A DNA stretch of 64,000 bases from Terriglobales bacterium. Lineage in GTDB: Bacteria > Acidobacteriota > Terriglobia > Terriglobales > Acidobacteriaceae. The notes under the pieces were generated by a model, which had not been told where the DNA came from, made no database searches, and saw only the letters and a program-made list of their open reading frames with translations. The stretch covers positions 1-64,000 of the forward strand of contig DASSIZ010000014.1 in assembly GCA_035691485.1 (NCBI GenBank). Direction: 5' to 3'. Positions 1 through 64,000 of this stretch are shown piece by piece (position 1 is the stretch's first letter; every line of letters starts with the position of its first letter). A program made the translations under genes and the position numbers.

Positions 1-537
1 TTACTGGCTCGCTGATGGCACTCGCGTTGACTGAAACGCGACTATCTTCCAGTTGCCCTTGCGCTTCACCCAAACCTGAGTGGTGCGGTAATCGCCACTA
101 TATGGCTTTCCGCCGACGGTGCCCTTCGAAGAGGCCAGCGCGATGCGCACCGCGGTGTCTCCATACGCATGGATCTTGCTCTCGTGGGTGTCAACGGAGT
201 CCCACTTTAAGGCACCGGACTTGACGTTGCCGATCTCCTGAGCTTTCGTTGATAAGTTGCCGTCGCTGTGGATTGCCGTGAAATCATCGGCGCAGTACTT
301 CTCCATAAAGCCGGTATCGGCTTTCGCGAACGCCTGTGTGAGCTGATCTGACAACGCGACGATTTGCTGCTCGACATTCTCGCGTCCGGTCTGTTCTACC
401 GCAGTCATGCCGTGACCAGAAGTTTTCCCGCTTTCTTTGGTGCTTGCGGGTGGATTTCCGCCTTGCGCCCAAGCCAGCGACACGACCAGCAGGGAGACGG
501 CGATCAAAACCGGAACAATGAGTTTTATGCTTTTCAT
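1..537 (-). CDS. Exported SnoaL-like (NTF2-fold, DUF4440-type) protein
   Basis: The protein has 178 residues. Residues 1-24 form a signal peptide with an Ala-Trp-Ala cleavage site before Gln25. A low-complexity linker follows, and residues 55-175 show the helix-then-curved-sheet pattern of the SnoaL/DUF4440 NTF2-like fold, ending in the typical W-K-I-V-A-F strand. Such proteins are small exported ketosteroid-isomerase-like proteins, often of unknown substrate. The reading frame is open further upstream, but this Met is chosen because it begins the signal peptide and has a GAGGAG ribosome-binding site about nine bases before it. The substrate cannot be deduced. Confidence 0.8.
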   Translation of the reverse strand: MKSIKLIVPVLIAVSLLVVSLAWAQGGNPPASTKESGKTSGHGMTAVEQTGRENVEQQIVALSDQLTQAFAKADTGFMEKYCADDFTAIHSDGNLSTKAQEIGNVKSGALKWDSVDTHESKIHAYGDTAVRIALASSKGTVGGKPYSGDYRTTQVWVKRKGNWKIVAFQSTRVPSASQ

Positions 538-951
538 GGAAGTGACTCCTCGTAGTTGAGGTTGGGAGCCGATGGAATAGGCGATGATTCTGCTCTCAGA
601 TTTGCGCGGTGTCAAACAAGCGGAGAGCTGATTTCGTCCAATCGCCGGATTTGCGAACTACTCCGTGTTCGAGCGAAGTCCCTAACCCGAACCGCCTTCA
701 GGCCATGAGGCAAGGATAGCGGTGACCAGGAAAAGGGCGGTCAACGATGCGGTTTTGGCGCCGAAACAGCGCTCCTGTGCTCCGAGATGGCACGAAAGTC
801 GGGTGTCATACGGTTCACGCCGGCGATAAATTTGCCGCTTTGGGCATCTCTTTTCCAAGTAGAAGAAACTAAATCAGGCAGCCTTGGGGCAGGTTGCCGC
901 CCGGCCATTTCAGCGTACGCAGTCGTGCGCGCTTCGCGCGAAGGGGCCATC
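538..951. other. Intergenic region between divergent genes
   Basis: This 414-base gap separates two divergent genes and should hold both promoters. I see no clear -35/-10 pair. A short GC hairpin (GCGCG, loop CTT, CGCGC) lies just before the start of the response regulator and could affect its translation. A reading frame from 787 joins the regulator in frame, but its first 55 residues do not resemble any part of a receiver domain. Confidence 0.5.
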
Positions 952-1341
952 ATGAAAGCCGTTCTTTTCGTTGACGACCACGAGATGTTGGCTCGCCTGA
1001 GCTGCGAAATCCTGGAGATGCAAGGCTACAGGGCGGTTTGCGCCTACAGCGCCGCCGATGCGCTGGAAAAATTCCAGCGAGAAAAGTTCGACATCATCGT
1101 CACCGACATGCGCATGGAAGGCATGAGCGGTTTGGAACTGGCGCGCAAGGTCCACTCCATCAGCCCGCACATCCCCGTGATCATCGTGACGGGATACGGG
1201 CCGGTCGAAGGCGGAAGCGACGTCAAGGCGTGCCTGGCCAAAGAAGAACTCTTCCCTTCCCTGCTGGAAAAGATCAAGCTCTACCTTGACGAAGCCGGCG
1301 GCAAAGAAGAAGAGGCCGAAGAAGCAAGCCGCGCGGTGTAG
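952..1341 (+). CDS. Single-domain response regulator (receiver)
   Basis: This 129-residue protein consists of one CheY-like receiver domain. Acidic residues Asp8/Asp9 follow the first strand, Asp52 is the likely phospho-acceptor at the end of strand 3, Thr80 is the switch residue and Lys97 follows strand 5. The last 15 residues are Glu-rich and not part of the fold. There is no output domain and no adjacent kinase, so it probably works through protein contacts. The chosen Met starts the first beta strand directly, while the upstream in-frame extension is unrelated to receivers. The partner kinase is unknown. Confidence 0.85.
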   Translation: MKAVLFVDDHEMLARLSCEILEMQGYRAVCAYSAADALEKFQREKFDIIVTDMRMEGMSGLELARKVHSISPHIPVIIVTGYGPVEGGSDVKACLAKEELFPSLLEKIKLYLDEAGGKEEEAEEASRAV

Positions 1342-1554
1342 GTCTGCTTCCGCGCACTGCCATTCGCTGACCATCAAGCTGTCCGCCACCCGTCTCGGCC
1401 TTTTCTACCGCCGACGATATTCCCGAAGTAAGACTCATTCCGCTTTGCGGACTTCCCCGCAATTTGCGAGTCCCCGGCTGCTGCAGGACAATCAAACCCC
1501 GTGCACCTCGAGTGCAGCATCTGACCACGCTTAATGGCCGAGAGCATTGCGCCC

Positions 1555-2700
1555 ATGAAGATCGGCATAACCTGCTATCCGACGTACGGCGGCAGCGGCG
1601 TCGTCGCCACCGAGCTAGGCATCGAGCTGGCGCAACGCGGGCACGAAGTTCATTTCATCACCTACGCCCAGCCGTTCCGCCTCTCCGGCCCGCAGCCGAA
1701 CGTCTGGTATCACGAGGTCGAGGTCTCGCATTACCCGCTCTTCGACTATCCGCCTTACGACCTGGCGCTGGCCACGCGGATGGCGGAGGTGGCGGAGATC
1801 TACGCGCTCGATTTACTGCACGTACACTACGCCATCCCGCACTCGGTGAGCGCTTACCTGGCGAAGCAGATGTCGGCAACGTCGAAGAACAAGCGGCGGC
1901 TGCCGTTCGTCACCACGCTGCACGGGACCGACATCACGCTGGTCGGGCAGGACCGCTCCTATCTTCCGATCACGCGCTTCTCCATCGAGCAGAGCGACGG
2001 CGTCACCGCCATCTCGAAGTACCTGCGCGAGCGTACGCTCAAGGAATTCGAGCTCAGCAGTAACATCCAGGTGATTTACAATTTCGTGAATTGCGACGTG
2101 TACCGGCGCGATCCGGAGGCGGCGGAACGCCGGCGTGAGTTTGCGCGCGAGGACGAGCGCCTGTTGGTCCATCTCTCCAATTTTCGTCCGGTCAAGCGGG
2201 TGCAGGACGTAATCGAAATCTTCGACCGGGTGCAGAAGAAAGTTCCCGCCAAGCTGCTGCTCATCGGGGACGGCCCGGACCGCTCGAGTGCCGAGTGGAT
2301 GGCGATGGAGAAGCGCATTCATGACCGCGTCATATTCCTCGGCAAGCAGGACAAGGTGAACGAGAAGCTCGCGACCGCGGACGTGCTGCTCCTGCCCAGC
2401 CAGTTGGAGTCTTTCGGGCTGGTGGCGCTGGAGGCGATGGCCTGCCAGGTGGTGCCGATCGCAACCAACGTGGGCGGGGTGCCGGAGGTGATCGAGCACG
2501 GCAAGAACGGATTCATGGCCGAGGTGGGCGACGTGGAAGGGATGGCGCGCTGCGCCATTGACCTGCTCACCAGCGGCGAACGATTAAAGGACATGGGGAC
2601 AGCGGGAAGGCACACGGCGCAGGGCCACTTCTGCTCGACGCGAATCATTCCGCAGTACGAGAAGTTCTACCGCGGCGTGCTGGAGCGGGCGTCGGAGTAA
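1555..2700 (+). CDS. bshA: N-acetyl-alpha-D-glucosaminyl L-malate synthase BshA
   Basis: This is a GT4-family glycosyltransferase of 381 residues, the usual BshA length. It is predicted to join GlcNAc from UDP-GlcNAc to L-malate, the first step of bacillithiol synthesis, in the cytoplasm. The N-terminus carries the BshA-type Gly-rich acceptor loop (T-Y-G-G-S-G-V-V-A-T-E), and the C-terminal Rossmann domain has the GT4 E-x7-E motif within E-S-F-G-L-V-A-L-E. An upstream in-frame ATG at 1534 would add seven residues; family alignment favours the Met before K-I-G-I-T-C-Y-P. bshC lies about 55 kb away in this window; bshB is not seen. Its 3' end overlaps the convergent kinase gene by 34 bases. Confidence 0.88.
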   Translation: MKIGITCYPTYGGSGVVATELGIELAQRGHEVHFITYAQPFRLSGPQPNVWYHEVEVSHYPLFDYPPYDLALATRMAEVAEIYALDLLHVHYAIPHSVSAYLAKQMSATSKNKRRLPFVTTLHGTDITLVGQDRSYLPITRFSIEQSDGVTAISKYLRERTLKEFELSSNIQVIYNFVNCDVYRRDPEAAERRREFAREDERLLVHLSNFRPVKRVQDVIEIFDRVQKKVPAKLLLIGDGPDRSSAEWMAMEKRIHDRVIFLGKQDKVNEKLATADVLLLPSQLESFGLVALEAMACQVVPIATNVGGVPEVIEHGKNGFMAEVGDVEGMARCAIDLLTSGERLKDMGTAGRHTAQGHFCSTRIIPQYEKFYRGVLERASE

Positions 2701-4025
2701 GCCGTGGAGACCGAGACCCCGATGTCGTAGGCTTGCAGCACCGGCAGGTTCAGGCGAATGAGGGTGCCGCCGATCGAGCCGCTATCAATCACCATTTTGG
2801 CGGAATCCCCGTAGAGCACGCGCAAGCGCTCGGCGATGTTGGCCATGCCGATGCCGCTGCCGCCGATCCCGCTGGGCGGCTCCAGGATGTTGGCAGCGCC
2901 CATGCCCACGCCGTCGTCCTCGACCTCCACCACCACGTGCCCGTCATCACGCAGGCGGCTGCGCAGGTAAATGGTGCCGCCCTCGATCTTGGGCGCCAAT
3001 CCGTGCTTGATGGAGTTTTCGACCAGCGGCTGCAAGATCATGCTGGGTACGACCACATCGAGGGAGGCGGGATCGAGGTCTTTGACGACGGTCAGCTTGT
3101 CGCGCCCGAAACGCACCACCTCGATGTCGAGGTAATCGTCGATGAATTCGAACTCCTCGCGCAGCTGGACGAAGGCGTCGCCTTTGCGCAGCAGTCGCCG
3201 CAGGATGTTGGCGAGCTTCACGATGACGTCACGCGCAGTGTCGGGATCGAAGCGCACCAGCGACGAGACCGAGTTGAGGGTATTGAACAGGAAGTGCGGG
3301 TTGATCTGGCTCTGCAGGGCCTCCATGCGCGCCTGCAATAGCGCGCGCTGCTGCTCTTCCAACTTCATCTCGATGCGCGTGTTGTTCCAGATCTTCATCG
3401 GGATGGCGACGCACATCACCGAGGCCGCGAAAATGGCGACCTGGATCCACATACTGCCGCTGTCGACGCTGAAAATCCGGTTCGGCTGCCAGCGGTGAAG
3501 TTCCAGCTTGAGGAAGCGCAGGGCGAGGATCAGAAAAAAGAACGCGATCTGCCAGTCCACCTTGGGGCGCGGCAGGTTGCGGCGAATCCAGCGATAAATG
3601 CTGAGGTCAATGCCGGGGGAAAAGGACCAGATGTCCTCGCGGTCCTTGGTCAGGTCGTGCATCTTGCCGGCAACGATGCCTGCGAACACGCAGAACGGCA
3701 GGTTGATCCATTCCGTGTGCACGGCGGAGGGCAGCGAGACCAGGACCCCGCCCAGCAATCCGGCGAGTGGCCCGCCAATGATCCCGGTCAGCATGGAACT
3801 TTCAAACGAGAGGTCGGCGGCCAGGAAATTCGGGGTGGTGACCCGTACCACCACGCCAAGCGCGAAGGGCATGCCAATCCAGAGGACGAGGTAGAGGGTT
3901 TGCGGCAGGGAGCGTTGCTCGGCGAAAAGCAGGTCTTTGAAGGTGCGCGAGCGCACCAGCGCGCTGGCCACGGCGGCAGCGACGCCAAGCTGGATCAGCA
4001 GGTTGATGGCTACAAGGCGATCCAT
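2667..4025 (-). CDS. LytS/YehU-type sensor histidine kinase
   Basis: The protein has 452 residues. The N-terminal 210 residues hold several membrane segments in the manner of 5TM-Lyt receptors. A short coiled coil (about 215-240) leads to the His_kinase domain, with the phospho-acceptor His244 in Q-I-N-P-H-F-L-F-N-T-L. The ATP-binding domain has the N box around Asn337 (L-V-E-N-S-I-K-H-G) and glycine boxes at 371-374 and 388-393. Kinases of this class normally sit beside a LytTR-domain regulator. None is present here, so it is an orphan or pairs with a distant regulator. The signal is not predictable. Confidence 0.87.
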   Translation of the reverse strand: MDRLVAINLLIQLGVAAAVASALVRSRTFKDLLFAEQRSLPQTLYLVLWIGMPFALGVVVRVTTPNFLAADLSFESSMLTGIIGGPLAGLLGGVLVSLPSAVHTEWINLPFCVFAGIVAGKMHDLTKDREDIWSFSPGIDLSIYRWIRRNLPRPKVDWQIAFFFLILALRFLKLELHRWQPNRIFSVDSGSMWIQVAIFAASVMCVAIPMKIWNNTRIEMKLEEQQRALLQARMEALQSQINPHFLFNTLNSVSSLVRFDPDTARDVIVKLANILRRLLRKGDAFVQLREEFEFIDDYLDIEVVRFGRDKLTVVKDLDPASLDVVVPSMILQPLVENSIKHGLAPKIEGGTIYLRSRLRDDGHVVVEVEDDGVGMGAANILEPPSGIGGSGIGMANIAERLRVLYGDSAKMVIDSGSIGGTLIRLNLPVLQAYDIGVSVSTAYSDARSSTPR

Positions 4026-4059
4026 GCGTGTTTCCAGCCTACTCTAGCATGTGTTCACG

Positions 4060-4172
4060 ACCAACATAGCGATTCACCACAAATCGGTTCACCACCGAGA
4101 CACCGAGAACACCGGACTACACCGAGTTCTTTTCCATATCGGTGCGCCTCGGTGTATCCGGTGCCGGTGGTT
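4060..4172. repeat. Imperfect inverted repeat of CACCGAG-type units
   Basis: The gap between two leftward genes contains several ACACCGAG-like units on one side and their approximate complement (CTCGGTGTATCCGGTG) on the other, so the strand can fold on itself. Composition and architecture resemble other intergenic repeats in this window (near 27.9 kb). The function is unknown. Confidence 0.5.
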
Positions 4173-5454
4173 AAGAAGCATTCGTGATCTTGCTCGCAAC
4201 GGAATCGAGCAGCGCTTGAACGTCGGCTCCAGCAGGAGCGCCCCCCTGGGCCATGTCGCGCGAGCCGCCGCCTCGTCCGCCGGCTGCCGCCATGGCTTCC
4301 TTCATCAGATTGCCCATATCGAAACCGCCGCCGGCAGACTGCGCAAAGACCAACGATGGCTGCGGCGAGGCAGCGCCCAGCAGGGCAACCACGTTGGGTT
4401 GCGTGCTCAGTTTTTGCGCCAGTAACTTGACGAATGCGACATCGCGGTCGGTGAACGCTCGCTTTACCAGGCGAATGCTGCCGGCTTTTGCGTCGCTAGC
4501 CGCGCCGGAGACTAGCGCCACACGATCGGTTGCATCCGCGAGCATCGCCGCGGCCATAAACTCCGCCAGCTCAGCCAGTGTCTTCTGCTGGCGCTTCCCT
4601 GCCGCCTTCGCTTCATCGGCGTTTTTGCGGATTTGCTCCGGGATGTCGTAGATGTGGCTGGAGAACAGCGCCGCCGCCGAGGTCAGGGTTTCGAAATCCT
4701 TGCGGGCGGTGCGAATGGCACGTCCGCCACAGACGAATTCCACGCGCACGCCCTGCTTCACCTTCTCAGTCTTGCGCAGCAGGATGGAGCCGATCTCACC
4801 GGTACGACTGACGTGCGTGCCGCCACAGGCGGTGAGGTCATGGCCGCGAATCTCGATCAGGCGCAGCGTGTCCTTCAAGTCGGCAGGAATTTTACGCACG
4901 CCGAGCGCGCACGCTTCTTCGAGCGTGGCGAACTTGATTGCAACGGGAACGTCGTCGGTGATGATTTCGTTGCAGCGCCGCTCGGCTTCGCGGATCTGTT
5001 CCACGCCGAGCGACTTCACGTAGAGGTCAATGGTGCAGTTCTCATCCCCCATGTGGAAGGAGACCGTGGGCGCATTCAACAGTTCGATGAACACGGCCGA
5101 GAGCAGGTGCTGGCCGGTATGCTGCTGCATGTGATCGCGGCGGCGAGGCGCATCGATCACGCCCCGAACCGGCACGTCCCGTTTGATGGCGAGGGGAAAA
5201 AAGTCATCTGCCGGCGTTTCGACGTAATGCAGGACGGAGCCGTCTTCGCCCTCGGCCACCTCGCTGACGCGCAGCTTCGTTCCTGAGCCGGTCTCCAGCA
5301 GCCATCCGGTGTCATGAAGCTGCCCGCCGCTGGTCGGGTAGAAAGCAGTGCGATCCAGCACCAACGCAAGTTGCCCGGCCACATGACGCGATTCAAGATA
5401 GGTGGCGTCGAACTCGGTGAGGTTCGGGTCGGTGTAATAAAGGCGCTCGCTCAT
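4171..5454 (-). CDS. alaX: Alanyl-tRNA editing protein, AlaX-L type with DHHA1 domain
   Basis: This 427-residue protein matches the editing half of alanyl-tRNA synthetase without the aminoacylation domain. It probably hydrolyses Ser- or Gly-tRNA(Ala) in trans. The zinc site is visible as His112-x3-His116 (H-T-G-Q-H) and Cys210-x3-His214 (C-G-G-T-H). The N-terminal part has the tRNA-synthetase second-additional-domain look, and residues about 290-427 form a DHHA1-like C-terminal domain ending in the Gly-rich stretch seen in AlaRS. The start Met lies directly before the R-L-Y-Y-T-D-P strand typical of the family. No neighbour informs its role. Confidence 0.85.
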   Translation of the reverse strand: MSERLYYTDPNLTEFDATYLESRHVAGQLALVLDRTAFYPTSGGQLHDTGWLLETGSGTKLRVSEVAEGEDGSVLHYVETPADDFFPLAIKRDVPVRGVIDAPRRRDHMQQHTGQHLLSAVFIELLNAPTVSFHMGDENCTIDLYVKSLGVEQIREAERRCNEIITDDVPVAIKFATLEEACALGVRKIPADLKDTLRLIEIRGHDLTACGGTHVSRTGEIGSILLRKTEKVKQGVRVEFVCGGRAIRTARKDFETLTSAAALFSSHIYDIPEQIRKNADEAKAAGKRQQKTLAELAEFMAAAMLADATDRVALVSGAASDAKAGSIRLVKRAFTDRDVAFVKLLAQKLSTQPNVVALLGAASPQPSLVFAQSAGGGFDMGNLMKEAMAAAGGRGGGSRDMAQGGAPAGADVQALLDSVASKITNAS

Positions 5455-5551
5455 ATTCGTTCATGGAAGTATATGCACACGCGGAGGCGCGTGGGCCGCA
5501 CGCACGCGTTCGAGGGCGAATGCTCTCCACCACTTATCAATGCACCAGTCA

Positions 5552-6784
5552 TCAGTAGGGTTGGATGATGCCGCCGATGGCCCTGCCCGCGGGTTTCGCC
5601 GGGGCCGCCCCGGCGAGGGCGTTCTTTTTGCCCAGGTAAGCGGCGATTACGTCAATGTATTTCAGACCGGAACCGGTATTGAACAGGACAACGGTGTCGC
5701 TCTTCTTCAGGAAGCCTGCAGCGCGCAGGCGATTGTAAGCCGCCAGGGACGCCGCGCCCTCAGGAGCGGCGAAGACACCTTCGTCGTGCGCCCATGTCTG
5801 GAATGCTGCCATGATCTCATCGTCGCTGACGCCGACGGCGATACCCGAGCTTTGCTTCAGGATGTCGAGCACGATGTAGTCGGCATAAGCTTTGGGGACA
5901 CGCAAGCCGGCAGCGATGGTGGCGGCGTTTTTCCAGGCTTCGGAGACCGGCTGGTGCTCGTCCCAGGCTTTGACGATGGGAGCGCAGCCGGTGGATTGGA
6001 CGGCAATCATCCTCGGCCGCTTCGCACCGGAAATCAGCCATCCCAGTTGCTGCATCTCGTCGAAAGCCTTCCACATGCCGATGAGGCCGACGCCGCCGCC
6101 GGTGGGATAAATCACGGCATCGGGCAGAGTCCAGCCAAGCTGTTCGGCGATTTCGTAGCCCATGGTCTTCTTGCCCTCGACACGGAACGGCTCCTTGAGC
6201 GTGGAGACGTCGAACCAGCCTTCTTTTTCCTTGCGCTCGCCGAGCATGCGGGCACAGTCGCTGATGAGGCCGTCGATCAGGTTGACCTTGGCGCCGTAGG
6301 ATTCGCATTCGATGCGGTTGGCCTGCGGGACATCTTTCGGCATGAAGATGTGCGCTTCCAGTCCCGCCGCCGCGCAATAGGCGGCCAGCGCGCTGGCGGC
6401 ATTGCCGGCGGAAGGGGCGGCCAGCTTCTTCAGCCCGTAGGCGCGCGCCATGGTAACCGCGGCGGACATTCCGCGCGCCTTGAACGACCCAGTAGGATTG
6501 ATGCCCTCGTCCTTGATGAAGACGTTCGGCGTGGTGCGGCTGGGCAGCATGGGCGAAAAACCTTCGCCGAGCGTGACCGGAGGCGCGTCCGGGAGAACTT
6601 CGGCATAGCGCCACATGGAAGCGCCGCGACCGGCGAGCGATTCGCGGGTAAAGCTGTTCTTGATGGCGTCGAGGTCGTAACGGACGTAGAGCGAGCCGGC
6701 GTCACGCGGGCAGAGGGTCCGAGGCTGATCGGCACTGAGGCGCTCGCCGCACCTGGAGCACTCGAGATAAGAGATGGTGGCCAT
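5552..6784 (-). CDS. thrC: Threonine synthase
   Basis: This 410-residue fold-type II PLP enzyme is predicted to convert O-phospho-L-homoserine to threonine. Lys102 in G-S-F-K-A-R-G is the Schiff-base lysine, the substrate loop S-A-G-N-A-A-S-A follows, and a Gly-rich phosphate-binding loop (P-T-G-G-G-V-G-L) binds PLP. The first 30 residues carry a Cys9-x2-Cys12 and Cys25 zinc-ribbon-like head, found in many ThrC proteins of this subclass. The ATG overlaps the TAA of the upstream CBS protein by one base (TAATG), so the two are probably translated together. Other threonine-pathway genes are not nearby. Confidence 0.92.
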   Translation of the reverse strand: MATISYLECSRCGERLSADQPRTLCPRDAGSLYVRYDLDAIKNSFTRESLAGRGASMWRYAEVLPDAPPVTLGEGFSPMLPSRTTPNVFIKDEGINPTGSFKARGMSAAVTMARAYGLKKLAAPSAGNAASALAAYCAAAGLEAHIFMPKDVPQANRIECESYGAKVNLIDGLISDCARMLGERKEKEGWFDVSTLKEPFRVEGKKTMGYEIAEQLGWTLPDAVIYPTGGGVGLIGMWKAFDEMQQLGWLISGAKRPRMIAVQSTGCAPIVKAWDEHQPVSEAWKNAATIAAGLRVPKAYADYIVLDILKQSSGIAVGVSDDEIMAAFQTWAHDEGVFAAPEGAASLAAYNRLRAAGFLKKSDTVVLFNTGSGLKYIDVIAAYLGKKNALAGAAPAKPAGRAIGGIIQPY

Positions 6785-8031
6785 TACTTCACCTTGCTTC
6801 GAAGCAGGGAGATGACATCATCGGCGGTGACAACGCCCGTCAGTTTGCCGTCCGGGTCCAGGACGGGAAGCGTGAGCAGGTTGTACTTGTCGAACAGCTC
6901 GGTGACATCTTTTTCGGTGCAGGCGGAGTTGCAGGAGATGAGGGGAGCGATCGACAGCGAGACCAGCGGCGTGTCGGATTTTGCAATGACGACATTGGAA
7001 AGCGGCACGGCGCCGACGAGCTTGCCGGCCTCGTCGAGCAGAAAGATGGAGACGACGCCTTCCACGCCGCCCTCAAAGCTGCGCAAGCGTTCGACGGCGT
7101 CGTTGACGGTCGCCGTGCTGGGCAGCGCCAGGTACTCGGTGGTCATGCGTCCGGCGGCGGTGTTTTCGTTGAACTCGAGCAGCTCGCTGACTTCCTCGCG
7201 CTGTTCCGGTTCCATCTCCTGGAGAATTTCCTGCGAGCGTTCCGCCGGCAGATCGCCGAGCAGGTCGGCGGCGGCATCGGGGTCCATCTCCTCGACGATG
7301 TCGGCGGCGCGATCGGAGTCGAGCGACTCCACAATCGACCGCTGCAGCTTGGGGGTGATCTCTTCCAAGGCCTCGGCGGCGACTTCTTCGTCGAGGGTCT
7401 CGAAAACGGCCTCGCGCTCAGCGGGAGCGAGCTCCTCGACAATATCGGCAATGTCGGCGGGATGAAGCTTGGCCAGCCGTTCGTGCGAGATTTTCAGTTT
7501 TACGCGGCGGGCAGGGTCGGTCTCGATGATGTCGACAAACTCCCAGGGAATCATTCTCTCGGGCAGCGTCCGAAGCAACGGACGGAGAGCGCCGCCCGGA
7601 ACCAGTCCCTTGAGAAGACGACGGACGGCGCCGCGAGCACCGACATCGACGGCGGCGAGCTTGAGCGCAAGATGGTGATCGCTTACGTCTTCATGGAGAT
7701 CAACATCGTTGACGCGCACCACCTTGCGGCCGTGGACGTCAATAATCTGCTGGTCGAGCAGATCGCGCTCCAACAGCAGCAGGCCTTCGGAGGCGGAAAA
7801 AGCGGGCCATTCCGAGGCCTTGTTGCGCGCCTTGACCATGCCGTCAATGGAGGCCACCTGGTTCATGCTCAGGAGGCGGTCTTCCCCTTTACGCGTGCGG
7901 ACCACCAAGGCGGCGAGACGAACGGGATCGTCCTGCGGAGAAAGCGCCACCTCACGGACACGTCCGGCATGAGCGCCGGAAGAGTCAAAGACCGGAGCTC
8001 TCAGCAGTTCGGACAGGGCAAAGGTGGACAT
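6784..8031 (-). CDS. PRC-barrel-like / MgtE_N / CBS-pair protein without a transport domain
   Basis: The protein has 415 residues. Residues 1-180 contain two beta-barrel-like, PRC-resembling segments. Residues 185-290 form the MgtE intracellular N domain, a helical right-handed repeat with D-I-A-D-I-V-E-E-L-type motifs. Residues 295-415 form two CBS domains. The membrane channel that follows these domains in MgtE magnesium channels is absent, and no hydrophobic segment remains. It therefore looks like a soluble Mg2+/nucleotide sensor rather than a transporter. The Met used is the one before S-T-F-A-L-S; an earlier in-frame Met would add 12 unlikely residues. It is coupled to thrC by a one-base overlap. 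Confidence 0.82.
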   Translation of the reverse strand: MSTFALSELLRAPVFDSSGAHAGRVREVALSPQDDPVRLAALVVRTRKGEDRLLSMNQVASIDGMVKARNKASEWPAFSASEGLLLLERDLLDQQIIDVHGRKVVRVNDVDLHEDVSDHHLALKLAAVDVGARGAVRRLLKGLVPGGALRPLLRTLPERMIPWEFVDIIETDPARRVKLKISHERLAKLHPADIADIVEELAPAEREAVFETLDEEVAAEALEEITPKLQRSIVESLDSDRAADIVEEMDPDAAADLLGDLPAERSQEILQEMEPEQREEVSELLEFNENTAAGRMTTEYLALPSTATVNDAVERLRSFEGGVEGVVSIFLLDEAGKLVGAVPLSNVVIAKSDTPLVSLSIAPLISCNSACTEKDVTELFDKYNLLTLPVLDPDGKLTGVVTADDVISLLRSKVK

Positions 8032-8367
8032 AGGACAAGGCGCCCAAGGCCAAAGTACAAGGCGCAAGGCCCAAGGATCAAGGAGCAGGGCCTACGCTTC
8101 ATAAGATGCCTGCCTGAGCATACGTAAAGGGAGAGGGGGAATCCAGCAGACAGTAGTCATGAGTCGGGAGTCAGGGGTACCCGGCAGTCAGCAGGCTCGA
8201 CATACCGGGATTTCGATAGCTCCTCGTGCGTTGCGCCTTGGGTAGTGAGCCTTGAGCCTACTGTTCGCGTTGACATTCCTGGGTTCGATAGGCAAACTAC
8301 CGAATTCGCGGAGCAAGGCCGTTTCCGGCGTATGCCGCCAAGCGGCTGGGCTGGACCGTAACAACTT
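8032..8367. other. Intergenic region between divergent genes, with simple repeats
   Basis: The left part is made of repeated CAAGG-like units. The middle holds short GTCAG/GAGTC units in both orientations. A TTGACA hexamer at 8270-8275 lies about 90 bases before the anti-sigma gene, but the matching -10 (CAAACT) is poor. No gene is visible. Confidence 0.45.
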
Positions 8368-8817
8368 ATGTCGACCGCCATGCGGGTCTCCTACAGAATG
8401 GATTCGACGCTGGAAAGCGTCAACCAGGCCGAGGAGGTCGCGACCAAAATCGCGACCAAAGCCGGCTTTAACGAAGAGGACGTGAACCGCATATCGATGG
8501 CGGTGCGCGAGGCGGCGGTCAATGCGGTGCTGCACGGAAATGCGTACGATCCGGCGAAAAAGGTGACGTTCGGGTTCGAGAACACGGGCGAAACGCTGGT
8601 GGTCACGGTCTCGGACGAAGGCAAGGGGCTGAAACCGGAAGCGATTCCGGACCCGCTCGCGCCGGAAAATCTGCTGAAGCAATCGGGACGCGGAATTTTT
8701 CTGATTCGGGCATTCATGGACGAGGTGCGGATTCGCACCCTGGAACCAGGCACAGAGATCACGATGATCAAGAACGTCCACGGCCCCAAGGCCGGGGGCA
8801 AGGAGGAATCCAAGTGA
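8368..8817 (+). CDS. RsbW/SpoIIAB-like anti-sigma factor kinase
   Basis: This 149-residue protein has a GHKL ATPase fold of the anti-sigma serine kinase type. The N box contains Asn52 ([12 protein letters not shown]), the G1 box is D-E-G-K-G-L (83-88) and the G2 box is G-R-G-I (107-110). Members bind a sigma factor or phosphorylate a STAS partner. The next gene is exactly such a STAS protein and overlaps by four bases (GTGA), forming a kinase/antagonist pair. No sigma factor is adjacent, so the target is distant or the switch acts on another process. Confidence 0.88.
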
Positions 8818-9161
8818 CGATGAAATCCAGCACGCGCCAGGTGAATGGAATCACTATTGTTGACCTGAGCGGCCGCATCACGCTCGGGGAAGGCAGCGTG
8901 GTGCTGCGCGACCTGGTCCGCGACCTGCTCAATCGCGGCAACAAGAAGATCCTGCTGAACCTGGGCGACGTGACCTATATCGACAGTTCGGGCATCGGCG
9001 AACTGGTCAGCGCTTTTACCACGGTGCGCAATGGAGGAGGAGACCTGAAGCTGCTGAACCTGACCAAGAAAGTGCACGACCTGCTTCAGATCACGAAGTT
9101 GTATACCGTATTTGACATCAAGGACGACGAAGCCGCAGCGGTCGGTTCCTTCGCCAAGTAA
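8814..9161 (+). CDS. Anti-sigma factor antagonist (STAS domain, RsbV/SpoIIAA-like)
   Basis: This is a 115-residue single STAS domain. The conserved D-S-S-G motif places the phosphorylatable serine at about position 58, which the upstream kinase would modify. Unphosphorylated antagonist normally binds the anti-sigma protein and frees its target. The GTG start overlaps the upstream stop; an ATG two codons later is an alternative and would leave the fold intact. A strong RBS-like AGGAGGAA lies upstream inside the kinase gene. Confidence 0.9.
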
Positions 9162-9171
9162 TCCTCCCGGG

Positions 9172-9195
9172 AGCGCGGTCCAACCGGGCCGCGCT
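9172..9195 (+). terminator. Possible terminator hairpin after the STAS gene
   Basis: AGCGCGG and CCGCGCT pair over seven bases around a 10-base loop shortly after the stop codon. Only a short T run follows, so it may be a weak terminator or an mRNA-end hairpin. Confidence 0.35.
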
Positions 9196-9249
9196 TCAGC
9201 CAAGCCACAGGCTCCGTGTGACAGATGATGCCACGGTCCGAGGACTTCT

Positions 9250-9696
9250 GTGAAAACCTTTGCCATCGTGCTCGCCTCGCTCCTGATGGGATCGGGCGCG
9301 GCGGCGAAGTGTATTCCCCACACCGAGGCGGAGAACAAGATCGGGGCGCAGGAGTGCGTGACGGGACAAGTGGTGAGCGTTGGGCAGAGCAAGAGCGGAA
9401 CGTTCTTCCTCAATTTCTGCCAGAACTACCGTGAATGTCCGTTTACGGTGGTGGTGTTCCCTTCCCACGTGAAAGATGTCGGCGACGTGCGCGCGCTGGA
9501 GGGAAAGACGATCGAAATTTTCGGGAAGATCACCAGCTGGCGTGGTCATGCGGAGATCGTACTGCGCGATGTGCGCCAGTTGAAGGGCGAGTCCGCAAAA
9601 CTTCCGCCGGTTCCGAAAGAATATGACGCGGAGCGGAAGGGGAAATTCAGTCCCAAGGCGCCATCTGCCCCCAAGAGCAAAGCATCGCCGCAGTAA
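9250..9696 (+). CDS. Small exported protein with predicted OB-like beta barrel
   Basis: The product has 148 residues and starts at GTG. Residues 1-19 are a signal peptide (hydrophobic run ending Gly-Ala-Ala-Ala). The mature part has Cys residues near 21, 36, 57 and 63 and alternating strands (C-V-T-G-Q-V-V-S-V, F-L-N-F, F-T-V-V-V-F, I-E-I-F-G-K-I) that look like an OB fold. Exported OB-fold proteins often bind nucleic acid or sugars, but no ligand can be named. The tail is a Lys/Pro/Ala/Ser-rich disordered segment. There is no clear operon partner. Confidence 0.65.
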   Translation: MKTFAIVLASLLMGSGAAAKCIPHTEAENKIGAQECVTGQVVSVGQSKSGTFFLNFCQNYRECPFTVVVFPSHVKDVGDVRALEGKTIEIFGKITSWRGHAEIVLRDVRQLKGESAKLPPVPKEYDAERKGKFSPKAPSAPKSKASPQ

Positions 9697-9831
9697 GGAA
9701 TTCGAAATTGGAAATTTGAGAATTTGAAATTGAAAATTCTAAGTTTGGAACAGGTACCAGACATCGACAATCAACGGCATACTCGAACCGTTTTCGAACC
9801 TCAAATTTTAAAATTGCAAATTTTCAATTCC
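9697..9831. repeat. AT-rich inverted repeat island
   Basis: Two AT-rich arms, one rich in GAAATTGGAAATTTGAGAA and one rich in TTTTAAAATTGCAAATTTTC, face each other in opposite orientation between two convergent genes. The composition contrasts sharply with the GC-rich surroundings. It could act as a bidirectional transcription end or be a dispersed repeat. Confidence 0.55.
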
Positions 9832-11015
9832 TACACCATTCCCTTCCGCAATTCCTCCAATTCATAGCGCGTGCCTCGCCAGATGATTCCGCGGTGACGA
9901 ATCGTGTGCGCGATAGAACGCAACATGGTGAACACGATGAGCAGCGCGCTGATCGGATGGAAAAGAAAGGTCCAGGCCGGCACCGCGGTCCGGCGTCCCA
10001 TGCCGACGTAGATGCCGGCAAGCGCAATGAGGGCAGCGGCGTAAGGAAGCTTGGGCCAGCGCGGCGCCAGGACAATTCCGATCAACGGCATGAGATTCAA
10101 AAAGAGCCAGAGCACACAAGCTCCCAGAGCCTTGGCGATACGGAATTGCATGAGCGCGAACAGGTTCTTGGTCAGGTTCCGCGAGAGGCCAAGAGCGCCG
10201 CGTCCCCAGGACCAGGGCAGCAGTCCCGGCCCGAAGACGTTCCGCTGCGCCAGCCGGCGAGCCTTGACGAGCTTGCCGAGTTTCATGTCCTCGATGACTT
10301 CGAGGCGGAGCGCGCTGAAGGTGCCGACAGTCTGGTAGGCGGCGCGGCGGATGAGATTGAACGGGCCGAGGCCGATGAAGTCGGCGGAGTCGGGATCGTC
10401 AACTTTCCATGGGCGATGCCCGAAAATGAACAGAAGCTGAAAGCCGCCAAGCATGATTTTTTCACCGGCGCTGTGAAGGATGTAACTGGGAAAAAGCACG
10501 AGGTGGTCGGCCTGCTGCTGCTCGGCGCAGCTAATCGCGCGGCGGAGGCAGTCGGGGCGGAAGCTAACGTCGGCGTCAGTGAAGAGAAGGTAGTCGCCGG
10601 TCGCCTGCTGTGCCGCCAGCCACATGGCGTGCGGCTTGCCCAGCCAACCGGGGGGCAAGTCGATGACGTGCAACACATGCAGCGGCGCGCCACTGTGGGC
10701 GGCAGCGAGGCGGGTAATGATTTCGCCGGTGGAGTCGGTGGAGCGGTCATTGATGGCGAAGACTTCGTAATTGGGGTAATCGAGCGCGAGCACCGAGCGC
10801 AGAGCGGCTTCGACGTGCGCGGCTTCGTTGCGGGCGGGAACGATGATTGAGACCTTGGGGTTGCCGGCTTTCGCTTGCCGGTTGGCGGTTTCAAAGGCGT
10901 GCCCTGCCCATTCGGGCATAGTGATATCCGGAACGCGCCGGATGTTGCGGCTGTCACGAAGGCGGTCGATCCAGATCCAGGCGAGCACCAAGCCGAAAAA
11001 CCACCACGCGATCAC
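9831..11015 (-). CDS. Membrane-bound family 2 glycosyltransferase
   Basis: The protein has 394 residues. It has one N-terminal membrane segment (1-20), a GT2 catalytic domain (about 54-290) and a hydrophobic C-terminal region (about 295-385). Catalytic features are V-S-I-I-V-P-A-R-N-E at the start, the donor-binding N-D-R-S-T-D-S and the metal-binding D-A-D at 147-149. The layout resembles carotenoid or lipid glycosyltransferases of the CrtQ type rather than ceramide-glucosyltransferase-like HpnI. It overlaps the upstream MFS gene by four bases, so both are one operon. The acceptor is probably a membrane lipid but is not identifiable. Confidence 0.8.
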   Translation of the reverse strand: MIAWWFFGLVLAWIWIDRLRDSRNIRRVPDITMPEWAGHAFETANRQAKAGNPKVSIIVPARNEAAHVEAALRSVLALDYPNYEVFAINDRSTDSTGEIITRLAAAHSGAPLHVLHVIDLPPGWLGKPHAMWLAAQQATGDYLLFTDADVSFRPDCLRRAISCAEQQQADHLVLFPSYILHSAGEKIMLGGFQLLFIFGHRPWKVDDPDSADFIGLGPFNLIRRAAYQTVGTFSALRLEVIEDMKLGKLVKARRLAQRNVFGPGLLPWSWGRGALGLSRNLTKNLFALMQFRIAKALGACVLWLFLNLMPLIGIVLAPRWPKLPYAAALIALAGIYVGMGRRTAVPAWTFLFHPISALLIVFTMLRSIAHTIRHRGIIWRGTRYELEELRKGMV

Positions 11016-12247
11016 AGGACGGCTCCCGCGGGTTGCGGTTCGTCAATTTTGATCGGAGGAGCGAACCGCTTGCCGTAATACAAAATGCCGGAAGCAATGC
11101 CGACGGCAACGATGGCGGCGAGAAAACCAGTCTGCAGCGAACTGCGGTCGGAGATGTATCCGACCAAGGTAGGAGAGAAGGCGTCGCCGAGAAGGTGAAT
11201 CGTGAACAGGTTGACGGCGATGGCAGTTGCACGGATGTGGGCGCCGACAGAGTTCACGACAGCGGCGTTGAGCGGCGCCATGTTCAGGAAAAGCAGAAAT
11301 TCAGTGAGGAACATGGATGGATACATCCATGAGCCATGGCTGGTGATGGCGACCAGCATGACCGGAAGAGCGATCAGCATGGTAATGGACGAAACAATGT
11401 AGTAGCCGCCGCGGTTTTTGCGCAGAAAGCGGTCGCCGATCCAGCCTCCGAGCAAGGTGGCGAAGACGGCGTTGAACGCGGTGATGCCGCCAAAAATCAG
11501 GTTGGCTTTTTCCAGCGGCTCGTGACGCATGCGAGAGAGGAAGGTCGGCATCCAGACCTGGAGAGCGCCGACACCGAAGGTCCACATCGCCATGCCGAGG
11601 GTGGCGGTCCAGAAGGCGCCATTGCGGACCAGGCCGCGAACCGTGGCGCGCTCGCGTGTCTCAGGAAGCGTGTCTTGCATGCCGCGGGCAGGTTCGGGGA
11701 TAAATGCGAGAGCGGCGGCGAGGAGGAAACCCGGAACGGCAGCGACGTAGAAAGGGGCGCGCCAGCCATGGATTTTGCTGACGCTGCCACCCACGATGTA
11801 ACCAACGGCAGTGCCGAGACCGATGCAGAGGTAGAAAACGCCGAGAACGCGCCCGCGCTTCGCTTCCGGAAAAAGATCGGCGAGGAAGGATGGCGCAATG
11901 GTCACAAACGTGGCTTCGCCGATGCCGACCACCGTGTGGCGGATGAAGAGGGTGCGGAAATCGAAGGTGGCGGCGGTCAGCAGCGTGGCGGCGCTCCACA
12001 CGATGGCGCCGGCCACCATGATGCCGCGGCGCTGCACGCGGTCAGCGAGCACGCCGATCAGGGGCGCGGTGAACATATAGCAAAAGAAGAAGGCGGTGGT
12101 AAGCAGGCCGAACTCGGCGTCGGTGCGGTGAAATTCGTTTTGCACCAGCGGCTGCACGGCGAAGAGAACGGAGCGGTCAACATAATTAAAGAAGTTCAGG
12201 CCGGTGAGGATGGTGAGGGCGGCGACAGGGTGGGCGGCACGGCGCAT
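11012..12247 (-). CDS. MFS transporter, Spinster-like
   Basis: The 411-residue protein has 12 predicted membrane segments of the major facilitator fold. Motif A is seen between segments 2 and 3 (G-V-L-A-D-R-V-Q-R-R). The first segment contains N-F-F-N-Y-V-D-R, a signature of the Spinster/Spns-like group. The substrate is unknown; relatives move lipids or organic acids. It shares an operon with the membrane glycosyltransferase, which suggests a lipid or glycolipid theme. Confidence 0.82.
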   Translation of the reverse strand: MRRAAHPVAALTILTGLNFFNYVDRSVLFAVQPLVQNEFHRTDAEFGLLTTAFFFCYMFTAPLIGVLADRVQRRGIMVAGAIVWSAATLLTAATFDFRTLFIRHTVVGIGEATFVTIAPSFLADLFPEAKRGRVLGVFYLCIGLGTAVGYIVGGSVSKIHGWRAPFYVAAVPGFLLAAALAFIPEPARGMQDTLPETRERATVRGLVRNGAFWTATLGMAMWTFGVGALQVWMPTFLSRMRHEPLEKANLIFGGITAFNAVFATLLGGWIGDRFLRKNRGGYYIVSSITMLIALPVMLVAITSHGSWMYPSMFLTEFLLFLNMAPLNAAVVNSVGAHIRATAIAVNLFTIHLLGDAFSPTLVGYISDRSSLQTGFLAAIVAVGIASGILYYGKRFAPPIKIDEPQPAGAVL

Positions 12248-12331
12248 GCGTGATTGGGGAATATAGCAGTTGGAAGGGGCTGGGGGTTAGGGGCCGAGTG
12301 GCTGTGCCGGGAAGCGGATGCCGCTTAATGA

Positions 12332-12727
12332 CTACTTTCGTCGTGGCCAGCGGGCGATGACCGTGCTGCCGATGCCGCCGCGTGCGTTGAATTCGCCGGT
12401 AACCTCGGCCCAAATGGGGCGAGCGGCGCGAACCACGTCTTCCAGGACGCGGTTGACAATGTTCTCCTGGAAGATGCCGAGATTGCGGTAGGTGAGCAGG
12501 TACTCCTTCAGCGACTTGAGTTCGAGGCAGCGCTGGTCGGGCATATAGCGAAGAGTGAGGACGCCGAAGTCGGGCAAACCGGTCTTGGGACAGACGGAGG
12601 TAAATTCCGGGATCTCGATGAGGATTTCGTATTTCGGAAACTGATTGGGCCAGGTTTCGATGTCGGGAAATCTGGCGTCGAGACCGGAGCGCGCGTGTTC
12701 AGGGGTGTAGCGTGGAGTCCTCGGCAT
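12332..12727 (-). CDS. queF: NADPH-dependent 7-cyano-7-deazaguanine reductase QueF
   Basis: This is the short, single-domain (YkvM-type) QueF of 131 residues. It reduces preQ0 to preQ1 in the queuosine tRNA-modification pathway. The catalytic Cys46 lies in T-S-V-C-P-K-T-G-L-P-D-F, with Asp53 following. The NADPH-binding region includes L-E-L-K-S-L-K and the C-terminal catalytic Q-E-N-I-V-N-R segment. No other queuosine genes are nearby. Confidence 0.95.
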   Translation of the reverse strand: MPRTPRYTPEHARSGLDARFPDIETWPNQFPKYEILIEIPEFTSVCPKTGLPDFGVLTLRYMPDQRCLELKSLKEYLLTYRNLGIFQENIVNRVLEDVVRAARPIWAEVTGEFNARGGIGSTVIARWPRRK

Positions 12728-12811
12728 CGCGATTTATTGTAAATGGCGGTTGAGGGTTGGCCTAACCGCGGAATTTCCCCGTCAGCTTAAAGTCCGAGAA
12801 CCATAAATGTA

Positions 12812-13759
12812 CTACGCGGCCTGGTCCTTGGCCTTTTCGGCTTCGGTGCGAAGGTCTTCTTCCCAGGCGGGGCGGACGCGGATGGCGTGCGGCGGAGGCT
12901 GCTTCAGGGGGAGGCGTCCGTGTCCGGCGGCTTTGAGCAATTCGCTATTGAACTCCGCACCGACCAGGATCATGAACCAGCTGTAGTAGAGCCAAGCCAT
13001 CAGGGCAACGGCACCGGCCAGCGTTCCGTACGTCTTGTTGTAGTTGGCAAAGCTGCGGAAGTAGAAACCCAGGGCGCTGGAAGTGGCGATCCAAAATCCT
13101 ACGCCAATGGCCGCTCCGGGAAGGGTGGCCCAGAAACGTTGTTTGACGTTGGGCGCCTGGAAGAATGTTACTTCCACGGCCAGCACCATGAAGGAGACGG
13201 AAAAAATCCAGCGCAGGATAGGCCACGAATAGGCGAACTGTTGGCTGAGACCGACCTTGGCAGCGAGCCATCCGCCGAATTCAGGTCCGACGAACATGAG
13301 GGCTACGCCGAGGACCATGAGGATGCCGGTAACGAACATCAGCTCGATGGCGAGCAGGCGCGTCTTCCAGAAGGGGCGGGTTTCCGGAACGTTATAGGCG
13401 ACATTAAGGGCCTCGATAAGGAAAGAGAATCCCCCTGAGGCCGCCCAAAGTGTGCCGAGAATTCCGAAGGTCAGGAAACTGCCTTGATGGGGAGTGATGA
13501 TCTGGTTGAGAACGGCGCGAACCAGACCCATGCTGTCCGGAGGAACGAACTGTGCCATGGCGGCGAGGATGCGGTCGAACAGGTTGGGTATGGGAAGATA
13601 GCCGACCACCGCTGCCGCCAGAATCAGCAGCGGGAACAGCGACATGACAAAGTAGTACGACAAACCGGCAGCCATCGCCATAATGTGGTTGTCGAGAATG
13701 TCGGCGTAGGCTTTCTTGAAGATGTCGAAGTATTTGAGGACTTCCCTGATTCGGCCCAT
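12812..13759 (-). CDS. YihY/BrkB-family inner-membrane protein
   Basis: The protein has 315 residues from the chosen Met and six predicted membrane segments of the YihY (UPF0761) family, once misnamed ribonuclease BN. The first segment contains the typical A-A-G-L-S-Y-Y-F-V-M-S-L-F-P-L pattern. The C-terminus is charged and cytoplasmic. An open frame continues 29 codons upstream, but the Met before G-R-I-R-E-V-L matches the family start better. Its role is unknown; transport of lipids or solutes has been suggested for the family. Confidence 0.8.
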   Translation of the reverse strand: MGRIREVLKYFDIFKKAYADILDNHIMAMAAGLSYYFVMSLFPLLILAAAVVGYLPIPNLFDRILAAMAQFVPPDSMGLVRAVLNQIITPHQGSFLTFGILGTLWAASGGFSFLIEALNVAYNVPETRPFWKTRLLAIELMFVTGILMVLGVALMFVGPEFGGWLAAKVGLSQQFAYSWPILRWIFSVSFMVLAVEVTFFQAPNVKQRFWATLPGAAIGVGFWIATSSALGFYFRSFANYNKTYGTLAGAVALMAWLYYSWFMILVGAEFNSELLKAAGHGRLPLKQPPPHAIRVRPAWEEDLRTEAEKAKDQAA

Positions 13760-13908
13760 AAACGCGCCCCACGAATTCTTTCGATGCCGGATTGCGGCGG
13801 GAAGTCGAATCATTCGTAAGCTCCAGACATCTAAAGAGCTTTGCAAGCTGGCGAAAAGATTGAGCGAAACTTCAGGTCCGGCGCGGTGTCTTACTAGATA
13901 CGTATGTC

Positions 13909-13936
13909 TTTGAGTGGATTACGGTTAAGTTATACT
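13909..13936 (+). promoter_or_regulatory. Possible sigma-70 promoter of the adaptor gene
   Basis: TTTGAG (13909-13914) and TATACT (13931-13936) are separated by 16 bases. The -10 element lies only about 12 bases before the ATG, so a transcript from here would have a very short or no leader. No Shine-Dalgarno sequence is visible, which agrees with this. Confidence 0.35.
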
Positions 13937-13948
13937 GGTTGATTGGCA

Positions 13949-15208
13949 ATGGCCAGGCAGCAGAATCCGAAAGGCGGCTGGTACGGCCGGGTGCACCGGC
14001 TGTGGGTGATCCTGGCCGCGATTGTGGTAGCGGTGATCATCCTGGCGGCGTTCATGTCGCGTCGGCGTGAAGTGCCGGTACACACCGCCAAAGCCAGCCG
14101 GGAGACGATTACCGCGACGGTGCAAACCAACGGCAAAATCGAGCCGATCAACAATTTTGAGGCGCACTCGCCGGCGGCCACAGCGGTGAAGCGAGTACTG
14201 GTCCGGGAAGGCCAACATGTGAAGGCCGGGCAACTGCTGGTGGAGCTGGATAACGCCGGGTTCCGCTCGCAGGCGGCGCGGGCACAGGCGCAGATTCGAG
14301 CCGCCGAGGCGGATTTGAACTCGGTGCGCAGCGGCGGAACGCGCGAGGAAGTTTTGACAACGCAATCGCAATTGACCACCGCCAGGGCCCAGCGGGATGC
14401 GGCGCAACGAAATCTGCAAGCGATGCGCGCACTGCAGGAGCGCGGCGCGGCTTCGCCGGGAGAGGTAGCGGACGCGGAAAATCGGCTGAAGGTGGCGCAA
14501 GCGCAGGTTTCGTTGCTGGAGCAGAAACTAAGTTCGCGATATTCGGGGCCCGAGGTGGCCAAGGTCCAGGCGCAGAAGGACGACGCCAAGGCGGCCTACA
14601 CGGCGGCAGAAGAACTTCTGCGGCAAACCAACGTTACCGCGCCGCACGATGGCCTGGTGTATTACCTGCCGGTTCATGCCGGGCAGTTTGTCGCGACCGG
14701 CGAATTGCTGGTCGAGGTAGCCGACCTGCAGAAAGTACAGTTACGGGCCTTCGTCGACGAGCCTGACGTGGGCCGACTGCAGCCCGGACAGCAGGTGAGG
14801 GTCACCTGGGATGCGCTTCCCAACACGAGCTGGGACGGGAAGATAACGCAGGTACCGACGACGGTAGTTACTCTCGGCACGCGCAACGTGGGCCAGTTCA
14901 CTTGCATGGTGGAGAATCCCGAAGAGAAACTTTTGCCGAACGTGAACGTTAATGTAACCATCGTTACGGCAAAGCACGACAATGCGCTGACCGTGCCGCG
15001 CGAGGCCATTCACCAGGATGACGGCAAGCGCTTCGTTTACCAGGTCGTGGACGGGGAGTTGGTCCGGAGGGACGTGCAAACTTCATTGGCAAATCTCACC
15101 AGGATGGAAGTCACCCAAGGACTGCAGGACGGCGCAGTAGTCGCGCTGAACGCGGAGAACCAGCAGACGCTGAAGCCGGGCATCTCGGTACGGGTGGTAC
15201 AGGAATAA
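13949..15208 (+). CDS. HlyD/MacA-type periplasmic adaptor subunit
   Basis: This 419-residue protein has an N-terminal membrane anchor (about 20-40), a split lipoyl/barrel-sandwich domain (V-K-R-V-L-V-R-E-G-Q-H-V-K-A-G-Q-L-L), a long Ala/Gln/Glu-rich coiled-coil hairpin (about 85-205) and a beta-barrel domain. It is the membrane-fusion part of a tripartite exporter. A TTG two codons earlier is open but the ATG is preferred. It is followed with a one-base overlap by a TPR protein. The best partners are the MacB-like permease and TolC-like gene 4-7 kb downstream, although they are not in the same transcript. Confidence 0.88.
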   Translation: MARQQNPKGGWYGRVHRLWVILAAIVVAVIILAAFMSRRREVPVHTAKASRETITATVQTNGKIEPINNFEAHSPAATAVKRVLVREGQHVKAGQLLVELDNAGFRSQAARAQAQIRAAEADLNSVRSGGTREEVLTTQSQLTTARAQRDAAQRNLQAMRALQERGAASPGEVADAENRLKVAQAQVSLLEQKLSSRYSGPEVAKVQAQKDDAKAAYTAAEELLRQTNVTAPHDGLVYYLPVHAGQFVATGELLVEVADLQKVQLRAFVDEPDVGRLQPGQQVRVTWDALPNTSWDGKITQVPTTVVTLGTRNVGQFTCMVENPEEKLLPNVNVNVTIVTAKHDNALTVPREAIHQDDGKRFVYQVVDGELVRRDVQTSLANLTRMEVTQGLQDGAVVALNAENQQTLKPGISVRVVQE

Positions 15209-16212
15209 TGAGAAAAACTGGATTGATGATCACCGCTCTGTTGGCCTTAAGCCTGGGCGTCGCCCGGGCCGGCGCGACGACGGAAGGGGCAACCAACACG
15301 GCGCCGGTCACACTGGGAGCGAAGGACCTGTTGTCGGCGGGGCGGGTGGACGAAGCGATCAAGGCGTTGGACCTGCGGCTGAAGAATGCGCCGAGCGATG
15401 CCGAGGCGTATAACCTGCTTTCGCGCAGTTATTACGCCAAGCAGAAGTGGGATTCGGCAATTCAGGCGGGCGAGAAGGCAGTCAGCCTGGCGCCGAAAGT
15501 CAGCGAGTATCACATGTGGCTGGGCCGGGCGTATGCCGAGAAAGCCGACCATTCGAACTTCGTCACGGCGGCAAAGCTGACCAAGCAAATCCGCCAGGAA
15601 TTTGAACACGCGGTTGAGTTGGATGCCTCCAACGTGGCGGCGCGTTCCGATCTAGCAGAGTTCTACCTGGAAGCGCCTGGGTTCATGGGCGGCGGAAAGA
15701 GCAAGGCGCGGCGCGAGGCGGATGCCATCGCGCAGCAGGACGAGGCGCTTGCGCACTGGCTGCAGGCGAGCATCCTGGCGAAAGAAAATAAATTCGATGA
15801 GGCGGAGCGGGAATACCGCGCCGCCATCGAGGCCAGCCATAACCAGGGCAGCTACTGGCTGAATCTGGCCTCGTTCTACAGCCGGCAGAAGCGACTGGAT
15901 GAAATGGAGATGGCGATCACGCAAGCGATCGCGGCGAACAAGAAACGCCCGACGGTGCTGTTTGACGCGGCGCAGATCCTGTTCGGCGCGGGGAGAAACC
16001 TTGTGGGCGCCGCCAACTGTGTCCGTAAGTACCTGGCGGGCGGCGCGACGGTCGAGGAAGCTCCGGCATTCCAGGCGCATTACCTGCTGGGGTCGATCCT
16101 GGAGAAGCAAGGCGACAAGGCGGGCGCGGCGGCGGAATATAAGGCAGCCCTGGCCTTGGCCAGCGACTACGACCGGGCACGCGAGGCGCTCGACAGGTTG
16201 AACAGCAAGTAA
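15208..16212 (+). CDS. Exported TPR-repeat protein
   Basis: The 334-residue product starts with a signal peptide (to about residue 22, Ala-Arg-Ala-Gly). The rest consists of tetratricopeptide-like helix pairs, with clear repeats around 37-70, 71-104, 185-218 and 285-330. A Gly-rich loop (F-M-G-G-G-K-S-K) interrupts the middle. It overlaps the adaptor gene by one base (TAATG), so it is probably a periplasmic scaffold produced together with the exporter. The partner is not predictable. Confidence 0.82.
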   Translation: MRKTGLMITALLALSLGVARAGATTEGATNTAPVTLGAKDLLSAGRVDEAIKALDLRLKNAPSDAEAYNLLSRSYYAKQKWDSAIQAGEKAVSLAPKVSEYHMWLGRAYAEKADHSNFVTAAKLTKQIRQEFEHAVELDASNVAARSDLAEFYLEAPGFMGGGKSKARREADAIAQQDEALAHWLQASILAKENKFDEAEREYRAAIEASHNQGSYWLNLASFYSRQKRLDEMEMAITQAIAANKKRPTVLFDAAQILFGAGRNLVGAANCVRKYLAGGATVEEAPAFQAHYLLGSILEKQGDKAGAAAEYKAALALASDYDRAREALDRLNSK

Positions 16213-16234
16213 ATTTCAGAATTCAGAGTGGAAG

Positions 16235-16266
16235 CCGGCACATCCTTGGGTGTGCCTTTTTCTTTT
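16235..16266 (+). terminator. Rho-independent terminator after the adaptor-TPR operon
   Basis: GGCACA and TGTGCC pair over six bases around an eight-base loop, directly followed by TTTTTCTTTT. It lies 25 bases after the stop codon and closes the two-gene unit. Confidence 0.8.
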
Positions 16267-16352
16267 GGCTGAAGCCGACCCACCACAGCCACGTCCGGGA
16301 CGACGCCAAAACGGGGTACAACTCAGCTTCCATTCGTCCCCTCTTAGAGAGT

Positions 16353-17315
16353 GTGCGCGACTCCGTCTTGCGGTTCTCTGCTCTGCTACTCACGTCGGCG
16401 GTGGCACTTCAGCTCTGCGCTTGCGGCGGGGCTGCGGGGGTTACAAACTCCGCGGTCGGGGCCCTGACCACGGGACCATCAGCAGCAGGAGCACCATCGT
16501 TCCCGCGGTTTGCGAACGTGGTCGTCGTGTTGGAGGAGAACCACAGCTATTCCCAGGTGATCGGCAATTCCGCGATGCCCTTCCTGAATCAGTTGGCTAC
16601 CGCGAACTCGGTCGCGACGCAGTACGATGCCAACGCCCATCCTTCGCTTCCGAACTACTTCATGCTGACGACCGGGCAGTTGATCACAATGGACGATAAA
16701 TTTCCTGGCCCGGTAGCGGACGACAACATGGTCCGCGAACTGGTGACTGCCGGAAAGAGTTGGAAGTCGTACGCCGAGAGCTTGCCGTCGGTCGGTTACA
16801 CGGGAGGGGACAAGTATCCCTACGTGAAGCACCACAATCCGTTTGCCTATTTCACGGACGTGATTGGCACAGCGCAGGCAGCGAACCTGGTGCCCTTCCC
16901 GCAATTCAGCGCCGATCTGAGCGCGGGGCAGCTGCCGAGTTTTTCGTTCATCATCCCGAACCTGCAACACAACGCGCACGATTGTCTGAATGGCGGGACG
17001 ACCTGCTCCGATAATGACAAACTGGCGGCCGCCGATACGTGGCTGCAACAGAACATCGGGCCTCTTCTGAATGACCCGAACTTTCAAGCGAGCGGGCTAC
17101 TAATTGTCGTGTTCGATGAAGGCGCGCTCTCGGACCTGGCAGGCGGTGGCGGGCACGTCGCCATGGTGATGGCGGGAACCGGGGTAAAGAAAGGTTTTCA
17201 ATCGAACGTCAGCCACGATCACGCGGCGCTGTTGCGGCTCGTCCTGAAGGGGCTCGGGGTACCGAACCTGCCCGGTTCGGCGGCCATCGCGGGCGACATG
17301 GCCGAGTTCTTCTAG
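16353..17315 (+). CDS. Exported phosphoesterase (phospholipase C/acid phosphatase family)
   Basis: The 320-residue product begins at GTG. The N-terminus is a signal sequence with Leu-Cys-Ala-Cys-Gly-Gly near 21-26, so it may be a lipoprotein. The mature domain fits the PF04185 phosphoesterase family: V-V-V-L-E-E-N-H-S-Y at the first metal-binding strand, H-P-S-L-P-N-Y near the catalytic site, F-D-E-G followed by G-G-G-G-H-V and a final S-H-D-H-A-A-L-L-R motif. Relatives hydrolyse phosphate mono- or diesters, including phospholipids. The gene is flanked by a terminator and stands alone. Confidence 0.82.
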   Translation: MRDSVLRFSALLLTSAVALQLCACGGAAGVTNSAVGALTTGPSAAGAPSFPRFANVVVVLEENHSYSQVIGNSAMPFLNQLATANSVATQYDANAHPSLPNYFMLTTGQLITMDDKFPGPVADDNMVRELVTAGKSWKSYAESLPSVGYTGGDKYPYVKHHNPFAYFTDVIGTAQAANLVPFPQFSADLSAGQLPSFSFIIPNLQHNAHDCLNGGTTCSDNDKLAAADTWLQQNIGPLLNDPNFQASGLLIVVFDEGALSDLAGGGGHVAMVMAGTGVKKGFQSNVSHDHAALLRLVLKGLGVPNLPGSAAIAGDMAEFF

Positions 17316-17333
17316 GAGACGTCAGCTACACGG

Positions 17334-18857
17334 CTAGTAAAGTTTCGCAGGAATTCTGCACACCAGCACGGTGGAATTGCGATAAGGGCAATCCATACCT
17401 GCCACCGGGTGCTCAACTATCACCCAATCGACTCCGAATCGTTGGCCTAGTTTCTGGAAATCTGCCACCTGAAAACTGTACCAGCCTTCCTGGGCGCGCA
17501 CTTGCCGCTGCCACTCCTCCGCCAGCCGGGGAAACATACTGACGGCACCGCTGTCCTTGATAGCATCGGCCAGCATGCTGCGCTCGGCCAAGGCGCGAAA
17601 GCCGTGCTGGTCCTCCCCGGGCAAGCCCATGTGCCTGGGATTGAGAGCGAAGTAGGCGTCGACGGGGGTGTTGTGACGAATCCACAAGAAAGCCTGCACC
17701 CAGTCGTTCCGCGTCCTGGTCCAAGGCAGCTCCAGGTGCGAAGTGGCGGGAAAGAGCTGCCGCTGCGCGTACCACATGCCCAGGCACAGGGGCACAAAAA
17801 GCAGTAGCCAGCGCCAGATTTTGTCTCGCAGCACGAACTCGGCCAGCAGTCCGCCGCCTAACGCGAAGAGCAGAATGTAGACCAGATGCAGGGACCGCAT
17901 AGGCTGCAACTCTGCCAGATTGGCAAAGCGTGGAGGAATGGTCAGCGCCAAGGCGGCGGCAAAAAACAGCAGCTCGAACAGGATCAGGGCTGAGCTCATC
18001 AGCTTCAGGCGAGGCAGTTCATGGCCGCCGGCAAGCCCCCGATACCACCACAGCAACACGATGGGGCCTAGAATTCCCAGCCATTCGTACCACTCCCAGC
18101 GCAGAAGAAAAAAATACCCGCGTGTGTTGAGGATCTCGCGGTAAGCGTCGGTTACAGGGGGAAATAAGCGCAAGGGCAGGAACAGGCAAGCGGCGATGGA
18201 AAGTTTCTCCCTGCGCTCCAGAGCAATGACCAGCAGCACGTAGGCGAAACCGAAGACCACCATCAATGGGTGGATCAGGGCGGTGAGCGCCACCCACAAG
18301 CCGGCCCGGATCCATTTGTGCTCCACCGCGCTCACAATGGCCAGCAGGAGCATGGGAGCGGATAGGGAACGCGGGTTGGGGTACTGGTCCATCATGTAGA
18401 GCCGGGTACCGGCCACCGGGATGGTCAGCAGAGCGGCCACCATGGCCGCCGCACCCCAGCGCGCACGAGGGCTGGCAAAGCACAGGCGAGCGATCTGCCA
18501 GCAAGCGAGCAAGAGCAGAAAGACGGATAACAGATGCCAGGCAAGTACGGCATAGTCCAGGGAGACATGCGACAACCGCACCGAAGCGGCAATGAGGTTG
18601 GGAAACAACGTCAGGTGGGCATGCGAGGCGAAGAATGCCTGGTTGTGGGGATAGAGGTGGGGATTCAGCGCCTGCTTGATGCCGGGAAGATAAATCTCTG
18701 CGTCTTCGACTTCGGGATGATAGCCATGCACCAGCACCGCGGCCACGGTCAAGAGCAGCAGAAGAAGGAAGGTGACGGGCGTGAAGGCGACATGGGGCCG
18801 GACGGAGGCGGGCTCAGTCGCCGCTAGCGTCGGCGCTGCGCACGTAGTATTGGGCAT
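17334..18857 (-). CDS. Polytopic membrane protein (DUF6798-like)
   Basis: The protein has 507 residues from the chosen Met. About ten hydrophobic segments fill residues 25-395, and a soluble C-terminal domain of about 130 residues follows (D-W-V-Q-A-F-L-W-I-R-H-N-T-P onwards). The pattern of W-I-R-x-N-T-P-x-D-A before the soluble part is common to dolichyl-phosphate-mannose-like membrane glycosyltransferases and DUF6798 proteins, where it concerns a periplasmic domain. A longer start 34 codons upstream is open. I cannot assign a substrate. Confidence 0.65.
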   Translation of the reverse strand: MPNTTCAAPTLAATEPASVRPHVAFTPVTFLLLLLLTVAAVLVHGYHPEVEDAEIYLPGIKQALNPHLYPHNQAFFASHAHLTLFPNLIAASVRLSHVSLDYAVLAWHLLSVFLLLLACWQIARLCFASPRARWGAAAMVAALLTIPVAGTRLYMMDQYPNPRSLSAPMLLLAIVSAVEHKWIRAGLWVALTALIHPLMVVFGFAYVLLVIALERREKLSIAACLFLPLRLFPPVTDAYREILNTRGYFFLLRWEWYEWLGILGPIVLLWWYRGLAGGHELPRLKLMSSALILFELLFFAAALALTIPPRFANLAELQPMRSLHLVYILLFALGGGLLAEFVLRDKIWRWLLLFVPLCLGMWYAQRQLFPATSHLELPWTRTRNDWVQAFLWIRHNTPVDAYFALNPRHMGLPGEDQHGFRALAERSMLADAIKDSGAVSMFPRLAEEWQRQVRAQEGWYSFQVADFQKLGQRFGVDWVIVEHPVAGMDCPYRNSTVLVCRIPAKLY

Positions 18858-18965
18858 AGGACGTATCCAACTTCCTGTTGGGCTGAATACAGAAAATGCG
18901 CGAGCCCCCAACGCCGCCGTGGGTCGGATCGGGCCGCCGGGTCGCTGCGCGATTGCCAAGCCAGG

Positions 18966-20162
18966 CTACTCGTAGTGCAGCGCCTCGGTGGGCTGCAGAG
19001 CCGACGCGCGCCGTGCCGGCAGGTATCCGAACAGTATGCCGATGCTGCACGATACCACCAGCGATACGACGACCGACAGCCACGAAATCGGCAGGTAAAG
19101 TCCGTTCAACAGGATGAGTTGTGCACCGATGGGGAGCGCCACGGCAATCGTGATTCCCACCAGAGCGCCCATGCCGCTGATGATGAAGGCCTCGATCAGG
19201 AACTGCCACTCGATCTCGCTGCGCCGCGCGCCGATGGCCATGCGGACCCCGATTTCACGCGTTCGTTCGGTGACGGTCACCAGCATGATATTCATGATGC
19301 CGATGCCGCTGATGATGAGGGTGACGGAGGCGACGATAAGCAACACGATGGTGAGGGCATTGGAAATGCTGCGTGCGGCGCTCAACATGGCAGCCAGGTT
19401 CTGCACGGAATAAACCGCTTCCGGACGGTGGCGGCTCTGCAGCAGTTCGGCGACGGCACGCGTTGCCAGCGGCACGTCGTCTGGGCTGTCCGCCTGGGCG
19501 TAGAAGGTCTTGATGAACTCTGTACCGGTGAGATCCCTGATCAGCGGGAATGGAACGATGACGGAATCGGAGGTGATTTCGGTCTGGCCAAAAGTGGCGA
19601 CCCGTTCCTTGAATATGCCCACCACGGTGAGGGCGAGACTGGCGACCTTGATCTGCTGGCCGACGGGATTTTCGAACCCCAACAGGCTGGCCAGGTGTTC
19701 GGTGATGACGGCAGCCTTAGCGCGGTTCTGAATGTCGATGTTGTCAAGAAATCGGCCGCGCACCACATCGAGACTGCGGACTTTATCGAAATCGTTGGTC
19801 ACCCCAATTACGCTGACCGCATATTCTCTTCCGGCGACGGTGATGGCGACCTGGGTATCGAAGGTACCGGCGGCGTGCCTGACAAAAGGCAAAGCGCGGA
19901 TAGCTTGCAGGTCGGCGAGCGAGACCTCATCACCGAGCGGACGAGCTTGCGCTGGGCCGGCACCGATGTGATAGCCGTACATCAGATTGGCGCCGATGCC
20001 TTCGATTTGGGCAAGGATGTATTGCTTGCCGGTGAGGCCAACGGTAACCACCAGCACCAGGCAGGCGCTGCCGATGACTACGCCGAGCATGGTAAGAAAG
20101 GCCTTGAACTTGTTGGCCCGCAAGGCGTCGAGGGCCGTTCTCCAGGTTTCGCCGCTGATCAT
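18966..20162 (-). CDS. MacB-like ABC transporter permease
   Basis: The 398-residue protein has the MacB architecture: a membrane segment at about 20-45, a large periplasmic MacB_PCD domain (about 50-270) and three membrane segments of the FtsX domain (about 272-385). The motif E-R-T-R-E-I-G-V-R-M-A-I-G-A coupling to the ATPase is present. The ATP-binding domain fused to MacB in many bacteria is absent, and no separate ATPase gene lies beside it. It should need an ATPase encoded elsewhere. The divergent TolC-like gene is a likely functional partner. Confidence 0.88.
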   Translation of the reverse strand: MISGETWRTALDALRANKFKAFLTMLGVVIGSACLVLVVTVGLTGKQYILAQIEGIGANLMYGYHIGAGPAQARPLGDEVSLADLQAIRALPFVRHAAGTFDTQVAITVAGREYAVSVIGVTNDFDKVRSLDVVRGRFLDNIDIQNRAKAAVITEHLASLLGFENPVGQQIKVASLALTVVGIFKERVATFGQTEITSDSVIVPFPLIRDLTGTEFIKTFYAQADSPDDVPLATRAVAELLQSRHRPEAVYSVQNLAAMLSAARSISNALTIVLLIVASVTLIISGIGIMNIMLVTVTERTREIGVRMAIGARRSEIEWQFLIEAFIISGMGALVGITIAVALPIGAQLILLNGLYLPISWLSVVVSLVVSCSIGILFGYLPARRASALQPTEALHYE

Positions 20163-20310
20163 GTCTGAAATAAGTGTAATCGTTGGTCGCAGGATTGACG
20201 AATCGAAGGGTCATTGGGCCGAAGAATTTCGGAGTTGCCGCGATCAACGCGCAACCCGGAATTTTGAAGACTACTCAGACCGACGCGCAGCGCCAACCAG
20301 CAATCACGGT

Positions 20311-20319
20311 TGTTATACT
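20311..20319 (+). promoter_or_regulatory. Extended -10 promoter element of the TolC-like gene
   Basis: TGT followed by TATACT fits an extended -10 (TGn-TATAAT-like) 33 bases before the ATG. No good -35 hexamer is found, which extended -10 promoters can tolerate. Confidence 0.4.
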
Positions 20320-20351
20320 CGCCTGCTGTTCGAATCAGGGTAGGTGAAGCG

Positions 20352-21695
20352 ATGAAAGCCTGTGTACACGGATTCTTGAAGGCGTTCCTTTTCATGTTCA
20401 TGATGGTCTCTTCGACCGGTGGTTGGGGTGAGCCGCTTCCCTTTCGACGGGCGATGGAACTGGTAGAAAGGCGGGGATCAGCATCGGTGGCGGCGGCGGA
20501 CCAAGCGCGAGCGCGAGCGGCTTATCTTGAAATGCGCAACGTGTTTCTGCCGCAACTGGTCCTGGGCTCGGGAGTCGCCAAGACGTACGGATTTCCGCTG
20601 AGCATCGAAGGATCAGCGCCGGCCATCGTCAGCGTGAATTACCAGTCAGCGCTATACAGCCCGGCGGGCCGGGACTTCATGAGATCGGCGCTGCAGGAGT
20701 GGAAGGCATCGACGATGACGACACAGGACCAGCGTGCAGCCACGCTGCTGGAAGCGGCGATCACATACATCCAGCTGGATACGGCATCTTCACGAGTGCG
20801 CGTGCTGAACGAACAACAGAACGAGGCCAACCGGCTGGTCAGCGTGGTGAGCGACCGCGTGCAAGCCGGAGTAGACAGCCAATTGGAGTTGACGCGTTCC
20901 AAGCTGGCGGCAGCCCAGGTCCGCATGCGCCATGCCGAGGCCGAAGGACAGGCCGACGTCCTGCGGGAACGTTTGGGGCAGTTAACGGGGTTGCCCAGCG
21001 CGTCGATTGAAACCGTGACCGAAACCATCCCTGAGATCCCCGATCTCAGCCAGCAAGAGGACATTGCGGGCGCGGCCTTGTCGAACAGCCCGGCAGTGAA
21101 GGCGTCAGAGCAGGTGGCATCGGCAAAGAAGCTACGCGCCAACGGCGAGCACAAACTGATGTGGCCGGTCATCGACCTGGTGGGGCAATATGGGTTGTTT
21201 TCCAAGTACAACAATTACGACCTGTACTTCAACCGCTTCCAGAAGAACAACGCGACTCTGGGAGTGGCGATCCGATTTCCATTCCTGAATTACCCGCAGC
21301 GAGCGCGGGCCGAAGAGGCGGACGCCGAAGCGGTGAAGGCGCAGCGACAGACCGATGTCACCAAGCAGCAGGTGTCAACCGACACGCTGAAATTGGCACG
21401 CGCCATCAAGCAATTGACCGCCGCCGAACAGGTGGCGCAGCTTGATTACCAGCTGGCACAGGGACAGGCGGACGCGATTGAGGCACGGATCCAGTCGCAG
21501 GCTCCGGGCACCCCCGCAGCGCCTGGACAGACTGCTGTACCGCCGCCGGGTCCGCGTGAGCTGCAAAGCGCCCGCATCGAGATGAACGACAAGTATTCGA
21601 CGTACCTCGATACCGGGTTCGAGCTCCAAAAGGCCCGCCTGCAACTGCTCCGGGCTGCAGGCAAGCTGGAAGATTGGGCGCTGGGCAGACAGTAA
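20352..21695 (+). CDS. TolC-family outer-membrane efflux protein
   Basis: The 447-residue protein has a signal peptide (about 1-26) and two halves of long amphipathic helices with short strand segments, as in TolC/OEP channels (A-A-D-Q-A-R-A-R-A-A-Y-L-E near the start of the first repeat, S-P-A-V-K-A-S-E-Q-V-A-S-A of the second). A Pro/Gly-rich insert at about 378-402 is unusual for the helical barrel. AGGTGA precedes the ATG by six bases. It is divergent from the MacB-like permease and probably forms the outer end of the same exporter. Confidence 0.88.
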   Translation: MKACVHGFLKAFLFMFMMVSSTGGWGEPLPFRRAMELVERRGSASVAAADQARARAAYLEMRNVFLPQLVLGSGVAKTYGFPLSIEGSAPAIVSVNYQSALYSPAGRDFMRSALQEWKASTMTTQDQRAATLLEAAITYIQLDTASSRVRVLNEQQNEANRLVSVVSDRVQAGVDSQLELTRSKLAAAQVRMRHAEAEGQADVLRERLGQLTGLPSASIETVTETIPEIPDLSQQEDIAGAALSNSPAVKASEQVASAKKLRANGEHKLMWPVIDLVGQYGLFSKYNNYDLYFNRFQKNNATLGVAIRFPFLNYPQRARAEEADAEAVKAQRQTDVTKQQVSTDTLKLARAIKQLTAAEQVAQLDYQLAQGQADAIEARIQSQAPGTPAAPGQTAVPPPGPRELQSARIEMNDKYSTYLDTGFELQKARLQLLRAAGKLEDWALGRQ

Positions 21696-22011
21696 CTGGT
21701 CCGGAGTTGACGGAATCCCGAATGAAGCGAGCTCCGCTTGGTTTTTCAGATGGGCTTCCCAAAACAGTGCGAGGGCACTATTTGATCACTGGAGAGAGAG
21801 CTAATAAGTTGAATTTAACTACCTTTCGGGGCATCTAAGCTACCGTTCAGCCTGAATAACCTTGGGGTCGGTGGCGGCCCCTGCTAGTCTGCAGGGAACA
21901 TGGGGATCTGAGGACTTTTCTTCCCGTGGACCGAGGGAGAGTTCTTGCATGGTTAACACAGCCGGTCCATCTCATTCTGTGGGAGGGTGTTAAGATAACG
22001 CGACCCAACAC
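21696..22011. other. Intergenic region before the hopanoid locus
   Basis: A small hairpin (AAGCG, five-base loop, CGCTT) followed by GGTTTTTC at 21725-21747 could end the TolC transcript. The remainder should include the hpnJ promoter, but no convincing hexamers are seen. No reading frame of interest. Confidence 0.4.
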
Positions 22012-23532
22012 ATGCCATTAAAAACGCTATTCCTGAATCCTCCTTCGTTCGAAAATTTCGACGGTGGCGCCGGATCCCGGTGGCCGGCTACCCGGGAGAT
22101 TGAGTCTTACTGGTATCCGGTGTGGCTGGCGTACCCGACAGGGATGCTGGAAGGGGCTCGACTACTGGATGCGCCTCCGCACCACATTTCGGCAGAAGAG
22201 ACGATCCGGATCGCCAAGGATTATGAATTCCTGGTCCTGTTCACCAGCACTCCCGGATTTCCCGGCGACATAAAGCTGGCCGAGGCGATCAAGACAGCGA
22301 ATCCGAAAATCAGGATTGCCTTCGTGGGGCCGCATGTATCAGTGCTGCCGGAGAAGAGCCTGAACGAGGCGAAATACGTTGATTTCGTGGCGCGCAAGGA
22401 ATTTGACTACGCCGTCACCGATTTTGCCAAGGGCAAGCCGCTGGAGGAAATTCCGGGAATTTCCTACCGCAAGAACGGCAAGGTGGTGCATAACCCCGAA
22501 GGGCCGCAGATCAGCGACCTCGATGCCCTGCCGAACGTTACCGAGGTCTACAAGCGCGATTTAGACGTGCGGCGTTACAACGTCCCATTCCTGCTGCATC
22601 CGTTTGTTTCGCTGTACACGACGCGCGGGTGTCCCGCGCAATGTACCTTCTGCCTTTGGCCACAGACGCTGAGTGGACATCCGTGGCGCAAGCGTTCCAC
22701 CGACGCGGTGGCGCGTGAGATGGCGCAGGCCAAGGAATATTGGCCCTACGTCAAGGAATTCTTCTTCGACGACGATACGTTCAACATCCAGAAGGCGCGG
22801 ACGATTGAGCTGTGCGAGAAGCTGAAGCCGCTGAAACTGACCTGGTCGTGCACCTCGCGGGTGACCACGGACTACGACACGCTGAAAGCGATGAAAGAGG
22901 CCGGGTGTCGCCTGTTGATCGTGGGATTTGAATCCGGGGACCAGCAGATTCTGAAGAACATCAAGAAGGGCGCCACGCTGGAGCGGGCGCGGCAGTTCAC
23001 CAAGGACTGTCACAAGCTGGGGCTGGTAATCCACGGAGATTTCATTCTCGGCCTACCGGGGGAAACTCGCGAGACCATCCGCCGCACCATCGATTTCGCG
23101 AAAGAGTTGGACGTTGAAACCATCCAGGTTTCCGTTGCGCACGCTTACCCGGGGACGGAGTTGTACGACTTCGCCCTGAGCAACGGCTTTTTGGCGAACC
23201 GGGAGATGGTGGATGCCGGCGGGCACCAGCTGGCGCATATCGAATATCCGGGGCTGCCGGCGGAAGAAATCATTGGGGCAGTGCATCGTTTCTACGACGA
23301 ATACTATTTCCGTCCGAAGGCGGTGTTCCGGATCGTGAAAAAGGCGTTTTTCAATTCCGAGGAACGCAAACGGCTCTACCATGAAGCCAAAGGCTTCCTG
23401 AAAGTTCGTGCCAATCGCAACCGCTGGGTGAAACAGCAGAGGCAGAAGCCAGTTGCACCCCCAGCGCCGCCATCAGGAGGCGAACCGGTTTCTGAGAGGG
23501 AGCCGTCGGTGGTGGAACCCGCCAACGCCTGA
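22012..23532 (+). CDS. hpnJ: Hopanoid-associated B12-binding radical SAM protein HpnJ
   Basis: The 506-residue protein has an N-terminal cobalamin-binding-like domain (about 1-150) and a radical SAM domain with the cluster ligands Cys207, Cys211 and Cys214 (R-G-C-P-A-Q-C-T-F-C). The following L-W-P-Q-T-L-S-G-H segment is characteristic of HpnJ. In Burkholderia, HpnJ is needed to make the cyclitol-ether head group of extended hopanoids. Its usual partners HpnI and HpnK are not in this window. A Pro/Glu-rich tail of about 35 residues extends past the conserved part. Two small membrane proteins follow closely. Confidence 0.85.
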   Translation: MPLKTLFLNPPSFENFDGGAGSRWPATREIESYWYPVWLAYPTGMLEGARLLDAPPHHISAEETIRIAKDYEFLVLFTSTPGFPGDIKLAEAIKTANPKIRIAFVGPHVSVLPEKSLNEAKYVDFVARKEFDYAVTDFAKGKPLEEIPGISYRKNGKVVHNPEGPQISDLDALPNVTEVYKRDLDVRRYNVPFLLHPFVSLYTTRGCPAQCTFCLWPQTLSGHPWRKRSTDAVAREMAQAKEYWPYVKEFFFDDDTFNIQKARTIELCEKLKPLKLTWSCTSRVTTDYDTLKAMKEAGCRLLIVGFESGDQQILKNIKKGATLERARQFTKDCHKLGLVIHGDFILGLPGETRETIRRTIDFAKELDVETIQVSVAHAYPGTELYDFALSNGFLANREMVDAGGHQLAHIEYPGLPAEEIIGAVHRFYDEYYFRPKAVFRIVKKAFFNSEERKRLYHEAKGFLKVRANRNRWVKQQRQKPVAPPAPPSGGEPVSEREPSVVEPANA

Positions 23533-23544
23533 GATCGACCTTTT

Positions 23545-23967
23545 GTGAACTTCCGTGAGAAAGCCACCCTGGCCGGGGTGGTGTTATTTGGCGCTTGCGG
23601 CGATGTCGCGCTGTCACGCGGCATGAAAGCCGTGGGAACTCTCTCGCTGAGCCACTGGACCGGGGCCATCCACGCCATCTTCACACCCTGGGTGGGGGCG
23701 GGAATCATTCTCCTGCTGCTGTTCTTCGTCAGCTATCTCAGTTCCCTTTCGTTTGCGGATCTCACCTACGTTCTTCCTGCTACTGCGGTCGGCTACATCC
23801 TGATGGCGCTGATGGCCAAGTTCTTCCTGCATGAAAACATTTCGCCCTGGCGCTGGGCGGGAATTGCCTTGATCGCGTTAGGAGTTGGATTTGTGACAGC
23901 AGGGCCAGCCAAGACGGCGACTGCACGCGGGGCACAACCGTCACCGCCAGCGGCAGGAACCGCGTGA
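23545..23967 (+). CDS. Small DMT-superfamily (EamA/SMR-like) membrane protein, subunit 1
   Basis: This 140-residue protein, starting at GTG, has four predicted membrane helices, the size of half an EamA transporter. A motif C-G-D-V-A-L-S-R-G-M in the first helix is repeated in related form in the next gene (A-G-D-V-L-T-S-L-A-M). It lies 12 bases after hpnJ and overlaps the next gene by four bases (GTGA). The pair resembles ArnE/ArnF, which flip a lipid-linked sugar, so translocation of a hopanoid or of a head-group precursor is a reasonable inference but unproven. Confidence 0.75.
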   Translation: MNFREKATLAGVVLFGACGDVALSRGMKAVGTLSLSHWTGAIHAIFTPWVGAGIILLLLFFVSYLSSLSFADLTYVLPATAVGYILMALMAKFFLHENISPWRWAGIALIALGVGFVTAGPAKTATARGAQPSPPAAGTA

Positions 23968-24347
23968 CCGGCCTGCACTATACCTGGGGCAGCATCCTGG
24001 CGGTGGTGATATTTTCGACCGCCGGCGACGTGCTGACATCGCTGGCAATGAAGCAAAGCGGCGATGTAGGAAATACCTTTAAAACAACAGGTTTAGCAAA
24101 TACAATTAAAGTTGTACTTGGTAATCCGACGCTGTGGATCGGAATCGCATTCATGGCGTGCGCATTCTTTTCCCTCCTGTTCGCTCTTTCCTGGGCGGAC
24201 GTCAGCCTGGTGGCGCCGGCGTCCGCTTCCCTGACGTTTATCGCGAATGCAATCGTCGCCAAAATTTTTTTGCGCGAACACGTGGACGGCCGCCGATGGC
24301 TGGCTGCCATTCTGGTAGCTGCGGGCGTGGCGTTGGTGGCGAGGTAG
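23964..24347 (+). CDS. Small DMT-superfamily (EamA/SMR-like) membrane protein, subunit 2
   Basis: This 127-residue protein has four predicted membrane helices and starts at a GTG inside the stop of its partner. Helix 4 ends in W-L-A-A-I-L-V-A-A-G-V-A-L-V, the typical closing helix of EamA domains. As both subunits are related but not identical, a heterodimer with opposite topologies is likely. It converges on hpnE with only 11 bases between the stops. Several AT-rich codons at 24070-24130 stand out from the surrounding GC-rich sequence. Confidence 0.75.
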   Translation: MTGLHYTWGSILAVVIFSTAGDVLTSLAMKQSGDVGNTFKTTGLANTIKVVLGNPTLWIGIAFMACAFFSLLFALSWADVSLVAPASASLTFIANAIVAKIFLREHVDGRRWLAAILVAAGVALVAR

Positions 24348-24358
24348 CGGCTAGTGGT

Positions 24359-25759
24359 TCAGTGTTGCTTGAAGAATCGCATTAAGCCCCGCGCCGGCAA
24401 ATCTTCGACAAGGAACTTTTGGGGAGTCCCCGCGGCGCGGGTAAGCGCTTCGGCGGCAAGATAGCCGCTTCGTACGGCACCCTCCATGGTGGCGGGCCAG
24501 CCGGTGGCGGTCCAATCGCCGGCAAGAAAAACCCGCGGCCAGGGGGATGCCTGCGGCGGGCGGTGGGCGTCGGCGCCCGGCAGGGGCGCGTAAGTGGCGT
24601 TCACCTCCTTGATGACTGTTGATTTCAGCAGCTTGGAATTTCTGGCTTCGGGAAAGAATTCCGACAGTTCCCGCAAAGCGAGATCAAGAATTTCTGGCCG
24701 GGGTTTGTCCACCAGAGTCTTGGACGCGCTGATCACCAGCTCCACGTAGCTTCCGCCGGACTTTTCGGTTTCCTGGAAACTGCTCTTGTGGAACATCCAT
24801 TGGATGGTGCGATCGAGAAGCACAGCATGTGGCAGGTCGGTGATCTGGCGATCGAACCAAAGATGGATGCCGGTGATCGGCGAAGTCTGGAAGCGATCGA
24901 GCATGCAGCGCAGCGGGGCAGCGGCGGCATCGTCCGGCGGCAACATGGACGCGAGCACGTTGAAAGGCACGGCCAGCACGGCATAATCGAACGTGCGGTC
25001 GTGGCCTGCGAAACAGATGCGGACCGCGGCGGACTCGGGGCGAAAGGCATCGGCGGCAGCGCGGAGTTGAAGGCTTCCGCCCTGGCGCTGGATGTAATCG
25101 CCGGCAATGGCGTAAAGATCGGACAAAGGCAGGGCAGGCAGGCCAAGCGCGCCGGCTTCGGTCGACTTCAGGAAGCTTTCACGAAACACCTGGGCAGCGT
25201 AGCGGGACGACATGCGGTCAAGATCTTCATTCAGAGCGCTTACCAGCACCACTCGCCAGAAGCGATCAATCGCACGCTGAGTTTGGCCATGCGCGCGAAG
25301 CCAGGTCAGGAAGGGTGCGCTGTTGTCATCGGGTAAGCGGCCAGCAAGAGCCAGCATGGCGCGAGCGATTGCCAATTTGTCGGAGAAGGATAGGTACGAC
25401 GCACCGAGGAACGATGTCGCGCTGTGAAATGGCGCGGGCAGAAGACCGGGCTCGATCACGGAACGGTGGCCGCCCGGTTCGATGAAGGTTAGTTGGCGGT
25501 ACCAGCGGATCTTTTCTTCGGCGCCGACGCGGCGATAGAGGTCGATGAGATTGGTGCAGCAGCCAAGCAGGACATGCTGGCAATTATCGACGACTTCGCC
25601 GGTTCCGGGATGCTGATAGGAAGAAGCGCGTCCGCCGAGATAAGGACGCCGCTCGAGCAGCGAGACGTTGTATCCAGCACCGGCCAGGGCACAGCCGGCG
25701 GCCAGGCCAGCCAGACCACCTCCCACAATCGCCACCGACGGAGATTCCTGGGCGGTCAT
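24359..25759 (-). CDS. hpnE: Hydroxysqualene dehydroxylase HpnE
   Basis: The 466-residue flavoprotein belongs to the amine oxidase/phytoene desaturase superfamily and removes the hydroxyl group of hydroxysqualene to give squalene. The FAD-binding dinucleotide fold is at residues 9-40 (V-G-G-G-L-A-G-L-A-A-G, then L-L-E-R-R), followed by L-G-G-R-A-S-S. The C-terminal FAD motif is F-L-A-G-D-W-T-A-T-G-W-P-A-T-M-E-G-A. An open frame extends upstream into hpnD; the Met before T-A-Q-E-S is chosen because it gives the compact N-terminus and a four-base ATGA overlap with the hpnD stop. Confidence 0.92.
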   Translation of the reverse strand: MTAQESPSVAIVGGGLAGLAAGCALAGAGYNVSLLERRPYLGGRASSYQHPGTGEVVDNCQHVLLGCCTNLIDLYRRVGAEEKIRWYRQLTFIEPGGHRSVIEPGLLPAPFHSATSFLGASYLSFSDKLAIARAMLALAGRLPDDNSAPFLTWLRAHGQTQRAIDRFWRVVLVSALNEDLDRMSSRYAAQVFRESFLKSTEAGALGLPALPLSDLYAIAGDYIQRQGGSLQLRAAADAFRPESAAVRICFAGHDRTFDYAVLAVPFNVLASMLPPDDAAAAPLRCMLDRFQTSPITGIHLWFDRQITDLPHAVLLDRTIQWMFHKSSFQETEKSGGSYVELVISASKTLVDKPRPEILDLALRELSEFFPEARNSKLLKSTVIKEVNATYAPLPGADAHRPPQASPWPRVFLAGDWTATGWPATMEGAVRSGYLAAEALTRAAGTPQKFLVEDLPARGLMRFFKQH

Positions 25760-26700
25760 TCCTTGATCCGCCGCCACAGGCCCTTGGATAAAATGCGGAG
25801 CTTTTCGTAGGTGGTAAGGCGCACGCGCTCGGTGAAGACGTCGTAGTTGCGGCCGGCAATTTTTTCCAGAAGACGGCTGTAGATCTCGATCAAGGTCCAA
25901 AGCGCCGGCCGGCTGTCTTCGTCAATATAGGTAATCAACTGGCGTCCGGAACCGTAGAACTCGCGGGCACGGTCGGCTGCCATCTCCAGCAAGGGGCGGA
26001 AGGCCGCAGGGTTGGGAGAGCGAAACATCGAGGGTCCGATGGCGCAGCGGTCGAGGTCTTCTTGCGGCAGATAGATGCGGCCCATGGCGGCATCTTCCTT
26101 CACATCGCGAATGATATTGGTGAGTTGGAAGGCGATGCCGCAGCGTTCGGCAAGAATTTCGGCCGCCGGGTCGCGATAGCCAAAAACTCGAATGCAAACC
26201 AGGCCGACAACGGACGCAACGTGGTAGCAGTAGTTATAGAGGTCGTCGAAGCTGCGGTACATCAATTGGGGATTCCCGGGCACGGGCTGCGGGAGTTCGG
26301 GGCGAGGCACGTCCATGGCGGTGCCGTAAACCAGTGTTTCCAGCAGGTCGATGGGAATCTTGAAGCGGCGCTGGCTGTCGGCGGTTGCCATCAGAACGGG
26401 ATCGTCGGTGCGCTCGCCGCCAACTACGCGGTGCAGAGATTCGAGCCACTCATTGAGTTTCAGTCGCTTTTCGTCAGGCGTGAGTTGCGGGTCGTCGCTG
26501 ATGTCGTCGGCGTAGCGCATGAAGGCATAGATGGCGCTCAGGCCGTCGCGCTTGCGGCGCGGCAAGACGAGAAAACCGTAATAGAAATTACGCGCCGACT
26601 TGCGCGTGATGTGGCGACAGACTCCGTAGGCGGTGCGCAACTGAAGTGACGCGACGCGTGGCGCACTCGGAGCCGGGCCGCTTTGGGTAAGGACAGTCAT
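25756..26700 (-). CDS. hpnD: Presqualene diphosphate synthase HpnD
   Basis: The 314-residue prenyl-condensing enzyme joins two farnesyl diphosphates to presqualene diphosphate. Both Asp-rich metal sites are present: D-D-I-S-D around 65-69 and D199-V-K-E-D203 in N-I-I-R-D-V-K-E-D. The long insert after Y-G-T-A-M-D fits HpnD. It overlaps hpnE by four bases. HpnC lies 125 bases upstream in the same direction, so the three genes form the HpnC/D/E squalene route used in place of eukaryote-type squalene synthase. Confidence 0.93.
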   Translation of the reverse strand: MTVLTQSGPAPSAPRVASLQLRTAYGVCRHITRKSARNFYYGFLVLPRRKRDGLSAIYAFMRYADDISDDPQLTPDEKRLKLNEWLESLHRVVGGERTDDPVLMATADSQRRFKIPIDLLETLVYGTAMDVPRPELPQPVPGNPQLMYRSFDDLYNYCYHVASVVGLVCIRVFGYRDPAAEILAERCGIAFQLTNIIRDVKEDAAMGRIYLPQEDLDRCAIGPSMFRSPNPAAFRPLLEMAADRAREFYGSGRQLITYIDEDSRPALWTLIEIYSRLLEKIAGRNYDVFTERVRLTTYEKLRILSKGLWRRIKE

Positions 26701-26825
26701 TTAGTCGGTTGGTGAATCGCTCATTTCAACTCGTTTTGGCACAAGAATAACCGCAGGGGAGGCAGGGGAACGGGGAGAAAACTTAATCCAAACAGCCGTC
26801 GACCATCGACGACCTCATGGCCCTG

Positions 26826-27851
26826 TCAGTTCCCGGCGATCTCCTTTCCACTGAAAATTTTCCCCAATGCGGCTTTGGCGACCAAGGCCAGTTTGCGCGA
26901 CTTAGAGATGGCCGGCCGCCGCGTCAGGACGTCGAAGTGCTGGCGCTCGATCGCATTCAAAATTTCCTGGCCGCCGCGCGTAAACAGTTCGATATCCACC
27001 GCCAGCTCTTTGTCCACTTTGCGCGCCAACGGCAATCCGCGCTCAAACCATTCACGAGCGCGGTCGACTTCAAATTTCATCATCCGGCGAAACTCAGGAG
27101 TGGGGCGGCGCGCGGCGATATCCTGCTCCTTGACGCCATAACGCTGCATGTCGTCGAGCGGGATGTAGATGCGGCCCTTGCCGTAGTCGGGCCAGATGTC
27201 CTGCCAGAAATTGGCCAGCTGCAGCGCGGTGCAGGTGAAGTCAGAGAGCTGCTGGCGTTCGTCGTCACTGTAACCGCAGGTGTAGAGCACTAGGCGCCCG
27301 ACGGGATTGGCGGAATATTGGCAGTACGCCAGCACATCGTCGAACGTCGGGTAGCGGCCGGTACGCTGGTCCTGGCGAAAAGCCTTCAGCAAGTCAGCAA
27401 AAGGCTGGCGCGGGATGTTACAGGCGCGAATGGTTTCGCGCAGGGCGATGAACACAGGATGCCGCGGACGAGCCGGATTTTTCGACGGCACCGCCGGCTG
27501 CAACTGCTCCGCCTTCTTGTTGAGGATGTCGAGCGGAAAAGGCTGGACCAGGCTGAGATAAGTGGCATTCAGCTCCTCTTCCCATTCATCCAGCAGGCGC
27601 AATGCTTCGCGCGGATCCCCGACTTCGTCGCCGAGGTCATCGGAAATCCGGCAATACGCATAGACGCTATAAAAATGCGGGCGCACGCGCTCGGGCAGGA
27701 ACCAGGTGGCGACCGAAAAATTCTCGTAATGGCGGCGCGCCAGGCGCTCGCAATACGCGAGAGCTTCCCCAAGAGACGGCGCCTGCGCGGGAATAGCGTA
27801 TTCCGGCGGGAGGCCTGAAAAGGGCACGGAATTGGGGGAGGCCGTCACCAT
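26826..27851 (-). CDS. hpnC: Hydroxysqualene synthase HpnC
   Basis: This squalene/phytoene-synthase-family protein of 341 residues converts presqualene diphosphate to hydroxysqualene. It has D-D-L-G-D-E at the first metal site and N-F-W-Q-D-I-W-P-D at the second, the latter diverging from the D-x3-D of true synthases as is usual in HpnC. An in-frame GTG five codons upstream is an alternative start; the ATG is preferred because the GTG lies in the adjoining repeat. A 177-base gap with an inverted repeat separates it from the upstream dehydrogenase, so it may have its own promoter. Confidence 0.92.
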   Translation of the reverse strand: MVTASPNSVPFSGLPPEYAIPAQAPSLGEALAYCERLARRHYENFSVATWFLPERVRPHFYSVYAYCRISDDLGDEVGDPREALRLLDEWEEELNATYLSLVQPFPLDILNKKAEQLQPAVPSKNPARPRHPVFIALRETIRACNIPRQPFADLLKAFRQDQRTGRYPTFDDVLAYCQYSANPVGRLVLYTCGYSDDERQQLSDFTCTALQLANFWQDIWPDYGKGRIYIPLDDMQRYGVKEQDIAARRPTPEFRRMMKFEVDRAREWFERGLPLARKVDKELAVDIELFTRGGQEILNAIERQHFDVLTRRPAISKSRKLALVAKAALGKIFSGKEIAGN

Positions 27852-27856
27852 CTCAA

Positions 27857-28029
27857 TTTTAACCACAGTGCAACCGGCTCACCACCAAGGACACGAAGTA
27901 CACAAAGGAAAGATTGGGGCAATTTCTGATCAGGTCATGAAAACGGCCCATCAAGCCACAACCCGAATCCAGAACCAAATGGCGACACGAAGGCCCTTGT
28001 GTTCCTTCGTGTCCTTTGTGATTAAAGGT
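27857..28029. repeat. Intergenic inverted repeat within the hopanoid gene run
   Basis: The unit CACCAAGGACACGAAG (27884 on) is matched in reverse complement by CTTCGTGTCCTTTGTG near 28005-28020, with about 20 of 26 positions pairing over the wider arms. It is flanked by A-rich stretches. It may fold in the mRNA between the dehydrogenase and hpnC and so separate their expression. Confidence 0.6.
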
Positions 28030-29078
28030 CAGTGGCCCGGAATAATGGCGGTCTTGATGTCGCCGTTCCGATTGAGCATGTGGCGTAGGACCTGCTGCAG
28101 GCGCGACAAGGGCGCCTCGCCGGTGATGTAGTCCGCGCCACGAATCTTGCGTTCGGCGATGAGGGCGAATGCTTTGCGCACGGTTTCCGGCGTGTGATGG
28201 AAGGTCGCCTTGAGCGCGATCTCGGAATAGTGCAGGCGATTGGTATCGAGCGAGACCTTGGTGCCGCTGGCACACCCGCCAAAGAAATTAACCGTCCCTC
28301 CCTTGCGAACCATGTCGATGGACCATTCCCAGGCTTCCGGGCGGCCAACGGCTTCAATGACAACGTCGGCACCGCGGCGATCTGGAGTGAGGGCGCGCAC
28401 AGCATCGACCGCATCCTGGACCTGCGTGATCTGCACCACGTCATCTGCGCCGAGACGCTTAGCGGCATTGACCTGGGAATCGCGCTTGGCGACTGCGATC
28501 ACATTGCAACCCTTCAGCTTGGCAACCTGAACGAACATGAGACCGATAGGACCGCCGCCAATCACGACCACAGTATCGCCGATTTCCAAGCTGGTTTCGT
28601 GAAGTCCGCGCAGGACGCAGGCCAGCGGCTCGACCATGGCCGCTTCTTCGTACGTAACATTGCTGGGAACGGCGAGCATGTTGCTTTCCACGATGCGGCG
28701 CGGAATCTTGATGTACTCGGCGTAGGCGCCGTTGTTGAAGAGCAGGTCTTCGCAAAGATTTTCCTGGTGCTTGGAGCAATAGAAACACATCTGGCAAGGC
28801 GCGGAATTCAGCGCCACCACGCGCATGCCGGTGCGGAAACCCTTGACCCCAGGTCCAACCTCCTCGATGACGCCGGCCAATTCATGGCCGAACAAGGCCG
28901 GCGGGACAATCATGCGAGCATGATATCCGCGCTGGTATACCTTGAGATCGGTGCCACAGGTCAACGCTACCTGGACCTTGATCAGGACCTCACCGTGACC
29001 GACACGGGGTATGGGAACGCGTTCAATCTTCACGTCCTCTTTACCGTAGAGGACCGCTGCAGTCATGTGTCCGTTCAC
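28029..29078 (-). CDS. Zinc-dependent MDR alcohol/polyol dehydrogenase, copy 1
   Basis: The 349-residue protein is a medium-chain dehydrogenase of the sorbitol/threonine-dehydrogenase type. The catalytic zinc ligands are Cys41, His65-Glu66 and probably Glu150. The structural zinc site is Cys95, Cys98, Cys101 and Cys109. The NAD(P)-binding loop is G-G-G-P-I-G-L near 174-180. It lies 39 bases after a second dehydrogenase and within the hopanoid run. Dehydrogenases are not a named part of the hopanoid pathway. A plausible job is reduction of the open-chain aldehyde of ribosylhopane to bacteriohopanetetrol, which is an inference from context only. Confidence 0.85.
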   Translation of the reverse strand: MNGHMTAAVLYGKEDVKIERVPIPRVGHGEVLIKVQVALTCGTDLKVYQRGYHARMIVPPALFGHELAGVIEEVGPGVKGFRTGMRVVALNSAPCQMCFYCSKHQENLCEDLLFNNGAYAEYIKIPRRIVESNMLAVPSNVTYEEAAMVEPLACVLRGLHETSLEIGDTVVVIGGGPIGLMFVQVAKLKGCNVIAVAKRDSQVNAAKRLGADDVVQITQVQDAVDAVRALTPDRRGADVVIEAVGRPEAWEWSIDMVRKGGTVNFFGGCASGTKVSLDTNRLHYSEIALKATFHHTPETVRKAFALIAERKIRGADYITGEAPLSRLQQVLRHMLNRNGDIKTAIIPGH

Positions 29079-29117
29079 TATCTTTCTTTCCTTCCCTCGT
29101 ACAGCTCACGGAACGAT

Positions 29118-30245
29118 TTATGAACCCGGTGATCCTGGTTCCAAAGCCGGCTGGATGACGACTTTCATCGATTCTGGCCGGGGATGAGCTGCTAAGTTCA
29201 ATGCCTCCAAAGCCCTGGAGAGGGGGAACCGGTGAGTGATGAGCCGCTCCAAGTCCATTTCGCGGCGGCAAACAAAACTCACAGCCTCCTGTTGCAGGTC
29301 AATGGAAGCGCTATAGGAGCCCAAAAGACTCTTCTCATCGACACAGATTGTGGCGGGATCAATGACGGCCTCTCCACGAACCGTCTGGGCAAATAACAGA
29401 ACCCTGCCACCCGGGCGCGCGGCCTCGATAGCCGCGCGTATCAAAGAAGTCCCGGCTACCGCCAGAACCACGGCGTCAGCCCCACGTCCTTCCGTCCATT
29501 GGCACACGGCTTTGACCGCATCTGCCTGCGACGCGTCAATGGATCTGCCTAGGCCAAAACCATTAGCTATTGTAAGCCTCTGGGGGAACAAATCGGAAGT
29601 GAATACATTTGCACCTTCTCGTTGGGCCAATACTCCCAACATGATACCGATGGGACCCTGTCCCATCACCAGCACGGTCTCACCCGGTTGGAGGCGCAAA
29701 GTCTGAATGCCTTTCATGCAGGTATTGATCGGTTCGATGAAGGAGGCCTGCTCGAAGGAGACCTCCGGCGGTAGTTTGACTACTCCGCCTCGGGCAACAA
29801 TCCAGTCCATGACCCGCACATATTCGGAAAAGCCGCCCCCACTGGGCTCGTACCCAGCCGTACAGCCCACCTGCTTGTAAACCGGGCACTGGGCAAAGAC
29901 CTTATGGCGGCAGTAAAAGCATTCCCCGCACGGGATATGGTGGAACACGCTGACCCGGTCGCCGGGCGAAAACTTGGTCACCCCGGCGCCGGTTTCGACC
30001 ACCACACCGGCGGTTTCATGGCCGAAGATGCGGGGCGCAGAGTGGGAACCGGTGCCGATTTTTTTCAAGTCCGTGCCGCAAATACCGCAGGTATGAACCT
30101 TGATCAGCAATTCTCCCGATCCGATCCTGGGCACGGGCACCTGTTCGAGGCGAACGTCGTCCCTGCCGTGATAGACGGCGGCGCGCATGGTGGACGGGAT
30201 GGAAACCGCACCGCTGCGAGACCCGGTCTGAGTGGCAGTTGACAT
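29118..30245 (-). CDS. Zinc-dependent MDR alcohol/polyol dehydrogenase, copy 2
   Basis: The 375-residue MDR dehydrogenase has catalytic zinc ligands Cys56, His76 and Glu77 and structural zinc ligands Cys106, Cys109, Cys112 and Cys120. The nucleotide loop reads G-Q-G-P-I-G-I-M. It differs clearly from its neighbour (different N-terminus, different substrate-loop sequence), so the two are not a recent duplication. The ATG overlaps the TGA of hpnG by one base (TGATG), which ties it to adenosylhopane processing. A TTG one codon upstream is possible. The exact substrate is unknown. Confidence 0.85.
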   Translation of the reverse strand: MSTATQTGSRSGAVSIPSTMRAAVYHGRDDVRLEQVPVPRIGSGELLIKVHTCGICGTDLKKIGTGSHSAPRIFGHETAGVVVETGAGVTKFSPGDRVSVFHHIPCGECFYCRHKVFAQCPVYKQVGCTAGYEPSGGGFSEYVRVMDWIVARGGVVKLPPEVSFEQASFIEPINTCMKGIQTLRLQPGETVLVMGQGPIGIMLGVLAQREGANVFTSDLFPQRLTIANGFGLGRSIDASQADAVKAVCQWTEGRGADAVVLAVAGTSLIRAAIEAARPGGRVLLFAQTVRGEAVIDPATICVDEKSLLGSYSASIDLQQEAVSFVCRREMDLERLITHRFPLSRALEALNLAAHPRPESMKVVIQPALEPGSPGS

Positions 30246-30961
30246 CAATTCGTCCTACCCAATAGCTCTGGCTGTGGTCTAGTGGCTTTCTCCTCTATGA
30301 GATGAGCCAGAGCACGGCAAAGTTCCCGAGAAGCTCGCGCGGTATTACGAGCGAGATGGAACAAGGTTGGCCAAGTTGCCGGCCGCACCGCACACGCGGC
30401 AACAAAGCGCGCCATGCGGATGCGTCCGCGAGGATCAATGCAGCCTTCGAAGGAAGGCATGGGGAAGCCTGCTTCCTCGGAGATGGCTTTGACAGCGAGA
30501 AACGGGCAATCACGCTGTCCGGCGACAAGAGCGATGGCGGCAGCTTCCATGTCCACCGCGTCAGCGCCAAAAGAACCCGTGATGCGCCGCTTGGCGTCGG
30601 CGTCCAGGACCGAGGAAGCGCTGACTAAAACGCCGTCCGTGCCGGGAGCGTTGAAGCGCACGCCCGTTGCGAGATCGACGACTGTAGCCGGATGAAAAAT
30701 CTGTCCCACCTTCAGCTTCGTATTCAATGCTCCCGCCAAACCCGCGGAGACGAGGAGGGCGGGCCGCTCCGAATCCAGAACGGCCACCGCAGCCTGTCGC
30801 GCCAGCGAACTGCCGATCCCGGAACAAATGACAATCGCGTTGCCCTGAACAAAGACCGGAAATACGGCTTGGGCCGTAATCAGGTCGCGTCGCGCCCAGC
30901 CGCGCACGAGCGGCCGGACCTCGCGTTCCATGGCGGCGACAATGGCAACGTCAATGGACAT
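30245..30961 (-). CDS. hpnG: Adenosylhopane nucleosidase HpnG
   Basis: The protein (238 residues from this Met, 240 from an ATG two codons earlier) is a nucleoside-phosphorylase-like enzyme related to MTA/SAH nucleosidase. It removes adenine from adenosylhopane to give ribosylhopane or its phosphate. The fold is seen in V-A-I-V-A-A-M-E-R-E-V at the start, C-S-G-I-G-S phosphate-loop-like residues, S-A-G-L-A-G-A-L and D-A-V-D-M-E-A-A-A, with the catalytic Met-Glu pair. Its start overlaps the end of hpnA by about 11 bases and its end overlaps the dehydrogenase. Confidence 0.9.
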   Translation of the reverse strand: MSIDVAIVAAMEREVRPLVRGWARRDLITAQAVFPVFVQGNAIVICSGIGSSLARQAAVAVLDSERPALLVSAGLAGALNTKLKVGQIFHPATVVDLATGVRFNAPGTDGVLVSASSVLDADAKRRITGSFGADAVDMEAAAIALVAGQRDCPFLAVKAISEEAGFPMPSFEGCIDPRGRIRMARFVAACAVRPATWPTLFHLARNTARASRELCRALAHLIEEKATRPQPELLGRTN

Positions 30962-31949
30962 AACCATTCGCCTGAAACCATTGGGCGGCTCGGCGCAAGG
31001 CGTCTTCTACGGGTACCAAGTTGAAACCCAATTGGCACTGCGCTTTCTCGGAAGATACCCACATTTTTTTTCGACCCATGCGGACCGCATCCAGGGTGAC
31101 GCGGGGCTCACGATGGAGAAAACGTCCGCTCACCACGGTATCGCCCACGCCGGCAGCGAGCGCGACCACGTAGGGCAGGCGCACCCGGGGCGACGCCAGA
31201 CCGGTAATGGCCGCCAGCTTGTCCAGGATCTGCTTTAAGGTCAGGTTCTCGCCGCCAAGAATGTAACGCTCTCCCGGCGCGCCTTTTTCCAGCGCGAGAA
31301 GATGTCCGCGGGCGACTTCGTGCACATCCACCAGATTCAACCCTGTATCCACGTAAGCCGGGAACTTCCGTTTCAGAAAATCGAGAATAATGCGGCCGGT
31401 CGGCGTCGGCTTCAGATCGCGCTCGCCGACGGGCGTGGTCGGATTCACTACCACCACATCGCCGCCGGACTTGCCTGCCTCGATCGCTACTTGTTCCGCG
31501 ATGAATTTGGAGCGCTTGTAGTGCCCGATCATGTCATCCAGACCGACCGGGGAACGTTCGTCGGCCGGATGACCATTGCCGGTGAAGCCCATGGTCGCCA
31601 CGGTGGAGCAGTACACAATGCGCCGCACGCCGGCCTGACGCGCCGCATCAATCAATCCCCGCGTCCCCTCGACATTGCAGCGGTACATCGACTGCACGTC
31701 GGCGGCATCGCGTGTCCAGAGCCGGTAATCGGCGGCGACATGAAAAACCACCTCACAACCGGAAACGGCCGTGCGCAACGAATCCGGCTCCCTGAGGTCT
31801 CCGATAACGCGTTCGGCGGGCAAATCGTCGATGTTGCTGGTCGGGCTGGACTCCCGGACTAACAGGCGCAAATCGGCTCCGTGGAGAGCGAGTTCACGCG
31901 CCACGTGGCTTCCGACAAAGCCGGTCGCTCCTGTAACAAAAGCTTTCAT
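30951..31949 (-). CDS. hpnA: Hopanoid-associated NAD-dependent sugar epimerase HpnA
   Basis: The 332-residue extended short-chain dehydrogenase has the G-A-T-G-F-V-G-S-H nucleotide motif at 7-15, a catalytic Tyr144-x3-Lys148 (Y-K-R-S-K) and C-S-T-V-A-T-M as the Ser strand. The name HpnA is used for this family in hopanoid clusters; its reaction on the hopanoid side chain is not settled. It overlaps hpnG and follows the unnamed 144-residue gene by 11 bases, so all are in one operon. Confidence 0.9.
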   Translation of the reverse strand: MKAFVTGATGFVGSHVARELALHGADLRLLVRESSPTSNIDDLPAERVIGDLREPDSLRTAVSGCEVVFHVAADYRLWTRDAADVQSMYRCNVEGTRGLIDAARQAGVRRIVYCSTVATMGFTGNGHPADERSPVGLDDMIGHYKRSKFIAEQVAIEAGKSGGDVVVVNPTTPVGERDLKPTPTGRIILDFLKRKFPAYVDTGLNLVDVHEVARGHLLALEKGAPGERYILGGENLTLKQILDKLAAITGLASPRVRLPYVVALAAGVGDTVVSGRFLHREPRVTLDAVRMGRKKMWVSSEKAQCQLGFNLVPVEDALRRAAQWFQANGYVH

Positions 31950-31960
31950 GAATCAAGCCG

Positions 31961-32395
31961 CTACTCGAGTTTCTCGGGTTGCAACGAGATACTCTTCTCT
32001 CCGGCTGCCTTACGCTGCCAGTACTGCTGGACCCAGGCCTCCCAACTGTTTCCTGCCGCCATGTCGCGGCCGGTAAAGGCCAGGGCTGCAATGTCGGCGT
32101 AGGAAACGGAGGTCTTGCCGCTACCGTCTTTTGGCAGCAGCCGCACCGCGGATTCGGCCAAGGTCCGGCCGGTGCGACGATCGAAAATGTAGCCTTCGAT
32201 CTGGGTGCCATCCTTGCGCGTGATCAGCACGTCGCCACGGTAATCAAAAGCGCGCTCCAGGGCTTGGCGTAACTCTTCTTCGCTGGCCAACTCCGGCACC
32301 CAGCCTTCGAGGCGTTCGCGGGCACCGCGTTCGACAACCTCGAGCGCGTCCGGATCCGGCGTCCCAGCTCGATGGCCAGCTTCGCGGCCGGTCAC
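31961..32395 (-). CDS. Unnamed 144-residue protein of the hopanoid operon
   Basis: I do not recognise an assigned family. The GTG start overlaps the hpnH stop by four bases (GTGA), a strong sign of a real, coupled gene. The same frame is open further upstream, but there it only shadows hpnH. The first 45 residues are charged and helical. Residues 50-120 look like a small beta barrel (Y-R-G-D-V-L-I-T-R-K-D-G-T then I-E-G-Y-I-F-D), ending V-S-Y-A-D-I-A-A-L-A-F. The C-terminus is amphipathic with W-E-A-W-V-Q-Q-Y-W. There is no signal peptide. Its place between HpnH and HpnA suggests an accessory role in side-chain assembly. Confidence 0.78.
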   Translation of the reverse strand: MTGREAGHRAGTPDPDALEVVERGARERLEGWVPELASEEELRQALERAFDYRGDVLITRKDGTQIEGYIFDRRTGRTLAESAVRLLPKDGSGKTSVSYADIAALAFTGRDMAAGNSWEAWVQQYWQRKAAGEKSISLQPEKLE

Positions 32396-33513
32396 ACCCG
32401 TGTCTCCTGGGGAGCGTTGCTGTCGATCTGCACCAGGGGATTGAAGGCATGCACCGGGCGAACTTCCTCCTCGAGAAGCTCGAGCGCCTGGGAATCTTCG
32501 TAGCTGCTGGAGAGGGTGGCGCGCACGGTGTCCCAGAACCCGCGCCAGGAGCTGAAGGTATCGTTCACGGCAGAGGCTTCGTAGCCGCTGTGCACCATGC
32601 AATTGGCGCACTTGGGATTGCCGGATTCGGTGCCGTAGCGCTCCCACTCCGTGCTTTGCATAAGCTCGGCGAAGGTGTCGGCGTAGCCGTCCTGCAGCAG
32701 GTAACAGGGTTTCTGCCAGCCAAAGACGTTGAAGGTAGGCATGCCCCAGGGCGTGCACGGGTAATCGCGTTTGCCCATCAGAAATTCGAGAAAAAGCGGC
32801 GACATGTTGAAGCGCCAGCTCTCTTTGCGATTGGAAAGAATGCCGCGGAAGAGCCGGCGAGTGCGAGCTCGGCCGAGGAAATGACTCTGGTCCGGGGCCT
32901 TGTCATAGGAGTAGCCGGGCGAGAGCATCATGCCTTCGACACCGAGCTTCATCATCTCGTCGAAAAAAGCGCGCACGCTCTTGGGATCTGCTCCGTCGAA
33001 CAAGGTGGTGTTGGTGGTGACGCGGAAGCCGCGTGCCAGCGCCTCCTTGATTCCCTCGATGGCTTTTTCGTAGCCGCCCTCCAGGCATACCGAAAAATCA
33101 TGGTGTTCCCGCTGGCCGTCCACATGGACAGAGAAGGTCAGGAATTTGCTGGGCTTGAAGAGGTCGATTTTCTGCTTGAGCAGCAGCGCATTGGTGCAGA
33201 GATAAATGTACTTCTTCCGGTCCACCAGGCCGGCGACGATCTCGCAAATCTGCGGGTGCAGCAGCGGCTCACCGCCGGGTATGGCGATGGTCGGCGCGCC
33301 GCATTCTTCCACCGCGCGGAAGCATTCTTCGGGGCTCAACTGCATCTTGAGCACGTGGCCGGGATACTGGATCTTGCCACACCCGGCGCACGCCAGGTTG
33401 CAGCGGAACAGCGGTTCCAGCATGAGGACGAGCGGGTAGCGCTTGCGTCCCTTCAGCTTCTGCTTAAGGACGTAGCTGGCAACCGTCCACATCTGGGATA
33501 CCGGTACAGGCAT
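32392..33513 (-). CDS. hpnH: Adenosylhopane synthase HpnH (radical SAM)
   Basis: The 373-residue radical SAM enzyme adds 5'-deoxyadenosine to diploptene, forming adenosylhopane, the first C35 hopanoid. The cluster-binding cysteines are Cys38, Cys42 and Cys45 (C-N-L-A-C-A-G-C). The G-G-E-P-L-L SAM motif follows. A late Cys-containing segment (C-A-N-C-M-V-H-S-G-Y) is typical of HpnH. The start is the Met before P-V-P-V-S-Q-M, which overlaps the shc TAA by one base (TAATG). Confidence 0.95.
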   Translation of the reverse strand: MPVPVSQMWTVASYVLKQKLKGRKRYPLVLMLEPLFRCNLACAGCGKIQYPGHVLKMQLSPEECFRAVEECGAPTIAIPGGEPLLHPQICEIVAGLVDRKKYIYLCTNALLLKQKIDLFKPSKFLTFSVHVDGQREHHDFSVCLEGGYEKAIEGIKEALARGFRVTTNTTLFDGADPKSVRAFFDEMMKLGVEGMMLSPGYSYDKAPDQSHFLGRARTRRLFRGILSNRKESWRFNMSPLFLEFLMGKRDYPCTPWGMPTFNVFGWQKPCYLLQDGYADTFAELMQSTEWERYGTESGNPKCANCMVHSGYEASAVNDTFSSWRGFWDTVRATLSSSYEDSQALELLEEEVRPVHAFNPLVQIDSNAPQETRV

Positions 33514-35492
33514 TAACCTTCTCCGAATTCTGGGCGCGGCGCGGAATTCCGGGCCCGCGGGACGGTGGCGGCTGCATCTGCGGCAAGCATGACTTTTTGA
33601 TAGGTCGCCAATGCGAGCAGCGGAAAATATTCGGCGTACATGTGGTACTTCAAGTAAAAAACCTTGGGGAACCCGGTTCCTGTATCCCAGGGCTCGCACC
33701 AGGAACCATCGCGTTCCTGCGTCTTCAGCAGGTAAGCGATTCCCTTGTGCACCGAGTCGCTACGCGTATCACCGACAGCCAGCAAGCCAAGAATGGCCCA
33801 TGCAGTCTGCGACGCCGTACTGGGGCCGATTCCGCGAGTGACGGGATCGTGATACGACCAGACGCTTTCCCCCCAGCCGCCGTCGGGATTCTGCACCATT
33901 CGTAGCCACTCGGCAGCCTGCTGTACGTAAGGCTCGTTGTGATCGATGCCGATGGCTTCCAGACCGCGAAGCACAAGATGGGTCCCGTAAATGTAATTGC
34001 ACCCCCAGCGGCCGAACCAGCAACCATCGGGCTCCTGCTCGCCTAACAAGAAATCGATGGCGCGCTGCACGCGTTTGTCCTGCCGGGTGTAACCGTGGGC
34101 AGCCAGCATCTCGAGCACGCGGCCGGTGATGTCAGCGGTCGCGGGATCGAGCATGGCGTTGTGGTCGGCGAAGGGAATGTACTGGAACACCAGCTTGTCG
34201 TTGTCCTTGTCAAAAGACGCCCAACCGCCATTGCGGCACTGCATGGAAAAGACCCAATCGATGGCGCGCTTCACCGACTCGTGCTGGTAGCGCTCATTGG
34301 GATGATCCACGTGATCGAGCGCGAGACAAACCTGGGCGGTGTCGTCCACGTCGGGATAAAACTCGTTGTTAAATTCAAAATACCAACCGGCCGGCTGCCC
34401 CTCGCGGTTTTTTACCGACCAGTCACCCTTATGCGTGACCTGTTTCTTCAGGACCCAATCGGCGGAAGCGACCATGCGTGGGTCTTGCGGGCTGACGCCG
34501 CTCTCGCCCAGCGCGTGGAGGGCGTACGCCGTGTCCCACACCGGCGACTTGCAAGGCTGCATGCGGAACGTGGTCTCTTCCTCGATGCCAAGCGATTCAA
34601 ATTCATCCATGGCGCGAATGAACTGGGGATCGTCGACCGAATAACCGAGGCAGCGCAGGGCGATGATGGAGTTCATCATGGCCGGATAGATGGCGCCGAG
34701 GCCGTCGCTCATCTCAAACCGCTCCAGCATCCACTCCTCGGCCGCGCGCAGAGCGACGGAACGCAACGGCCGGATGTGAAAACGTTCGAGCCAGTGCGTC
34801 ATGCGGTCGAGAAAGAGAAAGACGTTGCGCCAGCTGATGATTTTCGAGTCCCAATGCAGGTACAGATTGGAGTTGTCGCGCCCCCCGGGAAACAGCTCCT
34901 CAATGCCCATCTCCGGCGGAATTTTTTTGTAAGGCTTCTTGGCGTAGACGATGGCGAGCGGAATAAAGATGGCGCGCGACCAGGAAGAAATTTCGTAGAT
35001 GTTGAACCAGAACCACTTAGGAAAGAGGACGATTTCCGGGGGGATTGCCGGGACGGCGAACCAGTCGTACTGTCCAAAGAAGCAGAGATAAATCTTGGTG
35101 TAGGTATTAGCGCAAGTGGGCCCGCCGAGCTCATGGATCTTCCGGCGGGCGCGCTGCAGCGGAGAATCTTCGGCGCTGTAGCCGGCCAGCTTGAGCGCGA
35201 AGTATGCCTTGACCGAGGCGCTGATGTCAGACGGCCCGCCGGGAAAAATGGGCCAGCCGCCGTCCTCGTTCTGGTGATCGAGAATCCAGCGCGCAGCCTT
35301 GGCAAACTTTTTCTGATCGCCGGTGCCGAGCAGGGTGTGCATGGCGATGTAATCGGACTCGAGAGTGGAGTCGGCCTCGAGTTCGCCGCACCAATAGCCG
35401 TCCTCATGCTGGATCGAGAACAGATACTTTCGCGCCGCCTCGACGGCGGCAGCGACGCGGCTCAACATGTCGTCGATTTTGCCAAACTTCAT
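33513..35492 (-). CDS. shc: Squalene-hopene cyclase
   Basis: The 659-residue membrane-associated cyclase turns squalene into hopene/hopanol. The proton-donating D-x-D-D motif is Asp381-Val-Asp383-Asp384 followed by T-A. Several QW repeats are seen (for example D-G-G-W-G-E and D-G-S-W near the C-terminus, E-D-G-G-W-P near residue 76). The length is normal. It follows ispH by 44 bases and overlaps hpnH, so it opens the hopanoid-specific part of the run. Confidence 0.96.
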   Translation of the reverse strand: MKFGKIDDMLSRVAAAVEAARKYLFSIQHEDGYWCGELEADSTLESDYIAMHTLLGTGDQKKFAKAARWILDHQNEDGGWPIFPGGPSDISASVKAYFALKLAGYSAEDSPLQRARRKIHELGGPTCANTYTKIYLCFFGQYDWFAVPAIPPEIVLFPKWFWFNIYEISSWSRAIFIPLAIVYAKKPYKKIPPEMGIEELFPGGRDNSNLYLHWDSKIISWRNVFLFLDRMTHWLERFHIRPLRSVALRAAEEWMLERFEMSDGLGAIYPAMMNSIIALRCLGYSVDDPQFIRAMDEFESLGIEEETTFRMQPCKSPVWDTAYALHALGESGVSPQDPRMVASADWVLKKQVTHKGDWSVKNREGQPAGWYFEFNNEFYPDVDDTAQVCLALDHVDHPNERYQHESVKRAIDWVFSMQCRNGGWASFDKDNDKLVFQYIPFADHNAMLDPATADITGRVLEMLAAHGYTRQDKRVQRAIDFLLGEQEPDGCWFGRWGCNYIYGTHLVLRGLEAIGIDHNEPYVQQAAEWLRMVQNPDGGWGESVWSYHDPVTRGIGPSTASQTAWAILGLLAVGDTRSDSVHKGIAYLLKTQERDGSWCEPWDTGTGFPKVFYLKYHMYAEYFPLLALATYQKVMLAADAAATVPRARNSAPRPEFGEG

Positions 35493-35536
35493 CGGGGTTT
35501 CTGGGGGAAAAACCGCCCGAACCTCTCCTTCCCGAA

Positions 35537-36514
35537 TTACTCCACCGCAGCGGCGGCGGGAGCGCTGCCAATCGCTTCCACGATTTCCGGCGGCAGCCCG
35601 AAGCGGACGTTCTCCGGCATCACTTCGACTTCCCTAACGTTGGTAAATCCTTTGCTGCGGAGGAACTCGACCACCTCTTCGACAAGGCACTCGGGCGCGG
35701 AAGCACCCGCGGTCACGGCGACGTTCCGCACTGACTGCAGCCACTCCGGCCGTATAGCGCGATAGTTCTCGATCAGGTACGCCGGCGTGCGCAGGCTTCC
35801 GGCAACCTCGACCAGGCGCTTGGAATTCGAACTGTTATCCGAACCCACCACCAGCAGCAGATCGACTTCGCTGGCAATGTGCTTCACGGCGGTCTGCCGG
35901 TTTTCGGTGGCATAGCAGATATCCTGCGCCGCCGGGCCCTTGGCATTCGGATATTTTCTCTTGAGGGCTTCCACGATGTCCCGCGTTTCGTCGAGGCTGA
36001 GGGTGGTCTGCGTGAGGTAAGCGACGCGGTCCGGGTCCGCTACCTCAAGCTTCGCGACCTCCTGGGCGGAACCGACGACCTGGGTGACCGCCGGCGCCTC
36101 ACCAAGGGTGCCAATGACCTCGTCATGATCACGGTGGCCGATCAGGATGAGCGAATAGCCTTCCTTGGCGAACTTGACCGCCTCGACGTGTACCTTGGTG
36201 ACTAGCGGGCAAGTGGCGTCGATGACGCGCAAGTTCCTCTCTAAACTGGCTTCGCGTACTTCGGGGGCAACGCCGTGAGCGCTGTAGATGACGCGTTCGC
36301 CGGCGGGAACATCGTCAACATTGTCCACGAAGATTGCGCCCTTTGCCGACAACTCCTCCACCACGTAGCGGTTATGTACAATTTCCTTGCGCACATAAAT
36401 GGGAGGGCCGAAGGTTTCCAGGGCAATCCTGACAATGTCGATAGCCCGCACTACGCCGGCGCAGAAGCCCCTCGGCTTCAACAAAAGGATCGATTTCTGG
36501 CTGTTTTCGCTCAT
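35537..36514 (-). CDS. ispH: 4-hydroxy-3-methylbut-2-enyl diphosphate reductase
   Basis: The 325-residue enzyme performs the last step of the MEP pathway, giving IPP and DMAPP. The 4Fe-4S ligands are Cys18 (R-G-F-C-A-G), Cys102 (D-A-T-C-P-L-V) and Cys200 (D-I-C-Y-A-T-E-N-R-Q). The substrate-binding S-D-N-S-S-N-S motif is present. Its place at the head of the hopanoid genes links isoprenoid supply to hopanoid production. A TATACT -10-like element lies about 45 bases upstream on the same strand (36560-36565), without a clear -35. Confidence 0.95.
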   Translation of the reverse strand: MSENSQKSILLLKPRGFCAGVVRAIDIVRIALETFGPPIYVRKEIVHNRYVVEELSAKGAIFVDNVDDVPAGERVIYSAHGVAPEVREASLERNLRVIDATCPLVTKVHVEAVKFAKEGYSLILIGHRDHDEVIGTLGEAPAVTQVVGSAQEVAKLEVADPDRVAYLTQTTLSLDETRDIVEALKRKYPNAKGPAAQDICYATENRQTAVKHIASEVDLLLVVGSDNSSNSKRLVEVAGSLRTPAYLIENYRAIRPEWLQSVRNVAVTAGASAPECLVEEVVEFLRSKGFTNVREVEVMPENVRFGLPPEIVEAIGSAPAAAAVE

Positions 36515-36874
36515 CTAGTCAAACCGGCAACTCACAGCCGGTACACCCCTCGTGCCTTCAGTATAAAGGATGCAACCCTAGTTTACGCCGATGCGTACCG
36601 TCAACGTAAATAACGGAGAATGTTAGGATTAGCATCCATCTGCATCACGGGAGCACTGAAGCGCGACGGCCGAAATGCAGGCAGCAGCGCTGATTGGACG
36701 ACCTTCCGCTTGGCTTGGCTGTAATTTTTCACCTGGTTATTCCCTTCCCGGCATTCTGCTGGATCATGTGCTCTCCAGAGCCCGCCCGAGGAGAGGATGA
36801 GTTGTCGTTGAAATCGTGACCCGCCGGGGGCACCCACCGTCGGTTATCTGCTTCCAAACACCAGGGGAAAAATC
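36515..36874. other. Intergenic region between divergent ispH and a small gene
   Basis: This 360-base gap should carry the promoters of the leftward hopanoid run and of the rightward small gene. On the lower strand TATACT at 36560-36565 is the best -10 candidate for ispH. Nothing else is recognised; the short frames inside it lack protein-like composition. Confidence 0.4.
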
Positions 36875-37243
36875 ATGATCCTATTTGGATGCGAGTGGTG
36901 CAAAGCGATTAAGGAAGACGACGAGACCTGGATTCTTGGCTTAGCGGCGGAGAGCATCGGGATCACTGCCGCCCGGCGTGAAATCACGATTCTGCCAGCG
37001 TGGGACCAGTCTCGCGCATGTCATCCGCTGGCGGTTCACTTCTGTTCGGTCGAGCACAAGGACAACTACATGGCGGCGCTTTTCGAAACCGAATCGATGC
37101 CCGCTGAAACCGTGATCAAGACGAAGGCCAAGATGACTCCTGGTGGAACCGAGGAGAGGCAGTACCTGCGTACCGCCAGTTCCGGGGCAATATCAAAGAC
37201 GACCAAGAAGCGCGCTACGACAAAAACGCGACGATCGGCTTAG
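36875..37243 (+). CDS. Small protein with putative zinc-binding cysteine/histidine pairs
   Basis: This 122-residue protein is unassigned. Cys6-x2-Cys9 at the start and Cys57-x3-His61 later (H-F-C-S-V-E-H-K), with Cys49-His50 between, could bind one zinc ion. The core of about 75 residues is compact, and the last 40 residues are Lys/Arg/Thr-rich and probably disordered, like tails that bind nucleic acid. AGGGG lies eight bases before the ATG. It is convergent with recN with three bases between stops. Its role cannot be given. Confidence 0.65.
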   Translation: MILFGCEWCKAIKEDDETWILGLAAESIGITAARREITILPAWDQSRACHPLAVHFCSVEHKDNYMAALFETESMPAETVIKTKAKMTPGGTEERQYLRTASSGAISKTTKKRATTKTRRSA

Positions 37244-37246
37244 CAG

Positions 37247-38932
37247 CTATCGGGTTGCTCCCGCCTTCAACATCTGCTCGGCATGCTTGAGCGAGGTCTC
37301 GGTAACCTTGGCCCCGCTCAGCATGCGGGCCAGTTCTTCGCGGCGCTCGCCGTCTTCGAGCGGGCGCAGGCTAGTGCGCGTGCGCCCGGCGGACTCCCTC
37401 TTTTCGATCCGGTAATGATGGTCGGCAAAACAGGCGATTTGCGGCAGATGGGTGATGCAAAGCACCTGGGAAGTCGCCGACAACTCCTTAAGCTTCTTGC
37501 CAACCGCCTCGGCCGCGCGCCCGCCGATTCCAGTGTCGATTTCATCAAAAATCAGCGTCCGCTGAATTTCGTTCTTGCGGCGCCGCGCACCGCCTTCGAT
37601 TGTCGCTTTCAGCGCCAGCATCACGCGCGACATCTCTCCACCGGAGGCGATCTGCTCCACCGGCTTGAGAGGTTCGCCGGGGTTGGTTGATATCAGGTAG
37701 CTGACCTGGTCAAAGCCGGACGTGGTCCAATAGTTTTCTTCGTCCGAGCCCTCGACTTGAACGCGGAAGCGCGCCTTCATGGCCAGCTCGTTTACTTCAT
37801 GTTCCACAATCTTTTCCAGGCGCCGCGCGGCGTCGGTCCGGTGTCGCGAAAGCGCGCGCGCCACGGTGAGGTACTTCCCTGCCGCAACGGACAGTTGGGA
37901 CCGCAGGTTGCGCAGCACCTCATCCTTGTTCTCGATCTCGTTCAGCTTGCGCGCGACCTCTTCGCCAAAAGCGATCACGGCCTCGAGAGAATCGCCGTAC
38001 TTTCGCTTCAGACGATCCAGCGCCGCAAGGCGGTCTTCGATCTCGGCCAGGCGCTCCGGCGAAGCGTTGATCGCTCCCGCATAGTCGCGCAGCGTGGCCG
38101 CGAGGTCTTCAGCCGCAATGCGCGCCGATTCCAGCACGGCGATGGAATCCCGGAATTTTGTCTCATATCGCGCCAGCTCTTGCAGTTGCCGAGACGCTGC
38201 CCGCAACGAACTGGCGGCCGATGCTTCGCCTTCGTACAGCAGGTCGAACGCCGTCATCGCCGAGGAGTAGATTTTCTCCGCGTTGGCGAGCACGCGTTTC
38301 TCGGCTTCGAGACGATCGTCTTCCCCTGGTTGCGGGCGGACCGCTTCGATCTCCTTTTTTTGAAAGCTCCACAGGTCAATCAGGCGCAATTTGTCCTGCT
38401 CGCCGCGTTCTAATTCTGCGATGCGGCTGCGAATCTCATTCCAGGTGGCGAAGGCTGCGGCGGCGGGGCGCGAGTCGCATGTGGCGAAGTCATCGAGCAG
38501 CCGCATGCGTGCGGCAGCGTCGAATCCGAAAATGGAGGCGTTCTGGGCGTGCACGGCCGCAAGCAGCGGGGCCAGCCGCTTCAACACCGCAACCGTGGCG
38601 GGCTGGTTGTTGATAAATACGCGTCCGCGGCCGTCCGTGGAAATTTCGCGCCGCAGGATGATTTCGGACTCTTCGGAGTCGATGCCGTACTGTTCCAGGA
38701 TCTCGCCCTGGCGAACGTCGTCCACGGCGAAGACGGCGGAGATCACCGCCTTATCGGCGCCGTGCCGGATGATGTCGGTGGACGCTTTTTCACCCAGCAG
38801 CAAGGCGAGAGCGTCAATGAGAATGGATTTGCCGGCGCCGGTTTCCCCGGTGAGCAGGTTTAACCCCGGGGCGAATTGCACGATCACGTGGTCAATGACG
38901 GCGTAATTCTCGACGCGCAGTTCGAGCAGCAC
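37247..38932 (-). CDS. recN: DNA repair protein RecN
   Basis: The 561-residue SMC-like ATPase has Walker A G-E-T-G-A-G-K-S at 29-36, long coiled-coil arms (about 155-350), and in the C-terminal half the ABC signature region and Walker B (R-T-L-I-F-D-E-I-D-T-G-I-G-G). RecN holds broken ends together during recombinational repair. The start is GTG with AGGAA five bases before it. A GAAC-n4-GTTG sequence overlapping the leader resembles a LexA-type operator with one mismatch. Confidence 0.95.
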   Translation of the reverse strand: MLLELRVENYAVIDHVIVQFAPGLNLLTGETGAGKSILIDALALLLGEKASTDIIRHGADKAVISAVFAVDDVRQGEILEQYGIDSEESEIILRREISTDGRGRVFINNQPATVAVLKRLAPLLAAVHAQNASIFGFDAAARMRLLDDFATCDSRPAAAAFATWNEIRSRIAELERGEQDKLRLIDLWSFQKKEIEAVRPQPGEDDRLEAEKRVLANAEKIYSSAMTAFDLLYEGEASAASSLRAASRQLQELARYETKFRDSIAVLESARIAAEDLAATLRDYAGAINASPERLAEIEDRLAALDRLKRKYGDSLEAVIAFGEEVARKLNEIENKDEVLRNLRSQLSVAAGKYLTVARALSRHRTDAARRLEKIVEHEVNELAMKARFRVQVEGSDEENYWTTSGFDQVSYLISTNPGEPLKPVEQIASGGEMSRVMLALKATIEGGARRRKNEIQRTLIFDEIDTGIGGRAAEAVGKKLKELSATSQVLCITHLPQIACFADHHYRIEKRESAGRTRTSLRPLEDGERREELARMLSGAKVTETSLKHAEQMLKAGATR

Positions 38933-38981
38933 ACAGGTTCCTGAACGGAAGTTGTGCGCAGAATAGCATGAGACAAGCGAA

Positions 38982-39003
38982 GTTGTGAGTTCCGAGTTGC
39001 GAG
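38982..39003. repeat. Copy of a 22-base dispersed repeat
   Basis: The unit reading GTTGTGAGTTCCGAGTTGCG plus AG recurs with one mismatch at 44377-44398, between cpoB and the 2Fe-2S gene. Its core GCGAGTTGCGAG also appears in reverse complement near 45105. It is non-coding here. Confidence 0.5.
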
Positions 39004-39128
39004 GGGGAGACAGTGGAAAGAAACTCAGGTGAAACCCGGAGCGGAAAATCGGACCGGGCGTGAAATACTGGCGTGAGCGGTCGACATTGGACCAACAACG
39101 CTAACAACTTGTTGCCGCAACGCTGGTC

Positions 39129-39134
39129 TATAAT
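39129..39134 (+). promoter_or_regulatory. Consensus -10 element upstream of tolQ
   Basis: A perfect TATAAT lies 37 bases before the tolQ ATG. No good -35 at the right distance is found (TTGTTG is only 14 bases away). AAGGACG directly before the ATG is the ribosome-binding site. Confidence 0.4.
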
Positions 39135-39170
39135 TGAGTCCAAGTTTCGCGGCAAATCTCCTTAAGGACG

Positions 39171-39872
39171 ATGCATATTCCCTTCCTTTCGAGTGCCATC
39201 GGCGGTGAGATCGTCAACCTGATCTGGCAGACTGGCGTGGTTGCCAAGGCCGTTCTCATCATCCTGCTGTTGTTCAGCATTCTTTCCTGGTCCATCATCC
39301 TCTCGCGATGGAACCTGCTGCGGCGGGCGCGGGTGCAGAGCGGGCGCTTCCTGCGCGCGTTCCGCCGGGCGCAGCGCTTCCAGGACATCGCGGCGGTGGC
39401 GGAGCAGTTCAAGCCCAGCCCGCTGATTTCCGTGTTCGAAGGCGGATACGAGGAATACAAGCGCTCGCGCGGAAATCCGGCGTCCGTCCAAAGAGCAATG
39501 CAGATTGCTTCCTCGGAGGAGTTGACGCGGCTAGAACGCCGGCTGCCGTGGCTGGCCATCACCGCAGCGGCCACGCCGTTCATCGGATTATTCGGAACGG
39601 TGTGGGGCATTATTGACGCTTTCCATGGTCTGGGTACTGCCGGAGCAGCCACGCTGCGCGCTGTCGCACCCGGAATTTCCGAAGCGCTGATCACCACTGC
39701 TGCCGGCCTGTTCGCGGCGATTCCGGCCTTGATCGCCTACAACCTTTTCGGCAATGACATTCGGGAGTTCGGCAAGCGCATGGACGACTTCTCCCTGGAA
39801 ATGATGAATGTGGTGGAGCGAGTCGGCGTCGAGCCTCCGCGCCGCGCCACGGTGGAACCGGAGTTGCGGTAA
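39171..39872 (+). CDS. tolQ: TolQ, proton-channel subunit of the Tol-Pal system
   Basis: The 233-residue protein is of the TolQ/ExbB/MotA family. It has three membrane helices: about 20-45, 125-150 (with T-P-F-I-G-L-F-G-T-V-W-G) and 165-190 (E-A-L-I-T-T-A-A-G-L-F-A-A-I-P). With TolR it uses the proton gradient to drive outer-membrane constriction. It starts a six-gene run in the standard order, and its stop overlaps the next start (TAATG). Confidence 0.94.
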   Translation: MHIPFLSSAIGGEIVNLIWQTGVVAKAVLIILLLFSILSWSIILSRWNLLRRARVQSGRFLRAFRRAQRFQDIAAVAEQFKPSPLISVFEGGYEEYKRSRGNPASVQRAMQIASSEELTRLERRLPWLAITAAATPFIGLFGTVWGIIDAFHGLGTAGAATLRAVAPGISEALITTAAGLFAAIPALIAYNLFGNDIREFGKRMDDFSLEMMNVVERVGVEPPRRATVEPELR

Positions 39873-40300
39873 TGGCGTTCACCGATTCCAATGGGCGCAC
39901 GCGGTCGTCGCTGGCCGACATCAACATCACGCCGCTGGTGGACGTGGTGCTGGTGCTGTTGATCATCTTTATGCTGACGGCCCCTATCCTGCAGTCGGGA
40001 ATCGAAGTGGACGTTCCCAAGACCAAGACGGTCAAGGAAATCACGGAGGAGCGAGTGGTCATCAGCATTGACCGCCAGCAGCGTGTCTTCCTGGGCAACG
40101 ATCCGATCAACGTGAACCAGATTGCGGACACATTGCGCCGCAAGGTGCGCGATCCGCAGCGGCAATCGATTTTCCTCCGCGCCGACGAAAACGTCCCCTT
40201 CGGCGCATTTGCCACGGTGATGGATGCGGTGAAGCAGGCGGGAATCACCAACGTCAGCATCGTCACCCAACCCCTGAACCCCAATGCCGGCAAGCGCTGA
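39872..40300 (+). CDS. tolR: TolR, ExbD-type partner of TolQ
   Basis: The 142-residue protein has one N-terminal membrane helix holding the essential Asp24 (I-T-P-L-V-D-V-V-L-V-L-L) and a periplasmic ExbD/TolR domain. It overlaps tolQ by one base and the next gene by 17 bases. It forms the stator complex with TolQ. Confidence 0.94.
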   Translation: MAFTDSNGRTRSSLADINITPLVDVVLVLLIIFMLTAPILQSGIEVDVPKTKTVKEITEERVVISIDRQQRVFLGNDPINVNQIADTLRRKVRDPQRQSIFLRADENVPFGAFATVMDAVKQAGITNVSIVTQPLNPNAGKR

Positions 40301-41072
40301 AATCTATACCGAGCGCGAGGAGTGGCAGCGGCCCCTGGCCTGGTCGGCGGGACTGCACGGGTTCCTGTTCGGCGGCATTCTCCTCTACGCCGTGATTGTC
40401 GGACGGTACAGCGGGGAATCCTGGGGCGGAGCCGGTTCCGGCGGCGCCATGAGCGCTACCCTGGTCAGCACGATTCCCTTGCCGAACACCGCGCCGAAGT
40501 CACAGAACATCGTCGCCAATGAGTCGAAGGGACTCTCCCAATCGCTTCCCAAGGTGAAAGAGGAACCGGCGCCGGAGGCGATCCCGATCCCGGAGAAAGA
40601 CACGAAGCGGCGCCCGGAGCGCAAACCGCAGGCCTCAACCCAGCCGAAACCGCGTGCGGAAGAAGAAGTCAGCAATGTGGTTCCCTTCGGACAAGGGGGC
40701 CCGGTCAGCGGACCGTATGGGGTATTTAGCGCGGGCAATGCCAAGGGCGGCTTCGGTTTCAATGGCGGCGGCGGAGACTTCGGCTCAAAGTATGCGTGGT
40801 ACGTAAACGTGGTTCGGCAAAAGGTGTCGGAAAACTGGCTGAAGTACGAGATTGATCCGAATATCCGCGACGCGCGCCGGGTTTACATCACGTTCGACAT
40901 AACGCGCAACGGGCAGCCGTCCAACGTGCAGGTTGAGCAGTCCAGCGGCGTGCCTTCGCTGGACCAGTCGGCGGTGCGCGCGCTGCAACGCATCGATTCT
41001 TTCGGCCCTTTGCCCAACGAGTACGCCGGGAACCGGGTTTCGGTCGAGTTCTGGTTCGATTACCGGCGCTGA
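40284..41072 (+). CDS. TolA/TonB-like energy-transducing protein
   Basis: The 262-residue protein has a single membrane helix (about 17-40), a Pro/Lys/Glu-rich periplasmic linker (about 75-135), a Gly-rich stretch (G-F-G-F-N-G-G-G-G) and a C-terminal TonB/TolA domain (about 165-262: V-S-E-N-W, then V-Y-I-T-F-D-I-T-R-N-G and the final Y-A-G-N-R-V-S-V-E-F-W-F). Position in the tol run indicates it does TolA's job. The sequence itself is closer to the TonB C-terminal family. Confidence 0.88.
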   Translation: MPASAEIYTEREEWQRPLAWSAGLHGFLFGGILLYAVIVGRYSGESWGGAGSGGAMSATLVSTIPLPNTAPKSQNIVANESKGLSQSLPKVKEEPAPEAIPIPEKDTKRRPERKPQASTQPKPRAEEEVSNVVPFGQGGPVSGPYGVFSAGNAKGGFGFNGGGGDFGSKYAWYVNVVRQKVSENWLKYEIDPNIRDARRVYITFDITRNGQPSNVQVEQSSGVPSLDQSAVRALQRIDSFGPLPNEYAGNRVSVEFWFDYRR

Positions 41073-41098
41073 CCTCCATAAATGCGGTAAAAAACCGA

Positions 41099-41126
41099 TT
41101 GACCTTCCGATAGGTCGGAATACGAT
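41099..41126 (+). promoter_or_regulatory. Promoter with internal palindrome upstream of tolB
   Basis: TTGACC and TACGAT are 16 bases apart. The spacer itself is exactly a perfect inverted repeat, TTCCGA-TAGG-TCGGAA. A repressor bound there would block the promoter. The start codon is only 15 bases after the -10, so the transcript would be nearly leaderless. Confidence 0.4.
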
Positions 41127-41141
41127 ATCTTGGCCAACATA

Positions 41142-42467
41142 ATGAAACGTGTCCTTCTATTCCTTGTCGCCGTACTCTTCGCCTCGCCTGTTTTCGCTCA
41201 GACAGATTGGATCCGCACCGGCACCGGGCTGGGCGTGGAAAAGGTCCGGGTTGCAGTCGCGGATTTCAAGCAGACTTCCGCCGATCCCACCAGCGGCCAA
41301 TTGCTGACTGCCTTCAACTTCACGCTGTGGAATGATCTGGCACAGGCCGGCATTTTTGAGCTGGTCTCGAAGAGCTTCTACCCGCTCCAGGTGCCGGGCT
41401 CGCCGGAGGAAGTGAAGCTGGATGCATGGGCAAATCCGCCGACCAACGCCGGGATGCTCGCCTTCGGCAACCTGAACGCCTCCACCGGCGACGTGGTGGT
41501 GCTGGGCTGGCTTTACGACGTCAAGAACTCGCAGTCACCGCAAGTGCTGGGGAAACAGTACCGGGAGAAAGCGACCGAGGAAAACGCACGCATCATCGCC
41601 CACCGCTTCGCGAACGAGATCATTTTCCGTCTCGGCGGCGGCATCCAGGGCATCGCGGAAACCAAAATTGTTTATGTGAGCACGCGCAGCGGGAAGAAGG
41701 AAATCTGGGAGATGGATTATGACGGGGCGAACCAGCGGCAGTTGACTCACCTGGGCTCGATTGCGCTGTCGCCGCGCATCTCGCCGGATGGGTCTCGCGT
41801 TGCCTTCAGCGCCATGGCCGGGGGCGGTTGGAACATCTCCATGTACTCGCTGGAACTGGGCCGCATGGTTACCTTTCCGCATTTCGGCGGGACCAACCTG
41901 TCACCGGCGTGGTCGCCCGACGGAAAGCAGATCGCATTCTCTTCATCGCGTACCGGGGACCCGGAGATTTTTATCTGCGACAACGATGGCGGCCATCTGC
42001 GGCGCGTGACGTCCTTTAAGGGTCCCGATGTTTCGCCGGTATGGAATCCCAAGTCGGGAGCGCAGATTGCATGGGTCAGCGGACGCACCGGCCTGCCGCA
42101 GATTTACACCATGGAGGCCGACGGCACTAACCCGCAGCGCATGACCGATCAGGGCTATGCGGTGTCGCCCTCCTGGTCGCCGAATGGTCAGTTTCTCGCT
42201 TTCGCATGGATCCGGCATTACGGGCCGGGCTTGCCGGGCGCGCAGGACATTTACATCATGGACATCGCCAGCAAGCAGATTGTGCAATTAACGCATGAGG
42301 CGGGACGCAATGACTTTCCGTCGTGGTCGCCGGACGGACGCCACCTGGTGTTTCAGTCGAACCGTGCCGGAGGGGACCAGATCTGGAGCATGCTGGCCGA
42401 CGGGACGCAGCAGCATCCATTGACCGCTTCCGGCAGCAATACCCAACCGAATTGGAGTTGGAAGTGA
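41142..42467 (+). CDS. tolB: TolB periplasmic beta-propeller protein
   Basis: The 441-residue product has a signal peptide (cleavage after Ala19, V-F-A-Q), an N-terminal alpha/beta domain (about 25-150) and a six-bladed propeller of PD40 repeats, seen as repeated S-P-D-G or S-P-N-G and F-x-S-x-R motifs. TolB binds Pal and the TolA-like protein. A TTG four codons upstream is open, but the ATG gives the proper signal peptide. Confidence 0.94.
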   Translation: MKRVLLFLVAVLFASPVFAQTDWIRTGTGLGVEKVRVAVADFKQTSADPTSGQLLTAFNFTLWNDLAQAGIFELVSKSFYPLQVPGSPEEVKLDAWANPPTNAGMLAFGNLNASTGDVVVLGWLYDVKNSQSPQVLGKQYREKATEENARIIAHRFANEIIFRLGGGIQGIAETKIVYVSTRSGKKEIWEMDYDGANQRQLTHLGSIALSPRISPDGSRVAFSAMAGGGWNISMYSLELGRMVTFPHFGGTNLSPAWSPDGKQIAFSSSRTGDPEIFICDNDGGHLRRVTSFKGPDVSPVWNPKSGAQIAWVSGRTGLPQIYTMEADGTNPQRMTDQGYAVSPSWSPNGQFLAFAWIRHYGPGLPGAQDIYIMDIASKQIVQLTHEAGRNDFPSWSPDGRHLVFQSNRAGGDQIWSMLADGTQQHPLTASGSNTQPNWSWK

Positions 42468-42629
42468 ATTCAAATTGGGAACAATCATGGGGCCGTATGT
42501 AGTGTGGTTCGGGACGCAACATTCTTGCAATCCCGGGTGTACATTGTTGAGTTCAAGCGGCAGGAAAACAGCGCGCGAGAATCGGCGCCGCTTCTAAGTT
42601 TTTCACTTGGTTGAAATGGGAGGAGACAG

Positions 42630-43361
42630 GTGAAGCAAGACAGGCTGAAGTGGTTATTTCTCATGATTCTTCTCGGAAGTGTGTTGACGCTGGGCGGCTG
42701 CAAGAAGAAAGTGGCTCCGCCGCCGCCACCGCCACCGCCTCCGCCGGCAGCGCCCACGGCTACGCTGAGCGCCAACCCCGACACCATCCAGCCGGGACAA
42801 TCCAGCACGCTGACGTGGCAGACGCAAGACGCGACCGACGTTACGCTCGATGGCACGAAGGTGGAAGCCAGCGGCAGCCAGAAGGTAAGCCCAGCGCAAT
42901 CGACAACCTACCGGCTTGTGGCCAAGGGAGCCGGCGGGACGCAGGAGGCAACGGCGCGCGTAACCGTAACCCCGCCGCCGGCACCGCCCACTCCGCCGCC
43001 CTCCGCCACGGATGAGGAGTTGTTCAGCCGCAGCGTCAAGGACGTATTCTTTGACTACGACAAGTACGACGTGCGACCGGACCAGCAAGCGGCGCTGCAA
43101 GCCGACGCTCAATTCCTGAGCCAGCATCCCACGATGCATTTCACCATCGAGGGACACTGCGACGAGCGCGGTTCCACGGAGTACAACCTTGCGCTCGGCG
43201 ATAACCGCGCCAATGCGGTGAAGAACGCCCTGGTCCAGGCCGGAGTGGGAGCGGACCGCATCCGCACCATCAGCTACGGCAAGGAAAAGCCGTTCTGCAC
43301 GGAGTCGAACGAGCAGTGCTGGCAACAGAACCGCCGCGGCCACTTCGTTTACGCGAAATAG
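42630..43361 (+). CDS. pal: Pal-type OmpA-domain lipoprotein with an inserted Ig-like domain
   Basis: The 243-residue protein starts at GTG with a strong GGAGGAGA ribosome-binding site. The lipobox L-T-L-G-G-C puts the lipidated Cys at 24. Ten consecutive prolines (30-39) follow. Residues 42-115 form an Ig-like beta sandwich (typical L-T-W-Q-T and S-T-T-Y-R-L-V-A-K strands), then a second Pro-rich linker, then the OmpA peptidoglycan-binding domain (128-243, with E-G-H-C-D-E-R-G-S-T-E-Y-N). The Ig-like insert makes it longer than the usual Pal of about 170 residues. Confidence 0.92.
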   Translation: MKQDRLKWLFLMILLGSVLTLGGCKKKVAPPPPPPPPPPAAPTATLSANPDTIQPGQSSTLTWQTQDATDVTLDGTKVEASGSQKVSPAQSTTYRLVAKGAGGTQEATARVTVTPPPAPPTPPPSATDEELFSRSVKDVFFDYDKYDVRPDQQAALQADAQFLSQHPTMHFTIEGHCDERGSTEYNLALGDNRANAVKNALVQAGVGADRIRTISYGKEKPFCTESNEQCWQQNRRGHFVYAK

Positions 43362-43512
43362 CTGCGGGTCACGGGCTCTTCGGAGGCGCGGACACAGGCA
43401 GAACACCTGTGTCCGCGCAGGGTTCGAAAATCACGATTGGCCAACTGCCAGGGACCAGGAACCCACAAGGATATTTTCCGCATCGAACAGAGCAGCACGC
43501 TGAGACAGTTCT

Positions 43513-44364
43513 ATGAAAACATTGAAATTCTTGTTGCCTCTCGCATTGCTAGCCGCCGCCACGCCCGCGTTTCCGGTCAGCAAGGAAATCATCCAGCTGC
43601 AGACGCAGGTGCAGGCACTGCAGGACCAGATGTTAAGAATGCAGCAGTCCTTCGATGAGCGCATGGGCGTAATGCGCCAGCTTGTCGAAGGCACGACCGA
43701 CAAGATGAACCAGATCAATGCCGGCATGGCCGACCTGCAACGCACCATCAAGCAACAGCAGTCCGATGGCGGAACGCGTGTGGACCAGCTCTCCGGCCAG
43801 ATCCAGGCATTGAACGACTCGGTCGACGAACTCAAGGCGCGGATGGGCAAGATCGCTAACCAACTCGACGCCATGCAGAACGCCCAGACGACGCTCCCGG
43901 CCGGCGCGACGCCCCCCGCAGGCCAGGCGCAACAGCAGCAACAAGCGCCCCCGCCTGACGTGCTCTATAACAATGCCCTGCGTGACTACAACGGCGCCAA
44001 GTACGACCTGGCTTCGCAGGAATTTGCGGACTACTTGAAGTTTTACCCGAACACCGACCTGGCTGGAAACGCGCAGTTCTACATCGCGGACCTTGCCTAT
44101 CGCCAGGGTAACTACGAGCAAGCGGTCAAGGAATACGACAAGGTGCTGGAGCAGTATCCGGGCGGAAACAAGGCGCCCGCGGCGCAACTCAAGAAGGGTT
44201 TTGCGCTGCTGGAGCTGGGACGCCGCAACGATGGGATGCGTGAGTTAAACAGCCTGATCCAGCGCTATCCGCGATCGTTGGAAGCCGATCAGGCACGAAA
44301 GCGGCTGGCATCGCTGGGAAGCAAGCCGAGCGCGCAGCGGCCCGCCCGCCGGCCCGGGGAGTAA
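43513..44364 (+). CDS. cpoB: CpoB/YbgF cell-division coordinator
   Basis: The 283-residue exported protein has a signal peptide (about 1-19), an N-terminal coiled coil (about 22-120), a Gln-rich linker and three TPR repeats (about 150-270) starting L-Y-N-N-A-L-R-D-Y-N. CpoB connects Tol-Pal with peptidoglycan synthesis at division. It is the last gene of the tol-pal run; a 151-base gap separates it from pal. Confidence 0.92.
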   Translation: MKTLKFLLPLALLAAATPAFPVSKEIIQLQTQVQALQDQMLRMQQSFDERMGVMRQLVEGTTDKMNQINAGMADLQRTIKQQQSDGGTRVDQLSGQIQALNDSVDELKARMGKIANQLDAMQNAQTTLPAGATPPAGQAQQQQQAPPPDVLYNNALRDYNGAKYDLASQEFADYLKFYPNTDLAGNAQFYIADLAYRQGNYEQAVKEYDKVLEQYPGGNKAPAAQLKKGFALLELGRRNDGMRELNSLIQRYPRSLEADQARKRLASLGSKPSAQRPARRPGE

Positions 44365-44365
44365 G

Positions 44366-44457
44366 CCGGGTTGTGGGTTGTGGGTTCCGAGTTGCGAGTT
44401 CTCAGTTGCTGGCAGTCGATATTAAGACCGCAACTCAAAACCAACAACTCACAACTT
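44366..44457. repeat. Intergenic inverted repeat of GTTGTGGGTT-type units
   Basis: Tandem-like GTTGTGGGTT/GAGTTGCGAGTT units on one side face AACTCAAAACCAACAACTCACAAC on the other. The arms pair partly and could end transcription of the convergent genes. The unit is shared with 38982-39003. Confidence 0.5.
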
Positions 44458-44757
44458 CAAGCTCCGCAGGCAATAGCGGATCTCCTGCGCCATCTCGATG
44501 ACGCGCATTCCTTCCTTCACCATCAGCTTGCAGGAAATGGCGGTACGCGCTTGCGTGCCCTCGCCCATATCGTAGACGACGCGGCAATACTGGCAGTCCT
44601 CGTTCCAGCAAAACCGCCCGTAGGAGATGCCTTCCGGCGCCAGGTACTGCATGGCGCGCAGCATCATGTTGCCCTCGGGGACTTCGAATTCCCGGTCCAT
44701 GATCGAGATCTTGATTAATTTCTCGTAAGGACGATACAGCGGGCCGGGGCTGCTCAT
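44449..44757 (-). CDS. Small 2Fe-2S ferredoxin-like protein
   Basis: The 102-residue protein has four cysteines in the pattern C-x4-C-x2-C-x17-C (Cys50, 55, 58 and 76), typical of plant-type 2Fe-2S folds, embedded in F-C-W-N-E-D-C-Q-Y-C-R-V. A short beta-rich N-terminus (I-K-I-S-I-M-D-R-E-F-E-V) precedes it. It probably transfers electrons, perhaps with the KorAB oxidoreductase encoded 0.7 kb away on the same strand, but this link is an inference. Confidence 0.8.
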   Translation of the reverse strand: MSSPGPLYRPYEKLIKISIMDREFEVPEGNMMLRAMQYLAPEGISYGRFCWNEDCQYCRVVYDMGEGTQARTAISCKLMVKEGMRVIEMAQEIRYCLRSLKL

Positions 44758-44842
44758 GCGGTGAATTGTACGAGTTCTGCGCGTTCCGGAAAGTGATTCT
44801 GAGCACCGCGCCCCTAACTACTAACTCCTGACTACCAACTCC

Positions 44843-44881
44843 AAAGAAGAAGGGCTTCCGGCCGGGGAGGTCCGAAAGCCC
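44843..44881 (-). terminator. Leftward Rho-independent terminator
   Basis: On the lower strand GGGCTTTCGG pairs with CCGGAAGCCC over ten bases (one G-U), followed by TTCTTCTTT. No protein gene precedes it on that strand for about 600 bases, which is why a non-coding transcript is suspected. Confidence 0.7.
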
Positions 44882-45140
44882 GTCTGCGTCCGGCCCCAAG
44901 CCGGACTCATGCGCACATCACGTATGCCTAGGAGCGAACCTCCAGGGACCGGTCTGGCTTCCGGCCCTGGAATGTCCGCTGAGACTTCTTGCAAAGCCTT
45001 CCCTCCTGAGAACCCGATCTGGAATTGAAAGTTTCGGCGGCTCCGGGACGGGCAATGATCGGTGGATCGGCGACGCGCGCCGGCACCAGAGACGTTTCTC
45101 CGACTCGCAACTCGCAAGCGCTGCCAGGCATCTGCCACGT
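44882..45140 (-). ncRNA. Candidate structured non-coding RNA
   Basis: A 260-base region on the lower strand lacks a plausible protein frame but contains ordered hairpins: a perfect seven-base stem GTCCGGC/GCCGGAC (44888-44906), an 11-pair stem TCCAGGG-CCGG (44941-44971) and a possible enclosing AGGAG/CTCCT pairing. It ends in the terminator just described. The size would allow a 6S-like RNA, but I could not match conserved 6S, RNase P or SRP motifs. The boundaries, especially the 5' end, are guesses. Confidence 0.35.
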
Positions 45141-45149
45141 CGAGGACTT

Positions 45150-45389
45150 ATGACACAACGCCACGATGCTGATCTGAACAAGGGCGCTGTCGAGCAGGAC
45201 GCGCCATCGCAGGAAACGAACACTTCTCTGCAAGGACAACTTCCCCACCGCAACCAGAACCCCAACATCAAGGCGAGCGACAGCGACTACCCTGAACCGG
45301 GCGGGAACGCGGAGCACAGCGGCGAGGCAAGCGGCAGCGCACTGCTGGACCGGGACGCCGGCTGCGAGAAGCCTACCCGGAAGAAGTAG
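45150..45389 (+). CDS. Small hydrophilic protein of unknown function
   Basis: The 79-residue protein is highly polar, with G-Q-L-P-H-R-N-Q-N-P then S-D-S-D-Y-P-E-P-G-G-N-A-E-H-S-G-E. It has no hydrophobic core, signal peptide or membrane helix and is probably disordered. GAGGA lies four bases before the ATG. A strong terminator follows. The supporting evidence is the ribosome-binding site, the terminator and the ordered composition; the function is unknown. Confidence 0.55.
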   Translation: MTQRHDADLNKGAVEQDAPSQETNTSLQGQLPHRNQNPNIKASDSDYPEPGGNAEHSGEASGSALLDRDAGCEKPTRKK

Positions 45390-45414
45390 TCAGGAGTTAG
45401 GAGTGGAAAGAATA

Positions 45415-45444
45415 GGAAAAAGCCCCGGACGGCGGGGCTTTTCC
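45415..45444. terminator. Bidirectional Rho-independent terminator
   Basis: AAAAGCCCC and GGGGCTTTT pair perfectly around a short loop between the small gene and convergent korB. Runs of A and T on both sides let it work in both directions. Confidence 0.85.
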
Positions 45445-45480
45445 AGCTGCTAACTCCTAACTACCGACAGCTGACTCCGC

Positions 45481-46527
45481 CTATCGCAGCTCTTCCATGC
45501 ACTCCTCCAGCACCTGGCGAGAGGGACGCACCACCGCTTCCGGCAAGGTCGCCAGCGGCGCTTCGGTGAGGTTCAGCAATTCCAGAAAAGTGGGCGCCTT
45601 GGGGTTGACGTAGAACACGCCGGTCAGAATCTCGCCTTTGTCATGGGCCTCGGCGAGCCGCTTCAGCGCTTCCGACTTGTTGGTGGGATCGTATTCCTGC
45701 TCGATTTTCCGCAGGCGCAGGCGCGAACCATCGTGCATGCTCACGTCCACGGTAGTTCCCTCTCCGTACTCCACGTCGATATCCTCGAAGGCGGGCACGA
45801 AGCTGACTTCCTGCAAGGGCTCGTCGTGGTCCTTGGTGAACTTGTACGACTTGGTCGAGCCTTCGTGGTCATTGAAGGTCACGCAGGGCGAAATGACGTC
45901 CAGCATGGCAGTGCCGTTGTGCGCGATGGCCGCCTTCAACATGGCGAGCAACTGCTTCTTATCGCCGGAAAATGAGCGGCCCACGTAGGTAGCGCCCAGC
46001 ATGATCGCCAGCGAGCAGGTATCGATGGGCGGAAGGTCGTTGATGACGCCGGTCTTGAGCTTCGAGCCGATATCGGCGGTGGCGGAAAATTGGCCCTTGG
46101 TCAGGCCGTAGACGCCGTTGTCCTCGATAATGTAAATCATCGGCAGATTGCGCCGCATCATGTGCACGAACTGCCCGATGCCGATGGAAGCGGTGTCGCC
46201 GTCGCCGCTGACGCCGAGCGCCATGAGCTTGTGATTGGCCAGCAGCGCGCCCGTGGCCACCGACGGCATGCGCCCGTGAACCGCATTGAAGCTGTGCGAA
46301 CGGCTCATGAAATACGCCGGACTCTTGGAGGAGCAGCCGATGCCGGAAGGCTTGATCAGGCGTTCCGGCTGCACGCCCATCTCGTACATGGCATCAATGA
46401 CGCGCTCCGAGATGGCGTTGTGTCCACAGCCGGCGCAGAGCGTTGTCTTGCCGCCGCGGTAATCAATCACCGTGAGCCCGATGCGGTTGGTCTTGGGCGG
46501 CGGCGTGGAAGTCGGTGTGGTCGCCAT
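45481..46527 (-). CDS. korB: 2-oxoacid:ferredoxin oxidoreductase, beta subunit
   Basis: The 348-residue thiamine-diphosphate subunit has C-A-G-C-G-H near its start, the ThDP/Mg motif G-D-G-D-T-A-S-I-G and, about 30 residues later, E-D-N-G-V-Y-G-L-T-K-G-Q. It oxidises a 2-oxoacid (probably 2-oxoglutarate) to the acyl-CoA with ferredoxin as acceptor. It directly abuts korA, with no intervening base between stop and next start. The specificity for 2-oxoglutarate is inferred from overall family resemblance. Confidence 0.9.
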   Translation of the reverse strand: MATTPTSTPPPKTNRIGLTVIDYRGGKTTLCAGCGHNAISERVIDAMYEMGVQPERLIKPSGIGCSSKSPAYFMSRSHSFNAVHGRMPSVATGALLANHKLMALGVSGDGDTASIGIGQFVHMMRRNLPMIYIIEDNGVYGLTKGQFSATADIGSKLKTGVINDLPPIDTCSLAIMLGATYVGRSFSGDKKQLLAMLKAAIAHNGTAMLDVISPCVTFNDHEGSTKSYKFTKDHDEPLQEVSFVPAFEDIDVEYGEGTTVDVSMHDGSRLRLRKIEQEYDPTNKSEALKRLAEAHDKGEILTGVFYVNPKAPTFLELLNLTEAPLATLPEAVVRPSRQVLEECMEELR

Positions 46528-48372
46528 TTATCGGCCCTCCTGCGAGATGATCTCGTCGGTTACGGAACGGGCGTCAATCGGCAACCCGTTGTAGTGGCGC
46601 ACGCTGCGCAGCTTGGTCAACTGGCCGGCATCCAGATCGAGTTTCAAAAGCGACAGCATCTGGCCGTCACGGTTCTGATCGATGACGTAAACGCGGTCGT
46701 GCGAGGCAACAAACTCGTGCACGTCGCGATTGAAAGGATAGGCGCGGACTCGCAGATAGTCAGTCTCGACGCCGTATTCCTTCGTCATCTGGTCGCGGCT
46801 CTCGACCAGCGCCCAGTGCGACGTCCCGTAGCCGATGATGCCGACTTTCGATTTGCCGTTCTGCACCATTTCCGGCTTGGGCACGTGCGAACGCGCGGTT
46901 TCGAACTTGCGGTTTAACCGCTCCATGTTGTTGGTGTAATCGCTGGGACGCTCGCTGTACTGCGACTGCTCGTTGTGACCGCTGCCGCGGGCGAAGTAAG
47001 CTGCTGCCGGATGTTCCGTGCCGGGCAAGGTGCGATAGCCGATGCCATCGCCGTCCACGTCCTTATAACGGGCAAAGCTGCCGAGACGCTGGAGGTCTTC
47101 CTGGGTCAGGACCTTGCCGCGGTTGATCGGCTTTTCAGGATACTGGAAGGGCTCCGACATCCAGTTGTTCATGCCAAGGTCGAGATCGGACAAAACGAAA
47201 ACCGGGGTTTGAAACTGCTCGGCCAGGTCAAACGCCTCGCCCGCCATGGTGAAGCACTCGGCCACGGAACCGGGAAACAGCAGGATATGCCTGGTATCGC
47301 CGTGGGAGAGAAACGCTGTGGAAAGGACGTCGCCCTGCGCGGTGCGGGTCGGCAGGCCGGTGGATGGGCCGACCCGCTGGATGTCCCAGATCACGGCCGG
47401 CACTTCAACGTAGTAGCCTAGCCCGGCGAACTCAGCCATCAGCGAAATGCCAGGACCGGAGGTGGAGGTCATGGAGCGCGCTCCAGCCCAGGCCGCGCCC
47501 AGGACCATACCGATGGCAGCGAGCTCGTCTTCGGCTTGGACGATCGCAAAAGTCGCTTTGCCGTCTTTGCCAATCCGGTATGTCTTCATGTAATCAATAA
47601 GGGTTTCAACGAGCGAGGATGAGGGCGTGATCGGGTACCAGGTCACCACTGTGACCCCGGCGAACATGGAACCGAGAGCGCCGGCGGAGTTACCGTCGAT
47701 GATGATCTTGCCGGCGGTCTTGTCCATGCGCTCGATAGAAAAAGGATCAGCCTTGGTCAGGGACGCGACCGCGTAGTCATAGCCGGCCTTGGCCGCGTTG
47801 ACGTTCAGGTCGGCGGCTTTTACCTTGCGTCCGAATTGCTTGCGGATGGCCTTCTCCATCTCCGCTGCATCAAGGTTCAGCAGACGCGCGACCACGCCGA
47901 CGTACACCATGTTCTTGACCAGCTTGCGCAGCTTGGCTTCCGGACAGACGGGCGCAACCAGCTTGTCGAAGGGCACGGAATAGAAGGTCAAATCCTGGCG
48001 CAAGGAACCGAGTCCCAGCGGTTCGTCATAGAGTACGGCCGCGCCGGGGGCAAGCGACTTTACATCTTCTTCCGCCGTTTCCGCATTCATGGCGACCAGG
48101 AAATCGATCTCCTTTTTGCGCGCGATGTAGCCGTCTTTGCTGGCGCGGATTGTGTACCAGGTGGGCAGCCCGGCAATGTTGGAAGGAAAAAGATTCTTTC
48201 CGGAAACCGGGACTCCCATCTGAAAAATAGTGCGTAATAAAACGGTATTGGCCGATTGCGAACCGGAGCCGTTCACGGTGGCAACCTGGAGGGAGAAATC
48301 GTTGACGATCCGCTTCCGTTCCAGGCGCTGGGAAAGCTCCTGCGCGCCAATTTCAGTCGTAGCCATAGCCAT
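46528..48372 (-). CDS. korA: 2-oxoacid:ferredoxin oxidoreductase, fused gamma-alpha subunit
   Basis: The 614-residue protein joins a gamma domain (about 25-205, N-G-S-G-S-Q-S-A-N-T-V-L then Y-T-I-R-A-S-K-D-G) and an alpha pyrimidine-binding domain (about 230-600, with A-E-D-E-L-A-A-I-G-M and S-T-S-G-P-G-I-S-L-M). This is the usual form in many aerobes. A second Met two codons later is an equal start. With KorB it forms an oxygen-tolerant-type alternative to the 2-oxoglutarate dehydrogenase complex. Confidence 0.9.
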   Translation of the reverse strand: MAMATTEIGAQELSQRLERKRIVNDFSLQVATVNGSGSQSANTVLLRTIFQMGVPVSGKNLFPSNIAGLPTWYTIRASKDGYIARKKEIDFLVAMNAETAEEDVKSLAPGAAVLYDEPLGLGSLRQDLTFYSVPFDKLVAPVCPEAKLRKLVKNMVYVGVVARLLNLDAAEMEKAIRKQFGRKVKAADLNVNAAKAGYDYAVASLTKADPFSIERMDKTAGKIIIDGNSAGALGSMFAGVTVVTWYPITPSSSLVETLIDYMKTYRIGKDGKATFAIVQAEDELAAIGMVLGAAWAGARSMTSTSGPGISLMAEFAGLGYYVEVPAVIWDIQRVGPSTGLPTRTAQGDVLSTAFLSHGDTRHILLFPGSVAECFTMAGEAFDLAEQFQTPVFVLSDLDLGMNNWMSEPFQYPEKPINRGKVLTQEDLQRLGSFARYKDVDGDGIGYRTLPGTEHPAAAYFARGSGHNEQSQYSERPSDYTNNMERLNRKFETARSHVPKPEMVQNGKSKVGIIGYGTSHWALVESRDQMTKEYGVETDYLRVRAYPFNRDVHEFVASHDRVYVIDQNRDGQMLSLLKLDLDAGQLTKLRSVRHYNGLPIDARSVTDEIISQEGR

Positions 48373-48517
48373 CCTTGTCTCGATATCTAAGATGATTGCC
48401 GGGAAGAGTGATTACAAAATTATACGGCACTCCGGGCGCCGTTGCGAGGGTTACCCTATTGAAGATGCTGCGCCAACCATGCCCGAGTCGAATAATATCG
48501 CAAAACGATGTAGTTGA

Positions 48518-49555
48518 CTATTCGGTGAAAAATTGGGCGATGTTGCGAAACTTCTTGTAACGATCGGCCAGCAGTTGCTGCAAGGGCTTTGCCTGGAGCT
48601 CTCCCAGGTGCTTTTGCAGAGATTCGCCCAGCATGCGTCCGGCAGCGTCCCAGTCGTTCTGCGCTCCGCCCGCCGGTTCAGGAACAAGGTCGTCAACACA
48701 GTGAAATTCGCTGAGGTCGCCGGCGGTGATGCGCATCGCTTCGGCGGCCAGTTCCCGCTTGCTGGCATCCCGCCACATGATGGACGCACAGCCCTCGGGA
48801 GAAATCACGGAATAGATGGAGTTCTCCATCATCAGCACGCGGTCGGCCACGGCAATGGCGAGCGCGCCCCCGCTGCCACCTTCACCTGTAATCACGGTGA
48901 TGATCGGAACCTTCAGGCGCGACATCTCGCGCAAATTGCGGGCAATCGCCTCCGCCTGGCCGCGTTCCTCGGCGCCCAGGCCGGGGTAAGCGCCCGGCGT
49001 GTCGACCAGGGTGAAAACCGGCCGGTGAAATTTCTCGGCGATTCGCATCACGCGCAGCGCCTTGCGGTAGCCTTCGGGATTGGGCATGCCGAAATTCCGG
49101 TAGACGCGCTGCTTGGCGTCCCGGCCTTTCTGGGTCCCGATAACGACAACTTCCTGGCCGTTGAAGCGCGCCATTCCGGCAACGATGGCGGGGTCATCGG
49201 AGAATCCGCGGTCGCCGTGAATCTCGCTCCAGTCGGTGAAAACGCGCTCGATGTAGTCGAGGGTATAAGGCCGCTGCGGGTGGCGCGCGAGTTCGGTCTT
49301 CTGCCAGGGTCCAGAGCGGGTCATTTGCCGGCGAAGGGCGTCCACCTGGCCGTGCAGGGCCTGCAGCTGTTTGCGCGCCTCCTGGTTTTCGCCGGCAATG
49401 TCTTCCAGGTGCCGGATTTGCTGCTCGATATTTTCGAGGTCCTGCTTTGCCTGATCGGCCGAGTCCATCAGCTTTCCGTTTCCCGCGGCGTCCCGGACCG
49501 ATTCCAATTCCCGGTTCACCAGCTCGTAGATCAGCGATACGCCAGGTTGGGCCAA
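48518..49555 (-). CDS. accA: Acetyl-CoA carboxylase carboxyltransferase subunit alpha
   Basis: The 345-residue protein carries the AccA carboxyltransferase domain: coiled N-terminus (about 30-85), R-P-Y-T-L-D-Y-I, then [18 protein letters not shown] and the [10 protein letters not shown] oxyanion region. It makes malonyl-CoA together with AccD, which is not here. The start appears to be TTG, with AAAGGA seven bases upstream; no ATG is available nearby. It lies 31 bases after dnaE in the same direction. Confidence 0.95.
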
Positions 49556-49586
49556 GATGAATCCTTTACGATAAAAAAGTTTGTGT

Positions 49587-52500
49587 CTATTCCACTACGC
49601 GCACGCTGCCGCGCCCGCACAGCTCTTCGACACGCGCAATGAACGCCCGGTCCGGCTGCACATTATAGCCCTCCGGCTCCATGATGACCATGAAGTCGCC
49701 GGCGCGTTCCACATCAAATAAAACCTTGGCTTCCCCGGGATGGGAAACGCAGTGGGCGTGCAGACCGTCCACGGTGTCCAGAGTGGCGCTCTCCAATGGA
49801 AGACGGATGCGTATGGCGCGCGGCAAGCGCGGCTTCGCCTGCTCCAGCGGCTCGATTTCCCCGACCAGCAGCTTGGGATTGGAGCCTTCCTCGACGCGCA
49901 CCCCGCCCTTGATCAGTACCGGGACTTCGAGTTTGACCTTGTCCTGCAAACGGCGGTACGCCTCGGGAAATACGATCAGGTCGACGGTCCCGAGCATATC
50001 TTCCAGGACGCCTTGCGCGTACAGATCGCCCTTGCGCGATTTCGCTACCCGGAGGTTGGTGATGATTCCGGCAGAGTAGATTTCGTCCTTGCCGGTGCTC
50101 TGCTTGAGAGCGCAGATTTCCTGGGTCGAGAGCGCGCCGAAATCCTCCAGCTTCGATTCGTATTTCTGGAGGGGATGACCGGTGATGAAGAAACCGAGAA
50201 TCTCTTTTTCTGCGGCGAGGCGCTGGTGCTCGTCCCACTCGGCGCCATCGAGATATTCCGACTTCGGCGCCTGTTCCTGCGGTTCATCGAAGACCCCGAA
50301 AAGGCCGTGCTGCCCAGCCTCGATGTCGCGTTGCGCCTTTTGGCCGCGCTCCATCGCCTTGTCCACATTGTCGAACAGCTGCTTGCGCCGACCCAGCGAA
50401 TCCATGGCGCCGCTCTTGATCAGCGATTCAACGACCCGCTTATTCAGCAGCCGCAAGTCCACGTTTTCGCAGAATTCGAAAAATGAGCGGAGCTGGCCCA
50501 GCTTCTTGCGGGCTGCGACGATGGAGTCAATCGCATTTCCGCCGACGTTCTTAATCGCCGCCAGGCCGAAGCGGATGGCATTGCCATGGGGCGTAAAGTT
50601 CGCGTCGCTGACGTTGATGTCCGGCGGCTCGACGGGAATGCCCATTTCGCGGCACTCGTTTATGTACTTCACGACGTCGTCGGTACTCCCGGTCAGCGAC
50701 GTCAACAGCGCTGCCATGAACTCCACCGGATAGTGAGTCTTCAGGTAAGCGGTCTGATACGCCAGCAGCGCATACGCGGCGGAATGCGACTTGTTGAAGC
50801 CGTACCCGGCAAACTGCTCCATCAGGTCGAAAATCTTCTCCGCCTTGCGCGCCGGAATCCCGTGCGCGGCCGCGCCCCGCATGAACCGTTCGCGCTGCGC
50901 CGCCATCTCTTCCGCCTTCTTCTTGCCCATGGCACGGCGCAGCAGGTCGGCTTCGCCCAGCGAGTAGCCGGCAAGGCGGTTCGCAATCTGCATCACCTGT
51001 TCCTGGTACACGATCACCCCGAGGGTTTCGCGCAGGATAGGCTCCAGCTCCGGCAGTTCGTATTCGATCTTTCTCCGGCCCCACTTGCGCTCGATGAAGT
51101 CGTCGATCATTCCGCCCTGGATCGGTCCGGGACGGTACAACGCGTTCAAGGCCGTGAGATCCTCGACAGTGCTCGGCTTGTAGCGCCGTAAGACGTCGCG
51201 CATGCCATGCGATTCAAACTGGAAAACGCCGCTGGTCAGTCCGCTGTGAAAGACCTTCTCGTAGGTTGGCGCGTCATCGAGGGCGATCTTGTTCCAGTCG
51301 AGTTCTTCGCCGCGCGTCTGCTTCACCAGTTTAAGAGCGTCATCAAGGATGGTCAGCGTGGTGAGCCCGAGGAAGTCCATCTTCAACAGGCCCATCTTCT
51401 CGATCGCCTTCATGTCGAAGGCGGTCACGATTTCGTCGTTCTTGGTGCGGTGCAGCGGAACCAGATCAATCAGCGGTTGCGGCGAGATGACCACGCCCGC
51501 CGCATGCACTCCGGCGTTGCGCACCAGGCCCTCCAGCCGCTTGGCGGTGTCAATCAACTCCTTCGTCTGGCTTTCGCTCTCGTAGGCGGCCTGCAGGGGC
51601 GGCGAGTCTTCCAGCGCTTTGTCCAGCGTGATATTGAGCGTGGCAGGAACCATCTTGGCGATGCGGTCCACGTCGGCGTAGGGAATCTGCATGGCGCGGC
51701 CAACGTCCTTGATGGCCGCCTTCGCCATCATGGTGCCGAAGGTGATGATCTGGGCGACGTTGTCGCGGCCGTATTTCTCGGTCACGTAATGAATGACCTC
51801 GCCGCGCCGGTTCATGCAGAAATCGACGTCAATGTCGGGCATGGAAACGCGTTCCGGGTTCAGGAAGCGCTCAAACAGCAGTTCATGTTGCAGCGGGTCG
51901 AGGTCGGTGATCCCCATTGCGTAGGAGACCAGCGAGCCGGCAGCGGAGCCGCGCCCCGGCCCCACCGGGATTCCGCGCTCCTTGGCCCAGCGGATGAAAT
52001 CCCACACGATCAGGAAATAACCCGAAAACTGCATCTGCCGGATTATGTCGATCTCGCGCGCCAGGCGTTGCTCGTAATCGCTGATGGAATGCTTCACCCG
52101 CCTCTGGCGCTCGAGTTCGCGGATCGTGTTCAGCCGCCGCGCGAATCCTTCGCGCGCCACATGTTCGAAATAGCTGTCGAGCGTGAAGCCGGGCGGAACC
52201 TCGAAATGGGGAAATGGATTGCGGATCTTCTCCAGCTTCAGATTGCAGCGCTCGGCAATGTCCAGCGTGCGCCGCAGCACCTCCGGCGCATCGTTGAACA
52301 TGCGCAGCATCTCGTCATAACTCTTGACGTAGAAATGCCGCGTTTGGAATTTCATCCGGTTGGTGTCCTGGATGTACTTGCCGGTCTGGATGCAGACCAT
52401 CACGTCCTGGGCGTGCCAGTCGTCCTCGCAGAGGTAATGACTGTCGTTGGTGGCGACTAGCGGCAGATCGAGTTCGCGCGCCAGTTTGTGCAGCGCAGGA

Positions 52501-53066
52501 TTGATGGTCTGCTCCTGTTCCAGGCCCTGGTTCTGGATCTCGAGGTAAAAATTCTTTTTGCCGAAAATGTCGGCGAACTGTCCGGCAGCCTTTTGCGCGG
52601 CGTCGTACTTTGCTTCCATCAGGCGCTCGGCAATTTCGCCCTTCAGGCACCCGGATAGCCCGACCAGGCCGCGCGAATGCTCGGCCAGGAAGCGTTTCGA
52701 GATGCGGGGCTTGTAGTAGAACCCGTGCAGAGACGCCTCGCTCGTGATCTTGACCAGGTTGCGATAGCCTTCGTCATTTTCTGCCAGCACCAGCAGGTGA
52801 TTGTAGGTATCGCCGTCCGGGGCCATGCGGCTGGTGTTGTGGTCATCCTTCTTGCAGACGTACAGTTCGCAGCCGATGATCGGCTTGACCCCGGCGTTCT
52901 TAGCGGCGTGAAAGAAGTTGAAAGCGCCAAATATATTGCCGTGGTCGGTGACGGCGACGGCGGGCATTCCGAGTTCCTTGACGCGCGCTACCAGCTTGTC
53001 AATGTCGCAGGCCCCATCGAGAAGGGAGTAGTCGGTGTGCAGGTGCAGGTGGACGAAGTCAGACAT
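49587..53066 (-). CDS. dnaE: DNA polymerase III subunit alpha
   Basis: The 1159-residue replicative polymerase is of the DnaE1 type. It has an N-terminal PHP domain (H-L-H-L-H-T-D-Y-S at 6-14), the palm with [10 protein letters not shown] (369-378) and catalytic Asp413 and Asp415 in P-D-I-D-V-D-F, fingers with the helix-hairpin-helix, and a C-terminal OB domain (about 985-1075). The PHP metal residues look intact. It is followed by accA, a gene order also known in Proteobacteria. Confidence 0.97.
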
Positions 53067-53259
53067 GGGGCTACATTCAATTTTATGGTGATGTAGCCGT
53101 GATGGGAAGGACCGGGAGCGTGTGGAAATCAGCGGGACTGTGGATTTCGAGGCTTCAGAGAACCCGGCCGGCTACTCAGGAGCCGCTGCAACTCCATGCA
53201 GCGCCGGCGCATTTTCGTCGCATCTAATCTGGAAAATTCCGCTACAACTGAGGGGCATC

Positions 53260-53538
53260 ATGGTGAAAACCTTAGCTGCACTTGTACTCTCGTTGGCGGT
53301 GAGCGGGTTTGTGTTCGGCCAAACGGCCACCACTTCACAGAGCACAACTACCACCACCCAGACCACCACTCCGAGCGCGAACTCGACGGCCACGACCACG
53401 ACACCCGTGAAGCATCACAGGAGAAAGCACCACCGCAGAAAGCACCATCACAAGACGACCACCACAACCCAGACGACGACGCCGAATGGGGCTGCGTCAA
53501 CGACGACCACTACGACGACGCAGCGGCCGCCGAACTAG
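53260..53538 (+). CDS. Small secreted Thr-rich protein with His/Arg/Lys cluster
   Basis: The 92-residue product has a signal peptide (about 1-21, ending F-G-Q). The mature part is nearly all Thr, Ser, Gln and Asn, broken by a basic His/Arg/Lys block (H-H-R-R-K-H-H-R-R-K-H-H-H-K) near residue 52. The DNA is correspondingly repetitive (ACC/ACG triplets). GAGGGGC precedes the ATG by four bases. It may bind metal, polyphosphate or wall polymers, but nothing is proven. It converges on the next gene with 19 bases between. Confidence 0.6.
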   Translation: MVKTLAALVLSLAVSGFVFGQTATTSQSTTTTTQTTTPSANSTATTTTPVKHHRRKHHRRKHHHKTTTTTQTTTPNGAASTTTTTTTQRPPN

Positions 53539-53557
53539 AGGAACGCACTGAGGGCTA

Positions 53558-55084
53558 CTATCGCTTCCGCTTTTTTGGTTTCTTTGCCGGCGCGGGTTTA
53601 GCCTTGGCCGGCTTGGGCGCGGGTTTCGCGGCTTTAACAGGTGGCTTCTCGGAAGGCTTCTCGACCTTCGCGGCGGGCACCTCGACATTCGCCATCGCCG
53701 CTTTGCCTTTCCCTTTCCCTTTCTTTGCGGGTACAGCGGACGCAGCAGCCGGCGCCGGTTCGGCCTTGGCGCCTTTTCCTTTCTTCGGAGGTGGAGGCGG
53801 GGGCGGAGGCGGCGGTGCGTAAGGTTTCAGGAACTTCAAGATTTCGGTACGCGAACGCAGCTTGCCATCGAGCAGCAGCAAGAAAGCTTCCTGTTCGATC
53901 TTTGGATACGCCGGCAACTGGGGCGTGATGTGCAGTTCCGCCATTTCCGGTAACGGCAGCTTCTGCCGGACTTGCCGCCACTTGCCGAAGAAATTTTTCA
54001 GCTTCTGTGACACCGATTGCTGGCGTGAGGTGGCATCGAGGAACAGGATGGTCTCCGGCTTTGCCTCCGACAGCAAATTCCAAGTACGAGAAGGCGTGGC
54101 TGCCTCTTTGCCGGTCAGACGCTTGGCCAGTTTCTTGGCGTCCTCCTCGAGATTACGCCACGATTCCACGAATTGGCGCCGCGGGTTAAGCTTCTGCATG
54201 TCGCGGATGTCAGAATCGCTCAGCCGCCGGGTGAGGAAGTACATTACCGCCGGGGCCATGTCGACGTTGTATCCGAATTCCTGCATCTGCTGCCGCGTCT
54301 TGAGCAGCTGTGAAAGCCCCGCGCTGTCCACCTTGGCCACCGACCAGCGCGGGTTCAACACTTTCAGCCAATTCTCTTTTTCCAGCGCGCGCATGATGTG
54401 CAGGGGATCTTCTTCATACGCGAGCGATTCGGTTTCCTGCGCGATGGCGCGGTCGGTGACGTTGTCGATGTAATTACCTTCTTTGGCAGCGTCGTACCTG
54501 GCCTGCGTCCGTTCTTCCAACGGCCAGTGAAAGCGGTGGGCAAATCGGGTGGCGCGAATCAGGCGCGACGGCTCCTCCAGGAACGCGTAGTTGTGCAGGA
54601 TGCGGATGACCTTGGCTTCGATGTCGGCCACGCCATTGAAGGGATCGAGCAAAAGTCCGCGCGAGCCGGGGTTAAGCGACAACGCCATGGCATTGACGGT
54701 GAAATCGCGGCGCCGCAAATCTTCGTTAGTGGTGGCTGGTGTAATCCGCGGCGGCTTGCCGGGTTTGTCGTACGCAGCCGAGTGGGTCATGCCGATCTCG
54801 CCGCGCACGTTGCCGGGAAAAAGCACGTATAGCGTCTTGGTATCGTCGTCCACGCCCTCGACCATCACGCCGGCTTTTTCCAAGTCCTTCTGCAACCGCA
54901 GAGGATTCCCCTGCACGGTGAGATCGATATCGCGAATGAGAAACCCTGAGATGATGTCGCGGATGGTCCCGCCGGTCAGGTAAAGGTTCATTTCCTGAGC
55001 GCGCGCGACGTCCTGAACCAGGCTCACGGCTCGCTGTTGCTCCGGCGTGAGCCGGGTCTCCATGGTGTAGATGTAATCGGCCAT
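53558..55084 (-). CDS. CCA-adding enzyme/poly(A) polymerase-family nucleotidyltransferase with basic tail
   Basis: The 508-residue protein begins with a class II nucleotidyltransferase domain: L-T-G-G-T-I-R-D then the metal-binding D-I-D in L-I-R-D-I-D-L-T-V, and R-R-D-F-T-V-N-A-M-A as the primer-reading motif. An RNA-binding helical domain follows (about 160-400). From residue 421 there are ten prolines and then about 80 residues almost wholly Lys, Ala and Pro, ending K-K-P-K-K-R-K-R. That tail is not part of known CCA enzymes and resembles histone-H1-like segments. It probably repairs or matures tRNA 3' ends. Confidence 0.82.
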   Translation of the reverse strand: MADYIYTMETRLTPEQQRAVSLVQDVARAQEMNLYLTGGTIRDIISGFLIRDIDLTVQGNPLRLQKDLEKAGVMVEGVDDDTKTLYVLFPGNVRGEIGMTHSAAYDKPGKPPRITPATTNEDLRRRDFTVNAMALSLNPGSRGLLLDPFNGVADIEAKVIRILHNYAFLEEPSRLIRATRFAHRFHWPLEERTQARYDAAKEGNYIDNVTDRAIAQETESLAYEEDPLHIMRALEKENWLKVLNPRWSVAKVDSAGLSQLLKTRQQMQEFGYNVDMAPAVMYFLTRRLSDSDIRDMQKLNPRRQFVESWRNLEEDAKKLAKRLTGKEAATPSRTWNLLSEAKPETILFLDATSRQQSVSQKLKNFFGKWRQVRQKLPLPEMAELHITPQLPAYPKIEQEAFLLLLDGKLRSRTEILKFLKPYAPPPPPPPPPPKKGKGAKAEPAPAAASAVPAKKGKGKGKAAMANVEVPAAKVEKPSEKPPVKAAKPAPKPAKAKPAPAKKPKKRKR

Positions 55085-55391
55085 CTTGCTCTTGGATCGT
55101 CCGGCCGGCGCGACTCCCGACGCGCCTCCGGCGGCGTCACTCTACGAAGTGACGACCTGTGCCCGCCGCCACCGAGCTGCTGATAAAGCACTCCTGGGGC
55201 CGGCTTTTTGCTTGTAAGTAACTCTCTATATGGAACTTAAGTGCGCAGCTACGCCGCCGCGAACCACCGACAATAACACAAGGTTGACCGCTTTGGCTAC
55301 CCTTCCCTGCTTCCTGCGTTTCCGACGGCGAAAAAAGTGCGAGAATGAACTTCCGGCTGGCGTTGGACGGACATTTCAGCCGCCAGTAAAC
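55085..55391. other. Intergenic region between divergent genes
   Basis: The gap of 307 bases includes short GC repeats near 55100-55135 and an AT-rich stretch near 55215-55225 that could contain a promoter. The frame of the next gene is open back to 55230, but the extra 54 residues look random. No other feature is recognised. Confidence 0.4.
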
Positions 55392-55871
55392 ATGCCTTCC
55401 ACGCACAAGAAGGTCGTTGTCCGCAAACTCAACCGCGACACCCTGAACGGGTTCGTGTCGCCGACCGACTTTATTGCCGCCGGCAAAGTTGAGCTGCTGA
55501 ACACGTCGGGAAACGTCGTCAGCATCGATCTGAAAGACATCAAGGGCATCTACTTCGTGCGCGAATTCGGCGAGCCCGATTCCCTGCGCAAGACTTTTAC
55601 GACCCGCCCGCGCACCGAGGGTCTGTGGGTGCGTCTCCGCTTCCGCGACAACGAGGTACTCGAAGGCATGATGCCCAACGACCTGACGCTGATGGGCGCG
55701 GACGGCTACCTCATCAATCCTCCCGAGACGCGCTCCAACACGCAACGTATCTTCGTTCCGCGAACCGCGTTGGCACAACTGACGGTGCTGGCGGTCATCG
55801 GCGGTGCAGCCGGGAAGCGACGCGCTGCGGCGGCGACGGACACCCGCCAGGTTCCGATGTTTACCGAGTAA
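55392..55871 (+). CDS. Conserved small protein, DUF6982-like
   Basis: The 159-residue protein has no signal peptide. The core (about 10-120) is beta-rich: L-N-G-F-V-S-P-T-D-F, then V-E-L-L-N and V-S-I-D-L-K-D-I-K-G-I-Y-F-V-R-E-F, followed by L-W-V-R-L-R-F-R-D-N-E-V-L-E-G. Such proteins occur widely in Acidobacteriota without known function and resemble PilZ-like small barrels. The Met is chosen at the start of the conserved part. The pattern resembles the unnamed protein of the hopanoid operon (see findings). Confidence 0.72.
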   Translation: MPSTHKKVVVRKLNRDTLNGFVSPTDFIAAGKVELLNTSGNVVSIDLKDIKGIYFVREFGEPDSLRKTFTTRPRTEGLWVRLRFRDNEVLEGMMPNDLTLMGADGYLINPPETRSNTQRIFVPRTALAQLTVLAVIGGAAGKRRAAAATDTRQVPMFTE

Positions 55872-55922
55872 CTGCTTTTTTGGCCGGTGTGCCAGCGAGC
55901 AGTTACACTACGCAATGTCTCT

Positions 55923-56951
55923 ATGAAACTTTCCAAGATTGCAGCCACAGTGGGCGCTCGCCTCGACGGTGACGACCTGGAAATTACCAGCGTCGCGGGC
56001 ATCGAGGAAGCGGGTCCGGGACAACTGACGTTCGTCGCCAATCCGAAGTACGCAGCCGCCGCCCGGACCACGCGCGCCTCGGCCGTCATTGTCAGCAACG
56101 ACTTTCCGTCGCTCGCCACCCCCACGTTGCGCTCCGGAAATCCTTACCTGGCATTCGCGGAAGCAATCGAGCTCTTCTATCATCCGCCGCGCTATCCGAT
56201 CGGGGTTCATTCCACGGCGCTGGTTCATCCCTCGGCCAGGATCGGAAAGCATGGCTCGGTCGGGCCTTATGTCGTGGTGGATGAAGACGTGGTCATCGGC
56301 GACAGCTGCGTGCTGCTGCCGCACGTGGTGATCTATCGCGGCGCGCATATCGGGGACCGCTTCTTTGCCCACGCGCACGCGGTGGTTCGCGAATACTGCG
56401 TGTTGGGAAATAACGTCGTTTTGCAAAATGGCGCGGTCGTCGGCGGCGATGGCTTTGGATTCGCAAAGACCGGCGAAGGGCGTTGGAGAAAGATCGTGCA
56501 GTCGGGCCCTGCCGTCCTGGAAGACGATGTCGAAGTCCAGGCGAACGCCTGCGTCGATCGGGCCAGCGTGGGCGAAACGCGCATCCGGCGCGGCGCCAAG
56601 ATCGACAATTTGGTGCAGGTCGGCCATGCTTCCGAAGTCGGCGAAAACACCCTCCTGTGTTCGCAGGTTGGTCTTGCCGGATCGACCGTGGTGGGAAACA
56701 ACGTGATCCTCGCCGGGCAGGTGGGCGTGGCCGGCCATTGCAGACTCGGCGACGGCGTTGTGGCCACAGCCCAGAGCGGCATTCCCAACGATGTTGAACC
56801 GGGAGCGACGGTGAGCGGCTATCCCGCGATCGACAACCGGCAGTGGCTGCGTTGTGTCGCGGTGTTCAACAAGCTGCCGGAAATCTCACGCGCCATTCGC
56901 GCCGCGGGTCGGACGGCCGGCGCTCCCGCTCCGGAAGACATCGAAAAGTAG
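55923..56951 (+). CDS. lpxD: UDP-3-O-acylglucosamine N-acyltransferase
   Basis: The 342-residue enzyme adds the second acyl chain in lipid A synthesis. The N-terminal uridine-binding domain (about 1-100, L-T-F-V-A-N-P-K-Y) is followed by a left-handed parallel beta helix of hexapeptide repeats. The catalytic His is within V-Q-V-G-H-A-S-E-V-G. The normal LpxD length fits. The Met is chosen over one 12 codons upstream because it opens the conserved domain (K-L-S-K-I-A-A). It supports an LPS-bearing outer membrane. Confidence 0.95.
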   Translation: MKLSKIAATVGARLDGDDLEITSVAGIEEAGPGQLTFVANPKYAAAARTTRASAVIVSNDFPSLATPTLRSGNPYLAFAEAIELFYHPPRYPIGVHSTALVHPSARIGKHGSVGPYVVVDEDVVIGDSCVLLPHVVIYRGAHIGDRFFAHAHAVVREYCVLGNNVVLQNGAVVGGDGFGFAKTGEGRWRKIVQSGPAVLEDDVEVQANACVDRASVGETRIRRGAKIDNLVQVGHASEVGENTLLCSQVGLAGSTVVGNNVILAGQVGVAGHCRLGDGVVATAQSGIPNDVEPGATVSGYPAIDNRQWLRCVAVFNKLPEISRAIRAAGRTAGAPAPEDIEK

Positions 56952-57008
56952 GTCGATTCATTCCTCCTACCCTGCCCGGCACATCACGTATCATGGGCGG
57001 GTCCGATT

Positions 57009-57791
57009 ATGGCTGAGCTCACCACCGTCGGCGGTAAGAATGTGAAACCGATTCGCGTCCTCCTGCTCGACGATCTGGAGGACAACCTGGTCCTGCGCTC
57101 CACCATTCTGCGGCAGCGGGGCTATCACGTGGTTACGTCATCCTCCATCGAAGAAGCCGAACAGAAGCTGGACGATATCGACATCGCGGTGCTCGATTAT
57201 CATCTCGGCGCGGGTAAGTTCGGAACCGACGTTGCCGAATCACTCCGCAGCAAGCGCCCGCAGGTTCCGATCATCATTCTTTCCGGCACCCTGGAGCGCA
57301 AGTTCGGCGGCATCGCCGACATCCATCTCCTCAAAGGCCACAGTTCGGTCGATGACCTGCTCGGCGCGCTTCGATCCTTCGAAGCCAAGCGGCGCGGCAA
57401 GCCGGTGGTAGTAGACGCGCGTGATTTTTACTATCGCCGGATTTCGGAGGCGATCGGTGACGACGTGGTCATGGAAGTCCTGGACCGCGAGGGCAATTGG
57501 CTGTACGTCAATGAATACTTCGCCAAGCTTTTCGAGAAAAAGCCGCAGCACTTCATCGGCAAAAATAAGTTCGAGGAGTTTCCCGACGTGGGCGAAGACT
57601 GGCGGGAGATCATCCAGACAGTGGCGGACACGCGTGAAACCTTCATCGACCGCGGATTCCGCGGACTGCCAAATTTGCCCAAGAAATCCTCGCGCTGGAC
57701 CTGGAACGTGCTGGTGTTTCCGATCAAGCTGCACAACGACAAAGACGGAGTCGTGCTGAGCGCGCGCTTAATCGAGAAAAAAGGAATGTAG
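57009..57791 (+). CDS. Receiver-PAS two-domain protein
   Basis: The 260-residue protein has a receiver domain (about 14-125) with Asp21-Asp22, phospho-acceptor Asp63 (V-L-D-Y-H-L-G), switch Ser92 and Lys109, followed by a PAS-like domain (about 135-250: D-R-E-G-N-W-L-Y-V-N-E-Y-F-A-K-L-F). There is no kinase or DNA-binding domain, so it may serve as a relay or scaffold. It starts 57 bases after lpxD in the same direction. Confidence 0.82.
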   Translation: MAELTTVGGKNVKPIRVLLLDDLEDNLVLRSTILRQRGYHVVTSSSIEEAEQKLDDIDIAVLDYHLGAGKFGTDVAESLRSKRPQVPIIILSGTLERKFGGIADIHLLKGHSSVDDLLGALRSFEAKRRGKPVVVDARDFYYRRISEAIGDDVVMEVLDREGNWLYVNEYFAKLFEKKPQHFIGKNKFEEFPDVGEDWREIIQTVADTRETFIDRGFRGLPNLPKKSSRWTWNVLVFPIKLHNDKDGVVLSARLIEKKGM

Positions 57792-57828
57792 CGGATGCGA
57801 AGCTGGAATCACCACTCACCAATTACCA

Positions 57829-59556
57829 TCACAAATTAACCACCTGATGATCCGGGCAATCGGCCTGGGCGGCCGCGGAAAGCGTCTGGAGAAGTTCGCG
57901 GCCGTGTCTTGCGAGGAAGGAAACACCGGAGATTTCGCGCTCCTGCAAGTTCTTGGCCGGGAACAACACCGAGCTCAGCCATTCGGCGTGCCGGTTGAGT
58001 TCTTGATTCTTGTGCAGCTGCGCGTTGCCGGCGCGCTTCCGCAGCCGGCGCAACTGGTACAGCATCTTCGAGGCGGCGCGTCCGGCCGCTTCCACCAGCG
58101 TCGGATCCATTCTTTGCAGCGATGCGCTGATACCGGCCATCGCTCCGATCACAGCCTCTTCCGCATCGACAAACCTGGCATCCAACTCGCCGGGCATGGT
58201 GCGGAGCGCCAGCAATTCGCGGAAGACTTCGGGCCCATGAAAAAGGTCGGTGAGCGTGACTCTGTATTTGGTCATCAGCCGTTGCGCGCGCGTGTCCACC
58301 ACCGTGGCGCTGAAGCGCGGCAGGACCGGCGTCACGCGGCCCAGCACTTCTTCATACACCACCGCCGCCTGCGCAAAGTACGCCACTTCTGCCGGCCCAC
58401 CGCTATAAGCGATGGTCGGCAACAGGAAATCCTGCACGACGGGTCGCAGCAGGACGTTGGCGCTGAATCGTTGCGGCTCGGCGGCAATCTGCGCCAGCAG
58501 CTCTTCGCGTGAGACCAGGTCGCGCCCAATCACAAAACTGCCGTTGCGCCGGTGGACCACCTCGCGAGCGCCGTTGCGTTGCTGAAACAGCAGCGTACTG
58601 GAGGGCGTGACTTTGACCTGCTCGTGGTAGCCGGCCGCGCGCAGCTCCTTGCCGCGCGCAAGCAGTGCGAGGTCGATTTCTTCCGCGCCCATGGCCGCTG
58701 CGCGGTACACGGGCCGCCCGATCTCGTGGAGCTCAGGATCAGAAGCGTCCAGCAGAACCACGCCGAAGTCGGCAAACAGGCGCGCAAACAGTTGCGCGAA
58801 AGCGCTGCCCAACGTCTCCCCGGGACGGTAGGCGCGCTTGATCAGCTCCGTGACTTCGCTTTCCCCGAGCAGCTCGGAGGCGCGGGCCACAACGCTTTCT
58901 ATCTCCGAGCCAAACCGAATCTCGCTGATGGGCGCGTTGGCGGCTCCTTGGGACGGGGTCGCCAACTTTTCCAGCTTCCCTTCCGAGGTCAGCAGGGTGA
59001 CGTGGTTGACTTCGGCCAGATCGTGGTCTTCGGTGGCCAGCCAGAAAACCGGCACGCAATCAACGCCGCCAGCGCGCGCTTCTTCGGCCACGCGAACCGC
59101 TGAAACCGCCTTCAGCAGGGAGAACATGGGCCCGCCAAAGAGGGCCACCTGCTGGCCGGTGACCGCCGCCGCTGCGCCGGCACGCAGGCGTTGAATGCCG
59201 GCCAGGGTCTGCTCGGAGGCGCCAAACGCGCGGTTCTGCCGCTCCAGAACATTGGCGACGCGCTGCCGTCGCTCGTCGTCGTAGGGGAGCGCAGCGGCAA
59301 CCTTGGGGAGCCAGTCACGCTGGCGAGGATTCAAGGAATAGAACCGCTGTACCCGCTGGAAGTCATAGAGGTAATCGCGGAAAAGCTGCGACGAGTGCGG
59401 AATCGCCGTGAACGGGATACAGTCGGTCGGCACGGACGTTGGATGAGGCGGCAGGGCGCGCGGTTCCTTGAAATCGAGAAATCCGGTTGAAGGAGAGGGA
59501 CGAGTATCCGGAATGCCGCTTTGCCAGGGTTGAATCCCGCCCCGCTCCGGGACCAT
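57829..59556 (-). CDS. bshC: Putative cysteine ligase BshC of bacillithiol synthesis
   Basis: BshC is thought to join cysteine to GlcN-malate in the last step of bacillithiol synthesis. The protein (575 residues from the ATG) shows the family features: F-R-D-Y-L-Y-D-F near the start, V-T-G-Q-Q-V-A-L-F-G-G-P as nucleotide loop, F-W-L-A-T-E-D-H-D-L-A-E-V as the HxGH/KMSKS-replacing strand, and a C-terminal coiled coil. An internal GTG at 59433 would give 534 residues, closer to the typical length, because the first 41 residues are Pro-rich and unrelated. With bshA in the same window it supports a bacillithiol pathway. Confidence 0.9.
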   Translation of the reverse strand: MVPERGGIQPWQSGIPDTRPSPSTGFLDFKEPRALPPHPTSVPTDCIPFTAIPHSSQLFRDYLYDFQRVQRFYSLNPRQRDWLPKVAAALPYDDERRQRVANVLERQNRAFGASEQTLAGIQRLRAGAAAAVTGQQVALFGGPMFSLLKAVSAVRVAEEARAGGVDCVPVFWLATEDHDLAEVNHVTLLTSEGKLEKLATPSQGAANAPISEIRFGSEIESVVARASELLGESEVTELIKRAYRPGETLGSAFAQLFARLFADFGVVLLDASDPELHEIGRPVYRAAAMGAEEIDLALLARGKELRAAGYHEQVKVTPSSTLLFQQRNGAREVVHRRNGSFVIGRDLVSREELLAQIAAEPQRFSANVLLRPVVQDFLLPTIAYSGGPAEVAYFAQAAVVYEEVLGRVTPVLPRFSATVVDTRAQRLMTKYRVTLTDLFHGPEVFRELLALRTMPGELDARFVDAEEAVIGAMAGISASLQRMDPTLVEAAGRAASKMLYQLRRLRKRAGNAQLHKNQELNRHAEWLSSVLFPAKNLQEREISGVSFLARHGRELLQTLSAAAQADCPDHQVVNL

Positions 59557-59567
59557 CTAATACGTTG

Positions 59568-59599
59568 ACTTCCAATTGGTTATTGACATAATTGGAAGT
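59568..59599. promoter_or_regulatory. Perfect 10-base inverted repeat upstream of tmRNA and bshC
   Basis: ACTTCCAATT and AATTGGAAGT are perfect complements separated by 12 bases. The spacer includes TTGACA (59583-59588), and another TTGACA follows at 59606-59611. The site lies between the divergent bshC start and the tmRNA gene and looks like an operator or paired promoter. The binding protein is unknown. Confidence 0.5.
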
Positions 59600-59699
59600 G
59601 GCTCTTTGACAGCAGAACTCTTGCGCACGGCCTCACGCCAGACCCTCAGCGGGTCGTTAAAGCCAGGGGCAAACAAGGGTCTGCCGCTCATCACCGAAT

Positions 59700-60065
59700 G
59701 GGGGCGTCACGGCTTCGACGGAGATGCTTGCGGTAGAGAGGCATACCGGGGTGCACACACCCGTAATCGCGTGCAAAACCAATAATTGCCAATCAACAGC
59801 TGGCATACGCTGCTTAATTAGTTAAGTAGCCGTCCTCCACCGTTTCGCCTACGGGCGGTGAAAGGACGTCGCACAGTAGGCTGGCTTCCGCGTGCGGCCC
59901 GAGCGTGGAAGCGAGATCCCGGGCTAGCGGCTCGCGTTTCTTGTCGTGTTCTGAGCGCGAGGCGTGAAAGTGTTCCTTGAGTGGGACGCGTGAACGCGAA
60001 TAAGTATGTAGGCTCTCTGCCAGTGACACCTTCGGACGCGGGTTCAACTCCCGCCGCCTCCACCA
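59700..60065 (+). ncRNA. ssrA: Transfer-messenger RNA (tmRNA)
   Basis: The 5' end GGGGGCG pairs with CGCCTCC before the discriminator A and encoded CCA, forming a seven-base-pair acceptor stem. The T arm with GGTTCAACTCCC is intact, and the GGCTTCGAC of the D-loop-like region follows the 5' stem. The tag frame begins GCA at 59773 and reads A-K-P-I-I-A-N-Q-Q-L-A-Y-A-A before TAA at 59815-59817. The hydrophobic A-Y-A-A end is typical of degradation tags. The length of 366 bases is normal. tmRNA rescues stalled ribosomes with SmpB. Confidence 0.96.
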
Positions 60066-60260
60066 ACCTTTCTGCCAACCTGCCGCCCGGACCGCATGAC
60101 CGAGTGGTCGCCGATGTTTATGGCTATTCGCGGGTGAAGTCCCCCCAAAGAAGCTGCTCAAGTCGATTTGCGCCGCCAAGAAGCATCCCCACGTAAGTAC
60201 CTGCCTTTATGAAACGCAAGACAAACCCTGCACATCTTCTACGGGCAAGGAGCAAATCCC

Positions 60261-61154
60261 ATGAAGATCGCAGTTACCACTCCTACCGGCCAAATCGGCA
60301 GCAAACTCGCCAACATACTTCTTGACCGCAAGTCCGAAGTCACGCTGATCGCCCGACATCCGGAGAAAGTGAAAAATCTGGCCAGCCGCGGGGCAAAGGT
60401 CATCGCCGGTGAGCACAGCGATCCCGCGGTGGTTGAGCAGGCGGTGCGTGGCGCCGACGCCTTGTTCTGGCTGACGCCTTCGGAGATAACGTCGCACGAT
60501 CCCTTGGGTACGGCCCGCCGCATGGCCGAGGCCGGGGCCAGCGTTATCCGCAAGTATCCGGATCTGCATGTGGTTCAACTTTCGAGTGCAGGAGCATTTC
60601 TGCCGAGCGGCACGGGGCCGATTGTTGGACTCCACGAGACGGAAGAGAAGTTTCGCGCTGCCGGAAAGAACATCGTCTCGCTGCGCCCGAACGAGTTCAT
60701 GGAAAACGTGTTTCTTTCGTTGCCGACGATCATCGGACAAGACAGCATCTACACTTCGATTCCGGGGTCGGTGAAAGCGCCATTCATTGCCACGCGGGAT
60801 ATCGCCGAAATTGCTGCAGAGTTTCTGCTCCAGCCGATCGACGGCCATCACGTGGTCGATATCGTGGGCCCGCAGGAGATTTCGTTCGACGAGTGGGCTC
60901 GCATCGCCGGACAGGCCATCGGGAAAAAAATCCGCGTGGTCACCGTCCCCGGCGACGAGTTGAAGGCCGCAATGAGCCAGGGCGGGATGTCGCCGGAAAT
61001 GGCAGCACTGCTGGTTGAAATGGAAGAAGCAGCCCCCAGAATATTAAGGCAGTTCCAGGGCGAACAAAAACGTACCGGCAAAGTTACATTCTCGCAATTT
61101 GCCCGGGAAGTGTTCGCGCCCGCATATAACAAGGCCGTGGAGTCGGCGGCGTAG
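60261..61154 (+). CDS. NmrA-like NAD(P)-binding protein
   Basis: The 297-residue protein is an atypical short-chain dehydrogenase. The nucleotide loop T-P-T-G-Q-I-G-S-K is at residues 7-15, and the NADP-preferring A-R-H-P-E-K follows strand 2. There is no Tyr-x3-Lys pair at the usual position, as in NmrA regulators and some quinone reductases. AAGGAG lies nine bases before the ATG. It might sense the redox state or reduce a small molecule; the substrate is unknown. Confidence 0.82.
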   Translation: MKIAVTTPTGQIGSKLANILLDRKSEVTLIARHPEKVKNLASRGAKVIAGEHSDPAVVEQAVRGADALFWLTPSEITSHDPLGTARRMAEAGASVIRKYPDLHVVQLSSAGAFLPSGTGPIVGLHETEEKFRAAGKNIVSLRPNEFMENVFLSLPTIIGQDSIYTSIPGSVKAPFIATRDIAEIAAEFLLQPIDGHHVVDIVGPQEISFDEWARIAGQAIGKKIRVVTVPGDELKAAMSQGGMSPEMAALLVEMEEAAPRILRQFQGEQKRTGKVTFSQFAREVFAPAYNKAVESAA

Positions 61155-61163
61155 TCAGTTCGC

Positions 61164-61214
61164 GGTCCCACACATCGTGGTCCCACGCATCGGGGGAGTC
61201 CGATGTGTGGGACC
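61164..61214. repeat. Perfect 14-base inverted repeat between convergent genes
   Basis: GGTCCCACACATCG and CGATGTGTGGGACC are exact complements separated by 23 bases. Within the loop is a second near-copy of the first arm (GGTCCCACGCATCG). It may act as a transcription end in both directions or be a dispersed repeat; no T run follows. Confidence 0.7.
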
Positions 61215-61263
61215 AGGAGGAACATGAATCATCGGCGCAGCGTGGGTAAAATGTTGCTCACGA

Positions 61264-61971
61264 TTACCAACCCATTTGGCGCATCCGCTCGACAATGAGG
61301 TCGCTGTAGTTATTCATGCGCTCGGGACGTCGCTTCAGGGGAGCCGGCAGAATCGCGGCAAGCCGTGCCGCCTGTTGCCGGCCAATACTCCGGGCCGTGG
61401 TTCCATCGTAGTAACGACACGCCGACTCTGCACCATAAATACCAGGGCCCCATTCGACCACGTTGAGGTAAATCTCCAGAATGCGCCGCTTGCCGAGGAC
61501 GAGTTCGGCCACCGGTACCAGAGTGAACTCCGCGCCCTTGCGGAGGAAAGAGCGGCCCGTTCCGAAGAATAGGTTCTTAACGAGTTGCTGCGTAATAGTG
61601 GATGCTCCGCGAGTGCGACCGCCTTCCCAATCGTCTGCGGCAGCGATTTGGATCTGGTGCCAATCGAACCCATGATGCTGGTAGAAGCGCGCATCCTCGG
61701 CGGCAATTACAGAGTGCTGCAGATCGGGCGAGATTTGGCCGAGCGGAATGAATCTGTAGCGTTTGTGATACGGCGTGTGGTGAATCCAGGCCTGCAAACG
61801 GCGCTGGATGTGCACCGCGGTTGTCGGTGGGTCGATCCACCGGGCGGCCACAAGCATCAGCGCGGCAAGCACCCAAATGAGCGCCACGCCGGTGATAAGC
61901 CATCGACCAAAGGATCGGAGGAAACCCTTCCGAAGCGGGGTCTTGAGGTGTGAGTGTGGCCCTGGAGTCAC
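61264..61971 (-). CDS. mtgA: Monofunctional peptidoglycan glycosyltransferase
   Basis: The 235-residue protein has one N-terminal membrane helix (about 22-44) and a GT51 domain. The catalytic Glu92 is in A-A-E-D-A-R-F-Y-Q-H-H-G-F-D. Motif R-G-A-S-T-I-T-Q-Q-L-V-K-N-L-F is at 121-135 and the third Glu motif is E-I-Y-L-N-V-V-E-W-G. It polymerises lipid II in the periplasm without a transpeptidase domain. Confidence 0.94.
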   Translation of the reverse strand: MTPGPHSHLKTPLRKGFLRSFGRWLITGVALIWVLAALMLVAARWIDPPTTAVHIQRRLQAWIHHTPYHKRYRFIPLGQISPDLQHSVIAAEDARFYQHHGFDWHQIQIAAADDWEGGRTRGASTITQQLVKNLFFGTGRSFLRKGAEFTLVPVAELVLGKRRILEIYLNVVEWGPGIYGAESACRYYDGTTARSIGRQQAARLAAILPAPLKRRPERMNNYSDLIVERMRQMGW

Positions 61972-62055
61972 ATTGCAGAATAACAGCCTGGATTGGGTTG
62001 CCGCCTATGACTGATCTTGCGCGCGCGAACACCGCCTCCACCAACCTTTCGCCAA

Positions 62056-63555
62056 CTAATCATCGTGTCGAGCCGCAACGGTGGCTTCGCGAATCAGTTC
62101 GGGGTAACGCTGCAGCAGTTGACGCTTCTCGCCGAGCCATTCGGAAGCATGGGTTTGCTCGCGGCGAGCGGTCGCGATCTGGGCATTCACCGCCGGTGGC
62201 GCCGGTCCTCCAACAACGGTTCGCACGCGCACGAAGTTGTCGGCGTCGAGCGCGCGCTGCAACTCCTCGCGCGTGGCGCTAAGCGCACGGCCGAGGATGG
62301 AGGGCGCAAGACGCTCCACTTCCTCGGTGACGCGTTGGGCCGAGTACGATGGACCCACGGCTCGGACCGCTTCCGAGACCAACCGGTGCGCGGACCTGAA
62401 ACTGACGTTTTCGCGCCGCACCAATGTGTCGGCCAGTTCGGTCACGGTAAGGAAGTTGTCGTTGGCCAACTTCAAAAGGCGCGCACGATCCACGTCGGTG
62501 TTGGCGATGACCCCGGCAAACAAGCGCAGGGCGCGATCGGCGTCGGCGAACATGGAGAACGCCAGGGGCAGGAGATCGTCTTCGCTGTCCACGATATCGC
62601 CGAAGGGCGTGTTGTGGGCCGCGGTCAGGATCGCCTGGGCCTGTCCGAGAGCCTTGCTGGCCAGGATGCGCGTGTGCTCCAGCGAGACCGGATTACGCTT
62701 CTGCGGCATGATGCTGCTGGCCTGCACATAGGCGCCGCGGAGATGCAGGAAGCCGAATTCCTTGGTGCACCACAGCAGCAGGTCTTGAACCAGTTTGCCC
62801 AAGTTCACCATGGCAACGGCCACGGCGGCGGCCGACTCGGTAAGGTAGTCGATAGCGGCAATGGCACCATAGGAGTTGACCTGCAAGCCTTCGAAGCCGA
62901 GCAGGCGAGCGGTATAGTCGCGATCGATGGGGAAGCCGGTGGTAGTAATGGCGCAGGCCCCCAGAGGACTCCGGTTCACGGTGGCAAAGGCGGCCCGCAG
63001 GCGCTGGAAATCGCGGCCAAGAAATTCAACCGCGGCCATCAGGTAGTGCGCCAGCGTCGTGGGCTGCGCCGGCTGCGTGTGGGTGTAACCGGGCATCACC
63101 GAATCGGTGTGCGCGGCCGCCAGGCGAAGCAGTTCCTCGCGGGCCGCGGCGACTGCTTCGGCCAGCGTCAGGAGTTGGCGACGTACCGTCATTCGGTACA
63201 GGGTCAGGTCGATGTCGTTACGGCTGCGCGCGGTGTGCATGCGCCCCGCGACTTCGGCGCCGCAGCAGGACGCTAACTTCTCCTCCACGTAAAAGAACAG
63301 GTCCTCGCAACTGCCGTCGTAGATGGCGCTATGGATGGCGGCCCGATCCAGTCCATCGAGCGCGCCCAGGCAAGCGCGGGCGTCATCGGCGCTGATCACC
63401 TTCTGCCGCGCCAGCATCAAGGTATGGGCGTAGTGGACTTCGAGCAGGGACTCAAGAAAGTAGCGCTTGGCGTCCTCGAAATTGACCGCCAGCACGGTTT
63501 CCGCGTAAATCGGCGCCGGGAAGGGGGCCTCGGACGATGGTTTAGGTGACTTCAT
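62056..63555 (-). CDS. argH: Argininosuccinate lyase
   Basis: The 499-residue fumarase-superfamily enzyme splits argininosuccinate into arginine and fumarate. Conserved regions are R-M-H-T-A-R-S-R-N-D (105-114), T-H-T-Q-P-A-Q-P with the general-acid/base His159, and the signature loop S-S-I-M-P-Q-K-R-N-P at 280-289 with the catalytic Ser. The residues around these loops deviate from E. coli ArgH (for example D-I-D-L-T-L instead of D-Q-V-A-T-D). It may belong to a side branch, but no other lyase assignment fits better. No other arginine genes are adjacent. Confidence 0.85.
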   Translation of the reverse strand: MKSPKPSSEAPFPAPIYAETVLAVNFEDAKRYFLESLLEVHYAHTLMLARQKVISADDARACLGALDGLDRAAIHSAIYDGSCEDLFFYVEEKLASCCGAEVAGRMHTARSRNDIDLTLYRMTVRRQLLTLAEAVAAAREELLRLAAAHTDSVMPGYTHTQPAQPTTLAHYLMAAVEFLGRDFQRLRAAFATVNRSPLGACAITTTGFPIDRDYTARLLGFEGLQVNSYGAIAAIDYLTESAAAVAVAMVNLGKLVQDLLLWCTKEFGFLHLRGAYVQASSIMPQKRNPVSLEHTRILASKALGQAQAILTAAHNTPFGDIVDSEDDLLPLAFSMFADADRALRLFAGVIANTDVDRARLLKLANDNFLTVTELADTLVRRENVSFRSAHRLVSEAVRAVGPSYSAQRVTEEVERLAPSILGRALSATREELQRALDADNFVRVRTVVGGPAPPAVNAQIATARREQTHASEWLGEKRQLLQRYPELIREATVAARHDD

Positions 63556-63642
63556 TGAGAGCTGGGAACGATGATAACGCGAAAGCAGCGGCCGCGAAGC
63601 TCTCCTCCTCTATGCGGCCGCCGCGGACCAGAAACTAGGTTG

Positions 63643-64000
63643 TTACCAGCGCACTCCAAGCCCAAACTGGATGATGCGGCCTTCCAGCACGGTCCCGGAG
63701 GGCAGCAGCGAAGCCGGTGTCGTGATGGCGCCGACCTGGCCCAGCGCCGGGTTGGTGTTGACCGTCGCCGTCGAATTGATCGAGGTGACATTGGGGTGAT
63801 TGAAGACGTTGTTGGCCTCGAAGATGAACTGCGGCGCAACCCGCTCCCAGAAGCGGGCGAAGGCGCGAGTGTACCGCAAGTCGACCTGGTAGATGTTGGG
63901 GGCGCGCGCGGTATTGCGACCGACAAACAACGGACGCGTCACTGCGCCGGTGGTTCCGTCGCCATTCAGCGTGGTGTTGGCCGTAATGTTCTGCGCATCG
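63643..64000 (-). CDS. C-terminal end of a TonB-dependent receptor (partial)
   Basis: The final 118 or so residues of a large outer-membrane protein are present; the start lies beyond the window edge. The sequence has the pattern of CarboxypepD_reg/Oar-type TonB-dependent receptors of Acidobacteriota: G-R-N-T-A-R-A-P, alternating strand residues (Q-F-I-F-E-A-N-N-V-F-N-H-P-N) and a terminal F-G-L-G-V-R-W that ends in an aromatic residue for outer-membrane insertion. An internal GTG at 63942 could be mistaken for a start. The substrate is unknown. Confidence 0.82.
   Translation of the reverse strand, partial: DAQNITANTTLNGDGTTGAVTRPLFVGRNTARAPNIYQVDLRYTRAFARFWERVAPQFIFEANNVFNHPNVTSINSTATVNTNPALGQVGAITTPASLLPSGTVLEGRIIQFGLGVRW

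Follow-up and report, generated by a model that had tools for sequence, protein, structure and literature searches.

Which enzymes work on the hopanoid side chain after HpnG, and are two dehydrogenases encoded inside a hopanoid cluster among them? The window analysed here, the whole stretch of 64,000 nucleotides from a Terriglobales bacterium, contains two different zinc-dependent MDR genes between hpnG and hpnC, as an earlier note on this DNA had claimed. The earlier note proposed that the enzyme translated with HpnG reduces ribosylhopane to bacteriohopanetetrol (BHT). A major class of bacterial biomarker lipids derives from BHT. The note also held that the reductase for this step is not firmly assigned, and the relevant passages of a 2025 paper agree that the BHT-making enzyme is not yet established (PMC12583986). 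A literature search, with most subscription journals outside its reach, found no paper assigning the BHT step to a gene.

The cluster lies on the minus strand of the window in the order ispH, shc, hpnH, a small open reading frame, hpnA, hpnG, MDR1, MDR2, hpnC, hpnD and hpnE. MDR1 (29118..30245) encodes 375 amino acids from an ATG start, and MDR2 (28029..29078) 349 amino acids from a GTG start. Upstream of the pair, shc (squalene-hopene cyclase, 33513..35492, 759 bits), hpnH (adenosylhopane synthase, 32392..33513, start approximate, 540 bits) and hpnA (an SDR 'sugar epimerase', 30951..31949, 480.5 bits) all score above their family cut-offs. Downstream, hpnC (26826..27866, 333 bits) and hpnE (24359..25756, 488 bits) also do so, and hpnD (25756..26700) scores 234.6 bits, below its cut-off of 278.6. 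The hpnG-like gene (30245..30967) belongs to the nucleoside phosphorylase family and scores 100.2 bits, below the HpnG cut-off of 187.1. Because that cut-off is reached in none of the 36 other genomes examined, and weak matches also occur in seven of 14 control genomes, the name HpnG as used here rests on homology and synteny. The TGA of hpnG (30247-30245) and the ATG of MDR1 have one A in common, giving the TGATG overlap (30243..30247, minus strand) that had been pointed out earlier. Beyond hpnE, the plus strand carries hpnJ and also two small genes whose EamA-like matches fall just below the Pfam gathering score.

Both proteins match ADH_N and ADH_zinc_N above the Pfam gathering scores, which places them in the zinc-dependent MDR superfamily, and they share ~35% identity with each other. 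The named MDR equivalogs scored with curated NCBIfam cut-offs included threonine 3-dehydrogenase, IolM, galactitol-1-phosphate 5-dehydrogenase, idonate 5-dehydrogenase and others. None of these is reached by MDR1 (best IolM, 167 bits against a cut-off of 450) or by MDR2 (best Tdh, 178 bits against 458). The NCBIfam entry 'HpnZ_proposed' was considered as a hopanoid hint and dropped, its description being phosphonate catabolism and its score 110 bits against 328. The catalytic residues C56, H76 and E171 of MDR1 are present in all 139 distinct sequences and the structural cysteines in 138. For MDR2, H65, E150 and four structural cysteines are found in all 127 distinct sequences, and C41 in 125. 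We take the Cys/His/Glu set to be the catalytic zinc ligands and the four cysteines to form the structural zinc site. Glutamate likewise serves as a catalytic zinc ligand in sorbitol dehydrogenases. Sorbitol dehydrogenase 1pl6, ketose reductase 1e3j and L-threonine 3-dehydrogenase 2dfv share with MDR1 and MDR2 the fold, the catalytic Cys/His/Glu and the four structural cysteines, although at just 25–29% identity. The nearest structures to the AlphaFold models of the two proteins (pLDDT 91) are sorbitol, ketose, butanediol and threonine dehydrogenases, with 21–30% identity.

The cofactor sites of the two proteins differ. In MDR enzymes an acidic residue at the end of the second Rossmann strand goes with NAD, and its absence with NADP. 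This strand of MDR1 ends in D in the 12 commonest motifs, which cover 123 of 139 sequences. At the same site of MDR2 the acid is absent (e.g. VVKR, GRR) in 110 of the 112 sequences having the 12 commonest motifs and present (LDKE) in two, and the site aligns with that of the NADP(H) ketose reductase 1e3j. Because the motifs differ in this way, by the MDR rules MDR1 looks to be NAD-type and MDR2 NADP-type. Such a combination, one reductase of the NADPH type kept together with one dehydrogenase of the NAD type, recalls the polyol pathway.

The position of the two genes between hpnG and hpnC has been in print since 2017. In the pertinent passages of a study of hopanoids in Acidobacteria, a gene named 'ug1' follows hpnA-hpnG and is given no function, and 'ug2' precedes hpnC and frequently carries the annotation Zn-binding alcohol dehydrogenase, with a length of ~350 aa (PMC5462960). 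MDR1 corresponds to ug1 by position, and MDR2 to ug2 by position and description, in the same phylum; locus tags are not part of this match. The same study reports that ug2 occurs in every SD1 and SD3 acidobacterium but not in C. thermophilum, and another passage has ug2 missing from SD3 cluster A (PMC5462960). Those passages do not treat ug1 and ug2 as a pair, give a cofactor type, extend to other phyla or tie the genes to the ribosylhopane step. What the present analysis adds to them is that the two genes are obligately paired, that their cofactor motifs differ in type and that the pair recurs next to hpnCDE in a second phylum, together with negative cases that narrow the claim.

Two sets of genomes were searched for MDR1, one of 61 relatives and one of 297 Acidobacteriota genomes, the latter an even draw from those at least 85% complete. 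An ortholog is present in 39 of the relatives and 49 of the draw genomes, with eight genomes common to both, or 80 genomes in all. The loci of 73 were viewed (those of G141, G149, G158, G190, G206, G273 and G346 were left out). Directly upstream of MDR1, 58 loci have HpnG and 12 have HpnA, one ends at a contig edge, and two have nothing within 1.5 kb. Downstream, 57 loci have MDR2, one reaches a contig edge and 15 have nothing within 1.5 kb. The placement of MDR1 after HpnG or HpnA is far from chance. The best 80 of at least 558 matches in a wider contig scan gave HpnG 53, HpnA 6, edge 5 and none 16 upstream, and MDR2 74, edge 1 and none 5 downstream, using an atypical query (family f47) that favours pairs away from hpn genes and with some contigs overlapping the 297-genome draw. 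The earlier note had suggested searching for the same pair beside hpnG in other genomes and had named the lack of such a linkage as grounds for abandoning the idea. The pair is conserved beside hpnG or hpnA and hpnCDE, so that the idea survives, and by synteny the pair belongs to the hopanoid cluster beyond the genus.

All 12 loci with HpnA upstream come from one family, f37, where the order is hpnA-MDR1-MDR2-hpnD (or hpnC as the last gene in one) and the pair adjoins hpnA while HpnG lies elsewhere. The 15 loci lacking a nearby MDR2 are those of genus codes g32, g51 and g52, and MDR2 is found elsewhere in all 15 genomes. The same split layout is seen in the named relatives Edaphobacter and Granulicella (L201, L202, L208). 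Both genes are retained in the split clusters. MDR1 stays as hpnA-hpnG-MDR1, and MDR2 heads an MDR2-hpnC-hpnD-hpnE run in all four cases viewed (L257, L258, L261 and L262, from genomes G103, G257, G114 and G273), which indicates that the cluster was broken between MDR1 and MDR2. In one genome, G056, the order is hpnG-MDR2-hpnC with MDR1 absent between; a different MDR from this genome matches the MDR1 profile at 222 bits and branches outside MDR1. The spacing between HpnG and MDR1, measured to the MDR1 profile match and hence approximating the start codon, is a one-base overlap in eight of 58 loci, a longer overlap in 10, 1–60 nt in 32, 61–499 nt in five and >500 nt in three. The one-base overlap was therefore dropped as a sign of special coupling between the two genes.

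The pair also occurs outside the Acidobacteriota. In the Armatimonadota class Chthonomonadia, which includes the order Chthonomonadales, MDR1 is present in 18 of 31 genomes. At 17 of these 18 loci the next tracked gene on that strand is MDR2, the contig being cut in the remaining one, and hpnC-D-E follow the pair in six. Linkage to the cluster is thus seen in both sampled phyla. Co-occurrence within the Chthonomonadia was dropped as a test and gives no support, because HpnH is found in 30 of the 31 genomes, including all 13 without MDR1. Among the matches listed there is also one UBP4 genome with MDR1-MDR2-hpnC-D-E. Shc, HpnH and HpnA were not found in that genome, which one missing contig could account for. 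MDR1 and MDR2 each form one clade with support 100 in a tree without an outgroup. In both clades the Armatimonadota copies mostly group by themselves, with L298 and L299 inconsistently placed. From these single clades and the separate Armatimonadota groups, we conclude that the pair is old and largely co-inherited.

Co-occurrence with the hopanoid pathway was assessed in the 297-genome draw (MDR1, E<=1e-70; HpnH, E<=1e-90; MDR2, E<=1e-100). MDR1 is present in 49 genomes, HpnH in 80, and MDR2 in 51 of the 60 that have a match at E<=1e-80. Pairing is close to obligate: 49 genomes have both MDR genes, two have MDR2 alone and none has MDR1 alone. MDR1 and HpnH occur together in 46 genomes, MDR1 alone in three, HpnH alone in 34 and neither in 214, so that HpnH is present in 46 of 49 genomes with MDR1 versus 34 of 248 without it, a contrast for which the Fisher test ignores relatedness. 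Among the 61 relatives, MDR1 and HpnH are both absent from f2 (14 genomes), from f4, f5, f9 and f10 (five genomes) and from G010. The three draw genomes with MDR1 and no HpnH are G159, whose locus keeps HpnA, HpnD and Shc, G282, whose locus keeps HpnA and HpnD, and G261, the only one with neither Shc nor HpnH.

The association is incomplete in both directions. Of the 80 hpnH genomes of the draw, 34 gave no MDR1 (absence being uncertain in G011 and G313, whose contigs end near the expected MDR1 site), and 33 gave no MDR2 at E<=1e-100. The pair is accordingly no general ribosylhopane reductase, and MDR1 was dropped as a universal one. G011 was considered as a natural knock-out with coordinated loss of hpnA, hpnG, MDR1 and MDR2. 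The case was dropped because a single missing contig would suffice: the sequence breaks off 2.2 kb beyond hpnH, and the four genes are contiguous in G214, a genome of the same genus. Conversely, at least seven genomes keep the pair without Shc and HpnH (those of L144, L146, L147, L148, L157 and L161, and G261), so the pair is not confined to genomes with the hopanoid pathway, and the UBP4 genome is ambiguous in this respect. Copies from these seven genomes cluster in one clade together with that of G119, a genome with Shc and HpnH, and the MDR2 tree adds two Armatimonadota copies to this clade.

MDR1 and MDR2 probably act on hopanoid membrane lipids, because the genes travel together in the hopanoid clusters of many acidobacteria and some Armatimonadota, but not as a universal side-chain-finishing enzyme. 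Our preferred reading, held tentatively and at somewhat less than an even chance, is that in this lineage they form one functional unit acting on the C35 hopanoid side chain, with MDR2 as the reductase and MDR1 working in the oxidising direction. We infer the substrates, directions and products as follows. MDR2, as the NADP-type enzyme, would reduce a carbonyl, for which the best candidate is the open-chain aldehyde of ribosylhopane, giving BHT; MDR1, as the NAD-type enzyme, would oxidise a side-chain hydroxyl. As in the sorbitol (polyol) pathway, the polyol could then be reduced, re-oxidised or epimerised by the two enzymes together; this would be a lineage-specific solution and not a general bacterial one. 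Since by motif MDR2 is NADP-type and MDR1 NAD-type, MDR2 is the likelier candidate for ribosylhopane reductase than the hpnG-overlapping MDR1, if the step belongs here. The cell-free reduction described by Bodlenner in 2015 reportedly used NADPH. The more specific relay, in which the NADPH-type MDR2 and the NAD-type MDR1 of both Acidobacteriota and Armatimonadota would convert ribosylhopane to BHT and could re-oxidise or epimerise a side-chain hydroxyl, is unlikely as a whole; to our knowledge, re-oxidation or epimerisation of a side-chain hydroxyl is part of no described hopanoid pathway. Such a relay, if true, might account for BHT stereoisomers or keto-hopanoids, and if the pair edits side-chain stereochemistry, a gene pair would be linked to the isomer signal in sediments. 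MDR1 and MDR2 constitute a conserved, testable candidate pair, with a clear prediction, MDR2 with NADPH ahead of MDR1, and natural presence/absence contrasts for the pair exist inside one phylum.

The reading of the earlier note, in which the MDR translated with HpnG is the ribosylhopane reductase (with MDR2 acting at another position), is plausible for this lineage only and seems improbable beside our preferred one. The conserved linkage stands in its favour, MDR1 directly following HpnG in 58 of 73 loci and staying with hpnA-hpnG when clusters split. However, the motif of MDR1 is NAD-type, many hpnH genomes have no MDR1, the f37 pair follows HpnA and not HpnG, hpnG is followed in G056 by MDR2, the clade without Shc and HpnH keeps the pair, and HpnA is present in genomes without MDR1; nor is the linkage itself new (PMC5462960). 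This last presence leads to a reading that is rather unlikely, slightly more so than the relay, in which HpnA or an unlinked reductase reduces ribosylhopane and the MDR pair edits the side chain later, by oxidation, epimerisation or a further branch. Like the pair, HpnA is an oxidoreductase-family protein encoded with hpnG, although of the SDR and not the MDR type. It scores above the cut-off in MDR1-less G105, G116, G143 and G307, which have HpnG-like matches, and in G056. The surroundings of HpnH were viewed in 22 of the 34 MDR1-less genomes, and a shc-hpnH-hpnA-hpnG run is found in 12; no MDR follows hpnG in any of these 12 runs. In one such locus, L117, a weak MDR match lies upstream of shc. 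The passages of the 2017 study on this step suggest HpnA for BHT formation while calling the enzyme unknown; citing Schmerk 2015 and Welander 2012, they also note that Burkholderia cenocepacia may, on some evidence, make BHT without hpnA and that Rhodopseudomonas has no hpnA (PMC5462960).

Two further readings would take the pair away from the side chain. It could act on a soluble sugar or polyol as a mere operon passenger, which would fit the genomes that keep it without Shc and HpnH; at L144-L148, L157 and L161 no tracked hopanoid gene lies within the flanks viewed, and inspection by eye of the neighbours in Shc-less genomes gave no common pathway hint. We regard this as distinctly unlikely, since the linkage persists where the cluster is broken and is found again in a second phylum, and only G261 among the 49 draw genomes with MDR1 has neither HpnH nor an adjoining hpn gene (12 of the 49 loci having HpnH only by genome search or surroundings unviewed). 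Alternatively, the pair could belong to a different, perhaps earlier, isoprenoid step, such as one on a C15 or C30 alcohol near squalene, because its observed linkage outside the Acidobacteriota is to hpnC-D-E, in the six Armatimonadota loci and in UBP4; HpnH was likewise not found in the genome of L299 (G368) or in UBP4. However, a single missing contig could remove the shc-hpnH-hpnA run from such genomes, and the 2017 study, in the passages on squalene, has HpnC, HpnD and HpnE account for its formation, leaving no known missing step (PMC5462960). This is the least likely of the readings, and we give it very little weight. Our preferred reading remains a unit of MDR2 and MDR1 on the side chain.

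Nine draw genomes carry distant MDR2-like genes (42–47% identity, E 1e-83 to 1e-94). These were left uncounted because the tree places the f40 and f86 copies outside the group of MDR2 sequences paired with MDR1. Six of the nine genomes have hpnH, including G143, G168 and G208 of the MDR1-less set, which we take to be Chloracidobacterium-like; their copies show 46–47% identity and lie outside the paired MDR2 group. Chloracidobacterium makes BHT and BHT cyclitol ether, according to the passage concerned (PMC5462960). An MDR2-type reductase may be present in the genomes with these distant genes.

The arrangement of the two zinc-dependent dehydrogenase genes that lie between hpnG and hpnC, MDR1 and MDR2, varies in several loci. 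In L158 (UBP4) and L299 (G368) the pair heads an MDR1-MDR2-hpnC-hpnD-hpnE run. HpnH was not found in the genome of either locus, and Shc was not found in the UBP4 genome. Perhaps squalene is used in these two organisms without hopanoid side chains, or the genomes are incomplete. In L245 (G056) the order is hpnA-hpnG-MDR2-hpnC, and the run is intact except for the missing MDR1. The catalytic site of MDR2 also varies, as the copy at L076:10377-11423 carries an aspartate in place of the catalytic zinc cysteine (ALTDGTD), a substitution seen in 2 of 127 MDR2 sequences. The MDR2-hpnC spacer (27883-28020) contains a 16-nt inverted repeat with arms CACCAAGGACACGAAG and CTTCGTGTCCTTTGTG separated by 106 nt; with up to two mismatches allowed, this spacer is the sole site of the motif in the window.

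HpnG (30245-30967) is divergent, scoring 100.2 bits versus a cut-off of 187.1, which was reached in none of the 36 other genomes tested. Between hpnH and hpnA, a small minus-strand ORF of ~145 amino acids (31961-32395) is present in 34 of the 69 loci searched, including the window. A longer ORF enclosing it has no match in Pfam. The small ORF occupies the position of 'ug3' in the 2017 paper on acidobacterial hopanoids (PMC5462960).

On the plus strand and convergent with hpnE, hpnJ is followed by two small genes (together 22012-24347), both with EamA-like matches slightly below the Pfam gathering score. Counting the window, 20 of 61 loci carry the complete trio, and the small genes could encode a transporter pair for a hopanoid product.

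Distant MDR2-like genes, set apart from the copies that co-occur with MDR1, are found in L259 and L260 (families f40, which is Chloracidobacterium-like, and f86). The one in L260 is directly followed by a second MDR gene, and the two possibly form an analogous pair.
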